From: Fulvivirga marina
GTDB lineage: Bacteria > Bacteroidota > Bacteroidia > Cytophagales > Cyclobacteriaceae
Assembly: GCF_016775155.1 (NCBI RefSeq)
Contig: NZ_JAEUGD010000003.1
Span: 1-50,679, forward strand
Length of the DNA: 50,679 nucleotides
Direction of reading: 5' to 3'
Position 1 is the first letter of the stretch, and each line of letters starts with the position of its first letter. Under the pieces are notes generated by a model that saw only the letters and a program-made list of their open reading frames with translations, did not search any database and was not told where the DNA came from. Below are positions 1-50,679 of the stretch, piece after piece. A program made the translations under genes and the position numbers.

Positions 1-21
1 CGTCGCCAGATTTTATCAATG

Positions 22-51
22 AAACCCTGTTCATTATGAACAGGGTTTTTT
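22..51 (+). terminator. Rho-independent terminator
   Basis: A perfect 12-bp inverted repeat (22-33 with 37-48) has a 3-nt loop and runs into a T tract on the plus strand. It should end a transcript from a gene lying left of the window. The last bases of that gene (1-21) are too short to identify. Confidence 0.8.
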
Positions 52-52
52 G

Positions 53-351
53 TTTTATAGACCTTACCATTCTAAGTTGCATAATGTCGTTAAATAACAA
101 TTGTCTACACGTGGTAAGAGTTAACGCTACTCAAGGAATACCATATTAGCATGGAACATGTCTGAAGGATCCTTAATCCTTACATAAATACTACCTGTAT
201 GATTAGTTCGTTAACCTTTGATTGTTTTTATAGGTCTTTTGATAAGTAGTATGTCTTAATAGAAAGACTTTTAACAACTGCCAGGAATGAACAAGCTGTT
301 AAACATTATGTTTTAAGAAATATTAGTTAAGAAGTTGCGAATGGCTTCTGG
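53..351. other. Intergenic stretch with no recognised feature
   Basis: About 300 bases between the terminator and the end of the M16 gene. I see no convincing reading frame, no RNA-gene fold and no promoter box tied to a gene. A 10-bp palindrome at 165-174 (AAGGATCCTT) is the only symmetry noted and is probably chance. Confidence 0.5.
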
Positions 352-1620
352 TTAACCTATGATAACTTGATTTAGAGAGCCTGGCTTCAGATATTTATTG
401 GCTATTTCCTGTATTTCTTCACTTGTGATTTCTTCAATAGTCGAAAGGTAACGGTCATAGTAGCTATACTCCAGACCGTGGATATGTATGTTTTTAAATT
501 TTTCAGCTAGAGAAAATGCCGAGCTTAATTTGGATTGGAAGTGTCCAACCATATGGTTTTTAACCGTATCCAGTTCATGTTGCTCTACAGGAGTGTTACA
601 AAGAATATGTAGCTCTTTGTTTACTTCATCTATGGTATCTTGAACAAACTCCTTTTTAACGTCGGTTCCAATAACTATATAGCTATTGTGTTTTAAAGCG
701 ACTATACTTGAATATATACCGTAAGTGAAGCCTTTATCCTCTCGAATGTTTTTCATCAATCTAGAGCCAAAGTAGCCGCCAAAAACATGACTTGTTATTA
801 GCAATGGAATATAGTCGGGGTGTGTCTTTTTGACCGTATGCGTTCCTATACGTATTGATGATTGTAATGCTCCTGCTTTTTCCTTCTTAATAGTTGATGG
901 CGGAGCATCAGCTAAGGTAAATAGGCTTTCATGGATGTTATCTGTTGATGTTGTAGCTTGTTTGAATGCACGGTTAATAATATTGATACTGGAGGAACTT
1001 ACCTGGCCGGAAGCAATAAGTTCTATAGACGTTAAATGTTCTTTGTGAAACCTCTTAAGTTCCTCTTGGCTACGACCGCTCAAATCCTCTTCAGTGATTA
1101 TTTTTCCATAGGGGTGATTCTTACCGAATAGTAGGTTCCTGAATGTTTTGGATGCGACTATGTTTGTACGCTCTTGCTGTAGTTTAAGTTGCTGTACTTC
1201 AATCTGTTTGATCCTTTTTAGCTCATTCTCGGGAAATGTAGGTGTAAATATCATTTCAACCAGATAAGGAAGAAGCGTTTCAAGGTGTTTTGGTAAACAG
1301 TATAGACTTACAGATGGAGCATCAAATGAAGGGTTTAATTCAAGAAATGCACCGTACTGAGCAAAGTGGTTTGCAAGCTGATTTGATGTGAAGGATACTG
1401 TTCCTTCTCGCAACATTTTCAAGGCTAGAAGAGAGGTGCCGGTTTTATTTTCATGATATGTTCCTCCAAAAGGAAACATTATCTCTAGTTTAATAACAGG
1501 CTGGCTTCCTTCATCTAAAAGAAAAAGCGGAATACCACTATCCAGGGTGTGCCGCTTTACTTTTGGAAACTTTATTTGATACGAAGAAGTGTGGCTCGGT
1601 GCTACAGATCGATTTAACAT
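352..1620 (-). CDS. M16 family peptidase subunit, R/Y half without zinc motif
   Basis: A 422-residue, two-lobed pitrilysin/insulinase-type protein. The HxxEH zinc motif is lost: the aligned positions read L64-L-A-L67-K68. The C-terminal lobe keeps the substrate-binding pair R293/Y300 (NIREDKGFTYG). In the M16B subfamily some enzymes are heterodimers in which one chain brings zinc and the other brings R/Y; this chain is the second kind. The zinc-bearing chain is at 45339-46589 and lacks R/Y. There is no obvious signal peptide, so it may be cytoplasmic or periplasmic. It is the last gene of the porU-porV operon, 3 nt after porV. The family call is firm; the partner is inferred. Confidence 0.85.
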   Translation of the reverse strand: MLNRSVAPSHTSSYQIKFPKVKRHTLDSGIPLFLLDEGSQPVIKLEIMFPFGGTYHENKTGTSLLALKMLREGTVSFTSNQLANHFAQYGAFLELNPSFDAPSVSLYCLPKHLETLLPYLVEMIFTPTFPENELKRIKQIEVQQLKLQQERTNIVASKTFRNLLFGKNHPYGKIITEEDLSGRSQEELKRFHKEHLTSIELIASGQVSSSSINIINRAFKQATTSTDNIHESLFTLADAPPSTIKKEKAGALQSSIRIGTHTVKKTHPDYIPLLITSHVFGGYFGSRLMKNIREDKGFTYGIYSSIVALKHNSYIVIGTDVKKEFVQDTIDEVNKELHILCNTPVEQHELDTVKNHMVGHFQSKLSSAFSLAEKFKNIHIHGLEYSYYDRYLSTIEEITSEEIQEIANKYLKPGSLNQVIIG

Positions 1621-1623
1621 AGA

Positions 1624-2784
1624 TTAATCTACAACAGATTCTTCATCCTTACTACCTTTGTCAAAGTTGAAAAGGAGTGTGAATCGAAGCGTTTCAGCTA
1701 ACGGATGCTCCTGTTCTTTAGGTACTAGGTAGGCAAAGTCAATTCCGAAAACCTGATATCTGAAGCCTAGCCCTAGGGTCAGATATTTTCTGTTTCCTTT
1801 ATCCTCCGATTCGAAGAAATAGCCTACACGAGCAGCAAATGTATTGTTGTACCAATATTCAGCTCCTGCAGAAACGGTTACTTCTTTCAACTCTTCACTA
1901 AATCCGTCTTCGGCATCACCAAATGAACCAAACATACCACTCAAAAGCGATTTGTCACTTTGGGCTGAGTCCAGCTGAGGGCTTGGTACCATTAATTTAT
2001 TGAGATCAACACCAAAAGTCAACTTGTTATACGGATCTAGGTTAGTGGTGAATGCACCCCCTAATCTAAGATTAGTTGGGATAAAATCTTTATTGCTTTC
2101 GTCAGAGTAAGTAAGCTTAGAGCCAATATTAGAGATTACTGCAGCCAGAGCCAGATTAGAATTGCTTCCACTTAACAGCAAGTCTTTATCATAGAAAACT
2201 GCAATATCAGCCGCGATACTATTACCTGGCTTTGCTTCTACACCACCTGAAGAAAAGCTTCCTGTGAGGTTTGAATGAATATATCTACCGGCAACACCGA
2301 TACTTAGGTTTTGCGTTAACATTCTTGAATATGCTGCATCGAATGAAAACTCTCTAGGATTAAACTGACCTTCGTCACCACCTTGCTCATTGGTGAAAAA
2401 TATTTCACCCAAATCAAAGTAGCGCATAGACATGGCTACAGCCTGTTCTTTTGAAAATTTGTAATAACCAGATAGGTAAGTAATAGACATGTCATTTATA
2501 ATTTTACCTAGCCATGGTGTATAGGAAAGGGAGAACCCTATATTATTTTCAATAAAAACAAGTTTTGCAGGGTTCCAGTATATGGAGTTCGCATCAGGGG
2601 ACGTAGCTGCTCCGACATCCGCCATCCCTCCGGCGCGAGCGTCAGGTGTAATGGTGAGAAAAGGAACTGCTGTGGTAATTACTCTTCTCGAAGAATCTTG
2701 ACCGACAATACCCTGAGCTTGAGATGTATAACCTGTTAATACTGATAAAATGACCGCCGAGACGAGCGTAAATAACCTTTTCAT
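1624..2784 (-). CDS. porV: Type IX secretion outer-membrane protein PorV (LptO)
   Basis: A FadL-like outer-membrane beta-barrel of the PorV family, which shuttles type IX cargo from the translocon to the PorU sortase. The mature N-terminus has the family-typical ITTAVPFLTITPDARAGGMA followed by DVGAATSPDANSIYWNPAKL; the rest is alternating strands with many glycines and aromatics. I place the start at 2784 because the resulting MKRLFTLVSAVILSVLTG is a good signal peptide ending before TSQAQG; an upstream in-frame ATG at 2805 would add seven residues. It follows porU closely (27 nt, or 6 nt with the upstream start) and precedes the M16 gene by 3 nt, so these are co-transcribed. Confidence 0.93.
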   Translation of the reverse strand: MKRLFTLVSAVILSVLTGYTSQAQGIVGQDSSRRVITTAVPFLTITPDARAGGMADVGAATSPDANSIYWNPAKLVFIENNIGFSLSYTPWLGKIINDMSITYLSGYYKFSKEQAVAMSMRYFDLGEIFFTNEQGGDEGQFNPREFSFDAAYSRMLTQNLSIGVAGRYIHSNLTGSFSSGGVEAKPGNSIAADIAVFYDKDLLLSGSNSNLALAAVISNIGSKLTYSDESNKDFIPTNLRLGGAFTTNLDPYNKLTFGVDLNKLMVPSPQLDSAQSDKSLLSGMFGSFGDAEDGFSEELKEVTVSAGAEYWYNNTFAARVGYFFESEDKGNRKYLTLGLGFRYQVFGIDFAYLVPKEQEHPLAETLRFTLLFNFDKGSKDEESVVD

Positions 2785-2811
2785 GTGACTTCTGTTAGCA
2801 AACAAATATAA

Positions 2812-5800
2812 TTAATTAATAAGAATAAGCTTTTCATATCCTTGATTTTTTCCCCCATCCGACATAGAACGTACCATGATCTTAAATAAGTATATTCCTC
2901 CCGGAACTTTTTGTCCAAAGATATTTGTGCCGTCCCAATTGAAAAGCTCTATATCTGATGTACTTCCTTGTATCTCAAAACTCATGTCTCTTAATATTTC
3001 ACCTGATCTGGAGATTATCTGGAGATTGACCTGAAGATCTTCGCCGGATCGGCTATGCTCAAAAGCAATGGTAGTATTGCTGGAAAAAGGGTTGGGGAAA
3101 GCCCTTAAATTCGATAACGAAATGCTCCCTTCCTCACCTACAACGAATTCGATTTCACTTTTGCCTGGGTTGTTGTAGGTATCCCAGGCCTTTAGTGTTA
3201 GTGTATGTTTCCCTTTTTCTAGGTTATTAAGTGGAAAGGAAACCCATCCGGTTTTGTAGGTGTTTTGAGAAGCTATATAATATTCATTAAGGTTATAAAC
3301 GTTTTTGTCATCCAATATGGCAGTGATATTGTTTCCGACTCCGTATCCTGAAATATTAATGCCACTTTCATCTGATAGCCTAGCAACCAACATCGTATTA
3401 GGGTTGACTTCTCCGGTGCCTCGGTATGTGCTATCTCCCAGATACAGTTGAATATTAGGTCCCGTATTATCCTGAGGTGGGTTTATAGCCGTACCTCCCA
3501 CAACAATTTCTATATCAGAGCCATTTGCATCGTCATTTTGAGTTTTTTGGAATGCGTATAAACTGATCTTACCTGTTCCTGCTTGGTAAGAAATATTTTT
3601 AGGTACAACAAATTCGACGGTAAATTCTCCATTACTAATCGTTGATGTTCCTCTGAAAATGACATTTTTACGAGACTTGTACGTATAAGGGGTGTTTTCC
3701 TGGCCAAGTGTTACGAACTCAGACTCCTTATCATAAATGACGGTCTCTAAGGTTCCGTTAAATTCGGTGCTTTTTAAACCATCCACTTCCTGGATTTCTC
3801 CTTGGATTTTAACTTTACTTAAAGCTTTAAGCGTATCTGATTTATTCGCGTTGCCGTTAATTGACGTTAACACAACTTTCTTTTTTGGATAGCTGAGCCT
3901 TAGGGAGGGATCCCCTAGCAAACCAAAGTTTCTGTTTCCTACTTTATTGGCATCAATGGCTTTGTCCACGCTATTATTTTTTGTGATCCTTATAATATCA
4001 CCAAGTCTTGGGTATTGGTCATCCGTGATTCTAAACAACTCGTTATAGAAGGCTTTATTCAAAGCAAAATTAGAGCTTGAAAATACAGGTCTACAAGTAC
4101 TTATAATGCCAATACCTCCTCCTTTAGAATTGGTTACTAGCTTTTCTCCTCCTGAGATCAGAGTTGGGTCATCATGTCGACCAAACTCACAAGTGGCGGT
4201 AACAAATAGAGGGAGCCTTTTAATGTTATCCCATTTTCTTATCATTACAGTATCCAATATTTCTTCTTCGGTCCAGCCGACTTCTCTTCCGTGCCCTGTA
4301 AAATTTATTACCAATGCGCCTTTACTCACTAATTTGGTTAGTGCTTCTTTAGCTTTAGGTGAGGTCTGTTTGCTAGGGGTGGAGATTTGAGGATAAGCGT
4401 CCAAAAAGAACTTATTGTAATTGAAGTCTGAAAATGCAGTATCGATCAATACTGTTAATTGATCCGATTGTGATGTGTGCGTATTGGCGTCTCCATCATC
4501 AGCCACAAATGCTATATCATTTCGCCAATGTCCCAAAGCTTCTGGGTCGGTGCTATAACTTATAAGCTTATCTACCACTGTTTTAGCCTGTTTTAGGCTG
4601 GTAACTGGTAATCGTCCGACTCCTATTTCCATAGTATGGTTGCCTCCCGACTTCTCTTGCCATTCACCTTCATCTGATTCCATAAAACCAAAATAGTCAT
4701 CTGAGGTATAGGTGTCTAGCGGGTATAGAGAGTTTCTTGATTCATATACAGGAACATAATTGTTGTTCTTTTGTAGAATATTTTTATAATCGTAGGAGCC
4801 TCTTCCAAATAACAAAAGGTATTTAAGCCTGTTGGTTTTGCCGTATAAGTATTTGGTATAATCTCTAATGGCTGTGACATCCTGTTTGCCACTTGAAAAC
4901 TCGTTATAGACTTGTTCCGTTGTTACTACTGCTACGCTAAGGTTATCATTAGACCTTCTGAATTGTGCCAGCCTTTTGGCTTCAGGTAAAAAGTTTGGGT
5001 GAGTTACTATTAGTAAATCAGGAGTACTGATCCCTCGAATATTTTGATTAGGAATCTTTATAATTTCCGGGGTGAGCAGTTTGGCCGGATCGAAAGCTAT
5101 AAACTCCTTTATCGCAGATGTTTCAGTTCCAAAAGAAGCTTTACCCTGATTAAAAGTAAATGGCTGGTTTTTAGCAGCTAAGGGATCTGATATATCCCAA
5201 ATCATAGTTTGTGCTGTAGCATCAGAAATTTCAAAAGTACTGCTAGTGTTGTTGCTGCTTTCAGTTGATCTGAATATGGTCATGCTCTGGGTTAACTTGA
5301 GATGACATTTAGCCTCTATGATAAGGTAATCAAGGAAACCAGCAGCATACCCGGAGCTGTTTCCTATATACTCCAGTTTAACCGCAAGATTGCCACTTCC
5401 AATATCATTTGAATTAAGCATAAACTGACTCAAATCCTCATTGCCTTTAACACTATATAAATATTGCTTTTTGTTAAAGTCAGGAATGCTTCCTATAATT
5501 TGTTCTCCTGCAGCAATATCATTAAGAGTCAGCTTGAATTTAGATTCAGCAAAAGACTGGGCCATTACTGCTGATGTAACTGTAACAGTGGTATTTGGAA
5601 TAAGTCCATCTATTTTGAAATTATAGGTTTGTATCCCGGGATTGCTTTCATACCATTTCCGTCCAGAGCCAAGAATGTTCTTCTCATCTACCTCATGGTA
5701 CCTAAAAGTGTTGTAACTCTGTATTTTAGGGAAACTTGTACCTAGGTTGGAACCGCTGGATATTCTTAGGCCGTTATCGGTACCGATCGTTAGAAAATAA

Positions 5801-6216
5801 TAATTCTGGTTAGAGTAAATATTATGCTGGTAGTTTAAAATACCTCCTTCATAGCTATATGAATCGGCTCCCTGAGCATATATGAGTATATAATCACCGT
5901 TGTCGAACTTTCCATCATTTTCCCCACTAATGTATATGGCATTTTGTGTCAGATCGGCAGGTCTTTCTATGCTGTTTGCTTGAGGGAGCATTCCGGAACC
6001 ATTTCCATAGACCTGGATTTTTCTTGGGTCAATGCTGGCTACATCAATGCCCATTTCCTGCAATTTACTGTGGGTGATTTTATAAACTCCATCTTTTTCA
6101 ATAGTTAGCTTGAACCAGTCACCCGAGGATAAAACCGAATTATCCTGGCTGATAGCAGCTTGTGAAAAAGTGAATAAATAAAACAGAATAATTATGACTC
6201 GTAAATTTCGGGTCAT
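2812..6216 (-). CDS. porU: Type IX secretion system sortase PorU
   Basis: An 1134-residue gingipain-like (C25) cysteine protease acting as the cell-surface sortase that removes the C-terminal domain of type IX cargo. A signal peptide (about 1-23, ending ISQ) leads into a long beta-rich N-terminal region and then the C25 domain with catalytic His642 (NFTGHGREVGW) and Cys676 (TATCEFGRHDDP). An Ig-like region and a terminal FlgD/CTD-like fold (NLRAFPNPF near 1040) follow. It sits upstream of porV in the same operon and 66 nt after pssA. Length matches family members. The catalytic residues are intact, so it should be active. The secreted VCBS protein at 14447 is a probable substrate. Confidence 0.95.
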   Translation of the reverse strand: MTRNLRVIIILFYLFTFSQAAISQDNSVLSSGDWFKLTIEKDGVYKITHSKLQEMGIDVASIDPRKIQVYGNGSGMLPQANSIERPADLTQNAIYISGENDGKFDNGDYILIYAQGADSYSYEGGILNYQHNIYSNQNYYFLTIGTDNGLRISSGSNLGTSFPKIQSYNTFRYHEVDEKNILGSGRKWYESNPGIQTYNFKIDGLIPNTTVTVTSAVMAQSFAESKFKLTLNDIAAGEQIIGSIPDFNKKQYLYSVKGNEDLSQFMLNSNDIGSGNLAVKLEYIGNSSGYAAGFLDYLIIEAKCHLKLTQSMTIFRSTESSNNTSSTFEISDATAQTMIWDISDPLAAKNQPFTFNQGKASFGTETSAIKEFIAFDPAKLLTPEIIKIPNQNIRGISTPDLLIVTHPNFLPEAKRLAQFRRSNDNLSVAVVTTEQVYNEFSSGKQDVTAIRDYTKYLYGKTNRLKYLLLFGRGSYDYKNILQKNNNYVPVYESRNSLYPLDTYTSDDYFGFMESDEGEWQEKSGGNHTMEIGVGRLPVTSLKQAKTVVDKLISYSTDPEALGHWRNDIAFVADDGDANTHTSQSDQLTVLIDTAFSDFNYNKFFLDAYPQISTPSKQTSPKAKEALTKLVSKGALVINFTGHGREVGWTEEEILDTVMIRKWDNIKRLPLFVTATCEFGRHDDPTLISGGEKLVTNSKGGGIGIISTCRPVFSSSNFALNKAFYNELFRITDDQYPRLGDIIRITKNNSVDKAIDANKVGNRNFGLLGDPSLRLSYPKKKVVLTSINGNANKSDTLKALSKVKIQGEIQEVDGLKSTEFNGTLETVIYDKESEFVTLGQENTPYTYKSRKNVIFRGTSTISNGEFTVEFVVPKNISYQAGTGKISLYAFQKTQNDDANGSDIEIVVGGTAINPPQDNTGPNIQLYLGDSTYRGTGEVNPNTMLVARLSDESGINISGYGVGNNITAILDDKNVYNLNEYYIASQNTYKTGWVSFPLNNLEKGKHTLTLKAWDTYNNPGKSEIEFVVGEEGSISLSNLRAFPNPFSSNTTIAFEHSRSGEDLQVNLQIISRSGEILRDMSFEIQGSTSDIELFNWDGTNIFGQKVPGGIYLFKIMVRSMSDGGKNQGYEKLILIN

Positions 6217-6282
6217 GGGAGATCGGTTTGATTATGAAGTAGCAACATGATATCCGTTTTAAACGTTTCCTGTCAGCTTATA

Positions 6283-6975
6283 TTATGTTACGCTTTGCTT
6301 ATTCACAGTGTTGTTTATTAGTGATAGACCGATATACGTAATAATAATAAGCGAAATAGCCAATATTTTAAATATCGCTATAAATAATACGCTTATGATC
6401 AGAAAGGTAAACCTTATCTTATTGTCTTTCCAGGAAAATGACTTGAACTTAAGTGCAAAAAGCTCTACAGGAGCGATGAGCAATAGTGAAAATACTATGG
6501 AAACTGCGAGCAATACCCAGATACTAACAAAGCTTGAGTAGTCTGAGGTAACAATAAATGCAAAAGAAGATATAAACAAAGCATTAGCCGGCGTAGGGAG
6601 GCCAATAAATACCGATTGCTGCCTTTCATCAATATTGAACTTGGCTAGCCTCAAGGCAGAGAATATTGCAATTGTAAAGGCTATGAAGGACAAGTATTCA
6701 TTTTCAGAATACTGACCGATCAAGTGATACATAATCACTGCAGGAAGGACTCCAAAGGTCACCATGTCGGCTAATGAATCTAATTCTTTGCCAATTGGAG
6801 AACTTACTTTTAACATTCTGGCAGCAAACCCATCGAAAAAATCCAGGACCATAGCGAGCCAAAGCAAGTACGTTGCGAAAATCAAATCACCTTTAAATGC
6901 AAAGACGATACCCAGACAACCACAGAAAAGGTTGCCGCAGGTAATAGTATTAGGGATATGTTTTTTGATATTCAA
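6283..6975 (-). CDS. pssA: CDP-diacylglycerol-serine O-phosphatidyltransferase
   Basis: A 230-residue integral membrane CDP-alcohol phosphatidyltransferase that makes phosphatidylserine, the precursor of phosphatidylethanolamine. The complete signature DG-x2-AR-x8-G-x3-D-x3-D is present (D45, D48, G49, A52, R53, G62, D66, D70). Several hydrophobic segments fill the remainder. The N-terminus (MNIKKHIPNTITCGNLFCGC) is typical of the type II bacterial enzyme. The start is 6 nt after the stop of the metallo-beta-lactamase-fold gene, so the two are coupled; porU follows. No phosphatidylserine decarboxylase gene is in the window. Confidence 0.93.
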   Translation of the reverse strand: MNIKKHIPNTITCGNLFCGCLGIVFAFKGDLIFATYLLWLAMVLDFFDGFAARMLKVSSPIGKELDSLADMVTFGVLPAVIMYHLIGQYSENEYLSFIAFTIAIFSALRLAKFNIDERQQSVFIGLPTPANALFISSFAFIVTSDYSSFVSIWVLLAVSIVFSLLLIAPVELFALKFKSFSWKDNKIRFTFLIISVLFIAIFKILAISLIIITYIGLSLINNTVNKQSVT

Positions 6976-6981
6976 AGCAAA

Positions 6982-7626
6982 TTAGGCTACAGCGCAGAAG
7001 GGATTTGATTTTTTTTCAGTTCCTACATTCGTGGCCGGACCATGTCCACAATAAACAGTGAAATCTTCACCCAATGGGAATATTTTTGAGTGGATGCTGT
7101 TGATCAATGTATCAAAGTCTCCACCAGGTAAATCTGTACGGCCAATACTACTCTGAAACAGCACATCCCCACCTATACATATTTTATCTGCTTTGCTAAT
7201 GAACGCAATATGTCCTGGGGCATGTCCGGGTACGAAAATTACATCTAGTTTTGATTCTCCAAATTCAACAATATCGCCTTCATCTAAATGCTGATCTACA
7301 GTGGCCTCTTCATAGTTAGTGAAGCCATAAGATGGTGCGTAGACCTTCACTGATCTCAAAGTTTGCTCGTCCAGTTGATGTACATAAAGTTCTACATTGA
7401 ATTCCTTCTTAACATATTCGTTGCCTAATACATGATCGATATGGCAATGGGTATTCAGTAGTTTAACCACTTTCAAGTCATTCTCAACAATAAAAGCTTT
7501 CAGCTCTTTCTTTTCATATTCTTCATAACACCCTGGGTCAATCACTACACATTCTTTAGTGTCATCATATAAAACATATGTGTTTTCCATGAATGGATTA
7601 AATACAAAAGACTTGATGTATATCAT
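6982..7626 (-). CDS. MBL-fold (glyoxalase II-like) metallohydrolase
   Basis: A 214-residue metallo-beta-lactamase-fold enzyme of the hydroxyacylglutathione-hydrolase group. Metal ligands are complete: THCHIDH, the later PGHAPGHI histidine, GGDVLF and CGHGPATNVG. The true substrate is unknown. This window also encodes bacillithiol synthase, so a bacillithiol thioester is one possibility (inference). I chose the start at 7626 (MIYIKSFVFNPF) rather than an ATG 51 nt upstream, because the extra segment is unlike the family. It is the first gene of the operon leading to pssA, porU, porV and the M16 protein. Confidence 0.88.
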   Translation of the reverse strand: MIYIKSFVFNPFMENTYVLYDDTKECVVIDPGCYEEYEKKELKAFIVENDLKVVKLLNTHCHIDHVLGNEYVKKEFNVELYVHQLDEQTLRSVKVYAPSYGFTNYEEATVDQHLDEGDIVEFGESKLDVIFVPGHAPGHIAFISKADKICIGGDVLFQSSIGRTDLPGGDFDTLINSIHSKIFPLGEDFTVYCGHGPATNVGTEKKSNPFCAVA

Positions 7627-7651
7627 TATGTTCTGCTTCTCTTTTATCAAA

Positions 7652-7680
7652 TTTGTCCAATAGAAACAAAAATACATTTT
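7652..7680 (+). promoter_or_regulatory. Putative promoter TTTG-N17-TACATTTT
   Basis: TTTG at 7652-7655 is followed after 17 nt by TACATTTT (one mismatch to TAnnTTTG), ending 14 nt before the FAD oxidoreductase start. It overlaps the opposing box, giving a compact divergent promoter region. Confidence 0.4.
7667..7674 (-). promoter_or_regulatory. Putative promoter -7 box (TATTTTTG)
   Basis: An exact TAnnTTTG box, the Bacteroidota sigma-A consensus, reading toward the metallo-beta-lactamase-fold gene and about 40 nt before its start. No clear TTG element lies at the expected upstream distance. Confidence 0.4.
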
Positions 7681-7694
7681 TATAAAGATTTTTA

Positions 7695-8774
7695 ATGCAT
7701 AATAGCCGTGAGATTGATTATATCATCGTAGGGCAGGGCCTAGCAGGTTCTACACTTTCGTATCAGCTTATAAAAGAGGGAAAAAACATATTGGTAATTG
7801 ATGAGGGCAACCCTCACACTTCTTCGAAAATTGCCGGCGGCCTTTACAACCCGGTGACTGGGCGAAAAATGGTGAAAACCTGGAAAGCTGACCTGTTGTT
7901 TCCTTACTTGATTAATTTCTATAAGGAGATGGAACAGCTTTGCTCGTCCAGGTTTCTGGTGGATATCCCAATTTACCGCCCATTTATCTCTATGGAGGAA
8001 CAGAATGAGTGGATGGGCAAAAGTTCGACGATAGAATATGCTCCCTATATTAAGAAGGTTCATTGCAAGTCACTTTACTCATTTGCCAATGACCCTTTCG
8101 GGGGTATCGAACTGTTACAGTCGGGCTATCTTGATATACCTATATTTTTGGAATCATTCAGGGATTATTTGAGCAGTAATGAGCAGTTGGATGATTCTCA
8201 ATTTGAAAGTGATAGCCTTATTGTGGAGAAGTCCTTTGTGCGATACAAAGGCACAAAAGCACGAAGGATAATTTTTTGCGATGGTTTAAACAGCGTGAAA
8301 CAAGGGCATTTTCAATGGCTGCCTTTTAGCCCTGTAAAAGGTGAAGTGTTACGAATAAAGTCAGACTTTAAGTTAAACAACATCCTTAACCGTGGAGTTT
8401 TCGTAGTACCATTAGAAAATGGTCTTTTTCGGGTTGGTTCAAATTACGATAATCATGATTTGACCTCGGTGCCCACTGAAAAGGCTAGAGCTGAAATAAC
8501 CGGCCGTTTGAGCGACTTAGCAAATATTAGCTATGACATTGTTGAGCAGGTTGCCGGAATACGACCAGCTACCAGAGATAGAAGACCATTTTTAGGACTG
8601 CATCCTGATTATGAAACTATTGGAGTATTTAATGGGTTAGGAACTAAGGGTGTGTCTTTAGCTCCATACTTTTCAAATCACTTGATGAGGTTTTTGGAAT
8701 ATGGAGAAGAACTCAGTTCTGAGGTCAATATTAATCGCTATTTTTCGTTATATTACGATTCTCTAAAAAATTGA
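7695..8774 (+). CDS. FAD-dependent oxidoreductase, DAO family
   Basis: A 359-residue flavoprotein with an N-terminal Rossmann motif (VGQGLAGSTLSYQL, then the acidic end of beta-2 in VIDEG) and a C-terminal FAD-contact segment (GIRPATRDRRPFLG, then NGLGTKG). This places it in the D-amino-acid oxidase/glycine oxidase superfamily. The substrate cannot be read from the sequence. The FAD domain of MnmC, which finishes tRNA wobble modification, belongs to the same superfamily, and a standalone MnmD is encoded at 44156; a functional link is speculative. The stop codon directly abuts the ATG of the next gene, so translation is probably coupled. Confidence 0.85.
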   Translation: MHNSREIDYIIVGQGLAGSTLSYQLIKEGKNILVIDEGNPHTSSKIAGGLYNPVTGRKMVKTWKADLLFPYLINFYKEMEQLCSSRFLVDIPIYRPFISMEEQNEWMGKSSTIEYAPYIKKVHCKSLYSFANDPFGGIELLQSGYLDIPIFLESFRDYLSSNEQLDDSQFESDSLIVEKSFVRYKGTKARRIIFCDGLNSVKQGHFQWLPFSPVKGEVLRIKSDFKLNNILNRGVFVVPLENGLFRVGSNYDNHDLTSVPTEKARAEITGRLSDLANISYDIVEQVAGIRPATRDRRPFLGLHPDYETIGVFNGLGTKGVSLAPYFSNHLMRFLEYGEELSSEVNINRYFSLYYDSLKN

Positions 8775-11700
8775 ATGAAAAGTATTAAGAATTCTCTATT
8801 AACATTATTCGCTATAGCCGCACTTTCCCAGGCATCCATGGCTCAAAGTACTATGGAAAAGTTTGGGAGGAATCGAATCCAATACGAGCAATTCGACTGG
8901 CGATACCTAAGTTCTGATAATTTTGATGTTTACTTCTATAAGGGTGGAGACAAAATTGCCAAAGAGGTAACCGAATATCTCGAAGAAGAGTTTGAGCGTG
9001 TTACTGACATCATTGGATACCCCCCATACTCGAAAACTAAATTATTTTTGTACAACTCTAATGCCGATTTACTACAAAGTAATATTGGTATAAACGATCA
9101 TGCCGTAAGCGCGGGAGGAGAGACACAGTTTGTTAAGTCACATATTGAAATAGCCAACCCAGGAAATATTAATGCATTGAAGAAAGAACTTTTATATAAA
9201 GTTTCTTCACTTATGGTAAATGAAATGATGTTTGGAGGAAGCCTGAAGGATATGTTCCAAAGTTCTGTTTTGTTGAACTTGCCGGAATGGTTCATCAATG
9301 GGGCTTCACTTTATGTGTCTAAAGGTTGGAGCATTGAAATGGATGACTATGCCAGAGAGCTTGTAAACACCAAACATCCAAGAAAATTCGGAAAACTGAC
9401 GGGAAAAGAGGCAGCCCTGGCCGGACAATCCCTATGGAATTTCATCGCCGAAAAATATGGTAAAAGTAATATATCCAATATCCTGAATTATACCCGTATA
9501 ATTCGTAATGAAGAGAAGAGTATCGCCATAACTCTTGGGGTGAGCTTTGATCAAGTGATGTATGAGTGGCAGAATTTTTACACAGATATTGATAGACAGG
9601 TTGATGAAAATTATATAGAGCCTAACAAGGATAACCGAGTAATAAAGAGGAACAGGAAGGATATAATTTATTCACATGTTAAACTTAATCCGGATGGCAC
9701 CAAGCTTTCCTATACTTATAATTATAAAGGGAGATATCATGTTTATGTTAAGGACCTGTCAACAGGCCATGAAAAGGAGGTGCTCTCCGCCGGAGATAAA
9801 GTAATTAACCAGGAAATAGACCATAATATTCCGCTGATAGATTGGGTTGATGAGAGTACTTTAGGTATTGTGTATGTAAAGAAGGGACAGATTTACTTTA
9901 GCTTATATGATTTAATTACTAACAGTAAGCTGCCTCGCATAATGGATAAATTTGAGCAAGTCAGGAGTATAAGCTTTTCTGATAATGGTCGCTTGATGAT
10001 CGTGAGTGGTGTTGTAAATGGCAAAAATGACTTGTACCTTTTAAGTACGCGAAGAGACAGGGTTAAGAGATTGACAGATGATATTTACGATGACATTGAT
10101 CCTGCTTTTGTGCCTAACTCAAATACTATTGTTTTTAGTTCAAACAGGGTGTCGGATACATTGAATGTAGAGACTACAGATTTTGAAAAGGTTGGCAATA
10201 ATTTTAATCTTTTCTTTTATAATCTAGATACAACGGAAAATATACTTCATAGAGTTACAAATACGATTAGCCGCGATGTAAAGCCAATGGCTTTGAGTTC
10301 TACTCGATTATTTTACCTAAGTGATCAAAAGGGAATAATCAACCTCTTTACTTATGACTTATCAACCGGTATATATACTCAGGTAACTAATTTTGGTTCT
10401 AGCATTGAAAATTATGACATAGATTTTGGTAGCTCTAAATTGGCCTACATTATGGCTAGCCATGGTAAGGATTATGTTTACTATGATCCGGAGTTTAACT
10501 ATGATCAACAGATTTTTACGCCGTTAACTACACGCCAGCAGGTTTTGCAGGCAAAGGCTTTCAGATTGAAAAGAAACCAGGAAAAAAAGGAAGCACTTAC
10601 TGTTAAAGAAATTGTAGAGCAGAGACTAGCTGAAGCCAGGGAGAATAAGGAGGAGCAAAAACAAGATACAACGATTTTAGAAGAAGGCTTCATTGATACT
10701 GACAACTATCAGTTTGACATTGAAGAAGAGGAAAAGGAACAGGAAGAAGTTATCAATACCGATAACTATACATTTGACTCGGATATTCTTAAAGAAGAGC
10801 AGAAAGATTCATTCCTGGCACAATACAGAAAGCTTAGAAAAGGAAATAAAATCACGGGACCTTTTCCTTATGATACCAGATTTAGTGCCGACCATCTGGT
10901 GACATCTCTTGTGATAGATCCGTTGAGGGGTTTTGGTATTTTGATGGAAACGGAAATGAATGATATGTTGGAAAATCATAAGTTTTCAGGAGGTATCATG
11001 GCCACTGTTGATTTACGTAGTGGAGATATATTTGCTGAGTATCAATATTTAAAAAGTCGGGTTGATTATAGTGTGAGGTATGACAGAGAGGTGATTTTCA
11101 GAGACTCTGAGATGTTGCATAAATACAGCAAGAATGCTTTTGAAATTGGTGCGGCTTATCCTTTCAACCCCAAAACAAGGATAGCCATGAAGCCGTTTTA
11201 TGCCGTTACCAGGTTTGAAAATTTGGAACCTACATTGGTTGGTAATACGCCTACACCGGTCTTTAGTCCGTCATCATCTGAACAGTACGGTGGCGCTACT
11301 GTTGAGATCGTTTTTGACAACTCAGTAATTAATGGAATGAACCTGATTGAAGGTAGCCGCGCGAAAATAAGGCTCAAACATTATGAGGGGATGACCGACC
11401 AGAATAAAAGTTTCTCTAATTTCTCGGCGGATTTCAGGCACTATCAAAAAATATATAAAGAAATAGTACTGGCCGGCAGACTATATTATGGAACGTTTTT
11501 TGGAAAGGCTCCTAAGCAATACCTATTGGGTGGAATGGACAATTGGTTATTTTTCGATGAAAACACTGATGGCACAAACAACCCATTGAAGCCAAATGCA
11601 GAAAAGGATAACAGTGACCTTTTATTTGTAGAGTATGCTACTAACCTGAGAGGCTTTGATTATGGCGCACTATACGGAAGGAATACATTGCTTTTCAACG

Positions 11701-12059
11701 CAGAGCTAAGAGTTCCATTGGTCAGGGCATTAAGTAGTGGACCTATAACATCTAACTTCTTCAGAAATTTACAGTTTACAGGCTTTTTTGATATAGGTTC
11801 TGCCTGGACCGGAAAATCACCGTTTAGAGAGGATAACTCCATAAGCACAAAGATTATCCCTGAAGATCCAGCAGACCGAGAGAAAAGTAATTTTATCATT
11901 GAGCTAAAGAACTATAGAAGTCCATGGATTTATAGCTACGGAGCTGGTTTCAGGACAATTATTCTGGGGTATTACATCAAGTTGGATGTAGCCTGGCCTG
12001 TTGATAACTATGAGATTGGCGGCCCAAGAGCTCATTTGACATTAGGATACGACTTCTAA
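8775..12059 (+). CDS. Outer-membrane protein: degenerate peptidase-MA-like, TolB-like propeller, barrel
   Basis: A 1094-residue exported protein (signal peptide about 1-23, ending SMAQ). Residues about 30-270 resemble the peptidase-MA/gluzincin fold, including LPEWFINGASLYVSKGW, but where HExxH is expected it reads Y141-K-V-S-S145, so zinc catalysis is probably lost. Residues about 290-580 look like a TolB/PD40 beta-propeller (LNPDGTKLSYTYNYKG, FSDNGRLMIVSGVVNGKNDL, FSSNR). A charged Lys/Glu-rich linker (about 590-680) leads to a C-terminal beta-barrel ending LTLGYDF with the terminal Phe usual for outer-membrane barrels. Similar proteins are often annotated as translocation protein TolB; the real function is unknown. 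Confidence 0.75.
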   Translation: MKSIKNSLLTLFAIAALSQASMAQSTMEKFGRNRIQYEQFDWRYLSSDNFDVYFYKGGDKIAKEVTEYLEEEFERVTDIIGYPPYSKTKLFLYNSNADLLQSNIGINDHAVSAGGETQFVKSHIEIANPGNINALKKELLYKVSSLMVNEMMFGGSLKDMFQSSVLLNLPEWFINGASLYVSKGWSIEMDDYARELVNTKHPRKFGKLTGKEAALAGQSLWNFIAEKYGKSNISNILNYTRIIRNEEKSIAITLGVSFDQVMYEWQNFYTDIDRQVDENYIEPNKDNRVIKRNRKDIIYSHVKLNPDGTKLSYTYNYKGRYHVYVKDLSTGHEKEVLSAGDKVINQEIDHNIPLIDWVDESTLGIVYVKKGQIYFSLYDLITNSKLPRIMDKFEQVRSISFSDNGRLMIVSGVVNGKNDLYLLSTRRDRVKRLTDDIYDDIDPAFVPNSNTIVFSSNRVSDTLNVETTDFEKVGNNFNLFFYNLDTTENILHRVTNTISRDVKPMALSSTRLFYLSDQKGIINLFTYDLSTGIYTQVTNFGSSIENYDIDFGSSKLAYIMASHGKDYVYYDPEFNYDQQIFTPLTTRQQVLQAKAFRLKRNQEKKEALTVKEIVEQRLAEARENKEEQKQDTTILEEGFIDTDNYQFDIEEEEKEQEEVINTDNYTFDSDILKEEQKDSFLAQYRKLRKGNKITGPFPYDTRFSADHLVTSLVIDPLRGFGILMETEMNDMLENHKFSGGIMATVDLRSGDIFAEYQYLKSRVDYSVRYDREVIFRDSEMLHKYSKNAFEIGAAYPFNPKTRIAMKPFYAVTRFENLEPTLVGNTPTPVFSPSSSEQYGGATVEIVFDNSVINGMNLIEGSRAKIRLKHYEGMTDQNKSFSNFSADFRHYQKIYKEIVLAGRLYYGTFFGKAPKQYLLGGMDNWLFFDENTDGTNNPLKPNAEKDNSDLLFVEYATNLRGFDYGALYGRNTLLFNAELRVPLVRALSSGPITSNFFRNLQFTGFFDIGSAWTGKSPFREDNSISTKIIPEDPADREKSNFIIELKNYRSPWIYSYGAGFRTIILGYYIKLDVAWPVDNYEIGGPRAHLTLGYDF

Positions 12060-12065
12060 GTCAGC

Positions 12066-12073
12066 TATTTTTG
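12066..12073 (+). promoter_or_regulatory. Putative promoter -7 box (TATTTTTG) for yicC
   Basis: An exact TAnnTTTG match 33 nt before the yicC start, in the short gap after the outer-membrane protein gene. No upstream TTG at standard spacing was found. Confidence 0.4.
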
Positions 12074-12106
12074 TTCAACATTATATTAAAATTCAGTTAG
12101 CCATAT

Positions 12107-12985
12107 ATGCTTAAATCCATGACAGGCTATGGTTCATCTCACCTTTCTAATGATGAGGTAACCATTAATATCGAGGTTAAAACTCTCAATTCTAAATATC
12201 TTGACCTTAACTTTCGTTTGCCCCGGGCTTTCTCTGAAAAAGAGATAGAACTACGCAATCTGGTTTCAGAGAAACTTCAAAGAGGCAAGGTTTCTTTAAG
12301 TATTGATTATGTCAAAGAAAAAGAAACAGAGCTTAAGCAACGGTATAACGAAGAGCTGTTCGTTCAGTATTACACTAAATTGAAGCGGCTTGCAGACAGA
12401 GTGATAGCTCCCGACCAGGATATTTTCAAATTGGCCCTGAGTGCTCCTGATGTTATGATCACCGATCAAAATGAAGAGGTGGATGAACAAGAGTGGACCA
12501 ATCTAAAAAACCTGGTGGAGCAAGCACTTGATAATTGTGATGCCTTTAGAAAAAAGGAAGGTGCAGAACTCCAGCAGAAATTTTCCACATATATTCAGTC
12601 TATTAGCCATAGTCTGGAACAAGTGAAAAAGTTGGATCCCAAACGTGTTGAAAAGATCAGGGACCGTATCAAAGGTAATCTTACAAAGTTTGTAGATGAG
12701 GAAGGTTTGGATAAAAACAGGCTGGAGCAGGAAATTGTCTATTATATTGAAAAACTTGATATCACTGAGGAAAAAGTGAGACTGGCGAGTCACCTAAACC
12801 ATTTCAATGAAGTGCTTTCAGATAAAAACTCTCTTGGTAAAAAGTTGGGGTTCATATCTCAGGAGATAGGTAGAGAAATCAATACCATTGGCTCAAAGGC
12901 TAATGATGCTGACATTCAAAAGCATGTAGTATCAATGAAAGAGGAGCTGGAGAAGATCAAAGAGCAACTCCTTAATGTACTTTAA
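12107..12985 (+). CDS. YicC/YloC family endoribonuclease
   Basis: A 292-residue YicC family protein. The conserved start MLKSMTGYGSS and the conserved end REINTIGSKANDADIQ then VVSMKEELEKIKEQLLNV are both present, with a central coiled-coil-rich region. Known members (E. coli YicC, B. subtilis YloC) act as RNA endonucleases that affect small-RNA or mRNA decay. It has its own putative promoter and ends 4 nt from the convergent murF stop. Length is usual for the family. Confidence 0.93.
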   Translation: MLKSMTGYGSSHLSNDEVTINIEVKTLNSKYLDLNFRLPRAFSEKEIELRNLVSEKLQRGKVSLSIDYVKEKETELKQRYNEELFVQYYTKLKRLADRVIAPDQDIFKLALSAPDVMITDQNEEVDEQEWTNLKNLVEQALDNCDAFRKKEGAELQQKFSTYIQSISHSLEQVKKLDPKRVEKIRDRIKGNLTKFVDEEGLDKNRLEQEIVYYIEKLDITEEKVRLASHLNHFNEVLSDKNSLGKKLGFISQEIGREINTIGSKANDADIQKHVVSMKEELEKIKEQLLNVL

Positions 12986-12989
12986 TGCA

Positions 12990-14273
12990 TCAATGGATAA
13001 ACTCTACTATTTCTTCCAAGCCCAGGCTTCTTGATGCTTTTATTAAGATAACATGCTGATTAAAATGCTGGGCTTTTAGAGTCTCAATCAGATCAGCTTT
13101 ACTTTTAAAGTATTTTGCATCGGGTAAATGTTTAAGGACTGATTTAATCATATCACCACAAAGATAAACATCTGTGAGGTGCTTGCTGGAAAGGTCTGCT
13201 CCTAGCTTTTCATGTTCGGAAATACTTTCAGGCCCTAGCTCTTTCATATCGCCAAGTATAGCTACCTTATGTTTCGCACTCATTTGTGACAGGTTTTCCA
13301 GAGCTGATGCCATTGAACTTGGGTTGGCATTATATGCATCCAGTATGATGGTATTATTCCCTTTTTTTATGATTTGAGACCGATTATTCTGGGGAATGTA
13401 CTCCGCAATTGCCCGGTTAGCATCAGTCTCGGGAACATTAAAGTATTTGCCAATGCATAATGCTGCAGCTATATTTTCAAAATTGTATTTCCCAATAATG
13501 TTGGTCTTGATTCGCTCTCCATTTTCAGCTTTTAGTTCAACAAAAGGCGAGGCATCTATGAACTCACAATGATAGTAGTTGCCTTTTTGAGGGTAGAATA
13601 ATGGGTTGAGAAATCGCTTTGACATATTGCTTAATACCTCATTTTTCGAATTTATCCAAACGATACCCGATGTTAGGGTTAGGTGATGGTATAGTTCACT
13701 TTTTGCTCGTATCACCCCCTCATAACCTCCAAAACCTTCCAGGTGAGCCTTACCAATGTTTGTGATTAGGCCATGTGATGGCTTGGCAATGCTGCACAGT
13801 TGCTGAATCTCCCCAACATGGTTTGCTCCCATTTCAACGATGGCAATCTCATGCTGATCCTCAATAGAAAGTACCGTTAGAGGTACTCCTATATGGTTAT
13901 TAAGGTTTCCTTGGGTGGCTAATACTTTATAAGATTTACTCAGCACCACATTAATGAGCTCTTTGGTAGTCGTTTTACCATTTGAACCGGTTAGGCCAAT
14001 GACTGGAATTTTTAGTTGGTCCCGATGGTATCGCGCCAGACCCTGTAGTGCCTCAAGTACATCTTCAACTAAAACAAATCGATCATCTTTTTTATACTTC
14101 TCTTCATCGATTACAACCATTGATGCCCCTTTTTTCAATGCTTCTTCAGCAAATTCATTGGCATTAAAGTTAGGTCCCTTTAAAGCGAAGAAGATAGACC
14201 CCTTTTCAATCTTTCTTGTGTCAGTACTTATTTTTCTGGTTTCTAAAAAACGGCTGTAAATGGTTTCAATCAT
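12990..14273 (-). CDS. murF: UDP-N-acetylmuramoyl-tripeptide--D-alanyl-D-alanine ligase
   Basis: A cytoplasmic Mur ligase that adds D-Ala-D-Ala to the peptidoglycan precursor, using ATP. It shows the N-terminal UDP-binding STDTRKIEKGSIFFALKG, the ATP-loop GLTGSNGKTTTKELI, the central EMGANHVGEI segment and the C-terminal ligase region (DAYNANPSSM, LGDMKELG). I prefer the start at 14273 (MIETIYSRFLETRKISTDTR), which matches family N-termini; an ATG at 14291 would add six residues. It is not in a mur gene cluster here but stands alone, convergent with yicC and divergent from the VCBS protein gene. Confidence 0.95.
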   Translation of the reverse strand: MIETIYSRFLETRKISTDTRKIEKGSIFFALKGPNFNANEFAEEALKKGASMVVIDEEKYKKDDRFVLVEDVLEALQGLARYHRDQLKIPVIGLTGSNGKTTTKELINVVLSKSYKVLATQGNLNNHIGVPLTVLSIEDQHEIAIVEMGANHVGEIQQLCSIAKPSHGLITNIGKAHLEGFGGYEGVIRAKSELYHHLTLTSGIVWINSKNEVLSNMSKRFLNPLFYPQKGNYYHCEFIDASPFVELKAENGERIKTNIIGKYNFENIAAALCIGKYFNVPETDANRAIAEYIPQNNRSQIIKKGNNTIILDAYNANPSSMASALENLSQMSAKHKVAILGDMKELGPESISEHEKLGADLSSKHLTDVYLCGDMIKSVLKHLPDAKYFKSKADLIETLKAQHFNQHVILIKASRSLGLEEIVEFIH

Positions 14274-14332
14274 GAGAGTTATCTTATTCATGCTAATATA
14301 GCGCGTGTTACAAAGAAGAGTAGTGTTAAAAG

Positions 14333-14340
14333 CAAAAATA
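14333..14340 (-). promoter_or_regulatory. Putative promoter -7 box (TATTTTTG) for murF
   Basis: An exact TAnnTTTG match on the minus strand, 41-59 nt before the murF start depending on start choice. The upstream TTG element at normal spacing is not clear. Confidence 0.4.
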
Positions 14341-14382
14341 TTGACGTATTTTACAACTTGAATAAATACATTAAATGTAAAA

Positions 14383-14406
14383 ATTACAGATACGCGAACC
14401 TGTAAT
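14383..14406. repeat. Short inverted repeat upstream of VCBS gene
   Basis: ATTACAG at 14383-14389 and CTGTAAT at 14400-14406 form a perfect 7-bp dyad with a 10-nt spacer, ending 40 nt before the start at 14447. It could be an operator or a leader hairpin; chance is also possible. Confidence 0.35.
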
Positions 14407-14446
14407 GGAGATTCTTCGTTAAGTTACATGTTCAAAATCAGCTCGT

Positions 14447-16675
14447 ATGAAAACCCTTTATGCTTTTACGCTCATTTTTTGTACATCTTTTTCGATTTCC
14501 AAAGCACAGTTTGTTTATACACTTGACCAATCAATCCCCGTGGAAAAGAAAGGTGTTACGTTAAGTATGCCCTGGACTGGTGGGCTGAATAGTATTCAAT
14601 ACAGTACAATAGACCTTAACCATGATGGTATTGAAGATCTTGTAGCTTTTGATAGAAGTGCTCATAAAGTTTACCCCTTTCTCGCTGTGGATAAGGCGTA
14701 TGCCTATGCTCCTGAATACGCCTTCTACTTTCCTGCTGAGATAAAGAACTGGATGCTGTTAAGAGATTATAATTGTGATGGAAAGAAAGATATCTTCACT
14801 AGCCATTCTTTTGGTGTTCGTGTATTCATTAATGAGACAACTGTGAAAGGCCCTCTTAGCTGGAGAGAGTACATTACTGGTACAGATAACTCAGGAGATG
14901 ATCAGTATTTTCTGAAAACCAAAGGCTTTACTTCCAATATCAACATGCAAATGAATTCGTCTGATATTCCTGCAATTGTTGATATAGATGGAGACTCTGA
15001 CCTTGATATCTTGATGTTTCGAGCCAGTGGCACATCCACAGTTGAGTTTCATAAAAATCTGAGTATTGAAAGGGACGGGAATTGTGATTCCCTGCAATAC
15101 GAACGCATTACACAAACATGGGGGAATTTTCAGGAATGTCAGTGTGGAGAGTTTGCCTTTAACGGGAATGATTGTGCAACCTCAGGGGGAAGGGAGGAGC
15201 ATCAGGGCGGTAAGTCAATACTATTGCTCGATAATGATAGTGATGGAGATTACGATGTGTTAATCTCAGAGGAAACTTGTGGTAACCTTTTCATTATGGA
15301 AAATACAGGAACCAATGAATCACCTTCCTTTAATTCAGCCAGTGCTGGTTTTCCTAATAGCAGTGATCCAGCTACAATGTTATTTTTTCCAGTAGGTTAT
15401 TATGAAGATGCAGACTTTGATGGAGTAAGGGATATGTTGGTTTCGCCAAATGTTGCAAATAATGTATCTAACTCGGTAAACTTTGAGTCGTCAAGCTGGT
15501 TTTATAAAAATATAGGAACAGACAATAACCCACAATTTGAACTTAAAAATCGTAATTTTCTGCAGGATCAGACCATAGATCTTGGAGAAAATGCATCACC
15601 AGCCTTTGGTGATTATGATGGTGATGGTGACTTAGATATGATTTTGGGAAGTTATACTAACCAGGGGGCTCCGGGGTTTAATGCCACTCTTTTACTTTAT
15701 GAAAACACTGGCTCGGTTAATGAACCTTCATATGTACTTAAAAGTGAAGATTACCTGCAACTTTCATTGTCAACGGTGTTTAATCTTAAACCAAAATTTC
15801 GTGATGTTAATGGGGATAACCGTGTCGATTTGGTATTTAGTGCAACTGAACTCTATAATTTCTCCACTAATGTTTACTACATATTGAACCGAGGTGAAGG
15901 GAAGTTTAACTTTGAAGAAGAGATACGTGTCTTATTTTCAAATATCGGTTTTGATGAGAACTTTGAGACCTATGACATCAGTGGAGATGGTTTGACGGAC
16001 ATACTCATAGGAAAGAGTACCGGAAAATTAGAATACTATGTTAATGTTGGAACGATAAATGCCCCGGTATTCAATTTGGAGGATGATACATTTTATGGGC
16101 TTAATTTTAGTACGTCGAGGTTGGATTTGAGTGTTACCATAGCTGATATTAATAGTGATGGTAACGCTGATATGATTGTTGGAGATAAACGGGGGAGTCT
16201 GACAATATATGATAATTTTCTTGCCCATGTTGAACAACCTGAGAATGGAATTACTGATTTTGTCTGGTCTTCAAATGAAGAGGTATCGACTTTTAATTTT
16301 GGAGGTAAACTGTATCCAGCAGTGGCTAACCTTTTTAATGAAGATAAACCCAGCCTGATTATAGGGACGGGGCAGGGAGGTTTACACCTATTGAGAAATT
16401 CAGATGCACTGGCTGGGTATGTCAACAGGTTTGATCTAGATATTTTTCCCAACCCGGTATTTAGTTCCTCCATGAAATACATTAATGTAAGCTCTAAGAC
16501 TTCTGGTAATGCTACCATAATTTCCCTTCTTGGACAACAAGTGACAGACAGTTTTTATTTGCCTGCAAACACGGTGAAACCCATTTCGGTGGCAGGACTT
16601 AATCCGGGTATGTATATTGTTATCCTGTCTGCTGGGAATGAATATATACATCAACGGTTTATAGTTGTTGAATAA
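14447..16675 (+). CDS. Secreted VCBS/FG-GAP repeat protein with type IX C-terminal domain
   Basis: A 742-residue secreted protein. A signal peptide (about 1-20, ending SKAQ) is followed by at least eight Asp-rich VCBS/FG-GAP calcium-binding loops, for example DLNHDGIEDLVAF, DIDGDSDLDILMF, DYDGDGDLDMILG and DINSDGNADMIVG, which should fold into a beta-propeller. The last about 75 residues are a type A sorting domain: FPNPVFSSS, then GQQV, GLNPGMYIVIL and a terminal FIVVE. That makes it a likely cargo of the type IX system whose PorU and PorV are encoded at the left of the window. Adhesion or ligand binding at the cell surface is the likely role; the ligand is unknown. Confidence 0.88.
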   Translation: MKTLYAFTLIFCTSFSISKAQFVYTLDQSIPVEKKGVTLSMPWTGGLNSIQYSTIDLNHDGIEDLVAFDRSAHKVYPFLAVDKAYAYAPEYAFYFPAEIKNWMLLRDYNCDGKKDIFTSHSFGVRVFINETTVKGPLSWREYITGTDNSGDDQYFLKTKGFTSNINMQMNSSDIPAIVDIDGDSDLDILMFRASGTSTVEFHKNLSIERDGNCDSLQYERITQTWGNFQECQCGEFAFNGNDCATSGGREEHQGGKSILLLDNDSDGDYDVLISEETCGNLFIMENTGTNESPSFNSASAGFPNSSDPATMLFFPVGYYEDADFDGVRDMLVSPNVANNVSNSVNFESSSWFYKNIGTDNNPQFELKNRNFLQDQTIDLGENASPAFGDYDGDGDLDMILGSYTNQGAPGFNATLLLYENTGSVNEPSYVLKSEDYLQLSLSTVFNLKPKFRDVNGDNRVDLVFSATELYNFSTNVYYILNRGEGKFNFEEEIRVLFSNIGFDENFETYDISGDGLTDILIGKSTGKLEYYVNVGTINAPVFNLEDDTFYGLNFSTSRLDLSVTIADINSDGNADMIVGDKRGSLTIYDNFLAHVEQPENGITDFVWSSNEEVSTFNFGGKLYPAVANLFNEDKPSLIIGTGQGGLHLLRNSDALAGYVNRFDLDIFPNPVFSSSMKYINVSSKTSGNATIISLLGQQVTDSFYLPANTVKPISVAGLNPGMYIVILSAGNEYIHQRFIVVE

Positions 16676-16676
16676 G

Positions 16677-17054
16677 GTGTACTTGTTTCTTCATATCAGG
16701 ATTACAAAGGATCAGTTCATTTTTAAGAATGATTCAATAGACAACTTAAGGGTTTGGTTGCCTCATGTTACATTATTTGACTTAGATAACTATTCAGATA
16801 CTACAACCATACAAACAGCAATTAAAGCTATGGATATAGCTGAAAAGGTATTTATACAGATTGAAGCAGAGGAAGGACCAGAGCTGGGAGGGGCTTTAAA
16901 GGTTTTAAATCAAGTTATTAAAAAAACTTCGGCTGTTATTGATTATCAAGGAAGTCATGAGACCTTGAATAAAATAATGATGCGTTTCAAAGATAAACAA
17001 CTTGGTCAGGGCCTGTCGTTGCAGGAAAAAGTTCAGGAATTTTTCAGTGATTGA
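16677..17054 (+). CDS. Small conserved-looking protein of unknown function
   Basis: A cytoplasmic protein of about 125 residues with no signal peptide or membrane segment. I do not recognise a family. The start is uncertain: GTG at 16677 lies just after the stop of the VCBS gene, and TTG codons at 16665 and 16668 are alternatives; there is no ATG. Its 3' end overlaps the convergent nitrilase gene by 11 nt. Mixed alpha/beta composition (VFIQIEAEEGPELGGALKVL) looks like real coding sequence, and tight packing behind the VCBS gene supports co-transcription. Confidence 0.6.
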   Translation: MYLFLHIRITKDQFIFKNDSIDNLRVWLPHVTLFDLDNYSDTTTIQTAIKAMDIAEKVFIQIEAEEGPELGGALKVLNQVIKKTSAVIDYQGSHETLNKIMMRFKDKQLGQGLSLQEKVQEFFSD

Positions 17055-17841
17055 TGGTAAAGTGGTCGGCATCCATATAAGCAGGAAATTTTTCTCTAAG
17101 GCCAGTGACGTCAGCGGGGTTCAGAGTAACTGTATGTATCTCCTCTCTGTCATCTGCTGCATAAAGTGCGTCACCTTTGGGCGTAATAATGGCTGAGTGA
17201 CCGTTGTACCCTACCTGATTACCATCTTTACCAATTCGGTTAATACCAATTGTGTAGCTGAGGTTTTCTATGGACCTGGCTTTTAAAAGAATGTCCCAGG
17301 CATTGACTCTGGCAGCAGGCCAGTTTGCAATATAGATTGCAAGGTCATAACTCATTTGGTTACTTTCACCTTCCGGAAAATTTCTGCTCCATACAGGGAA
17401 ACGTAGATCGTAGCAAATCAAAGGACAGATGCGCCACCCTTTCAAAGTTTCTATCAATCGCTCTTTTCCTGGAGAGTAGTGTTCATGCTCATTGGCCATT
17501 CTAAACAGGTGTCTTTTGTCATAAGAGCTGTATTGTCCATCTGGTTTCATCCAGACTAGCCTATTATAGTATTTACCACCTTCTTTAGCAATGAAGCTAC
17601 CGCAAATTACAGCTTTGGTTTGTTCAGCCATTTGCTTCATCCACTTAAATACCTTGTAGTTCATGGGTTCGGCAAGTTCTTCTGCCTGCATGGAGAAACC
17701 GGTGCTGAACATTTCTGGCAGTATAATCAAATCGGTAGATTCATCGATCTGCCAAATCTTTTCTTCAAACATCGCAAGGTTCGCGTCTGAATTCTGCCAG
17801 TAAAGTGGCGATTGAATTAATGTTACCTTTAAATTCTGCAT
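17044..17841 (-). CDS. Nitrilase-family omega-amidase-like hydrolase
   Basis: A 265-residue carbon-nitrogen hydrolase with the complete nitrilase triad E43 (LPEMFSTGFS), K109 (YDKRHLFRM) and C143 (LICYDLRFP). The YDKRHLF and ICYDLRFP forms match the YafV/Nit2-type omega-amidases, which hydrolyse 2-oxoglutaramate or 2-oxosuccinamate. Its start overlaps the end of the methionine aminotransferase gene by 13 nt. Transaminase plus omega-amidase is the known pairing that salvages 2-oxo acids of methionine using glutamine, with the amidase making the reaction irreversible. Substrate is inferred from family and neighbour. Confidence 0.85.
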   Translation of the reverse strand: MQNLKVTLIQSPLYWQNSDANLAMFEEKIWQIDESTDLIILPEMFSTGFSMQAEELAEPMNYKVFKWMKQMAEQTKAVICGSFIAKEGGKYYNRLVWMKPDGQYSSYDKRHLFRMANEHEHYSPGKERLIETLKGWRICPLICYDLRFPVWSRNFPEGESNQMSYDLAIYIANWPAARVNAWDILLKARSIENLSYTIGINRIGKDGNQVGYNGHSAIITPKGDALYAADDREEIHTVTLNPADVTGLREKFPAYMDADHFTINH

Positions 17842-18977
17842 AATATCTTAGCAGCTTTTTCTATGGTTTCTTCATTTTTTGCAAAGCAGAATCTTAATAT
17901 CTTATCATCCCTACGATTTTTATAAAAAGCTGAAATAGGTATAGAGGCAATGCTGTGCGTTTTTGTAAGATATTCGGCCATTTCCATGTCCGGTCGGTTA
18001 GAAATCTCTTGATATGAGAGTGATTGGAAGTAAGTACCATGACATGGTATCGGAATAAAACCAGAGTCTTTAATTTGACCCAGAAACAGGTCCCTTTTTT
18101 GCTGATAGAAGGCAGGCAATTGGGTGTAGTTACTTTCGGTTTTGAGGTATTCGGCAATAGCCAGTTGCACGGCTGTATTTACACTAAAGGTCACAAACTG
18201 GTGAACCTTTCTAATCTCAGCCATTATATCTGCAGGAGCCACTACGTAACCTACTTTCCATCCTGTGGCATGGAAAGTTTTTCCAAAAGAGAATACCGCA
18301 ATACTTTGATCTGCAAGTGCAGGATATCTAAGTACGCTGGCATGAGTAAAATTATCAAATATGATATGCTCATAAACCTCATCACTCAGAATAAGCAGAT
18401 TAGGATGTTGCATAGCTATTTTATCCAGCCGTCTCATGTCCTCACCAGTTAATATAGACCCGGTTGGGTTATGAGGTGTATTGATGATGATCATCCTTGT
18501 TTGGGAAGTGACCTTTTGCTCTACCTCATCCCAGTTAATAGAGAAGTCCGGCTGCTTGAGAGTAAGGTGCATTGGAATACCACCACTTAACCGTATGACT
18601 GGGGCATAACTGTCATATGCCGGGTCAAATAGGATAACCTCATCATCTGGGGAAATTAGTGCTGTTATCGTATTAAAAAGAGCCTCAGTAGCTCCAGAGG
18701 TAATAGTAATTTCAGTGTCAGGGTCAGCATAGTAATTAAAACGAGATTTTAGCATAACTCCTATTTGCTCTCGAAGTGCGGGAACCCCAGGCATGGGTGC
18801 ATATTGATTGAACCCATTGGACATGTATTTATTTACCAGACCGATTAGCTCTTTTGAGACTTCAAAGTCAGGGAAGCCTTGAGAGAGATTAATGGCACTA
18901 TGTTCCTGTGCCATTTTCGACATTACAGTGAAAATTGATGTGCCTACATCCGGAAGTTTTGACTTTAGTTTTGGCAT
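17829..18977 (-). CDS. Methionine aminotransferase-like PLP enzyme (class I)
   Basis: A 382-residue fold-type I aminotransferase. Key positions are visible: LSQGFPDF near the N-terminus, N170-P-T-G, D199-E-V-Y and the PLP lysine K233 in SFGKTFHATGWKVGY. The SFGKTFHATGWK form is typical of the YbdL/kynurenine aminotransferase group, whose members prefer methionine, glutamine and aromatic amino acids. It lies 1 nt after def and overlaps the omega-amidase gene, suggesting a small operon around methionine removal and salvage. Exact amino-acid preference cannot be read from the sequence. Confidence 0.87.
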   Translation of the reverse strand: MPKLKSKLPDVGTSIFTVMSKMAQEHSAINLSQGFPDFEVSKELIGLVNKYMSNGFNQYAPMPGVPALREQIGVMLKSRFNYYADPDTEITITSGATEALFNTITALISPDDEVILFDPAYDSYAPVIRLSGGIPMHLTLKQPDFSINWDEVEQKVTSQTRMIIINTPHNPTGSILTGEDMRRLDKIAMQHPNLLILSDEVYEHIIFDNFTHASVLRYPALADQSIAVFSFGKTFHATGWKVGYVVAPADIMAEIRKVHQFVTFSVNTAVQLAIAEYLKTESNYTQLPAFYQQKRDLFLGQIKDSGFIPIPCHGTYFQSLSYQEISNRPDMEMAEYLTKTHSIASIPISAFYKNRRDDKILRFCFAKNEETIEKAAKILCRI

Positions 18978-18978
18978 A

Positions 18979-19533
18979 TTATTTTTTTGCAGGAAGTACT
19001 ACCCTGTAATCCACTTTCATCTTTCCTTTAGTTATGTTTTGGAGTTTCCCTTTAAGCATTCGCTTTTTCAGGGGAGAAAGGTGATCCGTAAATAATATAC
19101 CTTCTATATGATCATATTCATGCTGAATAATCCTGGCTTTCATGCCATCATACGTTTCTTTATGTTCTACCCAGTTTTCATCAAAGTAGCGTATAGTAAG
19201 GCATTCATTTCTAAACACGTCCTCTCTGATGTTTGGAATACTCAAGCAGCCCTCTTCGAATGCCCATTCATCTCCGGTTTCTTCCAGTATTTGAGGGTTA
19301 ATGAAAACCTTTTTAAAATCTTCCATATCCTCATCTTCTATTGGGCGTCCATCGACAACGAACATCCTTAAGCTTTTTCCAATTTGAGGTGCAGCTAAGC
19401 CAATGCCACTGGCGCCTTCCATGGTTTCAAACATATCTTCACTGAGTTGCTTGACATCCAACTCATCCTTTTCTATGTCCCTTGCCTTTTTCTTCAGCAC
19501 AGGGTCTCCGTATACTACTATAGGATATATCAT
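18979..19533 (-). CDS. def: Peptide deformylase
   Basis: A 184-residue metalloenzyme that removes the formyl group from the N-terminal methionine of new proteins. All three motifs are intact: GIGLAAPQ (43-50), EGCLS with metal ligand C96, and HEYDH (138-142). It sits between ruvX, 47 nt upstream, and the aminotransferase gene, 1 nt downstream, in a minus-strand operon. Confidence 0.96.
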   Translation of the reverse strand: MIYPIVVYGDPVLKKKARDIEKDELDVKQLSEDMFETMEGASGIGLAAPQIGKSLRMFVVDGRPIEDEDMEDFKKVFINPQILEETGDEWAFEEGCLSIPNIREDVFRNECLTIRYFDENWVEHKETYDGMKARIIQHEYDHIEGILFTDHLSPLKKRMLKGKLQNITKGKMKVDYRVVLPAKK

Positions 19534-19580
19534 CTACTATTTAAGTTTCCTTATAATTTATTCAAAATTAATATATTTTT

Positions 19581-20000
19581 TCAAAAAGAGGGATTGCTGT
19601 CCAGGTAGGATTGTAAAATCACTGTAGCGCTTACCTTATCGATGTTGGCTTTGTTTCTTCTGTCTTTTTTCTTCATGCCCCCCTCTATCATAGCTGAAAA
19701 CGCAATTTTGCTAGTAAATCGTTCATCTACTTCGCTGATATCGATATCGGGGAAGAGTTTTTTTAACTTGTCTATGAATTTGGTGACAGCTACTGTAGCA
19801 TGAGTGTCTTCATTTTGAAGGTTTTTAGGCATGCCTATAACAAACCGTTCTACTGGTTCCTTGGAGCAGTAGTCTTTCAAAAAAATGAAGATTTCGCTAG
19901 TTGATACTGTTGTAAGGGGGGAAGCAATGATCTTCATAGGGTCTGTTGAAGCAATTCCTGTTCTTTTCAGCCCGTAGTCGATGCCTATAATTCTACCCAC
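19581..20000 (-). CDS. ruvX: Holliday junction resolvase-like protein RuvX (YqgF)
   Basis: A 139-residue RNase H-fold nuclease of the YqgF family, linked to pre-16S rRNA 5' maturation and to Holliday junction resolution. Visible motifs are GIDYGLKRTGIA with catalytic D8, FVIGMPKNL and DERFTSKIA, then KADI-like C-terminal ANIDKVSATVILQSYL. Its start codon overlaps the stop of the hemerythrin gene by one base, so the two are translationally coupled. Confidence 0.95.
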   Translation of the reverse strand: MGRIIGIDYGLKRTGIASTDPMKIIASPLTTVSTSEIFIFLKDYCSKEPVERFVIGMPKNLQNEDTHATVAVTKFIDKLKKLFPDIDISEVDERFTSKIAFSAMIEGGMKKKDRRNKANIDKVSATVILQSYLDSNPSF

Positions 20001-20746
20001 TAGTTAAACCGGATGCTTTCTTTAAAACGTGCTTTTACTTCTTTCTCCAGGATCAATGCTTTAGGAAATAGGATGTCATTTTCTATTTTTGCATGAGTGA
20101 TCAGGTTTTTTTCGAGGTCTTTGAGTTCCTCATAAATGATCTTTACATGCAAAGGTGTTTGCTTATCGTAAGCATAATTATTGGTGATTTTACGAATGCC
20201 TTTCATTTCATCATCATGTTCACTATGCTCTACAGCATATCGCTGCAGCGAATGCTTTTCCATCAGATAATAAACCTGTGAAATGTTGCAGTTGTTTTTA
20301 GTGAATTTGTAAAGAGCTGAGATATAAGAAAAAAGTGTATCTTCTTCCTGATAAATGTGGTGAATGAAGTCTTCAACAAATAAAGGGAAGACGAACTTCA
20401 GGTCTTTTTCAATAAAATCATAGTTTGGGTGCCCAGCATGAAAATTATCTATTATACGCGCAATGTATGGTAATTTTTGCTTAATAAAAATGTAATGCGT
20501 GTGCTTGAGGTACTCAATAATAAGCTCTACAGGGTATTGCCTTAGTGAGAGATTCTCCTCCTGGCAATGGTAGACCGACTCCAGTTTTTGGACTACGGAA
20601 TTTACATTGAGTCCCCTTTCTCTACAGGCTTGCTCAAGTGTTTTTTCTGAATAGTCATAAAACTCTATTCCAAAATAAAATAGTACAGAGGCATGCACGT
20701 AATTGTCGTCTACAATCTCTATGATCTTTTTGTTGTTCAAGGTCAA
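20000..20746 (-). CDS. Hemerythrin-domain iron-sulfur repair protein (RIC/ScdA/YtfE type)
   Basis: A 248-residue protein with an N-terminal ScdA_N-like region (HASVLFYFGIEFYDYSEKTL, then ACRERGLN) and a C-terminal di-iron hemerythrin domain carrying spaced His/Glu ligands (LKHTHYIF, DFIHHIYQEEDTLF, HSEHDDEM, HAKIENDILFP). RIC proteins repair iron-sulfur clusters or detoxify nitric oxide after nitrosative or oxidative damage. The N-terminal domain normally carries a Cys; here it is in EQACRERG. It heads the operon with ruvX, def, the aminotransferase and the amidase. A CRP/FNR-like palindrome lies about 75 bp upstream, consistent with NO- or redox-responsive control. Confidence 0.85.
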   Translation of the reverse strand: MTLNNKKIIEIVDDNYVHASVLFYFGIEFYDYSEKTLEQACRERGLNVNSVVQKLESVYHCQEENLSLRQYPVELIIEYLKHTHYIFIKQKLPYIARIIDNFHAGHPNYDFIEKDLKFVFPLFVEDFIHHIYQEEDTLFSYISALYKFTKNNCNISQVYYLMEKHSLQRYAVEHSEHDDEMKGIRKITNNYAYDKQTPLHVKIIYEELKDLEKNLITHAKIENDILFPKALILEKEVKARFKESIRFN

Positions 20747-20814
20747 GGCTTATCTTATGGGATGAAAAACTGCAATGTAAATATACAAAACCTAATGTAA
20801 TTTATTAAATAACC

Positions 20815-20828
20815 TTGACATAAGTCAT
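20815..20828. promoter_or_regulatory. Putative CRP/FNR-type operator upstream of RIC gene
   Basis: TTGAC-N4-GTCAT, one mismatch from the symmetric FNR/DNR-like TTGAC-N4-GTCAA. On the minus strand a weak promoter-like TAnnnTTTG lies at about 20786-20794, which would put the site centre about 40-42 bp upstream of transcription start, the class II activator position. The direction toward the RIC gene is inferred; the S41 protease gene lies on the other side. Confidence 0.5.
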
Positions 20829-20945
20829 AAAAGGTTAAAATATGTTGGTCAACAATTATTGTTTATGTCCCGTTAATAAGCTATATATTATTTTTAGGAA
20901 ATTTATTTTTCTTTGTTTCAGTTTTATAGAAAAAATTTAAAAGCC

Positions 20946-22574
20946 GTGGATCAATACAAAAACTCAAAATATCAGATCAGACTTCCCATTATTTTATGCG
21001 TAGGTATAGCCGCTGGGGTTCTTATTGGAGCTACTTTTTCAGATTCTCCCCCGGTTCAGAACGACATCAACTCGAGTATGCAGAAGTTCAAAGAGGTGCT
21101 AACCATGATTGATCGCAACTATGTAGATGAAGTGGATACTGATGAGCTTGTAGAAGATGCCATTGAAAATATGCTTACCAAACTCGATCCTCATAGTACT
21201 TATATTTCAGCGGAGGATAGAATCAGGGCAAATGAGGATCTGCAAGGCAACTTTGAGGGAATAGGCATTGAGTTTAACATATTCAAAGATACCATTGTGG
21301 TAGTGTCTCCTTTAAGTGGTGGGCCAAGTGAGGCCGTTGGTGTTATGTCGGGTGATAAAATCGTTAAAATTGATGGGGAGAATGTCGCAGGCGTTGGCTT
21401 TACGAATAGAGATGTGCAGGAGCATTTAAAAGGACCTAAAGGAACGGAAGTAACCATTTCTGTTAAAAGAAGAGGCAAGAAGGGAGCCATCGAGTTTTCT
21501 ATAATAAGAGATAAGATACCCCAGTACTCTGTTGATGCCAGCTATATGATTGACAGTGAAATTGGATATATTAAAGTAAGCCGTTTTTCAGCAACAACCT
21601 ATGAAGAGTTCTTGGCATCTCTGAGAAAACTAAAAAAACTGGGTATGAAAAAACTAGTGCTTGATTTGCAAGGAAACCCAGGGGGATATATGAATCATGC
21701 TATTAATATGGTGGATGAGTTTTTGCCTAACAATAAGCTCATAGTTTATACCTTGGGGAAGCAGGAAAGGTTTAACAGTAAGGCTAACGCAAGCCGAAAG
21801 GGAGAGTTTGAAGAAGGGGAGCTCATAGTACTCGTTAATGAAGGCAGCGCATCAGCCTCCGAGATTGTAACCGGAGCATTGCAAGATAACGATCGTGCAC
21901 TAGTGGTTGGGAGAAGAACATTTGGAAAAGGGTTAGTACAGGCTCCTATGAATCTTAGCGATGGCTCGGAGTTGCGCCTGACTATTTCACGCTATTATAC
22001 GCCAAGTGGAAGGTCAATCCAGAAGCCTTATGAAGATAAAGATGAATATGCACATGATATTGTAGACCGTTATGAGCATGGAGAGTTCTTTAGTGCGGAT
22101 AGTATCAAGTTTACGGATTCATTAAAATATCAAACAGCTCATGGCAGGACTGTATATGGAGGCGGAGGTATTATGCCAGATTATTTTGTGCCATTAGATA
22201 CTAGTCTTACCTCAACTTATTTAAACAAGTTATTTACCAGCAATTCTGTGCAAGAGTATACTTTTAACTTTGTGGCCCAAAATAAGATCAGGTTAAATGC
22301 TATGAACTATGAGGAGTTTTATGCCGATTTCAAAGTAACCAATCAGATGCTGATGGATTTGGTTGAATCAGGAAAAGTCAATGGCGTAAAACCAAATTAT
22401 GAGGATATGGAGAACTCAAAAGACCTATTTGAGCTTCATATAAAAGCGCAGATAGCACGACAAATATGGAATAATGAGGGGTTTTATCCGATTTACAACC
22501 AAACCAATGAGGTTCTGGAGCAAGCGATTAAACTTTTTGACGAAGCGGGTAATCTCGAGCGTGCTAAGTTTTAG
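20946..22574 (+). CDS. S41 C-terminal processing peptidase (CtpA/CtpB-like)
   Basis: A carboxyl-terminal protease with an N-terminal membrane anchor, a PDZ domain (GIGIEF, then SGGPSEAVGVMSGDKIVKID) and a Ser/Lys catalytic domain. With the longest reading frame starting at TTG 20913, the triad is S314 (GSASASEI), K339 (TFGKGLVQ) and Q343; the spacing (+25, +4) equals that of B. subtilis CtpB. There is no ATG start. I prefer GTG at 20946, just before the KYQIRLPIIL anchor, with TTG at 20913 as alternative. A C-terminal extension of about 130 residues follows, usual for Bacteroidota members. It acts in the periplasm. A strong terminator follows. Confidence 0.92.
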   Translation: MDQYKNSKYQIRLPIILCVGIAAGVLIGATFSDSPPVQNDINSSMQKFKEVLTMIDRNYVDEVDTDELVEDAIENMLTKLDPHSTYISAEDRIRANEDLQGNFEGIGIEFNIFKDTIVVVSPLSGGPSEAVGVMSGDKIVKIDGENVAGVGFTNRDVQEHLKGPKGTEVTISVKRRGKKGAIEFSIIRDKIPQYSVDASYMIDSEIGYIKVSRFSATTYEEFLASLRKLKKLGMKKLVLDLQGNPGGYMNHAINMVDEFLPNNKLIVYTLGKQERFNSKANASRKGEFEEGELIVLVNEGSASASEIVTGALQDNDRALVVGRRTFGKGLVQAPMNLSDGSELRLTISRYYTPSGRSIQKPYEDKDEYAHDIVDRYEHGEFFSADSIKFTDSLKYQTAHGRTVYGGGGIMPDYFVPLDTSLTSTYLNKLFTSNSVQEYTFNFVAQNKIRLNAMNYEEFYADFKVTNQMLMDLVESGKVNGVKPNYEDMENSKDLFELHIKAQIARQIWNNEGFYPIYNQTNEVLEQAIKLFDEAGNLERAKF

Positions 22575-22596
22575 TAAATAAGTTAATTTTTTCATG

Positions 22597-22630
22597 AAAA
22601 GCCTACCGGAAGAAGAATCGGTGGGCTTTT
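22597..22630 (+). terminator. Rho-independent terminator after S41 peptidase
   Basis: A 12-bp stem (22597-22608 with 22619-22630, one G-T pair) with a 10-nt loop and a stretch of T at its 3' side. Confidence 0.8.
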
Positions 22631-22694
22631 CTGTTGTGAGAAAACTACCGGTAATTATGTGTGGATTATATATTTCATGCTTTTATGAATTGAT

Positions 22695-22702
22695 TATCTT
22701 TG
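22695..22702 (+). promoter_or_regulatory. Putative promoter -7 box (TATCTTTG) for rmuC
   Basis: An exact TAnnTTTG match ending 7 nt before the rmuC ATG. If real, the transcript would be leaderless or nearly so. Confidence 0.4.
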
Positions 22703-22709
22703 GCCCTAT

Positions 22710-24014
22710 ATGGAGATAATTTGGTTAATAAGCGGTGTTATTTTAGGAGGTGTCGGATCCTGGATGATTGCGAAATTTAAATTTGCCAGCGAGGCAAAGG
22801 ACTCAGAAGCTGGCCTGCAGGTAGAGAAAGAAAGGGTAGCAAATCTTCAGCGAGATGCTGATGTACTGAAGAAAGAACTTCAGGAAGAGAGAGCAAATGT
22901 GCTTGGTTTGAACAACAAGCTTTCATCTACGGAGGCGGACTATCGAAACTTAGAGGAGAAGCTTCGGGACCAGAAGCGAGAGTTAGAAAAGCTTCAGGAG
23001 AAATTTTCCTTGGAATTTAAAAATCTTGCCAACGAAATTTTCGAGGAAAAGAGCAGAAAGTTTACAGATCAAAATAAGATTAACCTTGGTGAACTACTTA
23101 ACCCTCTTAGGGAAAAAATAACGGAGTTTGAGAAAAAAGTGGAGATGAATAGTAAAGAGAGTCTGGAGCAAAGCACCGCACTTAGAGAACAGCTAAAGGG
23201 GTTGCGTGAGCTTAACCAGCAAATGAGCAAGGAAGCTGAAAACCTAACCAGAGCCTTGAAAGGTGACACTAAAGCTCAAGGTAACTGGGGAGAATTTATC
23301 TTGGAAAGCGTTCTTGAAAAATCAGGGCTGGAGAAAGGGCGTGAGTATCTCGTACAAGAATCTTTTACCAATGAAGATGGAAGGAGGTTTCAACCTGATG
23401 TGATTATCCGTCTGCCTGAGGACAAAAACATTATCATTGATTCTAAAGTTTCGCTCATTGCCTATGAGAAATATGTTGCCGGAGACGAAGCTGAAAAGGA
23501 AATAAATTTAAAGGCCCATATATTATCCATCAGAAATCATTTGAAGGGACTTAACCTGAAGCAGTACGAGCAGTTGCATGGAGTTAAAGGGCTGGACTTT
23601 ATATTGATGTTTGTGCCTATTGAACCGGCATTTAGTACTGCTGTTCAGTCAGATGTTCAGCTTTTTAATGATGCTTACGATAAGAATATTGTAATTGTAA
23701 GCCCTTCCACTTTAATGGCAACACTGCGAACTATTGCTAATATATGGAAAAACGAGTACCAAAGTCAGAATGCACTGGAGATAGCGAGACAAGGGGGAGA
23801 TCTATACGATAAATTTGTGGCCTTTACCGAAGACCTTGTAAAGGTTGGAAATAGTCTTGACTCAACTCAGAAGGTGTATAGAGAAGCGATGAAGAAGCTT
23901 TATGATGGTCGGGGTAATCTTGTGAATAGAGCTAAGAAAATTAAGGAACTTGGGGCGAAAACCAGCAAAATATTAGATCAAAAGCTTATTGACAGGGCAA
24001 GCGAATCGGAATAG
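22710..24014 (+). CDS. rmuC: DNA recombination protein RmuC
   Basis: A 434-residue RmuC family protein, thought to limit recombination at inverted repeats and to be nuclease-like. It starts with a membrane-spanning segment (about 3-21), then a long coiled coil (about 30-170), then the RmuC core: GNWGEFILESVLEKSGLEKG, FQPDVIIRLPEDKNIIIDSK with the PD-(D/E)xK-like D...DSK arrangement, and FILMFVPIEPAF. Length and order are typical. It stands alone between a terminator and a 190-nt gap. Confidence 0.93.
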   Translation: MEIIWLISGVILGGVGSWMIAKFKFASEAKDSEAGLQVEKERVANLQRDADVLKKELQEERANVLGLNNKLSSTEADYRNLEEKLRDQKRELEKLQEKFSLEFKNLANEIFEEKSRKFTDQNKINLGELLNPLREKITEFEKKVEMNSKESLEQSTALREQLKGLRELNQQMSKEAENLTRALKGDTKAQGNWGEFILESVLEKSGLEKGREYLVQESFTNEDGRRFQPDVIIRLPEDKNIIIDSKVSLIAYEKYVAGDEAEKEINLKAHILSIRNHLKGLNLKQYEQLHGVKGLDFILMFVPIEPAFSTAVQSDVQLFNDAYDKNIVIVSPSTLMATLRTIANIWKNEYQSQNALEIARQGGDLYDKFVAFTEDLVKVGNSLDSTQKVYREAMKKLYDGRGNLVNRAKKIKELGAKTSKILDQKLIDRASESE

Positions 24015-24206
24015 GCTGGTTATATGAAGTAGCGTTTATATTAGGGAATGAAAATAGCCTTTCATTAAGGCGATTCTGCTCAAAAGACCAAGTGTTGTAT
24101 AGTTTGGTGTATAAATCTCAGCTCATTGAGTAAAGCTGGAGGTGCGCTTGGCTGAATACAGTGTTTTTATTTACTTCCGCCACCTATAATTTTAAAGAGA
24201 CTTAGA

Positions 24207-24581
24207 ATGCAAAAACTGACAGCAGATAATAAGTGGAAGAAGCTCATTATTGTAGGCGATAGGGTGTTGATCAAACCCAAAAAGCAGACAGAAAAAACGA
24301 GTAGTGGGTTATTTCTGCCGCCAAGTATTCAGGAGAAGGAAAAGATACAGAGCGGGTATGTGGTTAAGGCGGGACCTGGATATCCAATACCTACAACGGA
24401 TGAAGATGATCTTTGGAAAGGGAAAGATAGTCAGGTGAGGTATATTCCACTACAGGCTGAAGAGGGGGATTTGGCTATATTTCTACAAAAAGGGGCGATA
24501 GAGATTATGTATGAAGATGAAAGGTATTTTATTGTGCCACAGTCTTCCATACTAATGCTAGAACGGGAGGAAAACCTTTAA
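24207..24581 (+). CDS. GroES-like co-chaperone (orphan cpn10 domain)
   Basis: A 124-residue protein with a cpn10 fold: GDRVLIKPKKQTEKTSSGLF forms the first strand and mobile loop, including a hydrophobic GLFLPP stretch that in GroES contacts GroEL; SGYVVKAGPG and EEGDLAIFL match the later barrel strands. It is about 30 residues longer than GroES, with an acidic insertion (TDEDDLWKGKD). No groEL is adjacent, so it is probably a second, divergent GroES. A 192-nt gap with no recognised feature precedes it. The neighbouring lipoprotein gene lies 84 nt downstream. Confidence 0.8.
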   Translation: MQKLTADNKWKKLIIVGDRVLIKPKKQTEKTSSGLFLPPSIQEKEKIQSGYVVKAGPGYPIPTTDEDDLWKGKDSQVRYIPLQAEEGDLAIFLQKGAIEIMYEDERYFIVPQSSILMLEREENL

Positions 24582-24665
24582 CGGATGTACTTTATTTATA
24601 CTTACCCTTATTTGTCGGCCATTATAATAACATTAACAGCCAATTTAGTTTGCAAAAAGATTTTT

Positions 24666-25751
24666 ATGCTTAAACATTCACCAATCTCTTATTTATTACT
24701 TTTTGTATTTTCTTCTATTGGTCAGGCATGCAGTCCGTTTGAAGGGCCGGTAGATAAGGAGAAATCCGATTCTTACTATTATTCGAAGTCAAAGAAGGAG
24801 GTCAGGTATAGTCCTATGGGGAATTGGTTTGAGTTGGGGAATTCAAAGGTCGATTCTGCTGATGTAGAGTCTTTCGAAGTCATTGATAGGGATTTTGGAA
24901 AGGATAAAAACCACGTATTTTATAAGACGCAGATAATAGATAGCGAAGTCGATAAGGAAACATTTATAGTTAAGGAGTTTCTGTGCTTTGATAAGAATAG
25001 AGTATATGTTCCAATAGACTATACTCCATATGACTTGAGGGGTCTGCTGCCCGAAAACCGTTACATGATGGTTATCGACCGAGCGAATCCTAAAACCTAT
25101 GTTAAAGTGGATAGCGATTGGTCGAAGGATGATGCTAACTATTTTTACAATTACCAAAGGGTAGATGTTGACTATCAAACATTTGAAGTGATCAATGATC
25201 ACTTTGCCAAGGACAAGAACATGGTTTACCTGTTAAAGTCTTTTTCCCTGCTTGAATCTTCCGTAGATCCGGCAACTGCTCAGAGGGTTGATGAGCGCTA
25301 TATTGTAGATAAGAATAATTTATATGATTTTCAGCAGTATCGAGAGTCTGAAGAAGTTGATTCTCTTGTATCATTTAAGTGTTTTGATAGTAACAGCCTC
25401 AACTTTCTAGGGAAGAGTTTTCTCTTATTTGATGATAAGGTCATATTCGATGGAGTTGAATTACCAGATGTAGATTCCCGTTCTTTTAAAGTGGTGAAAG
25501 ACTACTATAGCAAGGATAAAAATCATGTCTATGCCGGGAGTAAGATTATAAACGGTGCTGATCCCGCAAGCTTTGAAGTTCTCGAAACAACATTTTATTC
25601 AAAAGATAAAAACCATGTATTTGGTGAAGGAATTCTTATCGAAGAAGCGGACGCTGAAACCTTTGGGCCGATTGATCTTAATAAGAACATATTGCATAAA
25701 GACAAAAATCACACATACCAGTGGGGTAAGATCGTAGAAGAGGAAATGTAA
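24666..25751 (+). CDS. DKNYY-repeat exported protein, probable lipoprotein
   Basis: A 361-residue exported protein. I start at 24666, giving a signal peptide (about 1-21) before C22 in IGQACSPFEG, a weak lipobox; a longer in-frame start exists at 24585. The rest consists of repeated DKNYY-type units: KDKNHVFY, DKNRVYV, KDDANYFY, KDKNMVYL, VDKNNLYD, KDKNHVYAGSKI, KDKNHVFGEGI and KDKNHTYQWGKI, about 30-50 residues apart. The family is common in Bacteroidota and Fusobacteria; its function is unknown. The repeats look like surface-exposed beta modules. Confidence 0.8.
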   Translation: MLKHSPISYLLLFVFSSIGQACSPFEGPVDKEKSDSYYYSKSKKEVRYSPMGNWFELGNSKVDSADVESFEVIDRDFGKDKNHVFYKTQIIDSEVDKETFIVKEFLCFDKNRVYVPIDYTPYDLRGLLPENRYMMVIDRANPKTYVKVDSDWSKDDANYFYNYQRVDVDYQTFEVINDHFAKDKNMVYLLKSFSLLESSVDPATAQRVDERYIVDKNNLYDFQQYRESEEVDSLVSFKCFDSNSLNFLGKSFLLFDDKVIFDGVELPDVDSRSFKVVKDYYSKDKNHVYAGSKIINGADPASFEVLETTFYSKDKNHVFGEGILIEEADAETFGPIDLNKNILHKDKNHTYQWGKIVEEEM

Positions 25752-25805
25752 CAACTTATTAGAAACAGGTGTTGAGTATTACTGACTCTTTATTACTTTC
25801 ACACT

Positions 25806-26009
25806 ATGCAAGGACTATCAATTAATGCTATGAGAGTAGGGTGGAGGTATCGTCTGAGAAATTTTGACGAAACCTATGAATTTGAAACCCTGCAGAAGTT
25901 AAATTCTGAGAATTTTCTACTCAAAGACCTACATACCCTGGAGCGGTATGAACTCCATGACCTTGTGAAATTTGGGAGAGGTAAAGATTTTGAAATCAGG
26001 GAGCTATAA
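25806..26009 (+). CDS. Small conserved-looking protein of unknown function
   Basis: A 67-residue cytoplasmic protein rich in charged and aromatic residues (MRVGWRYRLRNFDETYEFE, RYELHDLVKFGRGKDFEI). No signal peptide, membrane segment or known motif. It begins 54 nt after the DKNYY gene and ends 4 nt from the convergent hemB stop. The compact size with balanced composition suggests a real gene, but I do not recognise it. Confidence 0.6.
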   Translation: MQGLSINAMRVGWRYRLRNFDETYEFETLQKLNSENFLLKDLHTLERYELHDLVKFGRGKDFEIREL

Positions 26010-26013
26010 ATAC

Positions 26014-26985
26014 TTATCGTTTGTTTTTAGCAAATTCCTTTGCGAAGTACGTAAGAATAATGTCCGCACCTGCCCTTTTGATACTTAACAAGCTTTCGTT
26101 CATTGCAGAAGTTTTGTCAAGCCATCCCTTTTCTGCAGCAGCAGCTATCATGGCATATTCACCGCTAACATTGTAAGCCGCGATAGGAAGCTCGTAATTG
26201 TCTTTTAAAAGTTTTATTACATCCAGGTATGCCAAAGCAGGTTTTACCATTAGGAAATCGGCACCTTCTCCTACATCAAGATCGGCCTCAATGAGGGCCT
26301 CACGCTGGTTCGCCGGGTTCATCTGGTAAGTCTTTTTGTCTCCACTTTTAGGGGCCGAATCCAAGGCATCTCTGAATGGACCATAGAAAGCACTGGCATA
26401 TTTAGCGCTATATGACATAATGGAAGTTTCGGTGAAGCCATTGCCATCCAGTATTTCGCGAATATATCCTACACGTCCATCCATCATATCAGATGGGCCG
26501 ATAATATCAATTCCAGCTTCAGCCTGCGTAAGTGCCATTTTTCCTAATACATCCAGCGTCTCGTCATTCAGGATCTTTCCATTTTCATCTACAATACCAT
26601 CATGCCCGTCAGAGCTGTAAGGGTCCATGGCAACATCAGTCATGACACATGCCTCAGGAAACCTTTTTTTTACCTCTTTGAGTGCGGTGATATAGAAAAA
26701 GTTGGGGTCATGGCTTTTGGTGGCCATTTTATCTTTGTGAGATTCATTCACAACGGGAAAGATGTCAAAAGCTGCGATACCAACCTTAAGGCACTCTTCA
26801 ATCTCTTTAAGTATATGATCAATACCAAGTCGGCATATGCCGGGCATGGAGTTTACTTCTATTTTTGCCTTTGGGTCTTCCAGTAAAAACAATGGAAATA
26901 TGAGGTCATCAGTAGTAACCTTTGTCTCTTCTACCATGGCTCTGATCACGGCAGACTTGCGATTTCTTCTTGGTCTGATCATCAT
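26014..26985 (-). CDS. hemB: Delta-aminolevulinic acid dehydratase (porphobilinogen synthase)
   Basis: An about 323-residue enzyme that joins two 5-aminolevulinate molecules into porphobilinogen for heme. Schiff-base lysines are in MSYSAKYASAFYGPFRDA and DFLMVKPALAYLDV. The metal site reads DVAMDPYSSDGHDG, without the three cysteines of zinc enzymes, so this is the Mg-dependent type. I chose the start MMIRPRRNRKSAVIRAM at 26985 (26982 also possible); an ATG at 27018 would lie upstream of the likely promoter box. It is a single-gene unit facing the small gene at 25806. Confidence 0.95.
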   Translation of the reverse strand: MMIRPRRNRKSAVIRAMVEETKVTTDDLIFPLFLLEDPKAKIEVNSMPGICRLGIDHILKEIEECLKVGIAAFDIFPVVNESHKDKMATKSHDPNFFYITALKEVKKRFPEACVMTDVAMDPYSSDGHDGIVDENGKILNDETLDVLGKMALTQAEAGIDIIGPSDMMDGRVGYIREILDGNGFTETSIMSYSAKYASAFYGPFRDALDSAPKSGDKKTYQMNPANQREALIEADLDVGEGADFLMVKPALAYLDVIKLLKDNYELPIAAYNVSGEYAMIAAAAEKGWLDKTSAMNESLLSIKRAGADIILTYFAKEFAKNKR

Positions 26986-26989
26986 TTGG

Positions 26990-26997
26990 CAAATATA
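26990..26997 (-). promoter_or_regulatory. Putative promoter -7 box (TATATTTG) for hemB
   Basis: An exact TAnnTTTG match ending 4 nt before the ATG at 26985 (7 nt before 26982), which predicts a leaderless hemB transcript. No TTG at normal spacing upstream. Confidence 0.4.
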
Positions 26998-27071
26998 GTA
27001 AACCTCGCCTTTATGCACTATGCGGCATGGGTAACTTTGATTTTCAATGTATAATAATTAGTGCGGAGTTA

Positions 27072-27109
27072 TAAAAAATAACCCGATGACCATTGAATCA
27101 TCGGGTTAT
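27072..27109 (-). terminator. Rho-independent terminator for rocD
   Basis: A 12-bp perfect stem (27078-27089 with 27098-27109), 8-nt loop, followed on the minus strand by a T run. It lies 31 nt past the rocD stop. Confidence 0.85.
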
Positions 27110-27140
27110 AGATATCAACTATATCTTATAGTGTGTGAGA

Positions 27141-28388
27141 TTACTTCTTAAAATTTGTAATTGTTTTTTCTATGATATCACAACACTCATGCAGTTGCTC
27201 TTCGGTCATTACCAAAGGAGGTGCAAACCTGATGATGTTACCATGAGTCGGTTTGGCCAGAAGCCCGTTATCTTTAAGTGCTACGCAAATGTCCCACGCA
27301 GTAGAGCTGTCCGGAGTATCGTTGATAACAACAGCATTGAGGAGTCCTTTTCCTCGAACCAGTTTTACCAAATCAGAGGATTCAATGAATTTGTTCATTC
27401 TATCTCTGAAAATTACTCCTAGCCTTTCGGCGTTTTCTGCCAGGTTTTCTTCCTTAACAACTTCTAGTGCTGCGATGGCTACTTTAGAGCCAAGTGGGTT
27501 TCCGCCAAAGGTGCTACCATGCTGTCCTGGTTTGATTACACCCATGATTTCGTTGTTAGTCAGAACGGCAGATACGGGATATACCCCTCCTGAAATTGCT
27601 TTGCCAAGGATTAGCATATCTGGCTTAACATTTTCGTGGTCGCAGGCCAAAAGCTTTCCGGTTCTTGCAATACCAGTCTGGATTTCATCTGCAATAAACA
27701 AGACTCCATATTTTTTACATAAAGCAGCTGCTTTTGATAGATAACCTTCGTCAGGTACAAATACACCCGCCTCACCTTGAATAGGTTCAACCAGGAAACC
27801 AGCGATATTTTCTTCTTTTAGCTGTGCCTCAAGTGCCTCAAGGTCATTATAAGGTACGCTAACGAAGCCAGGAGTATAGGGCCCAAAGCTCTTTCTTGCA
27901 TCCTCATCATTTGAGAAGGAGATAACAGTAGTTGTTCTGCCATGGAAGTTGTTTTCACAAACAATGATCTTTGCTTCATTTTCAGGGATGCCTCTTTTTT
28001 CATAGGCATATTTCCTGCTTATCTTTATAGCTGTTTCAACGCCCTCTGCTCCTGTGTTCATGGGTAGTACTTTGTCAAACCCAAAGTATTCTGTAACGAA
28101 CTTCTCATAAACCCCGAGTACATTGTTGAAAAATGCTCTTGAGGTTAGTGTTAGTATTTCGGCTTGCTCTTTTAAAGTGTTGATTATTTTAGGGTGACAG
28201 TGCCCTTGGTTTACTGCGCTGTAAGCAGAAAGAAAGTCATAATACTTCTTGCCTTCGATATCCCAGACAAATACGCCTTCTCCCTTAGCTAATACTACTG
28301 GAAGAGGATGATAATTGTGTGCTCCGTGCTTATCCTCAAGCTGCATTGTTTCCTGAGAGGTCAATTTTGATTTTGTGAGTGTTGCCAT
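27141..28388 (-). CDS. rocD: Ornithine--oxo-acid transaminase
   Basis: A 415-residue class III PLP aminotransferase that converts ornithine and 2-oxoglutarate into glutamate semialdehyde and glutamate, linking arginine breakdown with proline. Recognisable are [57 protein letters not shown] and the PLP lysine in [15 protein letters not shown]. The HGRTT and GRTGK-like patterns fit RocD better than acetylornithine or GABA transaminase. It is a single-gene unit with its own terminator. Its leader carries two 16-nt direct repeats just after the likely transcription start. Confidence 0.93.
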
Positions 28389-28429
28389 AACAGTAATATT
28401 TAATAATTAAAAAATGCACCACTCGTCAC

Positions 28430-28475
28430 GGAGAGTAGTCATCCTTTCCTCATTTTAAAGGAGAGAAATCATCCT
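28430..28475. repeat. Pair of 16-nt direct repeats in the rocD leader
   Basis: 28430-28445 and 28460-28475 match at 13 of 16 positions (GGAGAG then three variable bases, then TCATCCT) with a 30-nt period. They lie immediately downstream of the putative rocD -7 box and could be operator sites or leader elements. Confidence 0.45.
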
Positions 28476-28481
28476 GAATTA

Positions 28482-28489
28482 CAAAAGTA
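28482..28489 (-). promoter_or_regulatory. Putative promoter -7 box (TACTTTTG) for rocD
   Basis: An exact TAnnTTTG match on the minus strand, 93 nt before the rocD ATG, giving a leader of roughly 85-90 nt that contains the direct repeats. Confidence 0.4.
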
Positions 28490-28607
28490 GTAAAATAAGC
28501 GTATATTTGTCAGCCTGACAATGGCATATTGCCTTGTCTTTCAAAGTTTAAGTTTCGGTTTGGAACTTGAATATAAGGCGTATGCAGATTAAAATATTCA
28601 ATACCAC

Positions 28608-28639
28608 TTTGAATATTAATAATCTTTTTCCGATATTTG
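28608..28639 (+). promoter_or_regulatory. Putative promoter TTTG-N20-GATATTTG for rpmB
   Basis: TTTG at 28608-28611 and GATATTTG at 28632-28639 (one mismatch to TAnnTTTG) with normal spacing. The leader to the rpmB ATG would be about 37 nt. A second exact box (TATATTTG, 28502-28509) lies further upstream. Confidence 0.5.
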
Positions 28640-28682
28640 CAGACCCAATTGAAAAAGGTACAAAATTTAATTTTTTATAAAG

Positions 28683-28922
28683 ATGTCAAAAGTTTGCCAG
28701 ATCACCGGAAAGAGGCCTCAAGTAGGAAACAATGTTTCTCACGCAAACAATAAAACTAAAAGAAGGTTTAATCCAAATCTTCACAAGAAGAGATTCTACC
28801 TTCCTGAGGAGGACAAGTGGATAACTTTGAAAGTTTCTACTTCAGCTTTAAGGACCATTAACAAGAATGGTATCACTGCCGTTTTGAAGAAAGCCAGGGC
28901 AAACGGTAATACATTAGTTTAG
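28683..28922 (+). CDS. rpmB: 50S ribosomal protein L28 (bL28)
   Basis: A 79-residue ribosomal protein. It has the conserved [20 protein letters not shown] and [20 protein letters not shown] regions and lacks the zinc-binding CxxC pairs. First gene of the block rpmB-rpmG-DUF4295, 27 nt before rpmG. Confidence 0.97.
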
Positions 28923-28949
28923 TAATAAAGCATTTAATAATATTTTATC

Positions 28950-29132
28950 ATGGCTAAGAAAGGTAATAGAGTACAAGTGATAATGGAGTGCACTGAGCAT
29001 AAGACTAGCGGAATGCCTGGTACTTCAAGATACATCACTACTAAGAATAGAAAAAATACTACCGAGAGATTGGAGTTGAAAAAGTATAACCCTATTCTTA
29101 AGAAATATACTGTTCACAAAGAAATTAAATAA
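28950..29132 (+). CDS. rpmG: 50S ribosomal protein L33 (bL33)
   Basis: A 60-residue ribosomal protein with [18 protein letters not shown] and the conserved [20 protein letters not shown]. Only one cysteine remains, so this is the zinc-free form. It is 2 nt before the DUF4295 gene. Confidence 0.97.
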
Positions 29133-29134
29133 TT

Positions 29135-29290
29135 ATGGCTAAGAAGGTAGTTGCAACCCTCCAGAAAAAAGAAGGTAAAAACTTCGCTAAAGTGATCAGA
29201 GCGGTGAAGTCTGAAAAGACCGGTGCTTACACTTTCAAGGAAGAGATGGTTCCTGTTGATCAGGTAAAAGATTCTTTAGCTAAAAGCTAA
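29135..29290 (+). CDS. DUF4295 family small ribosome-associated protein
   Basis: A 51-residue, lysine-rich protein (MAKKVVATLQKKEGKNFAKV, ending SLAKS) that is conserved in Bacteroidota directly after rpmG. I recall that a Bacteroidota-specific large-subunit protein named bL38 was found in the Flavobacterium johnsoniae ribosome structure and believe it to be this family, but I cannot verify that here. It starts 2 nt after rpmG and is followed by a terminator. Confidence 0.9.
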   Translation: MAKKVVATLQKKEGKNFAKVIRAVKSEKTGAYTFKEEMVPVDQVKDSLAKS

Positions 29291-29317
29291 GAACCTCGTT
29301 AAAATATTAAATGATAG

Positions 29318-29356
29318 AAAAAGTCCCTTTCTGATGACCTTCAGGAGGGACTTTTT
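29318..29356 (+). terminator. Rho-independent terminator after the ribosomal block
   Basis: An 11-bp stem (29318-29328 with 29346-29356) starting in an A run and ending in a T run, so it can work in both directions. It separates the ribosomal genes from ftsY. Confidence 0.85.
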
Positions 29357-29424
29357 CGTTATCTTCAAATGGAGTATTGCGAAGGTGGCTCATACTCTCC
29401 TTAATCATTAGAATCAATAAGAAT

Positions 29425-30387
29425 ATGTCAATCTTTAGTGGGTTATTTTCAAAAGAAAAGAAAGAGTCTCTTGACAAGGGACTAGAAAAAACTAAAGAAA
29501 ACTTTTTCACCAAGCTTGGTAAGGCCGTTGTAGGGAAATCCAAGGTAGATGAAGAAGTACTTGATGAGCTGGAAGAAGTACTTATAACTTCTGATGTGGG
29601 AGTAAATACCACGATTAAGATCATTCAAAGAATTGAAGACAGGGTGGCTCGTGATAAGTACCTTGGGGTAGATGAGCTTGATAAAATCCTCCGTGAAGAA
29701 ATAGCCGGCCTTTTAGCTGAAAATAATACCAAAGATCTTAGTGATTTTTCATTGCCCGAAGGGAAAAAACCTTACGTTATTATGGTAGTAGGAGTCAATG
29801 GGGTAGGTAAAACCACCACCATTGGTAAGCTTTCGGCTCAGTATAAAAGAAAAGGGCTTAAAGTGGTGTTAGGAGCAGCCGATACCTTTAGGGCAGCGGC
29901 CGTTGATCAGATAAAATTATGGGGAGAGCGAGTTGGTGTACCGGTTGTCGCCAGAGGCATGAACACCGATCCATCGGCAGTGGCATTTGATGCCGTAAAA
30001 CAAGGCGTGGAAGATAATGCTGACGTTGTTATTATTGATACTGCGGGTAGGCTGCATACCAAAGTTAACCTCATGAATGAGCTTTCCAAGATCAAAAGGG
30101 TAATGCAGAAATTTATACCTGATGCGCCGCATGAAGTTCTTTTGGTCTTAGATGGTAGTACCGGGCAAAATGCAGCGATCCAGGCGAGAGAGTTTACCAA
30201 GGCTACTGATGTGACTTCCCTAGCCATTACCAAACTGGATGGAACTGCGAAAGGTGGCGTTGTAATTGGTATATCTGACGAATTTAAAATACCTGTAAAA
30301 TATATAGGTGTAGGAGAAAAAGTGGATGACCTACAGGTGTTTAACAAGATGGAGTTTGTTGACTCTTTCTTTAAAAAATCTGTTTGA
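29425..30387 (+). CDS. ftsY: Signal recognition particle receptor FtsY
   Basis: A 320-residue SRP receptor GTPase that brings translating ribosomes to the inner membrane. NG domain motifs: G1 GVNGVGKTTT (from residue 123), DTFRAAAVDQ, DTAGRLHTKVNLMNEL and TKLDGTAKGG. The acidic A domain is very short, as usual for this phylum. I chose the ATG at 29425 (MSIFSGLFSKEKKE); an upstream in-frame ATG at 29377 gives an unlikely hydrophobic tail. Confidence 0.96.
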   Translation: MSIFSGLFSKEKKESLDKGLEKTKENFFTKLGKAVVGKSKVDEEVLDELEEVLITSDVGVNTTIKIIQRIEDRVARDKYLGVDELDKILREEIAGLLAENNTKDLSDFSLPEGKKPYVIMVVGVNGVGKTTTIGKLSAQYKRKGLKVVLGAADTFRAAAVDQIKLWGERVGVPVVARGMNTDPSAVAFDAVKQGVEDNADVVIIDTAGRLHTKVNLMNELSKIKRVMQKFIPDAPHEVLLVLDGSTGQNAAIQAREFTKATDVTSLAITKLDGTAKGGVVIGISDEFKIPVKYIGVGEKVDDLQVFNKMEFVDSFFKKSV

Positions 30388-30437
30388 GCCATACAGGTTA
30401 AGGCTTAAGACATTTCGTGACTTAAACTATCCCTCTT

Positions 30438-30818
30438 ATGAATTTACAAACGAGATGTTCTTCTTGTGGGAAATTCATTTATTTCAAAGAAAGAGCTGTT
30501 GATAGGTTTGCTCTGGCAAGGAAGCTTGGAGTAAAAGTTGAATTGAATTGTGACTATTGCAATAAAACCCATGCATATCCTGTAAACAATATAAATGCCA
30601 GGCCGGCAAAATATTTGATCATCTTGCGTACGGTAATATTTGCAGTAGGAACCCCAGCATCTATTTTTGTGGTTATTTTTTGGGCAGGAAGCCTGAATAG
30701 TGTTAGAGCATTTGAAGCACTTGCTTGTTTTGTGATTGTGCCGTATTTGCTTTATGAAGCCATAAAATCTCATCAGGAACAACGAGTAAATTACTTTAAT
30801 GCCAAACAGTACGGGTGA
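30438..30818 (+). CDS. Zinc-ribbon two-helix membrane protein, unknown function
   Basis: A 126-residue protein with an N-terminal zinc ribbon (C7-S-S-C10 and C38-D-Y-C41), then two membrane segments (about 60-80 and 90-110) and a basic C-terminus. I do not know the family. It starts 50 nt after ftsY and could be co-transcribed with it. Composition resembles the neighbours. Confidence 0.65.
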   Translation: MNLQTRCSSCGKFIYFKERAVDRFALARKLGVKVELNCDYCNKTHAYPVNNINARPAKYLIILRTVIFAVGTPASIFVVIFWAGSLNSVRAFEALACFVIVPYLLYEAIKSHQEQRVNYFNAKQYG

Positions 30819-31039
30819 GACGCTCCTCTTGCTGTTTTCTTAGCAGTTTAACAACTTTCCTGAGTTAATTAACTATTTTTCTCATCGGAAATATGCTGTA
30901 GATGATCCTTAGGCAATTGTCCAAAATAGAACAGAAAGAATGTAGAGAAGATGTTTCGCATTTCTCTGATCATCAGTTTTAAGTACAGGAATTTACTTCA
31001 GACTTTTGCTATCCAAAGATTATAATCGGACAGGGGTTA

Positions 31040-31479
31040 TTGGCGGTGCTCAGTGGCGATTTAAAATGTATTATTAATGAAGAACACCATTGGCTTGATA
31101 ATCAGATGTTTGTTTTTCTAAATAAAGGTATCGAACTGTTGATAGAAGGAAGGGTGAAAAGCGTTTTGGTTATCCTCTACTGTGCAGGTTCTTCTGAGGT
31201 CGAAGGAGATGCTTATGAGTGGTATTGGCATGGGTATTCGGGCAGTGTGGTTGAAAAAGGTAGGGTGTTGAAAGCCAATAGGGAAATGTATTTAGCTTCA
31301 CTTTTTTTCTTGACTGCCCTGCTACAGTTAGTATTTATGAAGAGGCTGGAGAAACAATAGTTGAGCTTGTGGAAAGTGACCTGCCAACAGGTAGTGAAAC
31401 CGCTCTTAAGTACTTTGTTAAAAGAGGACTTGATCTTCGTAATAAAAAGATGGAACTGACTAATGTGATTACTTCCTAA
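31040..31479 (+). pseudogene. Broken SRPBCC/AHSA1-like gene
   Basis: Two reading frames together look like one SRPBCC/AHSA1 (Aha1-like START-fold) protein. The first frame (to about 31285) carries EWYWHGYSGSVVEKGRVLKA then NREMYLA. The second (31282-31479) continues SFTFFLDCPATVSIYEEAGE, TIVELVESDLPTGSETALKY and ends GLDLRNKKMELTNVITS, which closely recalls the family's C-terminal LKSILEGGIDLRNKN-type ending. So a frameshift lies near 31285 and a deletion of roughly 15-20 residues between KYFVKR and GLDLRN. The first frame has no ATG (a TTG at 31040 is the only candidate) and the expected N-terminal half is not recognisable. Family recognition is from memory. Confidence 0.65.
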
Positions 31480-31558
31480 TATCAATGTAGGTGCCCGAAT
31501 TGATTTTTTTATAATTAGATATTTATCAGGTATCTTAGTTGCTAACAATTAAAATGAT

Positions 31559-32566
31559 TTGGATTCCGTTACTCAAGTTTTACTAGGTGCTGCAGTAGGA
31601 GAAGCTGTGGCAGGAAAAAAGGTAGGAAATAAAGCGATAATGTGGGGAGCTATTTGTGGTACTATTCCAGATCTGGATGTGATAGGTCGCTATTTTCTTG
31701 ATACCGTGGAAGCATTGGATTTTCATAGAGGTATTTCACACTCCCTGTTGTTTGCTATTGTTGTTTCTCCTGTTCTTGGGTATGGAATAAGTCGTTTGTA
31801 CAGTCAGGCCAGTGCTACATGGAAAGACTGGACATTGCTGGTGTTTCTCGGGCTGTTTACCCATGCCTTACTAGATTGTTTTACAACATGGGGTACTCAA
31901 CTGTTCTGGCCTGTAGGTGATAGAGTTGCATTTAAGAGTGTTTTTGTCATAGATCCTCTTTACTCACTGCCCTTACTGGTATGTCTGGCCTGGTTGATAT
32001 TTTTACCCAGAGGCAGTTCAAAAAGAAAGCGACTTAACAATGCCGGGCTAATTCTCAGCTCAGTATATCTGATGCTCACTTTGGTTGCTAAACATCAGGC
32101 CAATCAGGTTTTTGAAAATTCTTTTGATGCTCAGGGTATGGTGGTCGAGCGCTATGATAGTAGGCCTGCTCCCTTAAATATTGTTTTATGGACTGTAAAT
32201 GCAGAAACCAGGGAGGGGTACTACATTGGTTATTACTCCTTTCTTGATATAGGGCAAAAAATAAAATATAACTTTTTTCCCAAGAGCCACTATCTGTTGG
32301 AGAATTACAGAGAGAATGAAAAAGTTAAAAAGCTCGTAGAAATAACAGAGGGGTGGTATACCGTAGAGGCAGCAGATAATGGCATTATCATCAACGATTT
32401 GCGATTTGGACAGAGTAGTGGCTGGCAAACGGGTGATGGTAATTTTGTGTTTGCCTATAATGTTTATCAAGGAGATTCTAAAACACGGGTTGATGAGGTG
32501 GAGAAAAAACTTAGTGATGGCAGTAAAATGCTTATGCCATTATGGAATCGCATCATGGGAAATTAA
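31559..32566 (+). CDS. Membrane-bound metal-dependent hydrolase, YdjM/DUF457 family
   Basis: A 335-residue inner-membrane protein of the YdjM family. The conserved N-terminus MDSVTQVLLGAAVGEAVAGK, then GAICGTIPDLDV, DFHRGISHSLL and THALLDCFTTWGTQLFWPVG give the Asp/His metal-binding set. Four or so hydrophobic segments lie in the first 170 residues; the C-terminal half is soluble. The start is TTG (31559-31561): the family begins exactly at MDS-TQ, and a stop lies three codons upstream, so no ATG is available. The function of the family is not established. Confidence 0.87.
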   Translation: MDSVTQVLLGAAVGEAVAGKKVGNKAIMWGAICGTIPDLDVIGRYFLDTVEALDFHRGISHSLLFAIVVSPVLGYGISRLYSQASATWKDWTLLVFLGLFTHALLDCFTTWGTQLFWPVGDRVAFKSVFVIDPLYSLPLLVCLAWLIFLPRGSSKRKRLNNAGLILSSVYLMLTLVAKHQANQVFENSFDAQGMVVERYDSRPAPLNIVLWTVNAETREGYYIGYYSFLDIGQKIKYNFFPKSHYLLENYRENEKVKKLVEITEGWYTVEAADNGIIINDLRFGQSSGWQTGDGNFVFAYNVYQGDSKTRVDEVEKKLSDGSKMLMPLWNRIMGN

Positions 32567-32574
32567 TTTCTGGT

Positions 32575-33285
32575 TTATTTGTTCAAATCATCGGTTGAGG
32601 GCAGCTCAATAGTTTGTGGCCCCTTCCTCAATGGGATCCTGAAAATCAGATAATAGTTAAAACCCCAGCTTACGTTTTTGTCAGCGCGTCCATAACCCGG
32701 TATTTCGTGGGGTATAAGCTCATTGCGTTCAAAGGTATCAATGCCGAATTTGAACCTCGCGGTGTAGCCCAGCCAAATAAATTTCCACATTTTTACTTTC
32801 ATGCCAGTTACCATTTCGAACCAATCAGCTTTTAGGTCAGTGTTAGAAATTTGAGATGTGCCATCTCCAAAAACGTCGTTGGTGTAACTAAAATTAAGTT
32901 CGTCTGAAAAAGTAGTTGTGGCATATCTAAGCCCAAAAAACAAGGCGCTCTGGTCAGGGTCCCGGTGAAGGAAATTAATATCCGGACCTACTTTAAAGTA
33001 GCTTCCTTCGACGGTATAAAGAGAGTTGCTGTTCTCCAGTGTGCGTTCCATTTGGCCATACTCCACATTTAAGAAGTAACGATAAAAGTCAATGTCTGCC
33101 TGAAACTCGTACTGTTTGTAATCTACTTTGCTGAAAGATTTTCCAAAGCCAATGAGGTCAGCACCTACCCTGATGCCCGTTGGAATAAACCTTCGACTTG
33201 TGGTGTCGAGTTGAACTTTTTCCTTCTGACTAAAAGCGGCCGAAGCCATGGTAACGAGACAAATACTAATTAAATATCTTAACAT
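32575..33285 (-). CDS. DUF6048 family outer-membrane protein
   Basis: An about 236-residue exported beta-rich protein with a signal peptide (MLRYLISICLVTMASAAFSQ). It has amphipathic strands and aromatic-rich turns typical of a small barrel (GIRVGADLIGFGKSF, YFKVGPDINFLHRD, FFGLRYATTTF). The ATG at 33306 is an alternative start. It overlaps the DUF6452 gene upstream by about 20 nt. The DUF6452-DUF6048 pair is a recurrent Bacteroidota unit; its role is unknown, and I infer a surface or outer-membrane complex. Confidence 0.82.
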   Translation of the reverse strand: MLRYLISICLVTMASAAFSQKEKVQLDTTSRRFIPTGIRVGADLIGFGKSFSKVDYKQYEFQADIDFYRYFLNVEYGQMERTLENSNSLYTVEGSYFKVGPDINFLHRDPDQSALFFGLRYATTTFSDELNFSYTNDVFGDGTSQISNTDLKADWFEMVTGMKVKMWKFIWLGYTARFKFGIDTFERNELIPHEIPGYGRADKNVSWGFNYYLIFRIPLRKGPQTIELPSTDDLNK

Positions 33286-33712
33286 CTTCAGTGACTTGTT
33301 CAACAAGTATTTTATTCACGATTTTAATAGAACCGAAATCACTCCTTACATAGTCCAGGTCTGAAAACACCATTTCTATACCGCAATCCTCAGAAACCAA
33401 ACGCGTGTTGGTATTATATTTTAATATTAAGGTATCAATACCCAGTTCTGAATCGAAAACAAACGTGGTTTGAACAGTATCAGGCCTGAGAGGAAGTTTG
33501 ATATATGACGCCTCTACTTCTGAGAACAGTACACTGTCAGTACCTTGAGTAGTAACTTTGTTAATATTTAGCGTATCGGGCTCATTATTGTCGCTATTGT
33601 AAAACTTTATGTTTACAAAATTGGTTGTCTTGCTGTTGCAATCCGGGTCATCAAGACAGCTGGTTAATGAGATCGCTGCTGAGAGAATTAATATTGGTAT
33701 AACTATTTTCAT
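33266..33712 (-). CDS. DUF6452 family lipoprotein
   Basis: A 148-residue lipoprotein. A signal peptide with a good lipobox (LTS-C19) is followed by acidic CLDDPD, which may favour surface export as in other Bacteroidota lipoproteins. The start at 33712 (MKIVIPILILSAAISLTSC) is chosen over an upstream ATG at 33787 that would bury the signal peptide. The remainder is beta-rich (TNFVNIKFYNSDN, YIKLPLRPDTVQTTFVF). Translationally overlapping with DUF6048. Confidence 0.82.
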   Translation of the reverse strand: MKIVIPILILSAAISLTSCLDDPDCNSKTTNFVNIKFYNSDNNEPDTLNINKVTTQGTDSVLFSEVEASYIKLPLRPDTVQTTFVFDSELGIDTLILKYNTNTRLVSEDCGIEMVFSDLDYVRSDFGSIKIVNKILVEQVTEDVKIFN

Positions 33713-33722
33713 GAATAGGGCA

Positions 33723-33730
33723 CAAATATA
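33723..33730 (-). promoter_or_regulatory. Putative promoter -7 box (TATATTTG) for DUF6452/DUF6048
   Basis: An exact TAnnTTTG match ending 10 nt before the DUF6452 ATG, so the leader would be only a few bases. Confidence 0.4.
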
Positions 33731-33888
33731 AGTATTGCAGTAAGAAGTGAGGGAGAAATAACCATAAAGTTTAGTGTACCAAAACATGTGCCATTTGATT
33801 GATGGTGCAGGTTTGAAGTAAAACCAGGAAGTATTGGCTTGCTTTTAAAGCCATTGGGTGAGATTGTATTTTGCGGTACTGTATAATA

Positions 33889-33922
33889 ACTTTCGCATTG
33901 CCGTTCACTTTCGCTAATTTTG
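33889..33922 (+). promoter_or_regulatory. Putative rimO promoter with tandem ACTTTCGC repeats
   Basis: TAATTTTG at 33915-33922 matches TAnnTTTG and ends 26 nt before the rimO start. Two identical 8-mers ACTTTCGC (33889-33896 and 33907-33914) sit directly upstream, 18 nt apart, the second abutting the box. Confidence 0.45.
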
Positions 33923-33948
33923 CAGCCACTTTATAAAACAGGAATAAT

Positions 33949-35259
33949 TTGAAAACCAAGGGAAGAAAGAAGGACAAGGTAAATATAGTAACTCTCGGGT
34001 GTTCCAAAAATCTTGTGGACTCGGAAGTAATGCTTACCCAACTTCGAGGAAATAAGGTTAATGTCAGCCATGAAGCAGAAAACGATGATGCTAACATCAT
34101 TATTGTTAATACTTGCGGCTTCATTGATAATGCCAAGCAAGAGTCGATTGACACTATACTTCGATATGCTGATGCCAAAGGGGAAGGGCTAATTGATAAA
34201 CTCTATGTAACAGGGTGTTTGTCTCAAAGGTATAAGGATGATCTTGAAAAAGAGATTCCTATGGTAGATGCTTTCTTTGGTACGATGGAGCTTCCTATGC
34301 TCCTGAAAAAATTTAAGGCAGATTACAAGCATGAGTTGGTTGGGGAAAGAATACTGACAACTTCGAATCACTATGCCTATATGAAAATAGCAGAGGGATG
34401 TGATAGGCCTTGCTCATTTTGTGCTATACCTATTATGCGAGGTAAGCACGTTTCCAAAACTATAGAGCAGCTGGTGACTGAAGCTAAAAATCTTGCCAAA
34501 AATGGTACTAAAGAGCTGCTGTTGATAGCTCAGGATTCTACTTACTATGGCCTTGATATATATGGGAAAAGAAATCTTGCAGACCTACTCAGGAATCTCT
34601 CAGATGTAGAAGGTATCGATTGGATCAGGTTACATTATGCCTACCCTACAGGTTTTCCGCTGGATGTGTTGGACGTTATGGCTGAACGAGATAACATCTG
34701 CAATTATCTTGATATGCCATTGCAACACGGGTCGACCCGTATATTGAAGCATATGCGTCGAGGGACGACCCGAGAAAAGCAGGAGGAGCTGATTCAGACT
34801 ATCAGAGAGAAAGTTCCAGATATAGCTTTAAGAACTACACTAATAGCCGGGTATCCAGGGGAGACCGAGGATGATTTCATTGAAATGCTGGGTTTTGTAG
34901 AAAGATCTCGCTTTGACAGACTGGGTATATTTACCTATTCACATGAAGAAAACACCCATGCATATAATTTTACTGACGATGTTCCGCAACAAGTGAAACA
35001 AGAAAGGGCGAATGTCGTAATGGAAGTACAGGAAAAGATTTCTTATGAACTGAATGAGCGGAAGATAGGTAAAACTTTCAAAGTACTTGTTGATAGAAAA
35101 GAGGGAGGGCAGTTTATAGGAAGAACGGAATACGATTCACCTGAAGTGGATAATGAAGTAATTATTGAAGAGCAAGCGAAACATTTAAGGTTAGGTGATT
35201 TTGTAAATGTTAAGATCAATGATGCGACAGAATTCGACTTGTACGGTGTAGTCATTTGA
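33949..35259 (+). CDS. rimO: Ribosomal protein S12 methylthiotransferase RimO
   Basis: A 436-residue radical SAM enzyme that methylthiolates an aspartate of ribosomal protein S12. N-terminal cluster cysteines are C18 (TLGCSKN), C56 (NTCGF) and C90 (VTGCLS); the radical SAM cluster is C151-x3-C155-x2-C158 (GCDRPCSFCAIP). A C-terminal TRAM domain follows. The start is TTG at 33949: an in-frame stop lies 15 nt upstream and no ATG precedes the first cysteine. bshC follows after 36 nt. Confidence 0.95.
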   Translation: MKTKGRKKDKVNIVTLGCSKNLVDSEVMLTQLRGNKVNVSHEAENDDANIIIVNTCGFIDNAKQESIDTILRYADAKGEGLIDKLYVTGCLSQRYKDDLEKEIPMVDAFFGTMELPMLLKKFKADYKHELVGERILTTSNHYAYMKIAEGCDRPCSFCAIPIMRGKHVSKTIEQLVTEAKNLAKNGTKELLLIAQDSTYYGLDIYGKRNLADLLRNLSDVEGIDWIRLHYAYPTGFPLDVLDVMAERDNICNYLDMPLQHGSTRILKHMRRGTTREKQEELIQTIREKVPDIALRTTLIAGYPGETEDDFIEMLGFVERSRFDRLGIFTYSHEENTHAYNFTDDVPQQVKQERANVVMEVQEKISYELNERKIGKTFKVLVDRKEGGQFIGRTEYDSPEVDNEVIIEEQAKHLRLGDFVNVKINDATEFDLYGVVI

Positions 35260-35295
35260 CCGTTACTGTGAAAAGTGACCTCTTAACTTATTGAT

Positions 35296-36855
35296 ATGAA
35301 CTTGACTAGAGTTGATTACAAAGATACCCATCAATTTTCATCATTATTTCTCGATTATATCCATGGGAAAGATCAACTCATGGAATTTTATGGGGAAAAA
35401 CCTGAGATAGGTTCATTTAAAAAGCAGATTGCCACCAAGAATTTTTCCCCAGAAAACAGAAAGATTCTTTGTCAGACTTTGGCCAGTCAATATCAGAACC
35501 TTGAACTATCAGAAGTAACACGTCAAAACCTGGATCTACTTTCAGATTCCAATACTTTTACCGTCACAACGGGCCATCAACTTAATATTTTCACTGGGCC
35601 ACTCTATTTTATCTACAAAATTGTAACGGTTATCAACATTTGTAAGCAGTTAAAAGCGGCTCACCCTGATAAGAATTTTGTGCCCGTCTACTGGATGGCC
35701 TCAGAGGATCATGATTTTGATGAGATCAGCTATTTTCGTCTAAATGGGAAAAAACATCACTGGAAAACGGAGCAAAAAGGTGCTGTCGGTCGGTTTAACC
35801 CAAAAGAATTGAAGGGTATCGTGGATGCGGTTCCTGGTATGCCTGATTTTTTTAGAAAGGCCTATTTAAAGCATGATACTTTAACTGATGCGGTACGGTA
35901 CTATGTAAATGAGCTGTTTGGTCAGTATGGGTTGATCGCTGTTGATGGTGATAGCCCGGTTTTAAAAAGAATGTTTATACCCATAATTGAGGATGACGTT
36001 TTTAGAAATACAAGCAATGAACTTGTAGAGAAGCAATCTGAAAAGCTTAATAAGCTGGGCTACAAGACACAAATATTTCCCAGAGCCATCAACTTTTTTT
36101 ACATGGATGGCGAGCTTAGAAGTCGCTTGGTCAAGGAGGACGGTATGTTTAAAGTTCTTGACACAGACCTGGAATATACGGAAGCGGAAATCCGTGATCT
36201 TATCTGTAATCACCCAGAGCGTTTTAGTCCGAATGTGGTACTTCGCCCTGTTTACGAAGAGTTTGTTCTGCCTAATCTCGCTTACATAGGCGGGCCTGCA
36301 GAAGTGACCTATTGGCTGCAGCTTAAGTCGGTATTTGATCATCACAATATACCATTCCCTGTTGTGATGCCACGAAACTTTGCCTTGGTAATACCCAAGA
36401 ATATTTCTGCGAAATGGGGAAAAACACACCTTGCTATAGAAGATATGTTTTTAGATAAAGACCGACTTCATAAAAAGGCGGTAACTAAGCACTCATCAAG
36501 AGATATCCATCTCAATGGCCAGATGGAAAAAATACTCTTGCAATTTGAAAAAATAAAGGCTCAGGCAGTGAAAATTGACCCTACACTTGCACCGCATGTG
36601 GAGGCACAGCAGGTAAAAACAAAAAGGAGCCTTGAAAATATAGAGAAGAAATTTGTCAGGGCGGAAAAAAGACATCAAGCGGATATGCTCAGACAGGTTG
36701 ATGCGGTGCTAGAGGAGCTTTTTCCTAATGGCAGTCCGCAAGAACGAGTAGATAATTTTCTTAATTTTTATCAGTCAGACCCCTCCTTTATTGATCAATT
36801 AATTACTTATTTTGAGCCTTTCGATTTCAGGTTCAATGTTTTAATCGATGGTTGA
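35296..36855 (+). CDS. bshC: Bacillithiol biosynthesis cysteine-adding enzyme BshC
   Basis: A 519-residue BshC, which adds cysteine to GlcN-malate as the last step of bacillithiol synthesis. The nucleotide-binding type core is clear: TVTTGHQLNIFTGPLYFIYK, PVYWMASEDHDFDEI, then GLIAVDGDSP and YIGGPAEVTYWLQL; a C-terminal coiled coil (about 420-480) follows. bshA and bshB are not in the window. Between rimO and the 5-FCL gene, overlapping the latter by 8 nt. Confidence 0.94.
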   Translation: MNLTRVDYKDTHQFSSLFLDYIHGKDQLMEFYGEKPEIGSFKKQIATKNFSPENRKILCQTLASQYQNLELSEVTRQNLDLLSDSNTFTVTTGHQLNIFTGPLYFIYKIVTVINICKQLKAAHPDKNFVPVYWMASEDHDFDEISYFRLNGKKHHWKTEQKGAVGRFNPKELKGIVDAVPGMPDFFRKAYLKHDTLTDAVRYYVNELFGQYGLIAVDGDSPVLKRMFIPIIEDDVFRNTSNELVEKQSEKLNKLGYKTQIFPRAINFFYMDGELRSRLVKEDGMFKVLDTDLEYTEAEIRDLICNHPERFSPNVVLRPVYEEFVLPNLAYIGGPAEVTYWLQLKSVFDHHNIPFPVVMPRNFALVIPKNISAKWGKTHLAIEDMFLDKDRLHKKAVTKHSSRDIHLNGQMEKILLQFEKIKAQAVKIDPTLAPHVEAQQVKTKRSLENIEKKFVRAEKRHQADMLRQVDAVLEELFPNGSPQERVDNFLNFYQSDPSFIDQLITYFEPFDFRFNVLIDG

Positions 36856-37417
36856 TAAAAATACCTTACGAAAAGTTTATTTAGAGAAAAGACTCACTTT
36901 AAGTGCTGAGGAATATCAAAGAAGAAATAAGCTTCTTATCGATAGGTTGATTGAGTACATAGACTTTACTCAGGTTAATTTTTTGCATACATTTCTTTCT
37001 ATAACAGATAAATATGAAGTCGATACTTTCTCTGTAATTAAAATAGTGAGAGAACTGAACCCTGATATAAACATTGTTATTTGTAAAACTTTGCCCAAGG
37101 GAGAGCTGTCTCATTATAAGCTTAATGACAGAACACGCATAGAGAAAAATAAATGGGGAATACCGGAGCCTGTTGAAGGTGACATAGCTGATATAGAGGG
37201 TATAGATCTGGTCTTAGTGCCGTTGATTTGCTTTGACAAGGTTGGGCACAGAGTAGGTTATGGAAAGGGTTTTTATGATAGGTTTTTGAAAAAAGTGCCG
37301 AAAGCCAGGAAGGTAGGGCTTGCACTGACACCACCTCTCGATATAATCAAATATTCGGATGAAATGGATGTAAGGCTGAATATGTGTGTAAGCCCCTTCG
37401 AAACTTATGAATTCTGA
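36848..37417 (+). CDS. 5-formyltetrahydrofolate cyclo-ligase
   Basis: A 189-residue enzyme that converts 5-formyl-THF to 5,10-methenyl-THF with ATP. Recognised by the basic N-terminal helix (LRKVYLEKRLTLS), WGIPEPVEG and the signature DKVGHRVGYGKGFYDRFLKK. The start overlaps the bshC stop by 8 nt. Ends exactly against the stop of the convergent Gre-like gene. Confidence 0.93.
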   Translation: MVDKNTLRKVYLEKRLTLSAEEYQRRNKLLIDRLIEYIDFTQVNFLHTFLSITDKYEVDTFSVIKIVRELNPDINIVICKTLPKGELSHYKLNDRTRIEKNKWGIPEPVEGDIADIEGIDLVLVPLICFDKVGHRVGYGKGFYDRFLKKVPKARKVGLALTPPLDIIKYSDEMDVRLNMCVSPFETYEF

Positions 37418-37873
37418 TTATATTACTTTTTCAATGACGAACTTTCGTCCATTGAGCTCAATGCCCTCCTGAGCTGTTTTATCCATTAAGAGAGAACCAA
37501 GAGGTGAAGTTGGTGCGATGGCAAAATAATCCTTTCCATCAACTGTAATTTTACCCAGCCCTATAGAAATATAAAAGCTGCCATTATTGGTGATTACTAA
37601 GCTTCCCATCTGCGCTGAATCATAGCTTTTTGATGGTATAATTCTGCTTATAGTTTCTTTGAGCTTTCTGGCTTCGGCCAATTGTATAGCATTGTTTTCC
37701 ATCTCTTGCTGCATCATTTCTCTTCCCGTTTCATACTTATCACCTGCCGAACTTTTGGTCTCATTATTGGCAGATTCTTGCGCAGAATCCATGGCATCCT
37801 TTGCGTTTTTAATACGCAGGTCTATCAGTTCGATGCACTTGTTATATAGCTTTTGCTTTAAACCTGGGTTCAT
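37418..37873 (-). CDS. GreA/GreB-like elongation factor family protein
   Basis: A 151-residue protein with a Gre-like layout: an N-terminal helical hairpin (about 1-75; KNAKDAMDSAQESANNETKS, SAGDKYETGREMMQQEMENN) and a small beta C-terminal domain (MGSLVITNNGSFYISIGLG, IAPTSPLGSLLMDKTAQEG). The PTSPLG and GK-like segments match the GreA/GreB C-terminal domain. True Gre factors have conserved acidic residues at the hairpin tip; here the region reads SAGDKYETGRE, so anti-backtracking activity is uncertain. A single-gene unit preceded by a perfect inverted repeat. Confidence 0.75.
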   Translation of the reverse strand: MNPGLKQKLYNKCIELIDLRIKNAKDAMDSAQESANNETKSSAGDKYETGREMMQQEMENNAIQLAEARKLKETISRIIPSKSYDSAQMGSLVITNNGSFYISIGLGKITVDGKDYFAIAPTSPLGSLLMDKTAQEGIELNGRKFVIEKVI

Positions 37874-37910
37874 GTTTATTTGGTGTCAAAATTATGGACA
37901 CCAAATAAAC
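37874..37910. repeat. Perfect 14-bp inverted repeat over the Gre-like promoter
   Basis: GTTTATTTGGTGTC (37874-37887) and its exact reverse complement (37897-37910) with a 9-nt spacer. One arm abuts the ATG of the Gre-like gene, and the -7 box lies mainly in the spacer. This is a strong candidate operator; a hairpin role is less likely because one arm would lie outside the transcript. Confidence 0.7.
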
Positions 37911-37914
37911 ACAA
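37887..37914 (-). promoter_or_regulatory. Putative promoter TTG-N17-TAATTTTG for Gre-like gene
   Basis: On the minus strand TTG (37914-37912) and TAATTTTG (37894-37887) have 17-nt spacing, with the box ending 13 nt before the ATG. It is embedded in the inverted repeat at 37874-37910. Confidence 0.5.
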
Positions 37915-37952
37915 TTACCAGAAATTATTGTTTGCAGAGGTCTGTATTTATT

Positions 37953-39419
37953 TCAATACGACATCACATTTAAAAAAGAATCATCCTTTGAAGGCAGTTG
38001 GCTTTCACCCATTAGGTATTTATCAACTGCAATGGCAGCTTCTCTGCCTTCGGAAATAGCCCATACCACCAATGACTGTCCTCTTCGGGCATCGCCCGCT
38101 GCAAAAATATGACTTACATTGGTTTGGTAGTTTTTAGTGTCAGCATTGCCTCGTGAATCGGTGCTTATACCAAAGGCTTGTAGCAATTTGTTTTCAGGCG
38201 AAAGGAAACCAATTGCCAATAAGGCAAGCTGACAGGGTATTTCCTTTTCGGACCCTTCTACTTCTTTAAAAGATTGCTTCCCGTTACTGTCAATGCTCCA
38301 TTCTATGTCCACAAGCTTTACTTTTTTTAGCTGCCCCAGGTCATCTCCTATAAATTCTTTTGTTAAAATGGCCCACTGCCTCTGGCCCCCTTCTTCGTGA
38401 GAAGAAGAGGTGCGCAGAGTCATTGGCCATAATGGCCAGGGGTCGTTTTCTGTTCTATTAGGAAACGGTTTACTTAAAAGTTCAATTTGTGTAACAGATT
38501 GGGCTCCTTGTCGATGAGATGTACCGATGCAGTCGGACCCGGTATCTCCACCTCCAATAACCAGTACATCCTTATCTTTAGCCAATATCTGTTCTTCCTG
38601 AAGCTTGTCTCCCGCTACTTTTTTATTCTGCTGGGTGAGAAATTCCATGGCAAAATGCACCCCTTTAAGGTCACGCCCAGGAATAGGCAGGTCTCGGGGA
38701 AGAGTGGAGCCTGTGCAGATTACAACTGCATCATGGTTTGCATTGATCTCATCCGTTGAAATGTTGACGCCGATGTTTGCGTTTACTTCAAACTTGACCC
38801 CTTCAGCTTTCATGATATCTATTCTGCGATCTATTACCCATTTCTCAAGTTTAAAGTCAGGTATTCCGTATCTGAGTAGCCCACCGACTTTATTTTCCCG
38901 CTCATAAACAGTTACCGTGTGTCCCGCTCTATTGAGTTGGGCAGCTGTGGCCAGGCCCGCTGGGCCTGAACCTATGACAGCTACCTTTTTGTCGGTCCGG
39001 TTTTTAGGAGGGTGAGGGGTGATATACTCTAATTCGTAAGCCTTCTCGACAATGGTCTTTTCAATGTGTTCTATGGCTACTGGAGGTTTGTTTATGCCAA
39101 GTACACAGCTAGCCTCGCATGGAGCAGGGCATATTCTTCCTGTAAACTCGGGAAAGTTGTTGGTGGAAGAGAGGATCTGTATGGCCTCTTCCCACTGTTC
39201 GCGGTAAACAGCATCATTAAATTCAGGGATAACATTGCCCAAGGGGCAACCATTATGACAAAACGGTACTCCGCAGTCCATACATCTGGCGGCCTGTTGA
39301 TTCGTTTTCTTTTCAGGGAATTCATCATAGATCTCCTTGAAATCTTTGATACGCTCCTGTGGAGGCCTCGACTGAGGCAATTCTCTATTATATTGTAAAA
39401 ATCCGTCCTTCTGTCCCAT
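37953..39419 (-). CDS. gltD: Glutamate synthase small subunit
   Basis: A 488-residue NADPH-dependent flavoprotein that feeds electrons to GltB. N-terminal 4Fe-4S cysteines occur in CMDCGVPFCHNGCPLGN and CPAPCEASC; FAD binding in VAVIGSGPAGLATAAQL, NADPH binding in VLVIGGGDTGSDCIG, and a final FAD contact in HIFAAGDARRGQSLVVW. It starts 1 nt after the gltB stop, so the two subunits are co-expressed. Length is normal. Confidence 0.96.
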   Translation of the reverse strand: MGQKDGFLQYNRELPQSRPPQERIKDFKEIYDEFPEKKTNQQAARCMDCGVPFCHNGCPLGNVIPEFNDAVYREQWEEAIQILSSTNNFPEFTGRICPAPCEASCVLGINKPPVAIEHIEKTIVEKAYELEYITPHPPKNRTDKKVAVIGSGPAGLATAAQLNRAGHTVTVYERENKVGGLLRYGIPDFKLEKWVIDRRIDIMKAEGVKFEVNANIGVNISTDEINANHDAVVICTGSTLPRDLPIPGRDLKGVHFAMEFLTQQNKKVAGDKLQEEQILAKDKDVLVIGGGDTGSDCIGTSHRQGAQSVTQIELLSKPFPNRTENDPWPLWPMTLRTSSSHEEGGQRQWAILTKEFIGDDLGQLKKVKLVDIEWSIDSNGKQSFKEVEGSEKEIPCQLALLAIGFLSPENKLLQAFGISTDSRGNADTKNYQTNVSHIFAAGDARRGQSLVVWAISEGREAAIAVDKYLMGESQLPSKDDSFLNVMSY

Positions 39420-39420
39420 G

Positions 39421-42400
39421 TTAAACTGCTACTTTTATCGAGTCCTTATTTTTCATTAAAATGGCTTTGTAATCGTTAGGAATAACCTTTACAAAGTGCT
39501 TTGAGGTCAGTGGCCATTGTTGTAGAATGTCTGAGGCAACGTTGCTTTCCGTGTATTCTTTGTGTCTGTTGAGCATGCTTTTTATTTTTTCCTCATCCTC
39601 ATTGTCAAGGGGTTCCAGTGAAATCATTCCTTTGTTACAAAGCTCTTTGAATTGAGCTACGGGGTCAAATACATAGGCAATACCTCCGCTCATACCGGCT
39701 GCAAAGTTTTTCCCGGTAGGCCCGAGTATCACTACCCTGCCGCCTGTCATATATTCGCAGGCATGGTCGCCGACGCCTTCGACTACAACTTCTACTCCTG
39801 AGTTTCTGACGCAAAACCGTTCTCCGGCCATACCTCTTATGTAGGCTTCTCCTTTAGTTGCGCCATAAAAGGCTACATTGCCAATAATAATATTTTCTTC
39901 TGCTTCAAAGGTGGATTCAGCGTCAGGGTAAACTATCAGCTTGCCACCGCACATGCCTTTACCGAAATAATCGTTAGCCTCACCTTCAAGCTCAAAAGTG
40001 GAGCCGGAAGTCAGGAAGGCGCCGAAGCTCTGGCCAGCAGAACCTTTAAAATTGAAGTGAATAGTATCTTCAGGAAGACCATCTCCTTTGTGCTTTTTAC
40101 TAACCTCATTGCTTAGCATGGCGCCCACTGAGCGGTCTGTATTTTTGATATCGAAATTCTTAAATACCTTTTTGCCATTTCCAATGGAAGGCCCTGCGGT
40201 ATTAATAAGTTTCCAGTCCAGTACCTCATTGAGATTATGGTCTTGCTCTAGTTGTTTATAGGTGCCTACGTGTTCGCCAATAGGCTCTTTAAATAATATA
40301 GGCTTAAGATCAAGATCTTTAAACTTCCAATGATTGATTTCTGGCCTGACTCTGAGAACTTCTGTTTTGCCGACCATTTCATCGATTGTTCTAAACCCTA
40401 ATTGAGCCATGATCTGGCGCAGGTCTTCGGCAAGGAAATTAAAGAAGTTAACAACATGGTCAGGGTCACCCGTAAATAATTTTCTTAGTTCAGGGTTTTG
40501 GGTTGCTATACCTACAGGGCATGTATTGAGGTGACATTTCCTCATCATAATACAGCCTTCTACTACAAGGGCAGCTGTAGAAACTCCCCATTCTTCCGCA
40601 CCAAGTAAAGTGGCTACGGCCAAATCTTTCCCTGTTCTGATCTGTCCGTCAGTTTGTACGACGATCCTGCTTCTCAGGTCATTTTTTACCAGAGTTTGGT
40701 GCACCTCTGCTAGTCCGAGCTCCCAAGGCAGTCCAGCGTGTCTTATTGAGCTAAGTGGTGATGCTCCTGTTCCTCCGTCAGCTCCTGATATAAGTACCAC
40801 ATCGGCGTTAGCCTTGGAAACACCGGCGGCAACGGTACCCACACCAGCTTCTGATACCAGTTTTACATTTATCCGAGCCTCTCTGTTAGCATTTTTAAGA
40901 TCATAAATGAGTTGCGCAAGGTCTTCTATTGAATAAATGTCATGGTGTGGTGGGGGTGATATCAGACCTACTCCAGGAGTGGAGTGACGTACCCTTCCTA
41001 TCCATTCATCAACTTTATGACCTGGTAATTGCCCGCCTTCCCCTGGCTTAGCACCCTGAGCCATTTTTATTTGCAACTCATCTGCATTGGTAAGGTAGTA
41101 ACTTGTTACCCCAAATCTTCCCGATGCCACTTGCTTAATTGCAGATCTTTCCCAGTCACCATTAGCTTTTCTTTCAAAGCGGACCTCGTCTTCCCCACCT
41201 TCTCCACTATTACTTTTGGCTCCTATGCGGTTCATGGCAATAGCCAAAGTGCTATGTGCTTCGTGAGAAATGGAGCCAAATGACATAGCCCCTGTGGCAA
41301 ATCTTTTAAAAATATTTTCTTTGGGTTCTACCTCATCAATAGGTACGGGAGTAGTACTTTTAAATTCAAGAAGACCTCGAAGTGTTAGGGCATGCTTAGT
41401 CTGATCATTGATTTTTTTAGCATACTTTTTATATAGGTCAAAATTATTGGTACGTGTTGAGTGCTGTAAAAGGTGGATGGTTTCAGGGTTGAACAGGTGT
41501 TTTTCACCACGTCTTTTCCATTGATATACTCCACCAGTTTCTAAAAGCGCCGTGCTTTTATCTTGTTTATCAAATGCGGTGCGATGCCTGATAAGTACCT
41601 CTTTGGCTAAACCATCGAAGTTGAGGCCCTCGATGCGTGTTATAGTTCCTTTGAAGCATCGGTCTACTACCTTTTTACTGATGCCTAATGCCTCAAAAAT
41701 CTGTGAGGATTGATAAGACTGTAGGGTGCTTATCCCCATTTTTGAAAGTACTTTGAGTAGTCCGTAACCAATAGCGTTCTGGTAGTTAGCCAAAGCCTGG
41801 TCTACATCCATTTCTTTTTCAAGCAGGCCTTTTTTGCAAAGGTCTTTAATTGACTCCAGGGCCATATAAGGGTTGACGGCACTTGCTCCATATCCGATGG
41901 CAGTAGCAAAGTGGTGTGTTTCTCTTATATCTCCAGCCTCTACGATGAGCCCGGCTTTGGTTCTGATCTTTTTCTCTACAAGGTCATGGTGTACTGCGCC
42001 GATAGCCATCAGGGAAGGGATAGGAGCATGGTTTTTATCAATGTTTCTGTCGGAAATGATAATTACCTTTTTTCTATCAGCAATTGCTTTTTCAGCAGCC
42101 ATACAAATATTGTCCAGGCCTTCCTCGAGTCTGCCAGGTTTGCCATCCGCAACAAATACAGAGTTTATTACAGCATAGCTGAATCCGATATTTTCAAGGT
42201 TTTTAAACTTCTGAAGATCAGAGTTAAGTAAGACAGGTTGTGAAATATGAATTTGCTTTGTGTGCTCAGGAGTTTCATCCAAAATATTCAGACTTTCTCC
42301 AACTCGGGTGAATAGTGACATAACCATCCGTTCACGAATAGGGTCAATAGGAGGGTTGCTAACCTGAGCAAAGAGCTGCTTGAAGTAATTTGAAATATGC

Positions 42401-43938
42401 TGGCTCTGATCAGAAAGTGCAGCCAATGGAGTATCTGCACCCATTGAACCAACGGGTTCCGTGCCTGATACGGCCATTGCTCCTAAGATAACTTTTAGCT
42501 CTTCGGAGGTATACCCATAGGCTTGTTGCTTGAGCAATAACTTTTGCTCATCATCATGTGGATCTATGTTAGTTGGAGTTGGAATTAGCCTGAGCTTTAC
42601 CCGATGTTCCTTGATCCAGTCCACATATGGCTTGCGGCTTGTAACTCTGGCTTTTACCTCCTCATCATACTCTACCTTCTTTTTGGTCAGGTCGGCTATA
42701 AGCATCTTTCCCGGTTGCATACGCCCTTTGCTAGCTATTTCGGCAGCAGGTACAGGGAGCGCACCGGCCTCTGAGGCTACTATCAATCGGTCATCCTTGG
42801 TGATATAATAGCGAGATGGTCTTAACCCATTGCGGTCAAGTGTAGCCCCTATTATATTTCCATCAGTAAATACTAAGGCTGCCGGGCCATCCCATGGCTC
42901 CATAAGAGAGGCGTGGTATTTGTAAAAAGCTTTTCTTTCTGTGTCCATCAGTGTGTTGTCCTCCCAGGCCTCAGGGATTAGCATCATCATAACATGCGGC
43001 AATGATCGGCCACTTAATACCAGCATTTCAACCAGTGAATCAAAGTTTGCTGAGTCGCTATGTGTCGGGTCAGTTACAGGAAGTAGCATTTTTAGCTCCT
43101 GATCCGTGAACAGGTTAGACCTCATCATAGCCTCTTTGGACTTCATTTTTGTGACATTACCACGGATAGTATTGATTTCTCCATTATGAGCTATGAATCT
43201 AAAGGGCTGAGCTAATTTCCAGTTCGGGAAGGTGTTAGTGGAAAACCTGGAATGAACAATAGCTAAAGCAGAAGTAACTGATACATCCTGTAGATCTAAG
43301 TAGTAAGGTCTTAGTTGCTGAGTTGTAAGTTGCCCTTTATATACAACTACCTTATGAGAGAGACTGGCAACATAAAACTCACTATTGTTGCCCTTAACAT
43401 TATGACCTATATAATGAGTGGTATAATTTCTTAATACAAAAAGCTTTCGCTCCAACTGGTCACCGGTTAAGCCTTCTTTATGCTTTATAAAAACCTGTTC
43501 AATAACAGGCTCTACTTTTTTTGAGCCTGCACCAGGAATGCTGCGGTCAACCGGTACAGGTCTGTATCCGAGAACTTCAAGGCCTAAAATGTCTGCATGA
43601 CGTTCCAGCACTTCGCGGCAGTCTTCTCTAACAGCCTTGCGGGAGGGGAAAAATAACATACCTACACCGTACGAACCCGCGGCAGGGATATTGAATCCGA
43701 GTTCGCTGCACTTTACTTCGAGGTACTCATGGGGGATTTGTATTAGAATACCTGCACCGTCACCTGTGTAGGGATCACATCCGGTGCCTCCTCGGTGTTC
43801 CATGTTTTCGAGCATGTCAATGGCATCCTGAACGATTTTATAGTCTTTGGTGCCATTGATGTTTGCGATACATCCGATTCCACATGAGTCATGTTCAAGC
43901 TCAGGGGTGTACAACCCACGCTTTAGTTGATTATTCAT
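39421..43938 (-). CDS. gltB: Glutamate synthase large subunit
   Basis: An about 1505-residue ferredoxin/NADPH-type large subunit making two glutamates from glutamine and 2-oxoglutarate. The N-terminal amidotransferase nucleophile is C19 (LEHDSCGIGC) after a short propeptide. The FMN domain has a glutamate synthase core (KPGEGGQLPGHKVD, SGADGGTGASPLSSI), the 3Fe-4S motif CIMMRKCHLNTCPVG, and a C-terminal GXGXG domain. I start at 43938 (MNNQLKRGLYTPELEHDSCG) because the propeptide must be short; an ATG at 43977 is an alternative. A 217-nt region separates it from mnmD and has no strict TAnnTTTG box. Confidence 0.96.
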   Translation of the reverse strand: MNNQLKRGLYTPELEHDSCGIGCIANINGTKDYKIVQDAIDMLENMEHRGGTGCDPYTGDGAGILIQIPHEYLEVKCSELGFNIPAAGSYGVGMLFFPSRKAVREDCREVLERHADILGLEVLGYRPVPVDRSIPGAGSKKVEPVIEQVFIKHKEGLTGDQLERKLFVLRNYTTHYIGHNVKGNNSEFYVASLSHKVVVYKGQLTTQQLRPYYLDLQDVSVTSALAIVHSRFSTNTFPNWKLAQPFRFIAHNGEINTIRGNVTKMKSKEAMMRSNLFTDQELKMLLPVTDPTHSDSANFDSLVEMLVLSGRSLPHVMMMLIPEAWEDNTLMDTERKAFYKYHASLMEPWDGPAALVFTDGNIIGATLDRNGLRPSRYYITKDDRLIVASEAGALPVPAAEIASKGRMQPGKMLIADLTKKKVEYDEEVKARVTSRKPYVDWIKEHRVKLRLIPTPTNIDPHDDEQKLLLKQQAYGYTSEELKVILGAMAVSGTEPVGSMGADTPLAALSDQSQHISNYFKQLFAQVSNPPIDPIRERMVMSLFTRVGESLNILDETPEHTKQIHISQPVLLNSDLQKFKNLENIGFSYAVINSVFVADGKPGRLEEGLDNICMAAEKAIADRKKVIIISDRNIDKNHAPIPSLMAIGAVHHDLVEKKIRTKAGLIVEAGDIRETHHFATAIGYGASAVNPYMALESIKDLCKKGLLEKEMDVDQALANYQNAIGYGLLKVLSKMGISTLQSYQSSQIFEALGISKKVVDRCFKGTITRIEGLNFDGLAKEVLIRHRTAFDKQDKSTALLETGGVYQWKRRGEKHLFNPETIHLLQHSTRTNNFDLYKKYAKKINDQTKHALTLRGLLEFKSTTPVPIDEVEPKENIFKRFATGAMSFGSISHEAHSTLAIAMNRIGAKSNSGEGGEDEVRFERKANGDWERSAIKQVASGRFGVTSYYLTNADELQIKMAQGAKPGEGGQLPGHKVDEWIGRVRHSTPGVGLISPPPHHDIYSIEDLAQLIYDLKNANREARINVKLVSEAGVGTVAAGVSKANADVVLISGADGGTGASPLSSIRHAGLPWELGLAEVHQTLVKNDLRSRIVVQTDGQIRTGKDLAVATLLGAEEWGVSTAALVVEGCIMMRKCHLNTCPVGIATQNPELRKLFTGDPDHVVNFFNFLAEDLRQIMAQLGFRTIDEMVGKTEVLRVRPEINHWKFKDLDLKPILFKEPIGEHVGTYKQLEQDHNLNEVLDWKLINTAGPSIGNGKKVFKNFDIKNTDRSVGAMLSNEVSKKHKGDGLPEDTIHFNFKGSAGQSFGAFLTSGSTFELEGEANDYFGKGMCGGKLIVYPDAESTFEAEENIIIGNVAFYGATKGEAYIRGMAGERFCVRNSGVEVVVEGVGDHACEYMTGGRVVILGPTGKNFAAGMSGGIAYVFDPVAQFKELCNKGMISLEPLDNEDEEKIKSMLNRHKEYTESNVASDILQQWPLTSKHFVKVIPNDYKAILMKNKDSIKVAV

Positions 43939-44155
43939 TAGCATAATTGGTTTGAAAAGTACTTTCAGGTAGGGCACAATACCAGAATTGAAATCAATAT
44001 AATGAAAATTGTCTAATGTAAATCACTAAAGACTATGAGAGTTGGTAATTTTAGATTGTTTTTTTGTTAAATTTTTAATCAAATTGGGCTTTTCGTTGAA
44101 AATACGGAAATAGGAATCGTTTGCAGAAGCTGTTCCAACGAAAAATTAAATTTTA

Positions 44156-44854
44156 TTACTTGGAGGCGCGTACCATTTCCTTTTTTCCTGGAGGACCCGG
44201 TAAGGTCTCCACGTTCAAATGGAGTGATTGGAGGTCTCTTTTAAGTTGCCCTTTGGCGCAGTAGGTGACAAATATTCCTCCATGTTTCATGGAATTGCTT
44301 ATGTCTGAAAGGATAGTGATGTCCCAAAGTTCGGCTTGCTTATTTGGGGCAAAAGCATCGAAATAGATGATGTCAAAGGTGCTACCCTGAGCAACGTAAT
44401 CTTCAAGTTTTGTCTGGATTTTGTTAAGGGTAAAGAAAGGGGAGATAACTATGTCCTCATTCCATTGGCTGGTGTGAATCTTTTCAAACCATGACTTGGC
44501 TTTAGGTAAATCAAGGTAAGAGGTGTAGTTGAGCTGCTTAATCAGTTCAAAATCAACGGGAAAGGCCTCTATGGAGGTGAAATGAACAGGTATTTGGTGT
44601 TTTTCCGCAAATTCAGCTGTTAATAGAGCATTGAGACCAGTGCCAAGGCCAACTTCAAAAATTTTGATGTTTTTAAGGCCCCTGCTTTTTTGGTGAGCAA
44701 GTCCCATTTCAATAAATACATGTCGCGATTCCTGAACTGCGCCATGAAATGAATGGTAAGTCTCATTAAGGTTTGGGACATACAAAGAATGTGATCCATC
44801 ATCAGTGGTGATGAGTTTTATTTTTTCTTCGTTATTTCCGGCTTCCTTGGTCAT
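44156..44854 (-). CDS. mnmD: tRNA (5-methylaminomethyl-2-thiouridine) methyltransferase MnmD
   Basis: A 232-residue SAM-dependent methyltransferase, homologous to the N-terminal half of bifunctional MnmC. The SAM site is EVGLGTGLNALLTAE, and the conserved acidic IIYFDAFAPNKQAELW motif is present. It lacks an FAD domain, so it is the standalone type. The start overlaps the ispF stop by one base. A distant DAO-type flavoprotein is encoded at 7695. Confidence 0.92.
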   Translation of the reverse strand: MTKEAGNNEEKIKLITTDDGSHSLYVPNLNETYHSFHGAVQESRHVFIEMGLAHQKSRGLKNIKIFEVGLGTGLNALLTAEFAEKHQIPVHFTSIEAFPVDFELIKQLNYTSYLDLPKAKSWFEKIHTSQWNEDIVISPFFTLNKIQTKLEDYVAQGSTFDIIYFDAFAPNKQAELWDITILSDISNSMKHGGIFVTYCAKGQLKRDLQSLHLNVETLPGPPGKKEMVRASK

Positions 44855-45333
44855 CAGTTTTTTGTAATAAGTACAGTAGCAAAAGCAGCTACTCCTTCTT
44901 CTTTTCCCACAAACCCCAGTTTTTCAGTTGTTGTAGCTTTAATGGAAAGATCTCCCTGGTCAATATCCATTACATTACTAAGGCATTTTTTCATTTCAGG
45001 GATGTAAGGGTTGATCTTGGGTTGTTGGAGACAAATGGTGGAGTCGATATTTCCAACTTCCCAGCCTTCATTACGTATCAATGCTAGCACTTCTTTTAGG
45101 AGTATCTTGCTATCAATTCCTTTGAATTTTGGATCAGTGTCTGAAAAATGAAAGCCGATATCACGCATATTGGCAGCGCCAAGCAAGGCGTCACAAATAA
45201 CATGGATCAGCACATCCGCATCAGAATGCCCCACAGCTCCTTTGGTATGTTCTATTTGTAAACCTCCAAGCCAGAACTCTGACCCTTCCTTTAGTTGGTG
45301 TACATCATACCCAAACCCGGTCCTTATTTTCAT
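44854..45333 (-). CDS. ispF: 2-C-methyl-D-erythritol 2,4-cyclodiphosphate synthase
   Basis: A 159-residue IspF of the MEP isoprenoid pathway. Metal ligands D10 and H12 (GFGYDVHQL) and H44 (HSDADVLIHVICDALLGAA), plus DIGFHFSDTDP, are intact. It begins 5 nt after the M16 gene ends and overlaps mnmD by one base. Confidence 0.96.
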   Translation of the reverse strand: MKIRTGFGYDVHQLKEGSEFWLGGLQIEHTKGAVGHSDADVLIHVICDALLGAANMRDIGFHFSDTDPKFKGIDSKILLKEVLALIRNEGWEVGNIDSTICLQQPKINPYIPEMKKCLSNVMDIDQGDLSIKATTTEKLGFVGKEEGVAAFATVLITKN

Positions 45334-45338
45334 TCCTG

Positions 45339-46589
45339 TTATATAATTTCTTTTTGCTTTGATTTATAATGGAGTACTGTGCAGTTAGTCGGTGCCAGTA
45401 TTTCTTTTACACTTTTATTGACCTGTTCTACGCTGACCTGCTGGATCTTTGTGGTTTCCTCGTTAGCCAGGTTGGTGTCGCCGGAAAGTGTTGCAATGGC
45501 TAGGTTTAATGCTCTGTTTAATACCTCAACTTCTGACATTACATGGCTGGCCTCGGCTTGATTTTTAACTTTCTCAAGCTCTTTTGTTGAAGTGCCTGAG
45601 GTTATAAGCTCATCTATAACTTCCTGGACCTCTTCTTCAGCTTTTTTAATGCTTACGTTAGAAGATACCTTTCCGCCAATAATAAGTAAGCCAGGGTCAA
45701 TTGACCCTGTTATGGAAGCTCCAATCGAAGAGAAAGTTTCCTTTTCTTTAACTAGCTTTTCGTAAAGTCTCGAAGATGAGCCTCTTCCTAGAATGTCGCT
45801 AATGAGATCCGCGGTATGATAACCGTCATCAAATTTACCGGGGATGTGAAAAGTCATGTGAAGTGCATCTGCCGGGACATCTGCAGTTATCTCCATAAAC
45901 CGCCGTTCTACCTGTTTAGGCTCCTGAGGTAACTCTCTTTTATAATCATTGCCACGGGGAATAGGGCCAAACCACTTTTCGGACAATCTTTTCACTTCAT
46001 CAAACTTCACTTTTCCGGCTACAACCATGATGGCTTGGTTGGGTACATAGTGCTTGTTGAAAAAAGACTTTACATCTTCCATAGTAGCGTTTTCAATATG
46101 ACTGATCTCTTTCCCTATAGTGGGCCACCGGTAAGAATGCTTTTGGTAAACTAGTGGGCGAAGTTTTAACCACAGATCACCATAAGGTTGATTAAGGTAA
46201 CGTTGTTTAAATTCCTCAATCACCACCTTGCGCTGAACTTCCAGAACTTTGGGATCAAAAGAGAGACTCAACATACGGTCGGACTCCAGCCAAAACCCTG
46301 TTTCCAGATTTTGGGCAGGTAGGGTCATATAATAGTTTGTAATGTCGGTGCTGGTAAAAGCATTGTTCTCCCCGCCAGCGAGCTGTAAGGCCTCATCATA
46401 GTTAGCTATATTTTTTGAGCCACCGAACATCAGATGTTCGAAGAGGTGAGCAAAACCGGTCTTATCAGGGTGCTCATCTCTGGAGCCAACATCATATAGT
46501 ATGTTTAAAACAGCTATCTGAACTGTGGGGTCCTCATGAACTATAACCCTTAGTCCATTTTCAAGTGTAAAGCTTTTAAAATCTATCAT
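45339..46589 (-). CDS. M16 family peptidase subunit, zinc-bearing half
   Basis: A 416-residue M16 peptidase with the zinc motif H48-x-x-E51-H52 (AHLFEHLMFGG) and a downstream EE pair at 125/126 as third ligand. In the C-terminal lobe the R/Y positions seen in the partner (R293/Y300) are Val and Ser (SRLYEKLVKEKETFSS), so it lacks substrate-binding R/Y. This is exactly complementary to the protein at 352-1620. I chose the start at 46589 (MIDFKSFTLENGLRVIV), since the ATG at 46616 would lie upstream of the likely transcription start. First gene of the operon with ispF and mnmD. Confidence 0.88.
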   Translation of the reverse strand: MIDFKSFTLENGLRVIVHEDPTVQIAVLNILYDVGSRDEHPDKTGFAHLFEHLMFGGSKNIANYDEALQLAGGENNAFTSTDITNYYMTLPAQNLETGFWLESDRMLSLSFDPKVLEVQRKVVIEEFKQRYLNQPYGDLWLKLRPLVYQKHSYRWPTIGKEISHIENATMEDVKSFFNKHYVPNQAIMVVAGKVKFDEVKRLSEKWFGPIPRGNDYKRELPQEPKQVERRFMEITADVPADALHMTFHIPGKFDDGYHTADLISDILGRGSSSRLYEKLVKEKETFSSIGASITGSIDPGLLIIGGKVSSNVSIKKAEEEVQEVIDELITSGTSTKELEKVKNQAEASHVMSEVEVLNRALNLAIATLSGDTNLANEETTKIQQVSVEQVNKSVKEILAPTNCTVLHYKSKQKEII

Positions 46590-46598
46590 TGTGAATAG

Positions 46599-46606
46599 CA
46601 AAAATA
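46599..46606 (-). promoter_or_regulatory. Putative promoter -7 box (TATTTTTG) for M16-ispF-mnmD
   Basis: An exact TAnnTTTG match ending 9 nt before the chosen ATG at 46589; a near-leaderless transcript is predicted. Confidence 0.45.
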
Positions 46607-46621
46607 AAAATATCACATCAC

Positions 46622-46651
46622 TTTGCAGATAATACCAATGCTTTAATTTTG
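46622..46651 (+). promoter_or_regulatory. Putative promoter TTTG-N18-TAATTTTG for E1 gene
   Basis: Both promoter elements match the Bacteroidota consensus with 18-nt spacing; the box ends 18 nt before the E1 ATG. It is divergent from the M16 promoter within 50 nt. Confidence 0.55.
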
Positions 46652-46669
46652 CTTACTAAATTTTGAATT

Positions 46670-48649
46670 ATGCACTTTGACAGGAAGAAGTATTCCGATA
46701 AGATATTAAAAGAGCTTTATGAAGCTTTGTTGAGGCCTCGTATGATAGAAGAGAAGATGTTGATACTTCTCAGGCAGGGTAAAATAAGCAAATGGTTTTC
46801 AGGTATAGGTCAGGAGGCCATTTCCATTGGTTCTACAAAAGCTCTTGAAAGCGACGAATATATTCTTCCTATGCACCGTAATTTAGGCGTTTTTACTTCC
46901 AGAGAGGTGCCATACAGTCGTCTTTTTTCTCAATTTCAAGGGAAACTATCCGGTTTTACCAATGGCAGAGATCGCTCCTTTCACTTCGGTACCAACGATT
47001 ATAATATAGTAGGCATGATCTCTCATCTAGGCCCGCAGTTGGCCGTGGCTGATGGTATTGCATTGGCAAACCGGCTTACGAAACAGGAAAAAGCCACGCT
47101 GGTTTTTACTGGAGATGGAGGTGCTAGTGAGGGTGATTTTCATGAAGCATTAAACGTAGCTGCTGTTTGGGATCTTCCGGTTATTTTCGTTATTGAGAAC
47201 AATGGGTATGGCCTATCCACTCCAAGTAATGAGCAATTTAGGTTTAAAAGCTTCGTAGATAAAGGCCCGGGATATGGAATTGATGCAGTGAAGGTAGATG
47301 GAAATAACATACTTGAAGTTTATGATACTATTAAGCAGTTGGCCAAAAAAGTGCGTAAAAATCCCCGCCCGGTGATTGTAGAAGCAATAACTTTTAGAAT
47401 GAGAGGTCACGAGGAGGCGTCAGGAACAAAATATGTTCCTAAAGACCTGATGGAGAAGTGGGCTAAAAAAGATCCGTTAGAAAACTTTGAACAGTACCTT
47501 CTTAAAGAAGGTGTAATTACTGAAGCTGATATTAAGAAATATCGAAAGATCATTCAGGAAAATATTGATGAAGGCCTGGAACAAGCATATGCTGAAGGTA
47601 TGCCTCAGGCAACCATGGAAAAGGAGCTTTCTGATATGTACGCTCCTTATCAACAAGAGACGGTATCTCCATCAACGGATGTTAAAACCACTAAGCGATA
47701 TGTGGATGCCATTTCGGATGGATTGCGTCAAAGTCTTGAAAAATACCATGAGTTAGTTATTATGGGGCAAGACATTGCCGAATATGGCGGTGTATTTAAA
47801 ATTACAGAAGGCTTTGTTGATCAATTTGGTAAGGACAGAATCCGAAATACGCCATTATGTGAGTCTGCCATAATTGGTGTTGGACTTGGCATGTCAGTTA
47901 AAAAGCAAAAATCTGTTGTAGAGATGCAGTTTGCTGATTTTGTTACCTGCGGATTTAACCAAATAGTTAATAATCTTGCTAAATCGCACTATCGTTGGGG
48001 CCAGAATGCTGACGTAGTTGTGCGTATGCCAACAGGAGCGGGTGTTGCAGCCGGGCCTTTTCATAGTCAGTCCAATGAAGCATGGTTTTTTCATACCCCC
48101 GGCCTTAAGATAGTTTATCCTTCAAATCCTGCAGATGCTAAGGGGTTACTGTGTGCCGCTATTGAAGATCCAAACCCTGTGATTTATTTTGAACATAAAT
48201 TTTTATATAGATCACTAAGTGAGGAGATATATGATGATTATTATACTATTGAAATTGGTAAGGCAAATCTTGTAGAAGAAGGCACTGATATCTCTATAAT
48301 AACCTATGGTATGGGTGTGCATTGGGCAAAAGAAGTTATGCAAACGTTACCTGAACTTTCAGCTGATATTCTGGACCTAAGATCGTTATTGCCTTGGGAT
48401 AAAGAGGCTGTTGAGGCAACAGTGAAGAAGACAAATCGTGTGTTGATTTTGCATGAAGATTGTATGAATGGAGGAGTTGGTGGTGAAATAAGCGCCTGGA
48501 TCAGTGAAAATTGCTTCCGTCATCTTGATGCTCCTGTTTATCGTGTAGCTAGTCTGGATACAGCGGTTCCATTTTCTCCGCCGCTAGAGCAAAACTTCTT
48601 ACCCAAAGGTAGGCTAAAACAAAAAATTAAGGATTTGGCGGAATTTTAA
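46670..48649 (+). CDS. 2-oxo acid dehydrogenase E1, fused alpha-beta
   Basis: A 659-residue thiamine-diphosphate E1 enzyme in which alpha (about 1-330) and beta (about 340-659) chains are fused. The TPP motif is G148-D-G through N177-N178 (GDGGASEGDFHEALNV, IENNGYGLST). The beta part has GQDIAEYGGVFKITEG, NTPLCESAIIGVGLGM and GPFHSQSNEAWFFHTPGLK. Bacteroidota fused E1 proteins of this kind are often annotated as branched-chain 2-oxoisovalerate dehydrogenase or as a generic dehydrogenase; substrate is unproven. E2 and E3 genes are not in the window. It has a good promoter and a weak terminator. Confidence 0.9.
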   Translation: MHFDRKKYSDKILKELYEALLRPRMIEEKMLILLRQGKISKWFSGIGQEAISIGSTKALESDEYILPMHRNLGVFTSREVPYSRLFSQFQGKLSGFTNGRDRSFHFGTNDYNIVGMISHLGPQLAVADGIALANRLTKQEKATLVFTGDGGASEGDFHEALNVAAVWDLPVIFVIENNGYGLSTPSNEQFRFKSFVDKGPGYGIDAVKVDGNNILEVYDTIKQLAKKVRKNPRPVIVEAITFRMRGHEEASGTKYVPKDLMEKWAKKDPLENFEQYLLKEGVITEADIKKYRKIIQENIDEGLEQAYAEGMPQATMEKELSDMYAPYQQETVSPSTDVKTTKRYVDAISDGLRQSLEKYHELVIMGQDIAEYGGVFKITEGFVDQFGKDRIRNTPLCESAIIGVGLGMSVKKQKSVVEMQFADFVTCGFNQIVNNLAKSHYRWGQNADVVVRMPTGAGVAAGPFHSQSNEAWFFHTPGLKIVYPSNPADAKGLLCAAIEDPNPVIYFEHKFLYRSLSEEIYDDYYTIEIGKANLVEEGTDISIITYGMGVHWAKEVMQTLPELSADILDLRSLLPWDKEAVEATVKKTNRVLILHEDCMNGGVGGEISAWISENCFRHLDAPVYRVASLDTAVPFSPPLEQNFLPKGRLKQKIKDLAEF

Positions 48650-48650
48650 T

Positions 48651-48689
48651 TAAATTAGTGCGTTTTAAAGGCTGGCTAATTTATTTTTT
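48651..48689 (+). terminator. Possible weak terminator after E1
   Basis: An AT-rich 8-bp inverted repeat (48651-48658 with 48676-48683) with a 17-nt loop followed by six T. The stem is weak, so efficiency is doubtful. Confidence 0.35.
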
Positions 48690-48705
48690 AACAGATTTCG
48701 CCTGA

Positions 48706-48734
48706 TTTGAATATCCTAAGTCAATTTAAGTTTT
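48706..48734 (+). promoter_or_regulatory. Putative promoter TTTG-N17-TAAGTTTT for the basic repeat protein
   Basis: TTTG at 48706-48709 and TAAGTTTT at 48727-48734 (one mismatch to TAnnTTTG) with 17-nt spacing; the box ends 11 nt before the ATG at 48746. Confidence 0.4.
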
Positions 48735-48745
48735 TCAAGTTTAGC

Positions 48746-50679
48746 ATGAGCTTACGACTGTTATTAGTTGGAGCGATGCTAGTGTTTGTTGTTGGTGTAG
48801 ATGCTCCCGAGGTTCAGGCTCAGCAAAAATCACAATATGAAAAAATGCAGAAGAGGCGGAACAAGAGCAATCGCCGCCTGAAAAGAAGGGGAGATAAGGG
48901 GAAGTCAAATAGAAGAAGCTTAAGGGCTACCAAATTTAAAGTACGATCTAAGCAGGGAGAGAGGGCCTACAGAGGAGATATAACGGGAAGGAAGTTCCAA
49001 AGCAAAAGATCAACACGTCCTAAATGGGGTGCGCGTGTAGCTAAGCCAAATCCCTATGCCGGTAGGAAAAGGACTAGCGAGGCCAGTAGGGCCAAGGCAT
49101 CAAAACAGACCCCAAGGTATTCTTCAAGAGAAAGAGAAAAAGCATGGAAAGGTGGTGCTGGACGAGCCAGCTTTGGTAGATCCATCCGGACAACTTTTAC
49201 AGGGAAACGTGCTTATCAGCGAGTTAAAGGTTCTGGACGTTCAGCTACTCGAGACCCTGAAAGACCAAGAAAAATAACCAGAGTATCGCCAAGATCAGCT
49301 TCTGGAGCTTACAGGATTAGAAAGCGAAAGAAACCTTATGCCATAAGAGAAAGATCAAAATGGGAAAAGGCTTTTCAGGGAGATATTACGGGGAGAAAAT
49401 TCAGAAGCAAAAGAACTACAGACAGGCCAACTATCCAGAAACCCAGAAATACAAGGTATACCAGTAAAGGGAGAAGGGGGGATAAGGCCTACAAAGGACG
49501 TATACAGGCAGGTTACCAATCTGCCAGTCGAACAAAAGAAAAGGCATGGAAGAAAGATATTTCAGGAAATAAGCTTAGGGTTCGTACTTCAGGTCAGCCA
49601 AAGTTCAATGATTCTCATTTTCAAAGCTATCCTAAAGGAAAAAGACAAGGCGATAAAGCTTACAAGGGTAAAATGAAGGGGGGGGGATTTAAGTCCATAA
49701 GCTCCAGAAAGGAAAAAGCTGGAAGAAGATCACTTTCATCAAGGCCTCCAGGGGATGGTACACGTAGGGCATGGAAGTTTCAGGGAAATATCAAGTCGGG
49801 CAAACCGCTAAAGGGCGGAGGTAGTGTAAGTGGTAGAAAGTGGAACAATAAGGGGAGAGCGGTGCAAGGCCGTGGCCTGAGAGACCAGGATAATCGAGTG
49901 GCCAGGTTTCAGGGGAATGTTAAAGGAGGTAGGCGCTTGAAGGGTGGTGGAAGTATTAGCGGTAAAAGATGGAATAACAATGGAAAATCAATTCAAGGCC
50001 GTGGCCCGAGAGATCAGGATAGCCGTGTAGCAAAGTTTCATGGAAATATTAAGGGTGGTAAACCATTGAAAGGTGGTGGAAGCATTAGCGGAAAGCGCTG
50101 GAATAACAAGGGGAAGTCTATTCAGGGTAGAGATCCAAGGGAGCAGGATAATCGAGTAGCCAGGTTTCAGGGAAATATTAAAGGAGGTAAACCTTTAAAG
50201 GGTGGTGGAAGTATTAGTGGTAAAAGGTGGAATAATAAGGGGCGGTCCATTCAGGGTAGAGGTCCAAGGGAGCAGGATAATCGAGTAGCCAGGTTTCAGG
50301 GAAATATTAATGGAGGTAAACCTTTTAAGGGTGGCGGAAGTATTAGTGGTAATAGGTGGAATAATAAGGGGCGGTCTATTCAGGGTAGAGGCCCAAGGGA
50401 GCAGGATAATCGAGTAGCCAGTTTTCAGGGAAATATAAAAGGAGGTAAACCTTTAAAGGGTGGCGGAAGTATTAGTGGTAAAAGGTGGAATAATAAGGGG
50501 CGGTCTATTCAGGGTAGAGGCCCAAGGGAGCAGGATAATCGAGTAGCCAGATTTCAGGGTAATATCAAGGGAGGCAAGCCTCTGAAAGGTGGAGGTAGCA
50601 TAAGCAGGTCTGGTTGGAACAATAAAGGTAAGCCCGTACAGGGCCGAGAACCTAAAGGTCAGGATAGCAGAATTGCAAA
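48746..50679 (+). CDS. Secreted, highly basic tandem-repeat protein (partial, runs off window)
   Basis: An open frame of 644 complete codons with no stop before the window edge. It starts MSLRLLLVGAMLVFVVG and has a signal peptide to about residue 26 (EVQAQ, signal peptidase I type; no lipobox). Residues about 27-340 are rich in Lys/Arg with an irregular motif (D/E)KA-aromatic-(K/Q)G-x-I-x-G-(R/K)K, for example GERAYRGDITGRKF, EKAFQGDITGRKF and DKAYKGRI. From about residue 342 seven 43-residue repeats follow (VARFQGNIKGGKPLKGGGSI, then SGKRWNNKGRSIQGRGPREQ, DNR). One repeat has 11 Lys/Arg against 2 Asp/Glu and 10 Gly. Cysteine is absent from what I read. I do not recognise a family. It should be exported; role unknown. 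Polyanion binding, extracellular DNA or polysaccharide matrix, or a self-assembling fibre are possibilities only. Confidence 0.85.
   Translation, partial: MSLRLLLVGAMLVFVVGVDAPEVQAQQKSQYEKMQKRRNKSNRRLKRRGDKGKSNRRSLRATKFKVRSKQGERAYRGDITGRKFQSKRSTRPKWGARVAKPNPYAGRKRTSEASRAKASKQTPRYSSREREKAWKGGAGRASFGRSIRTTFTGKRAYQRVKGSGRSATRDPERPRKITRVSPRSASGAYRIRKRKKPYAIRERSKWEKAFQGDITGRKFRSKRTTDRPTIQKPRNTRYTSKGRRGDKAYKGRIQAGYQSASRTKEKAWKKDISGNKLRVRTSGQPKFNDSHFQSYPKGKRQGDKAYKGKMKGGGFKSISSRKEKAGRRSLSSRPPGDGTRRAWKFQGNIKSGKPLKGGGSVSGRKWNNKGRAVQGRGLRDQDNRVARFQGNVKGGRRLKGGGSISGKRWNNNGKSIQGRGPRDQDSRVAKFHGNIKGGKPLKGGGSISGKRWNNKGKSIQGRDPREQDNRVARFQGNIKGGKPLKGGGSISGKRWNNKGRSIQGRGPREQDNRVARFQGNINGGKPFKGGGSISGNRWNNKGRSIQGRGPREQDNRVASFQGNIKGGKPLKGGGSISGKRWNNKGRSIQGRGPREQDNRVARFQGNIKGGKPLKGGGSISRSGWNNKGKPVQGREPKGQDSRIA
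49769..50671 (+). repeat. 129-bp tandem repeats, seven copies
   Basis: Copies begin at 49769, 49898, 50027, 50156, 50285, 50414 and 50543, all exactly 129 bp (43 codons), so no frameshift. Copies 4 and 6 differ at five of 129 positions by my count, while copy 1 and copy 7 are more diverged. The array appears to continue past the window edge. Confidence 0.9.

What the first reader, a model, noticed from the sequence alone, without database searches (positions are those of the whole stretch)
48746..50679. Secreted, very basic protein of 43-residue repeats, no recognised family
An exported protein has a signal peptide, no cysteine seen, and strong positive charge (about +9 per 43-residue repeat by my count). 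Its irregular N-terminal half already carries the core pattern (KA-aromatic-x-G-x-I-x-G-x-K), so the regular repeats seem to have grown from it. The exact 129-bp period and near-identical middle copies point to recent expansion. A polycationic secreted repeat protein in a gliding or biofilm-forming phylum could bind DNA, LPS or acidic polysaccharide, or assemble into fibres.
Basis: partly seen in the sequence, partly recalled or inferred. Interest (0 to 1): 0.75.

Follow-up and report, generated by a model that had tools for sequence, protein, structure and literature searches.

The report
Cytophagales secreted polycation with conserved tail
The odd repeat protein at the window's edge belongs to an apparently undescribed family of exported, cysteine-free, strongly positive and probably unfolded bacterial proteins that usually sit in one gene slot, keep one C-terminal tail and keep replacing the repeats in front of it; what it binds is unknown.

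Summary
In detail: seven 43-residue (129-bp) units of +6 to +9 each in a cysteine-free protein of pI about 12. Corrections: the start is more likely a conserved TTG at 48707, and the window ends at a one-base scaffold gap, beyond which the frame stays open to a stop, with no type IX sorting domain; a bacilliredoxin gene (BrxC) follows.

It is one member of a family. A ~110-residue tail profile matches 73 of 291 genomes of the order (63 at E<=1e-5; 17 of the 73 supplied profile rows) and, in a 296-genome phylum sample, only 4 genomes, all in the order. In 26 loci, fused PDH E1 lies upstream in 24 and BrxC directly downstream in 20. Among 47 members the part before the tail falls into 13 clusters without blastp links, with periods of 17-71 residues. 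No cysteine in 45 of 45 mature parts; charge-hydropathy and AlphaFold2 suggest disorder. Outside the window's family a small basic lipoprotein is usually encoded upstream (19 of 23 loci read). No Pfam, NCBIfam or PDB family fits.

Best guess: a periplasmic disordered polycation that docks by its tail and holds anionic envelope polymer by charge (0.4). Gliding or T9SS cargo is not supported, though not excluded.

The parts
48707..50679 (+). Open reading frame of the polycation, cut by the window end (scaffold gap at C23:50680; far-side piece C23:50683-51513)
   Evidence: TTG start column invariant in 8 of 8 Fulvivirga-type genes
48707..48820 (+). Signal peptide ending ...EVQA, mature N-terminus Gln at 48821 (Q-rule); site inferred from pattern, no signal-peptide predictor was run
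48821..49777 (+). Irregular N-terminal half carrying the core motif [KR]A-aromatic-x-G-x-I-x-G-x-K; strong purifying selection (from the TTG to 49777: 84.6% identity to F. kasyanovii L037, dN 0.089, synonymous sites near saturation)
49778..50679 (+). Seven tandem 129-bp / 43-residue units (starts 49778, 49907, 50036, 50165, 50294, 50423, 50552), the last cut by the gap; copies 4-6 recently duplicated
46670..48649 (+). Pyruvate dehydrogenase E1 alpha-beta fusion, the usual upstream neighbour (same strand, within five genes, in 24 of 26 loci; directly adjacent in 15)

Best explanation
SHOWN: the gene is one member of a family, found here only within one order (Cytophagales by the record titles), of basic, low-complexity proteins with an export signal by pattern and no cysteine in the mature part. 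The C-terminal tail and, in most loci, the gene slot (fused PDH E1 - polycation - BrxC) are conserved, while the repeat region is replaced between genera but stays basic. INFERRED: it is exported by Sec, cut by signal peptidase I and, lacking a type IX sorting domain, stays in the periplasm or on the inner face of the outer membrane as an unfolded polycation. The tail docks on a fixed partner; the long repeat region binds anionic envelope polymer (peptidoglycan or acidic lipid/polysaccharide) by charge, as an adjustable-length electrostatic tether or coat. In most of the other families a small basic lipoprotein encoded upstream is the likely partner. Family identity I hold at about 0.9; the stated confidence refers to the tether/coat mechanism.
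For: Tail profile: 73 of 291 order genomes at E<=0.01, 63 at E<=1e-5; 17 of the 73 supplied rows of the profile. Synteny: PDH upstream in 24 of 26 loci, BrxC next in 20 of 26, one genome being counted twice as L042/L053; polycation stop to BrxC start estimated at 1-10 nt in 14 of 18 loci of the window's type. Repeats replaced: 13 core clusters, 41 of 47 members periodic beyond all 100 shuffles, periods 17-71. No Cys in 45 of 45 mature parts, net +6 to +24 per 100 residues. Export-type site before Gln by pattern in 44 of 47. Disordered side of the charge-hydropathy plot in 47 of 47; AlphaFold2 730 of 796 residues below pLDDT 50, with a helix in the tail. Purifying selection on N-half and C-terminal piece. 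Small basic lipoprotein upstream in 19 of 23 loci read outside the window's family (judged by eye), and found by profile in the same slot in 4 of 5 f13 genomes that were not in the alignment (E 6e-9, 1.8e-6, 6.4e-4 and 0.0022).
Against: No partner or location was measured. The tail around its helix differs between the Fulvivirga type (hydrophobic...KLLWSKIFKKN) and the distant type (basic...KYRKRMLKKYGR), so 'same partner' is a guess. The lipoprotein is not in the slot in the window genome (57 nt between PDH and the gene) and only weak, partial matches occur elsewhere in the window's family. Low pLDDT may partly reflect a 9-sequence alignment. The protein could leave the cell by a route not recognised here. 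Tight spacing to BrxC, a thiol enzyme, is not explained by a tether. Most genomes of the order (218 of 291) give no tail match, so the function is dispensable or met otherwise; in three of four g6 genomes that lack the gene, a different basic exported protein lies beside BrxC on the other strand.
Confidence: 0.4

Rival explanations
1. Cell-surface or matrix polycation: the protein is released outside and binds extracellular DNA or acidic exopolysaccharide in biofilms or on algal surfaces.
For: Strong positive charge and repeats; related species come from algae and decaying wood and degrade polysaccharides (PMC10113389, listing and start of abstract).
Against: No type IX sorting domain in either piece, which T9SS cargo needs (PMC11285876, start of abstract); no lipobox in its own signal peptide; the gene lies beside housekeeping genes, not in an adhesin or polysaccharide locus.
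Confidence: 0.2
2. Accessory of gliding motility or type IX secretion (for example a charged periplasmic or surface track component).
Against: GldB and PorP/SprF present in 42 of 42 same-family genomes regardless of the gene; GldJ-model matches in 280 of 291 order genomes (none over the cut-off, GldK cross-hits likely) against 73 for the tail; no PorP among the neighbours scanned.
Confidence: 0.12
3. Stress protein tied to thiol redox: a cysteine-free exported polycation made together with BrxC, e.g. a sacrificial or protective coat under oxidant or metal stress.
For: BrxC start estimated 1-10 nt from the stop in 14 of 18 loci; an OsmC-like gene, on the other strand, is two genes down in 14 of 26 loci; zero Cys in 45 of 45.
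Against: In four of four genus-g6 genomes read, PDH and BrxC remain side by side without the polycation, so BrxC does not need it; no known mechanism.
Confidence: 0.1
4. Precursor cut into cationic antimicrobial or signal peptides, one per repeat.
For: Near-identical cationic units in tandem.
Against: Only copies 4-6 are near-identical and in 6 of 47 members no periodicity beats the shuffles; across genera the tail is kept and the unit is not.
Confidence: 0.05

Closest known systems
Lpp-type outer-membrane-to-peptidoglycan tethers (Braun lipoprotein; recalled)
   Same: Exported protein thought to bridge envelope layers; a small lysine-rich lipoprotein is encoded upstream in most loci outside the window's family.
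   Different: The polycation has no lipobox, is 154-1019 residues long when mature, looks disordered, and the lipoprotein ends in Lys in only 7 of 18 aligned sequences.
T9SS cargo with type A sorting domain (TIGR04183)
   Same: Same organisms; export signal followed by Gln; conserved C-terminus.
   Different: No TIGR04183 match in either piece; the low-confidence tail model shows helices and no strands.
Polycationic DNA-condensing proteins (histone H1-like; recalled)
   Same: Lys/Arg-rich, low-complexity, probably disordered.
   Different: Carries an export signal; aromatic-x-G-[DN]-I motifs and a W-containing tail; no Pfam match.
Curlin/amyloid repeat fibres (recalled)
   Same: Gly/Asn/Ser-rich tandem units with regularly spaced hydrophobics.
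   Different: High net charge; only one- or two-residue strand assignments in a low-confidence model; no Pfam match.

Membership tests
T9SS secreted cargo | C-terminal sorting domain (TIGR04183 or related) | tested here: not met
   No match in either piece at E<=1; the same library finds it in two nearby M4 peptidases.
T9SS secreted cargo | PorP/SprF partner next door | tested here: not met
   Upstream PDH and three downstream proteins scanned, none is PorP; neighbours in the other loci were only clustered, not scanned.
Sec/SPI exported protein of Bacteroidota (Q-rule) | Signal peptide with A-x-A-like site and Gln at +1 | tested here: met
   By pattern in 44 of 47 members, window included. The pattern requires the Gln, so this is not an unbiased prediction; it is plainly misplaced in L061 and probably in L040, and L061 and L154 were set by hand.
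Outer-membrane lipoprotein | Lipobox Cys in its own signal peptide | tested here: not met
   The window signal peptide has no Cys; the upstream protein in other families has one by eye.
Lpp-like tether | C-terminal Lys linked to peptidoglycan | tested here: not met
   Polycation ends in ...WYD; the lipoprotein ends in Lys in 7 of 18. Linkage itself not testable.
Known Pfam/NCBIfam/PDB family | Match above curated cut-off | tested here: not met
   window pieces; 24 tails; tail profile against PDB. One distant member, L061, passes the DUF7912 and Phage_Coat_A cut-offs by whole-protein score with no single stretch significant; I read this as a repeat artefact.
The new tail family | C-terminal ~110-residue tail | tested here: met
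   E 9.1e-42 at C23:51193-51510, by construction since this tail is a row of the profile; independently 83% identical to the L037 tail.
The new tail family | Slot between fused PDH E1 and BrxC | tested here: met
   Window 46670-48649 and L003:5571-5912.
The new tail family | Binding to an anionic envelope polymer | not testable with these tools
   Needs protein and cell fractions.

The most novel reading that the evidence does not exclude
Part of the Cytophagales carries its own envelope-tethering system: a fixed docking tail, in most of the other families read with a dedicated small lipoprotein, attached to a disordered polycation whose sequence is free to be reinvented as long as charge, length and absence of cysteine are kept. 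This would be a bacterial case of a protein conserved by gene position, end tag and bulk chemistry while its main body turns over completely.
Probability: 0.3. Interest if true: 0.78.

Novelty: new variant of a known kind. Interest (0 to 1): 0.6.

Why it matters
The repeats of these proteins do not align between genera, so one by one they would look like unrelated hypothetical proteins; the tail and the gene slot show that they belong together. That makes a clear experimental target, gives a natural comparison (four of four genus-g6 genomes read keep both neighbours but not this gene), and offers a test of how far a protein can change sequence while keeping charge and end tag. If it is an envelope tether, it would help explain how these bacteria hold their outer membrane.

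Tried and rejected
Type IX sorting domain and PorP neighbour: not found. Gliding/T9SS co-occurrence: GldB (37 of 42 over the cut-off) and PorP (42 of 42 over it) have matches in 42 of 42 same-family genomes; the GldJ search is uninformative (280 of 291 at E<=1e-10, 0 of 291 over the cut-off). Second copy in the own genome: only the gene itself and weak matches to its own far-side piece. Plasmid carriage: no match of the C-terminal piece at E<=1e-3. Folded repeat: AlphaFold2 on the F. kasyanovii orthologue, mean pLDDT 37.5, and on its tail, 52.7; too low for a fold search, so none was run. Literature: seven searches aimed at such a protein and two on context; I saw listings and starts of abstracts only, opened no paper, and found no description; most subscription journals are not held. 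Weak family hits (Glyco_hydro_11, acylphosphatase, single members of others) taken as chance. The end-motif expression (44 of 47) was written after seeing the sequences and is descriptive only. Ten of the 73 tail matches have E above 1e-5 and may include chance; one (G244) is confirmed by its slot; G178 has weak matches on two contigs. Of 18 further PDH-downstream stretches from other families, four f13 stretches hold a short basic protein, one f15 stretch (G047) a 255-residue basic protein with tail E 1.3e-4, two are too short to judge, and the other eleven show no member. Rows dropped: L053 (same genome as L042) and L043 (truncated) from the 47; L057 and L148 from the cysteine count because the mature start could not be placed; L148 and L151 from the lipoprotein reading; L154 (cut by the contig end) from alignment A5.

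Full report
WHAT IS IN THE WINDOW. Seven 43-residue units begin at 49778 and run to the window end; each carries +6 to +9. The protein has no cysteine and a computed pI of 12.0 over 618 residues after the signal region. The window ends because the scaffold has a single N at G000:C23:50680; the 61 bases after it equal the last 61 bases of the window. On the far side the frame is open and continues the last unit, then irregular YQGNIK-type units, then a distinct tail ending PRYDKKEQDIWYD. The genome holds no second copy. The host is taken as a Fulvivirga or near relative because the nearest named orthologue, from F. kasyanovii, is 82% identical over the aligned window piece; the genome itself is unnamed.

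START. In an alignment of eight Fulvivirga-type genes the TTG at 48707-48709 is invariant and in frame, while the ATG is seen in two. Eleven of 26 rows with a readable start have no ATG ahead of the signal-peptide cleavage region, so a non-ATG start is common in this family. My start listing takes the first possible start in frame and so leans to upstream TTGs; the invariant column is the stronger evidence.

SELECTION AND HISTORY. Against the F. kasyanovii orthologue (L037) the irregular N-terminal half is 84.6% identical with dN 0.089 and synonymous change near saturation (corrected dS 2.2); the C-terminal piece has dN 0.10 with saturated synonymous sites. Within the window copies 4-6 are 95-96% identical in DNA and 95% to each other against 79-80% to the best copy of seven other species: a recent, local duplication. 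Copies 1, 2 and 7 are old. Copy numbers counted by GGGS[IV][SA] in eight Fulvivirga-type genes are 7 (up to the gap), 6, 4, 6, 5, 7, 3 and 4.

FAMILY. A search with the C-terminal piece found 18 of 291 order genomes and nine named loci, including F. kasyanovii, F. imtechensis and Chryseotalea. A profile of 24 tails then matched 73 of 291 genomes of the order at E<=0.01, in 44 of 115 genera; 63 of these are at E<=1e-5, and 17 of the 73 had supplied rows. In a sample of 296 genomes of the phylum 4 matched, all in the order; the listing, which runs by kinship, shows 12 genomes from the order, so about 284 lie outside it and none matched (inferred from the listing). Extra matches in a genome fall in the same reading frame or beside it in the listed rows, except G178 with weak matches on two contigs. 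I read 48 member loci (26); two of the latter have tail E near 1e-4 (L157, L158), as has L145. Apart from the tail they share little: the regions before the tail fall into 13 clusters at blastp E<=1e-6 among 47 members, 41 of 47 are periodic beyond every one of 100 shuffles, and the best period in those ranges from 17 to 71 residues. Examples are PRYSAGSPFxKKDKxV, DKRLAEIDKMNRK, SRSKGPKNDGSKVRVRE and the Fulvivirga unit. All are basic, and none has cysteine in the mature part (45 of 45 assessed).

GENE SLOT. In 24 of 26 loci the fused PDH E1 gene lies upstream on the same strand (15 directly adjacent); in 20 of 26 BrxC is the next gene; in 18 of 26 a ~243-residue protein of no known family follows; L042 and L053 are one genome. 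In the 22 further loci, several of them short stretches or contig ends and two (L129, L138) fetched only downstream of PDH, PDH was seen in 9 and BrxC in 11. In 18 loci of the window's type, the distance from the stop to the BrxC start, estimated from the aligned BrxC, is 1-10 nt in 14, 111 in L037, -19 in L057, and two have no BrxC there; in the window genome it is 57 nt. In four of four genus-g6 genomes read (G256, G132, G119, G181; two more g6 genomes were not read) PDH and BrxC stand side by side and the gene is missing. In three of these four a different basic exported protein (162-175 residues, ending in a W-rich stretch) lies beyond BrxC on the other strand, which could be unrelated or a substitute. 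In 11 further same-family genomes without a tail match I saw neither BrxC nor such a gene within about 4.2 kb after PDH, by reading the frames; of the 24 genomes with PDH I fetched 20, one of them only 400 bases.

A SECOND GENE. In 19 of 23 member loci read outside the window's family (25 were held; L148 and L151 were not read), a small basic lipoprotein (68-117 residues; lipobox Cys by eye, then CP, then G-[LI]-x-x-[KSR]) is encoded upstream, in all but L139 as the next gene. It was not seen in L143, L144, L145 and L157. Its profile also finds the slot lipoprotein in 4 of 5 f13 genomes that were not in the alignment, two of them only weakly (E 6.4e-4 and 0.0022), where place is the main evidence. 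Those genomes look Hymenobacter-like to me; they are unnamed. All five have, instead of the long polycation, a 112-157-residue basic exported protein just before BrxC with no significant tail match. The window's family lacks the lipoprotein in the slot as far as read, and only weak partial matches occur elsewhere. Pairing of the two proteins is inferred from position only.

EXPORT AND STATE. In 44 of 47 members a pattern for a signal-peptidase-I-like site followed by Gln matches near the N-terminus, plainly misplaced in L061 and probably in L040; this fits the Bacteroidetes Q-rule (PMC5837995 and PMC10653852, starts of abstracts seen). There is no type IX sorting domain, while two M4 peptidases about 8-14 kb downstream have one. 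All 47 fall on the disordered side of the charge-hydropathy plot. AlphaFold2 on the F. kasyanovii mature protein with 9 sequences gave mean pLDDT 37.5, 730 of 796 residues under 50, with a helix at 748-768 in the tail; the tail alone gave 52.7 with a helix at 105-122. A shallow alignment can also lower pLDDT.

HOW IT MAY WORK. What stays constant is the exported, cysteine-free, basic body and the tail; what varies freely is the body's sequence. That is the expected pattern if the body works through charge and length and the tail through a specific contact. Without a recognised route across the outer membrane, the simplest place is the periplasm, where peptidoglycan and acidic membrane components are the anionic targets, and an outer-membrane lipoprotein would be a natural tail partner. 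I commit to this at 0.4; location, target and partner are all untested. The alternatives (extracellular matrix, gliding, thiol stress, peptide precursor) are listed with tests. Presence or absence gave no support for gliding or T9SS, though PorP/SprF match counts average 10.5 in the 15 same-family genomes with the tail and 7.0 in the 27 without, by my averaging.

NOVELTY. No Pfam, NCBIfam or PDB family fits the window protein or the tails; one distant member passes two Pfam cut-offs in a way that looks like a repeat artefact. Seven literature searches aimed at such a protein found no description. As a family it appears undescribed; as a kind of thing, exported disordered polycations and envelope tethers are known in general (recalled), so I rate it a new variant of a known kind and put the bolder reading in the novel case.

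Noticed in passing
window 1624-2805 (-) and 2812-6216 (-): Adjacent T9SS genes: PorV (NF033710, E 1.4e-151) and the sortase PorU (NF033707, 1342.6 bits) in one window with the repeat protein, 42 kb away.
   Followed up: partly
L149:5287-5544 (+), L059:6381-6632 (+) and 16 more (alignment A5): Small basic lipoprotein family (C...CP...G[LI]xxK) upstream of the polycation in 19 of 23 loci read outside the window's own family; five members scanned, no Pfam family at its cut-off.
   Followed up: partly
L003:6399-7130 (+): A ~243-residue protein with no Pfam or NCBIfam family at its cut-off, near the locus in 18 of 26 loci. By eye it has a signal peptide and looks like an outer-membrane barrel, and the next gene is often lipA-like or TonB-like (names by eye, not scanned).
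   Followed up: no
L003:13083-16040 (+) and 16260-19310 (+): Tandem pair of M4 thermolysin-like peptidases, both with T9SS type A sorting domains; they look like duplicates.
   Followed up: no
L177, L178, L180, L182, L125 (unnamed f13 genomes): The same gene slot holds a short basic exported protein of 112-157 residues with a shared stretch around [ST]HL by eye; may be a shrunken relative or a replacement.
   Followed up: partly
L119 ORF 502-1029, L121 514-1017, L126 507-995 (oriented coordinates): In three of four g6 genomes that lack the polycation, a basic exported protein (net +13 to +17 per 100 residues) lies beyond BrxC on the other strand.
   Followed up: no
window 48707 and relatives: A non-ATG (TTG) start appears conserved in the Fulvivirga-type genes; it could be a translation brake on a costly polycation.
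   Followed up: partly
G000:C23:50619-50741: Scaffold joins by one N between identical 61-bp ends; likely an unmerged contig overlap, so copy number in this assembly is uncertain.
   Followed up: partly
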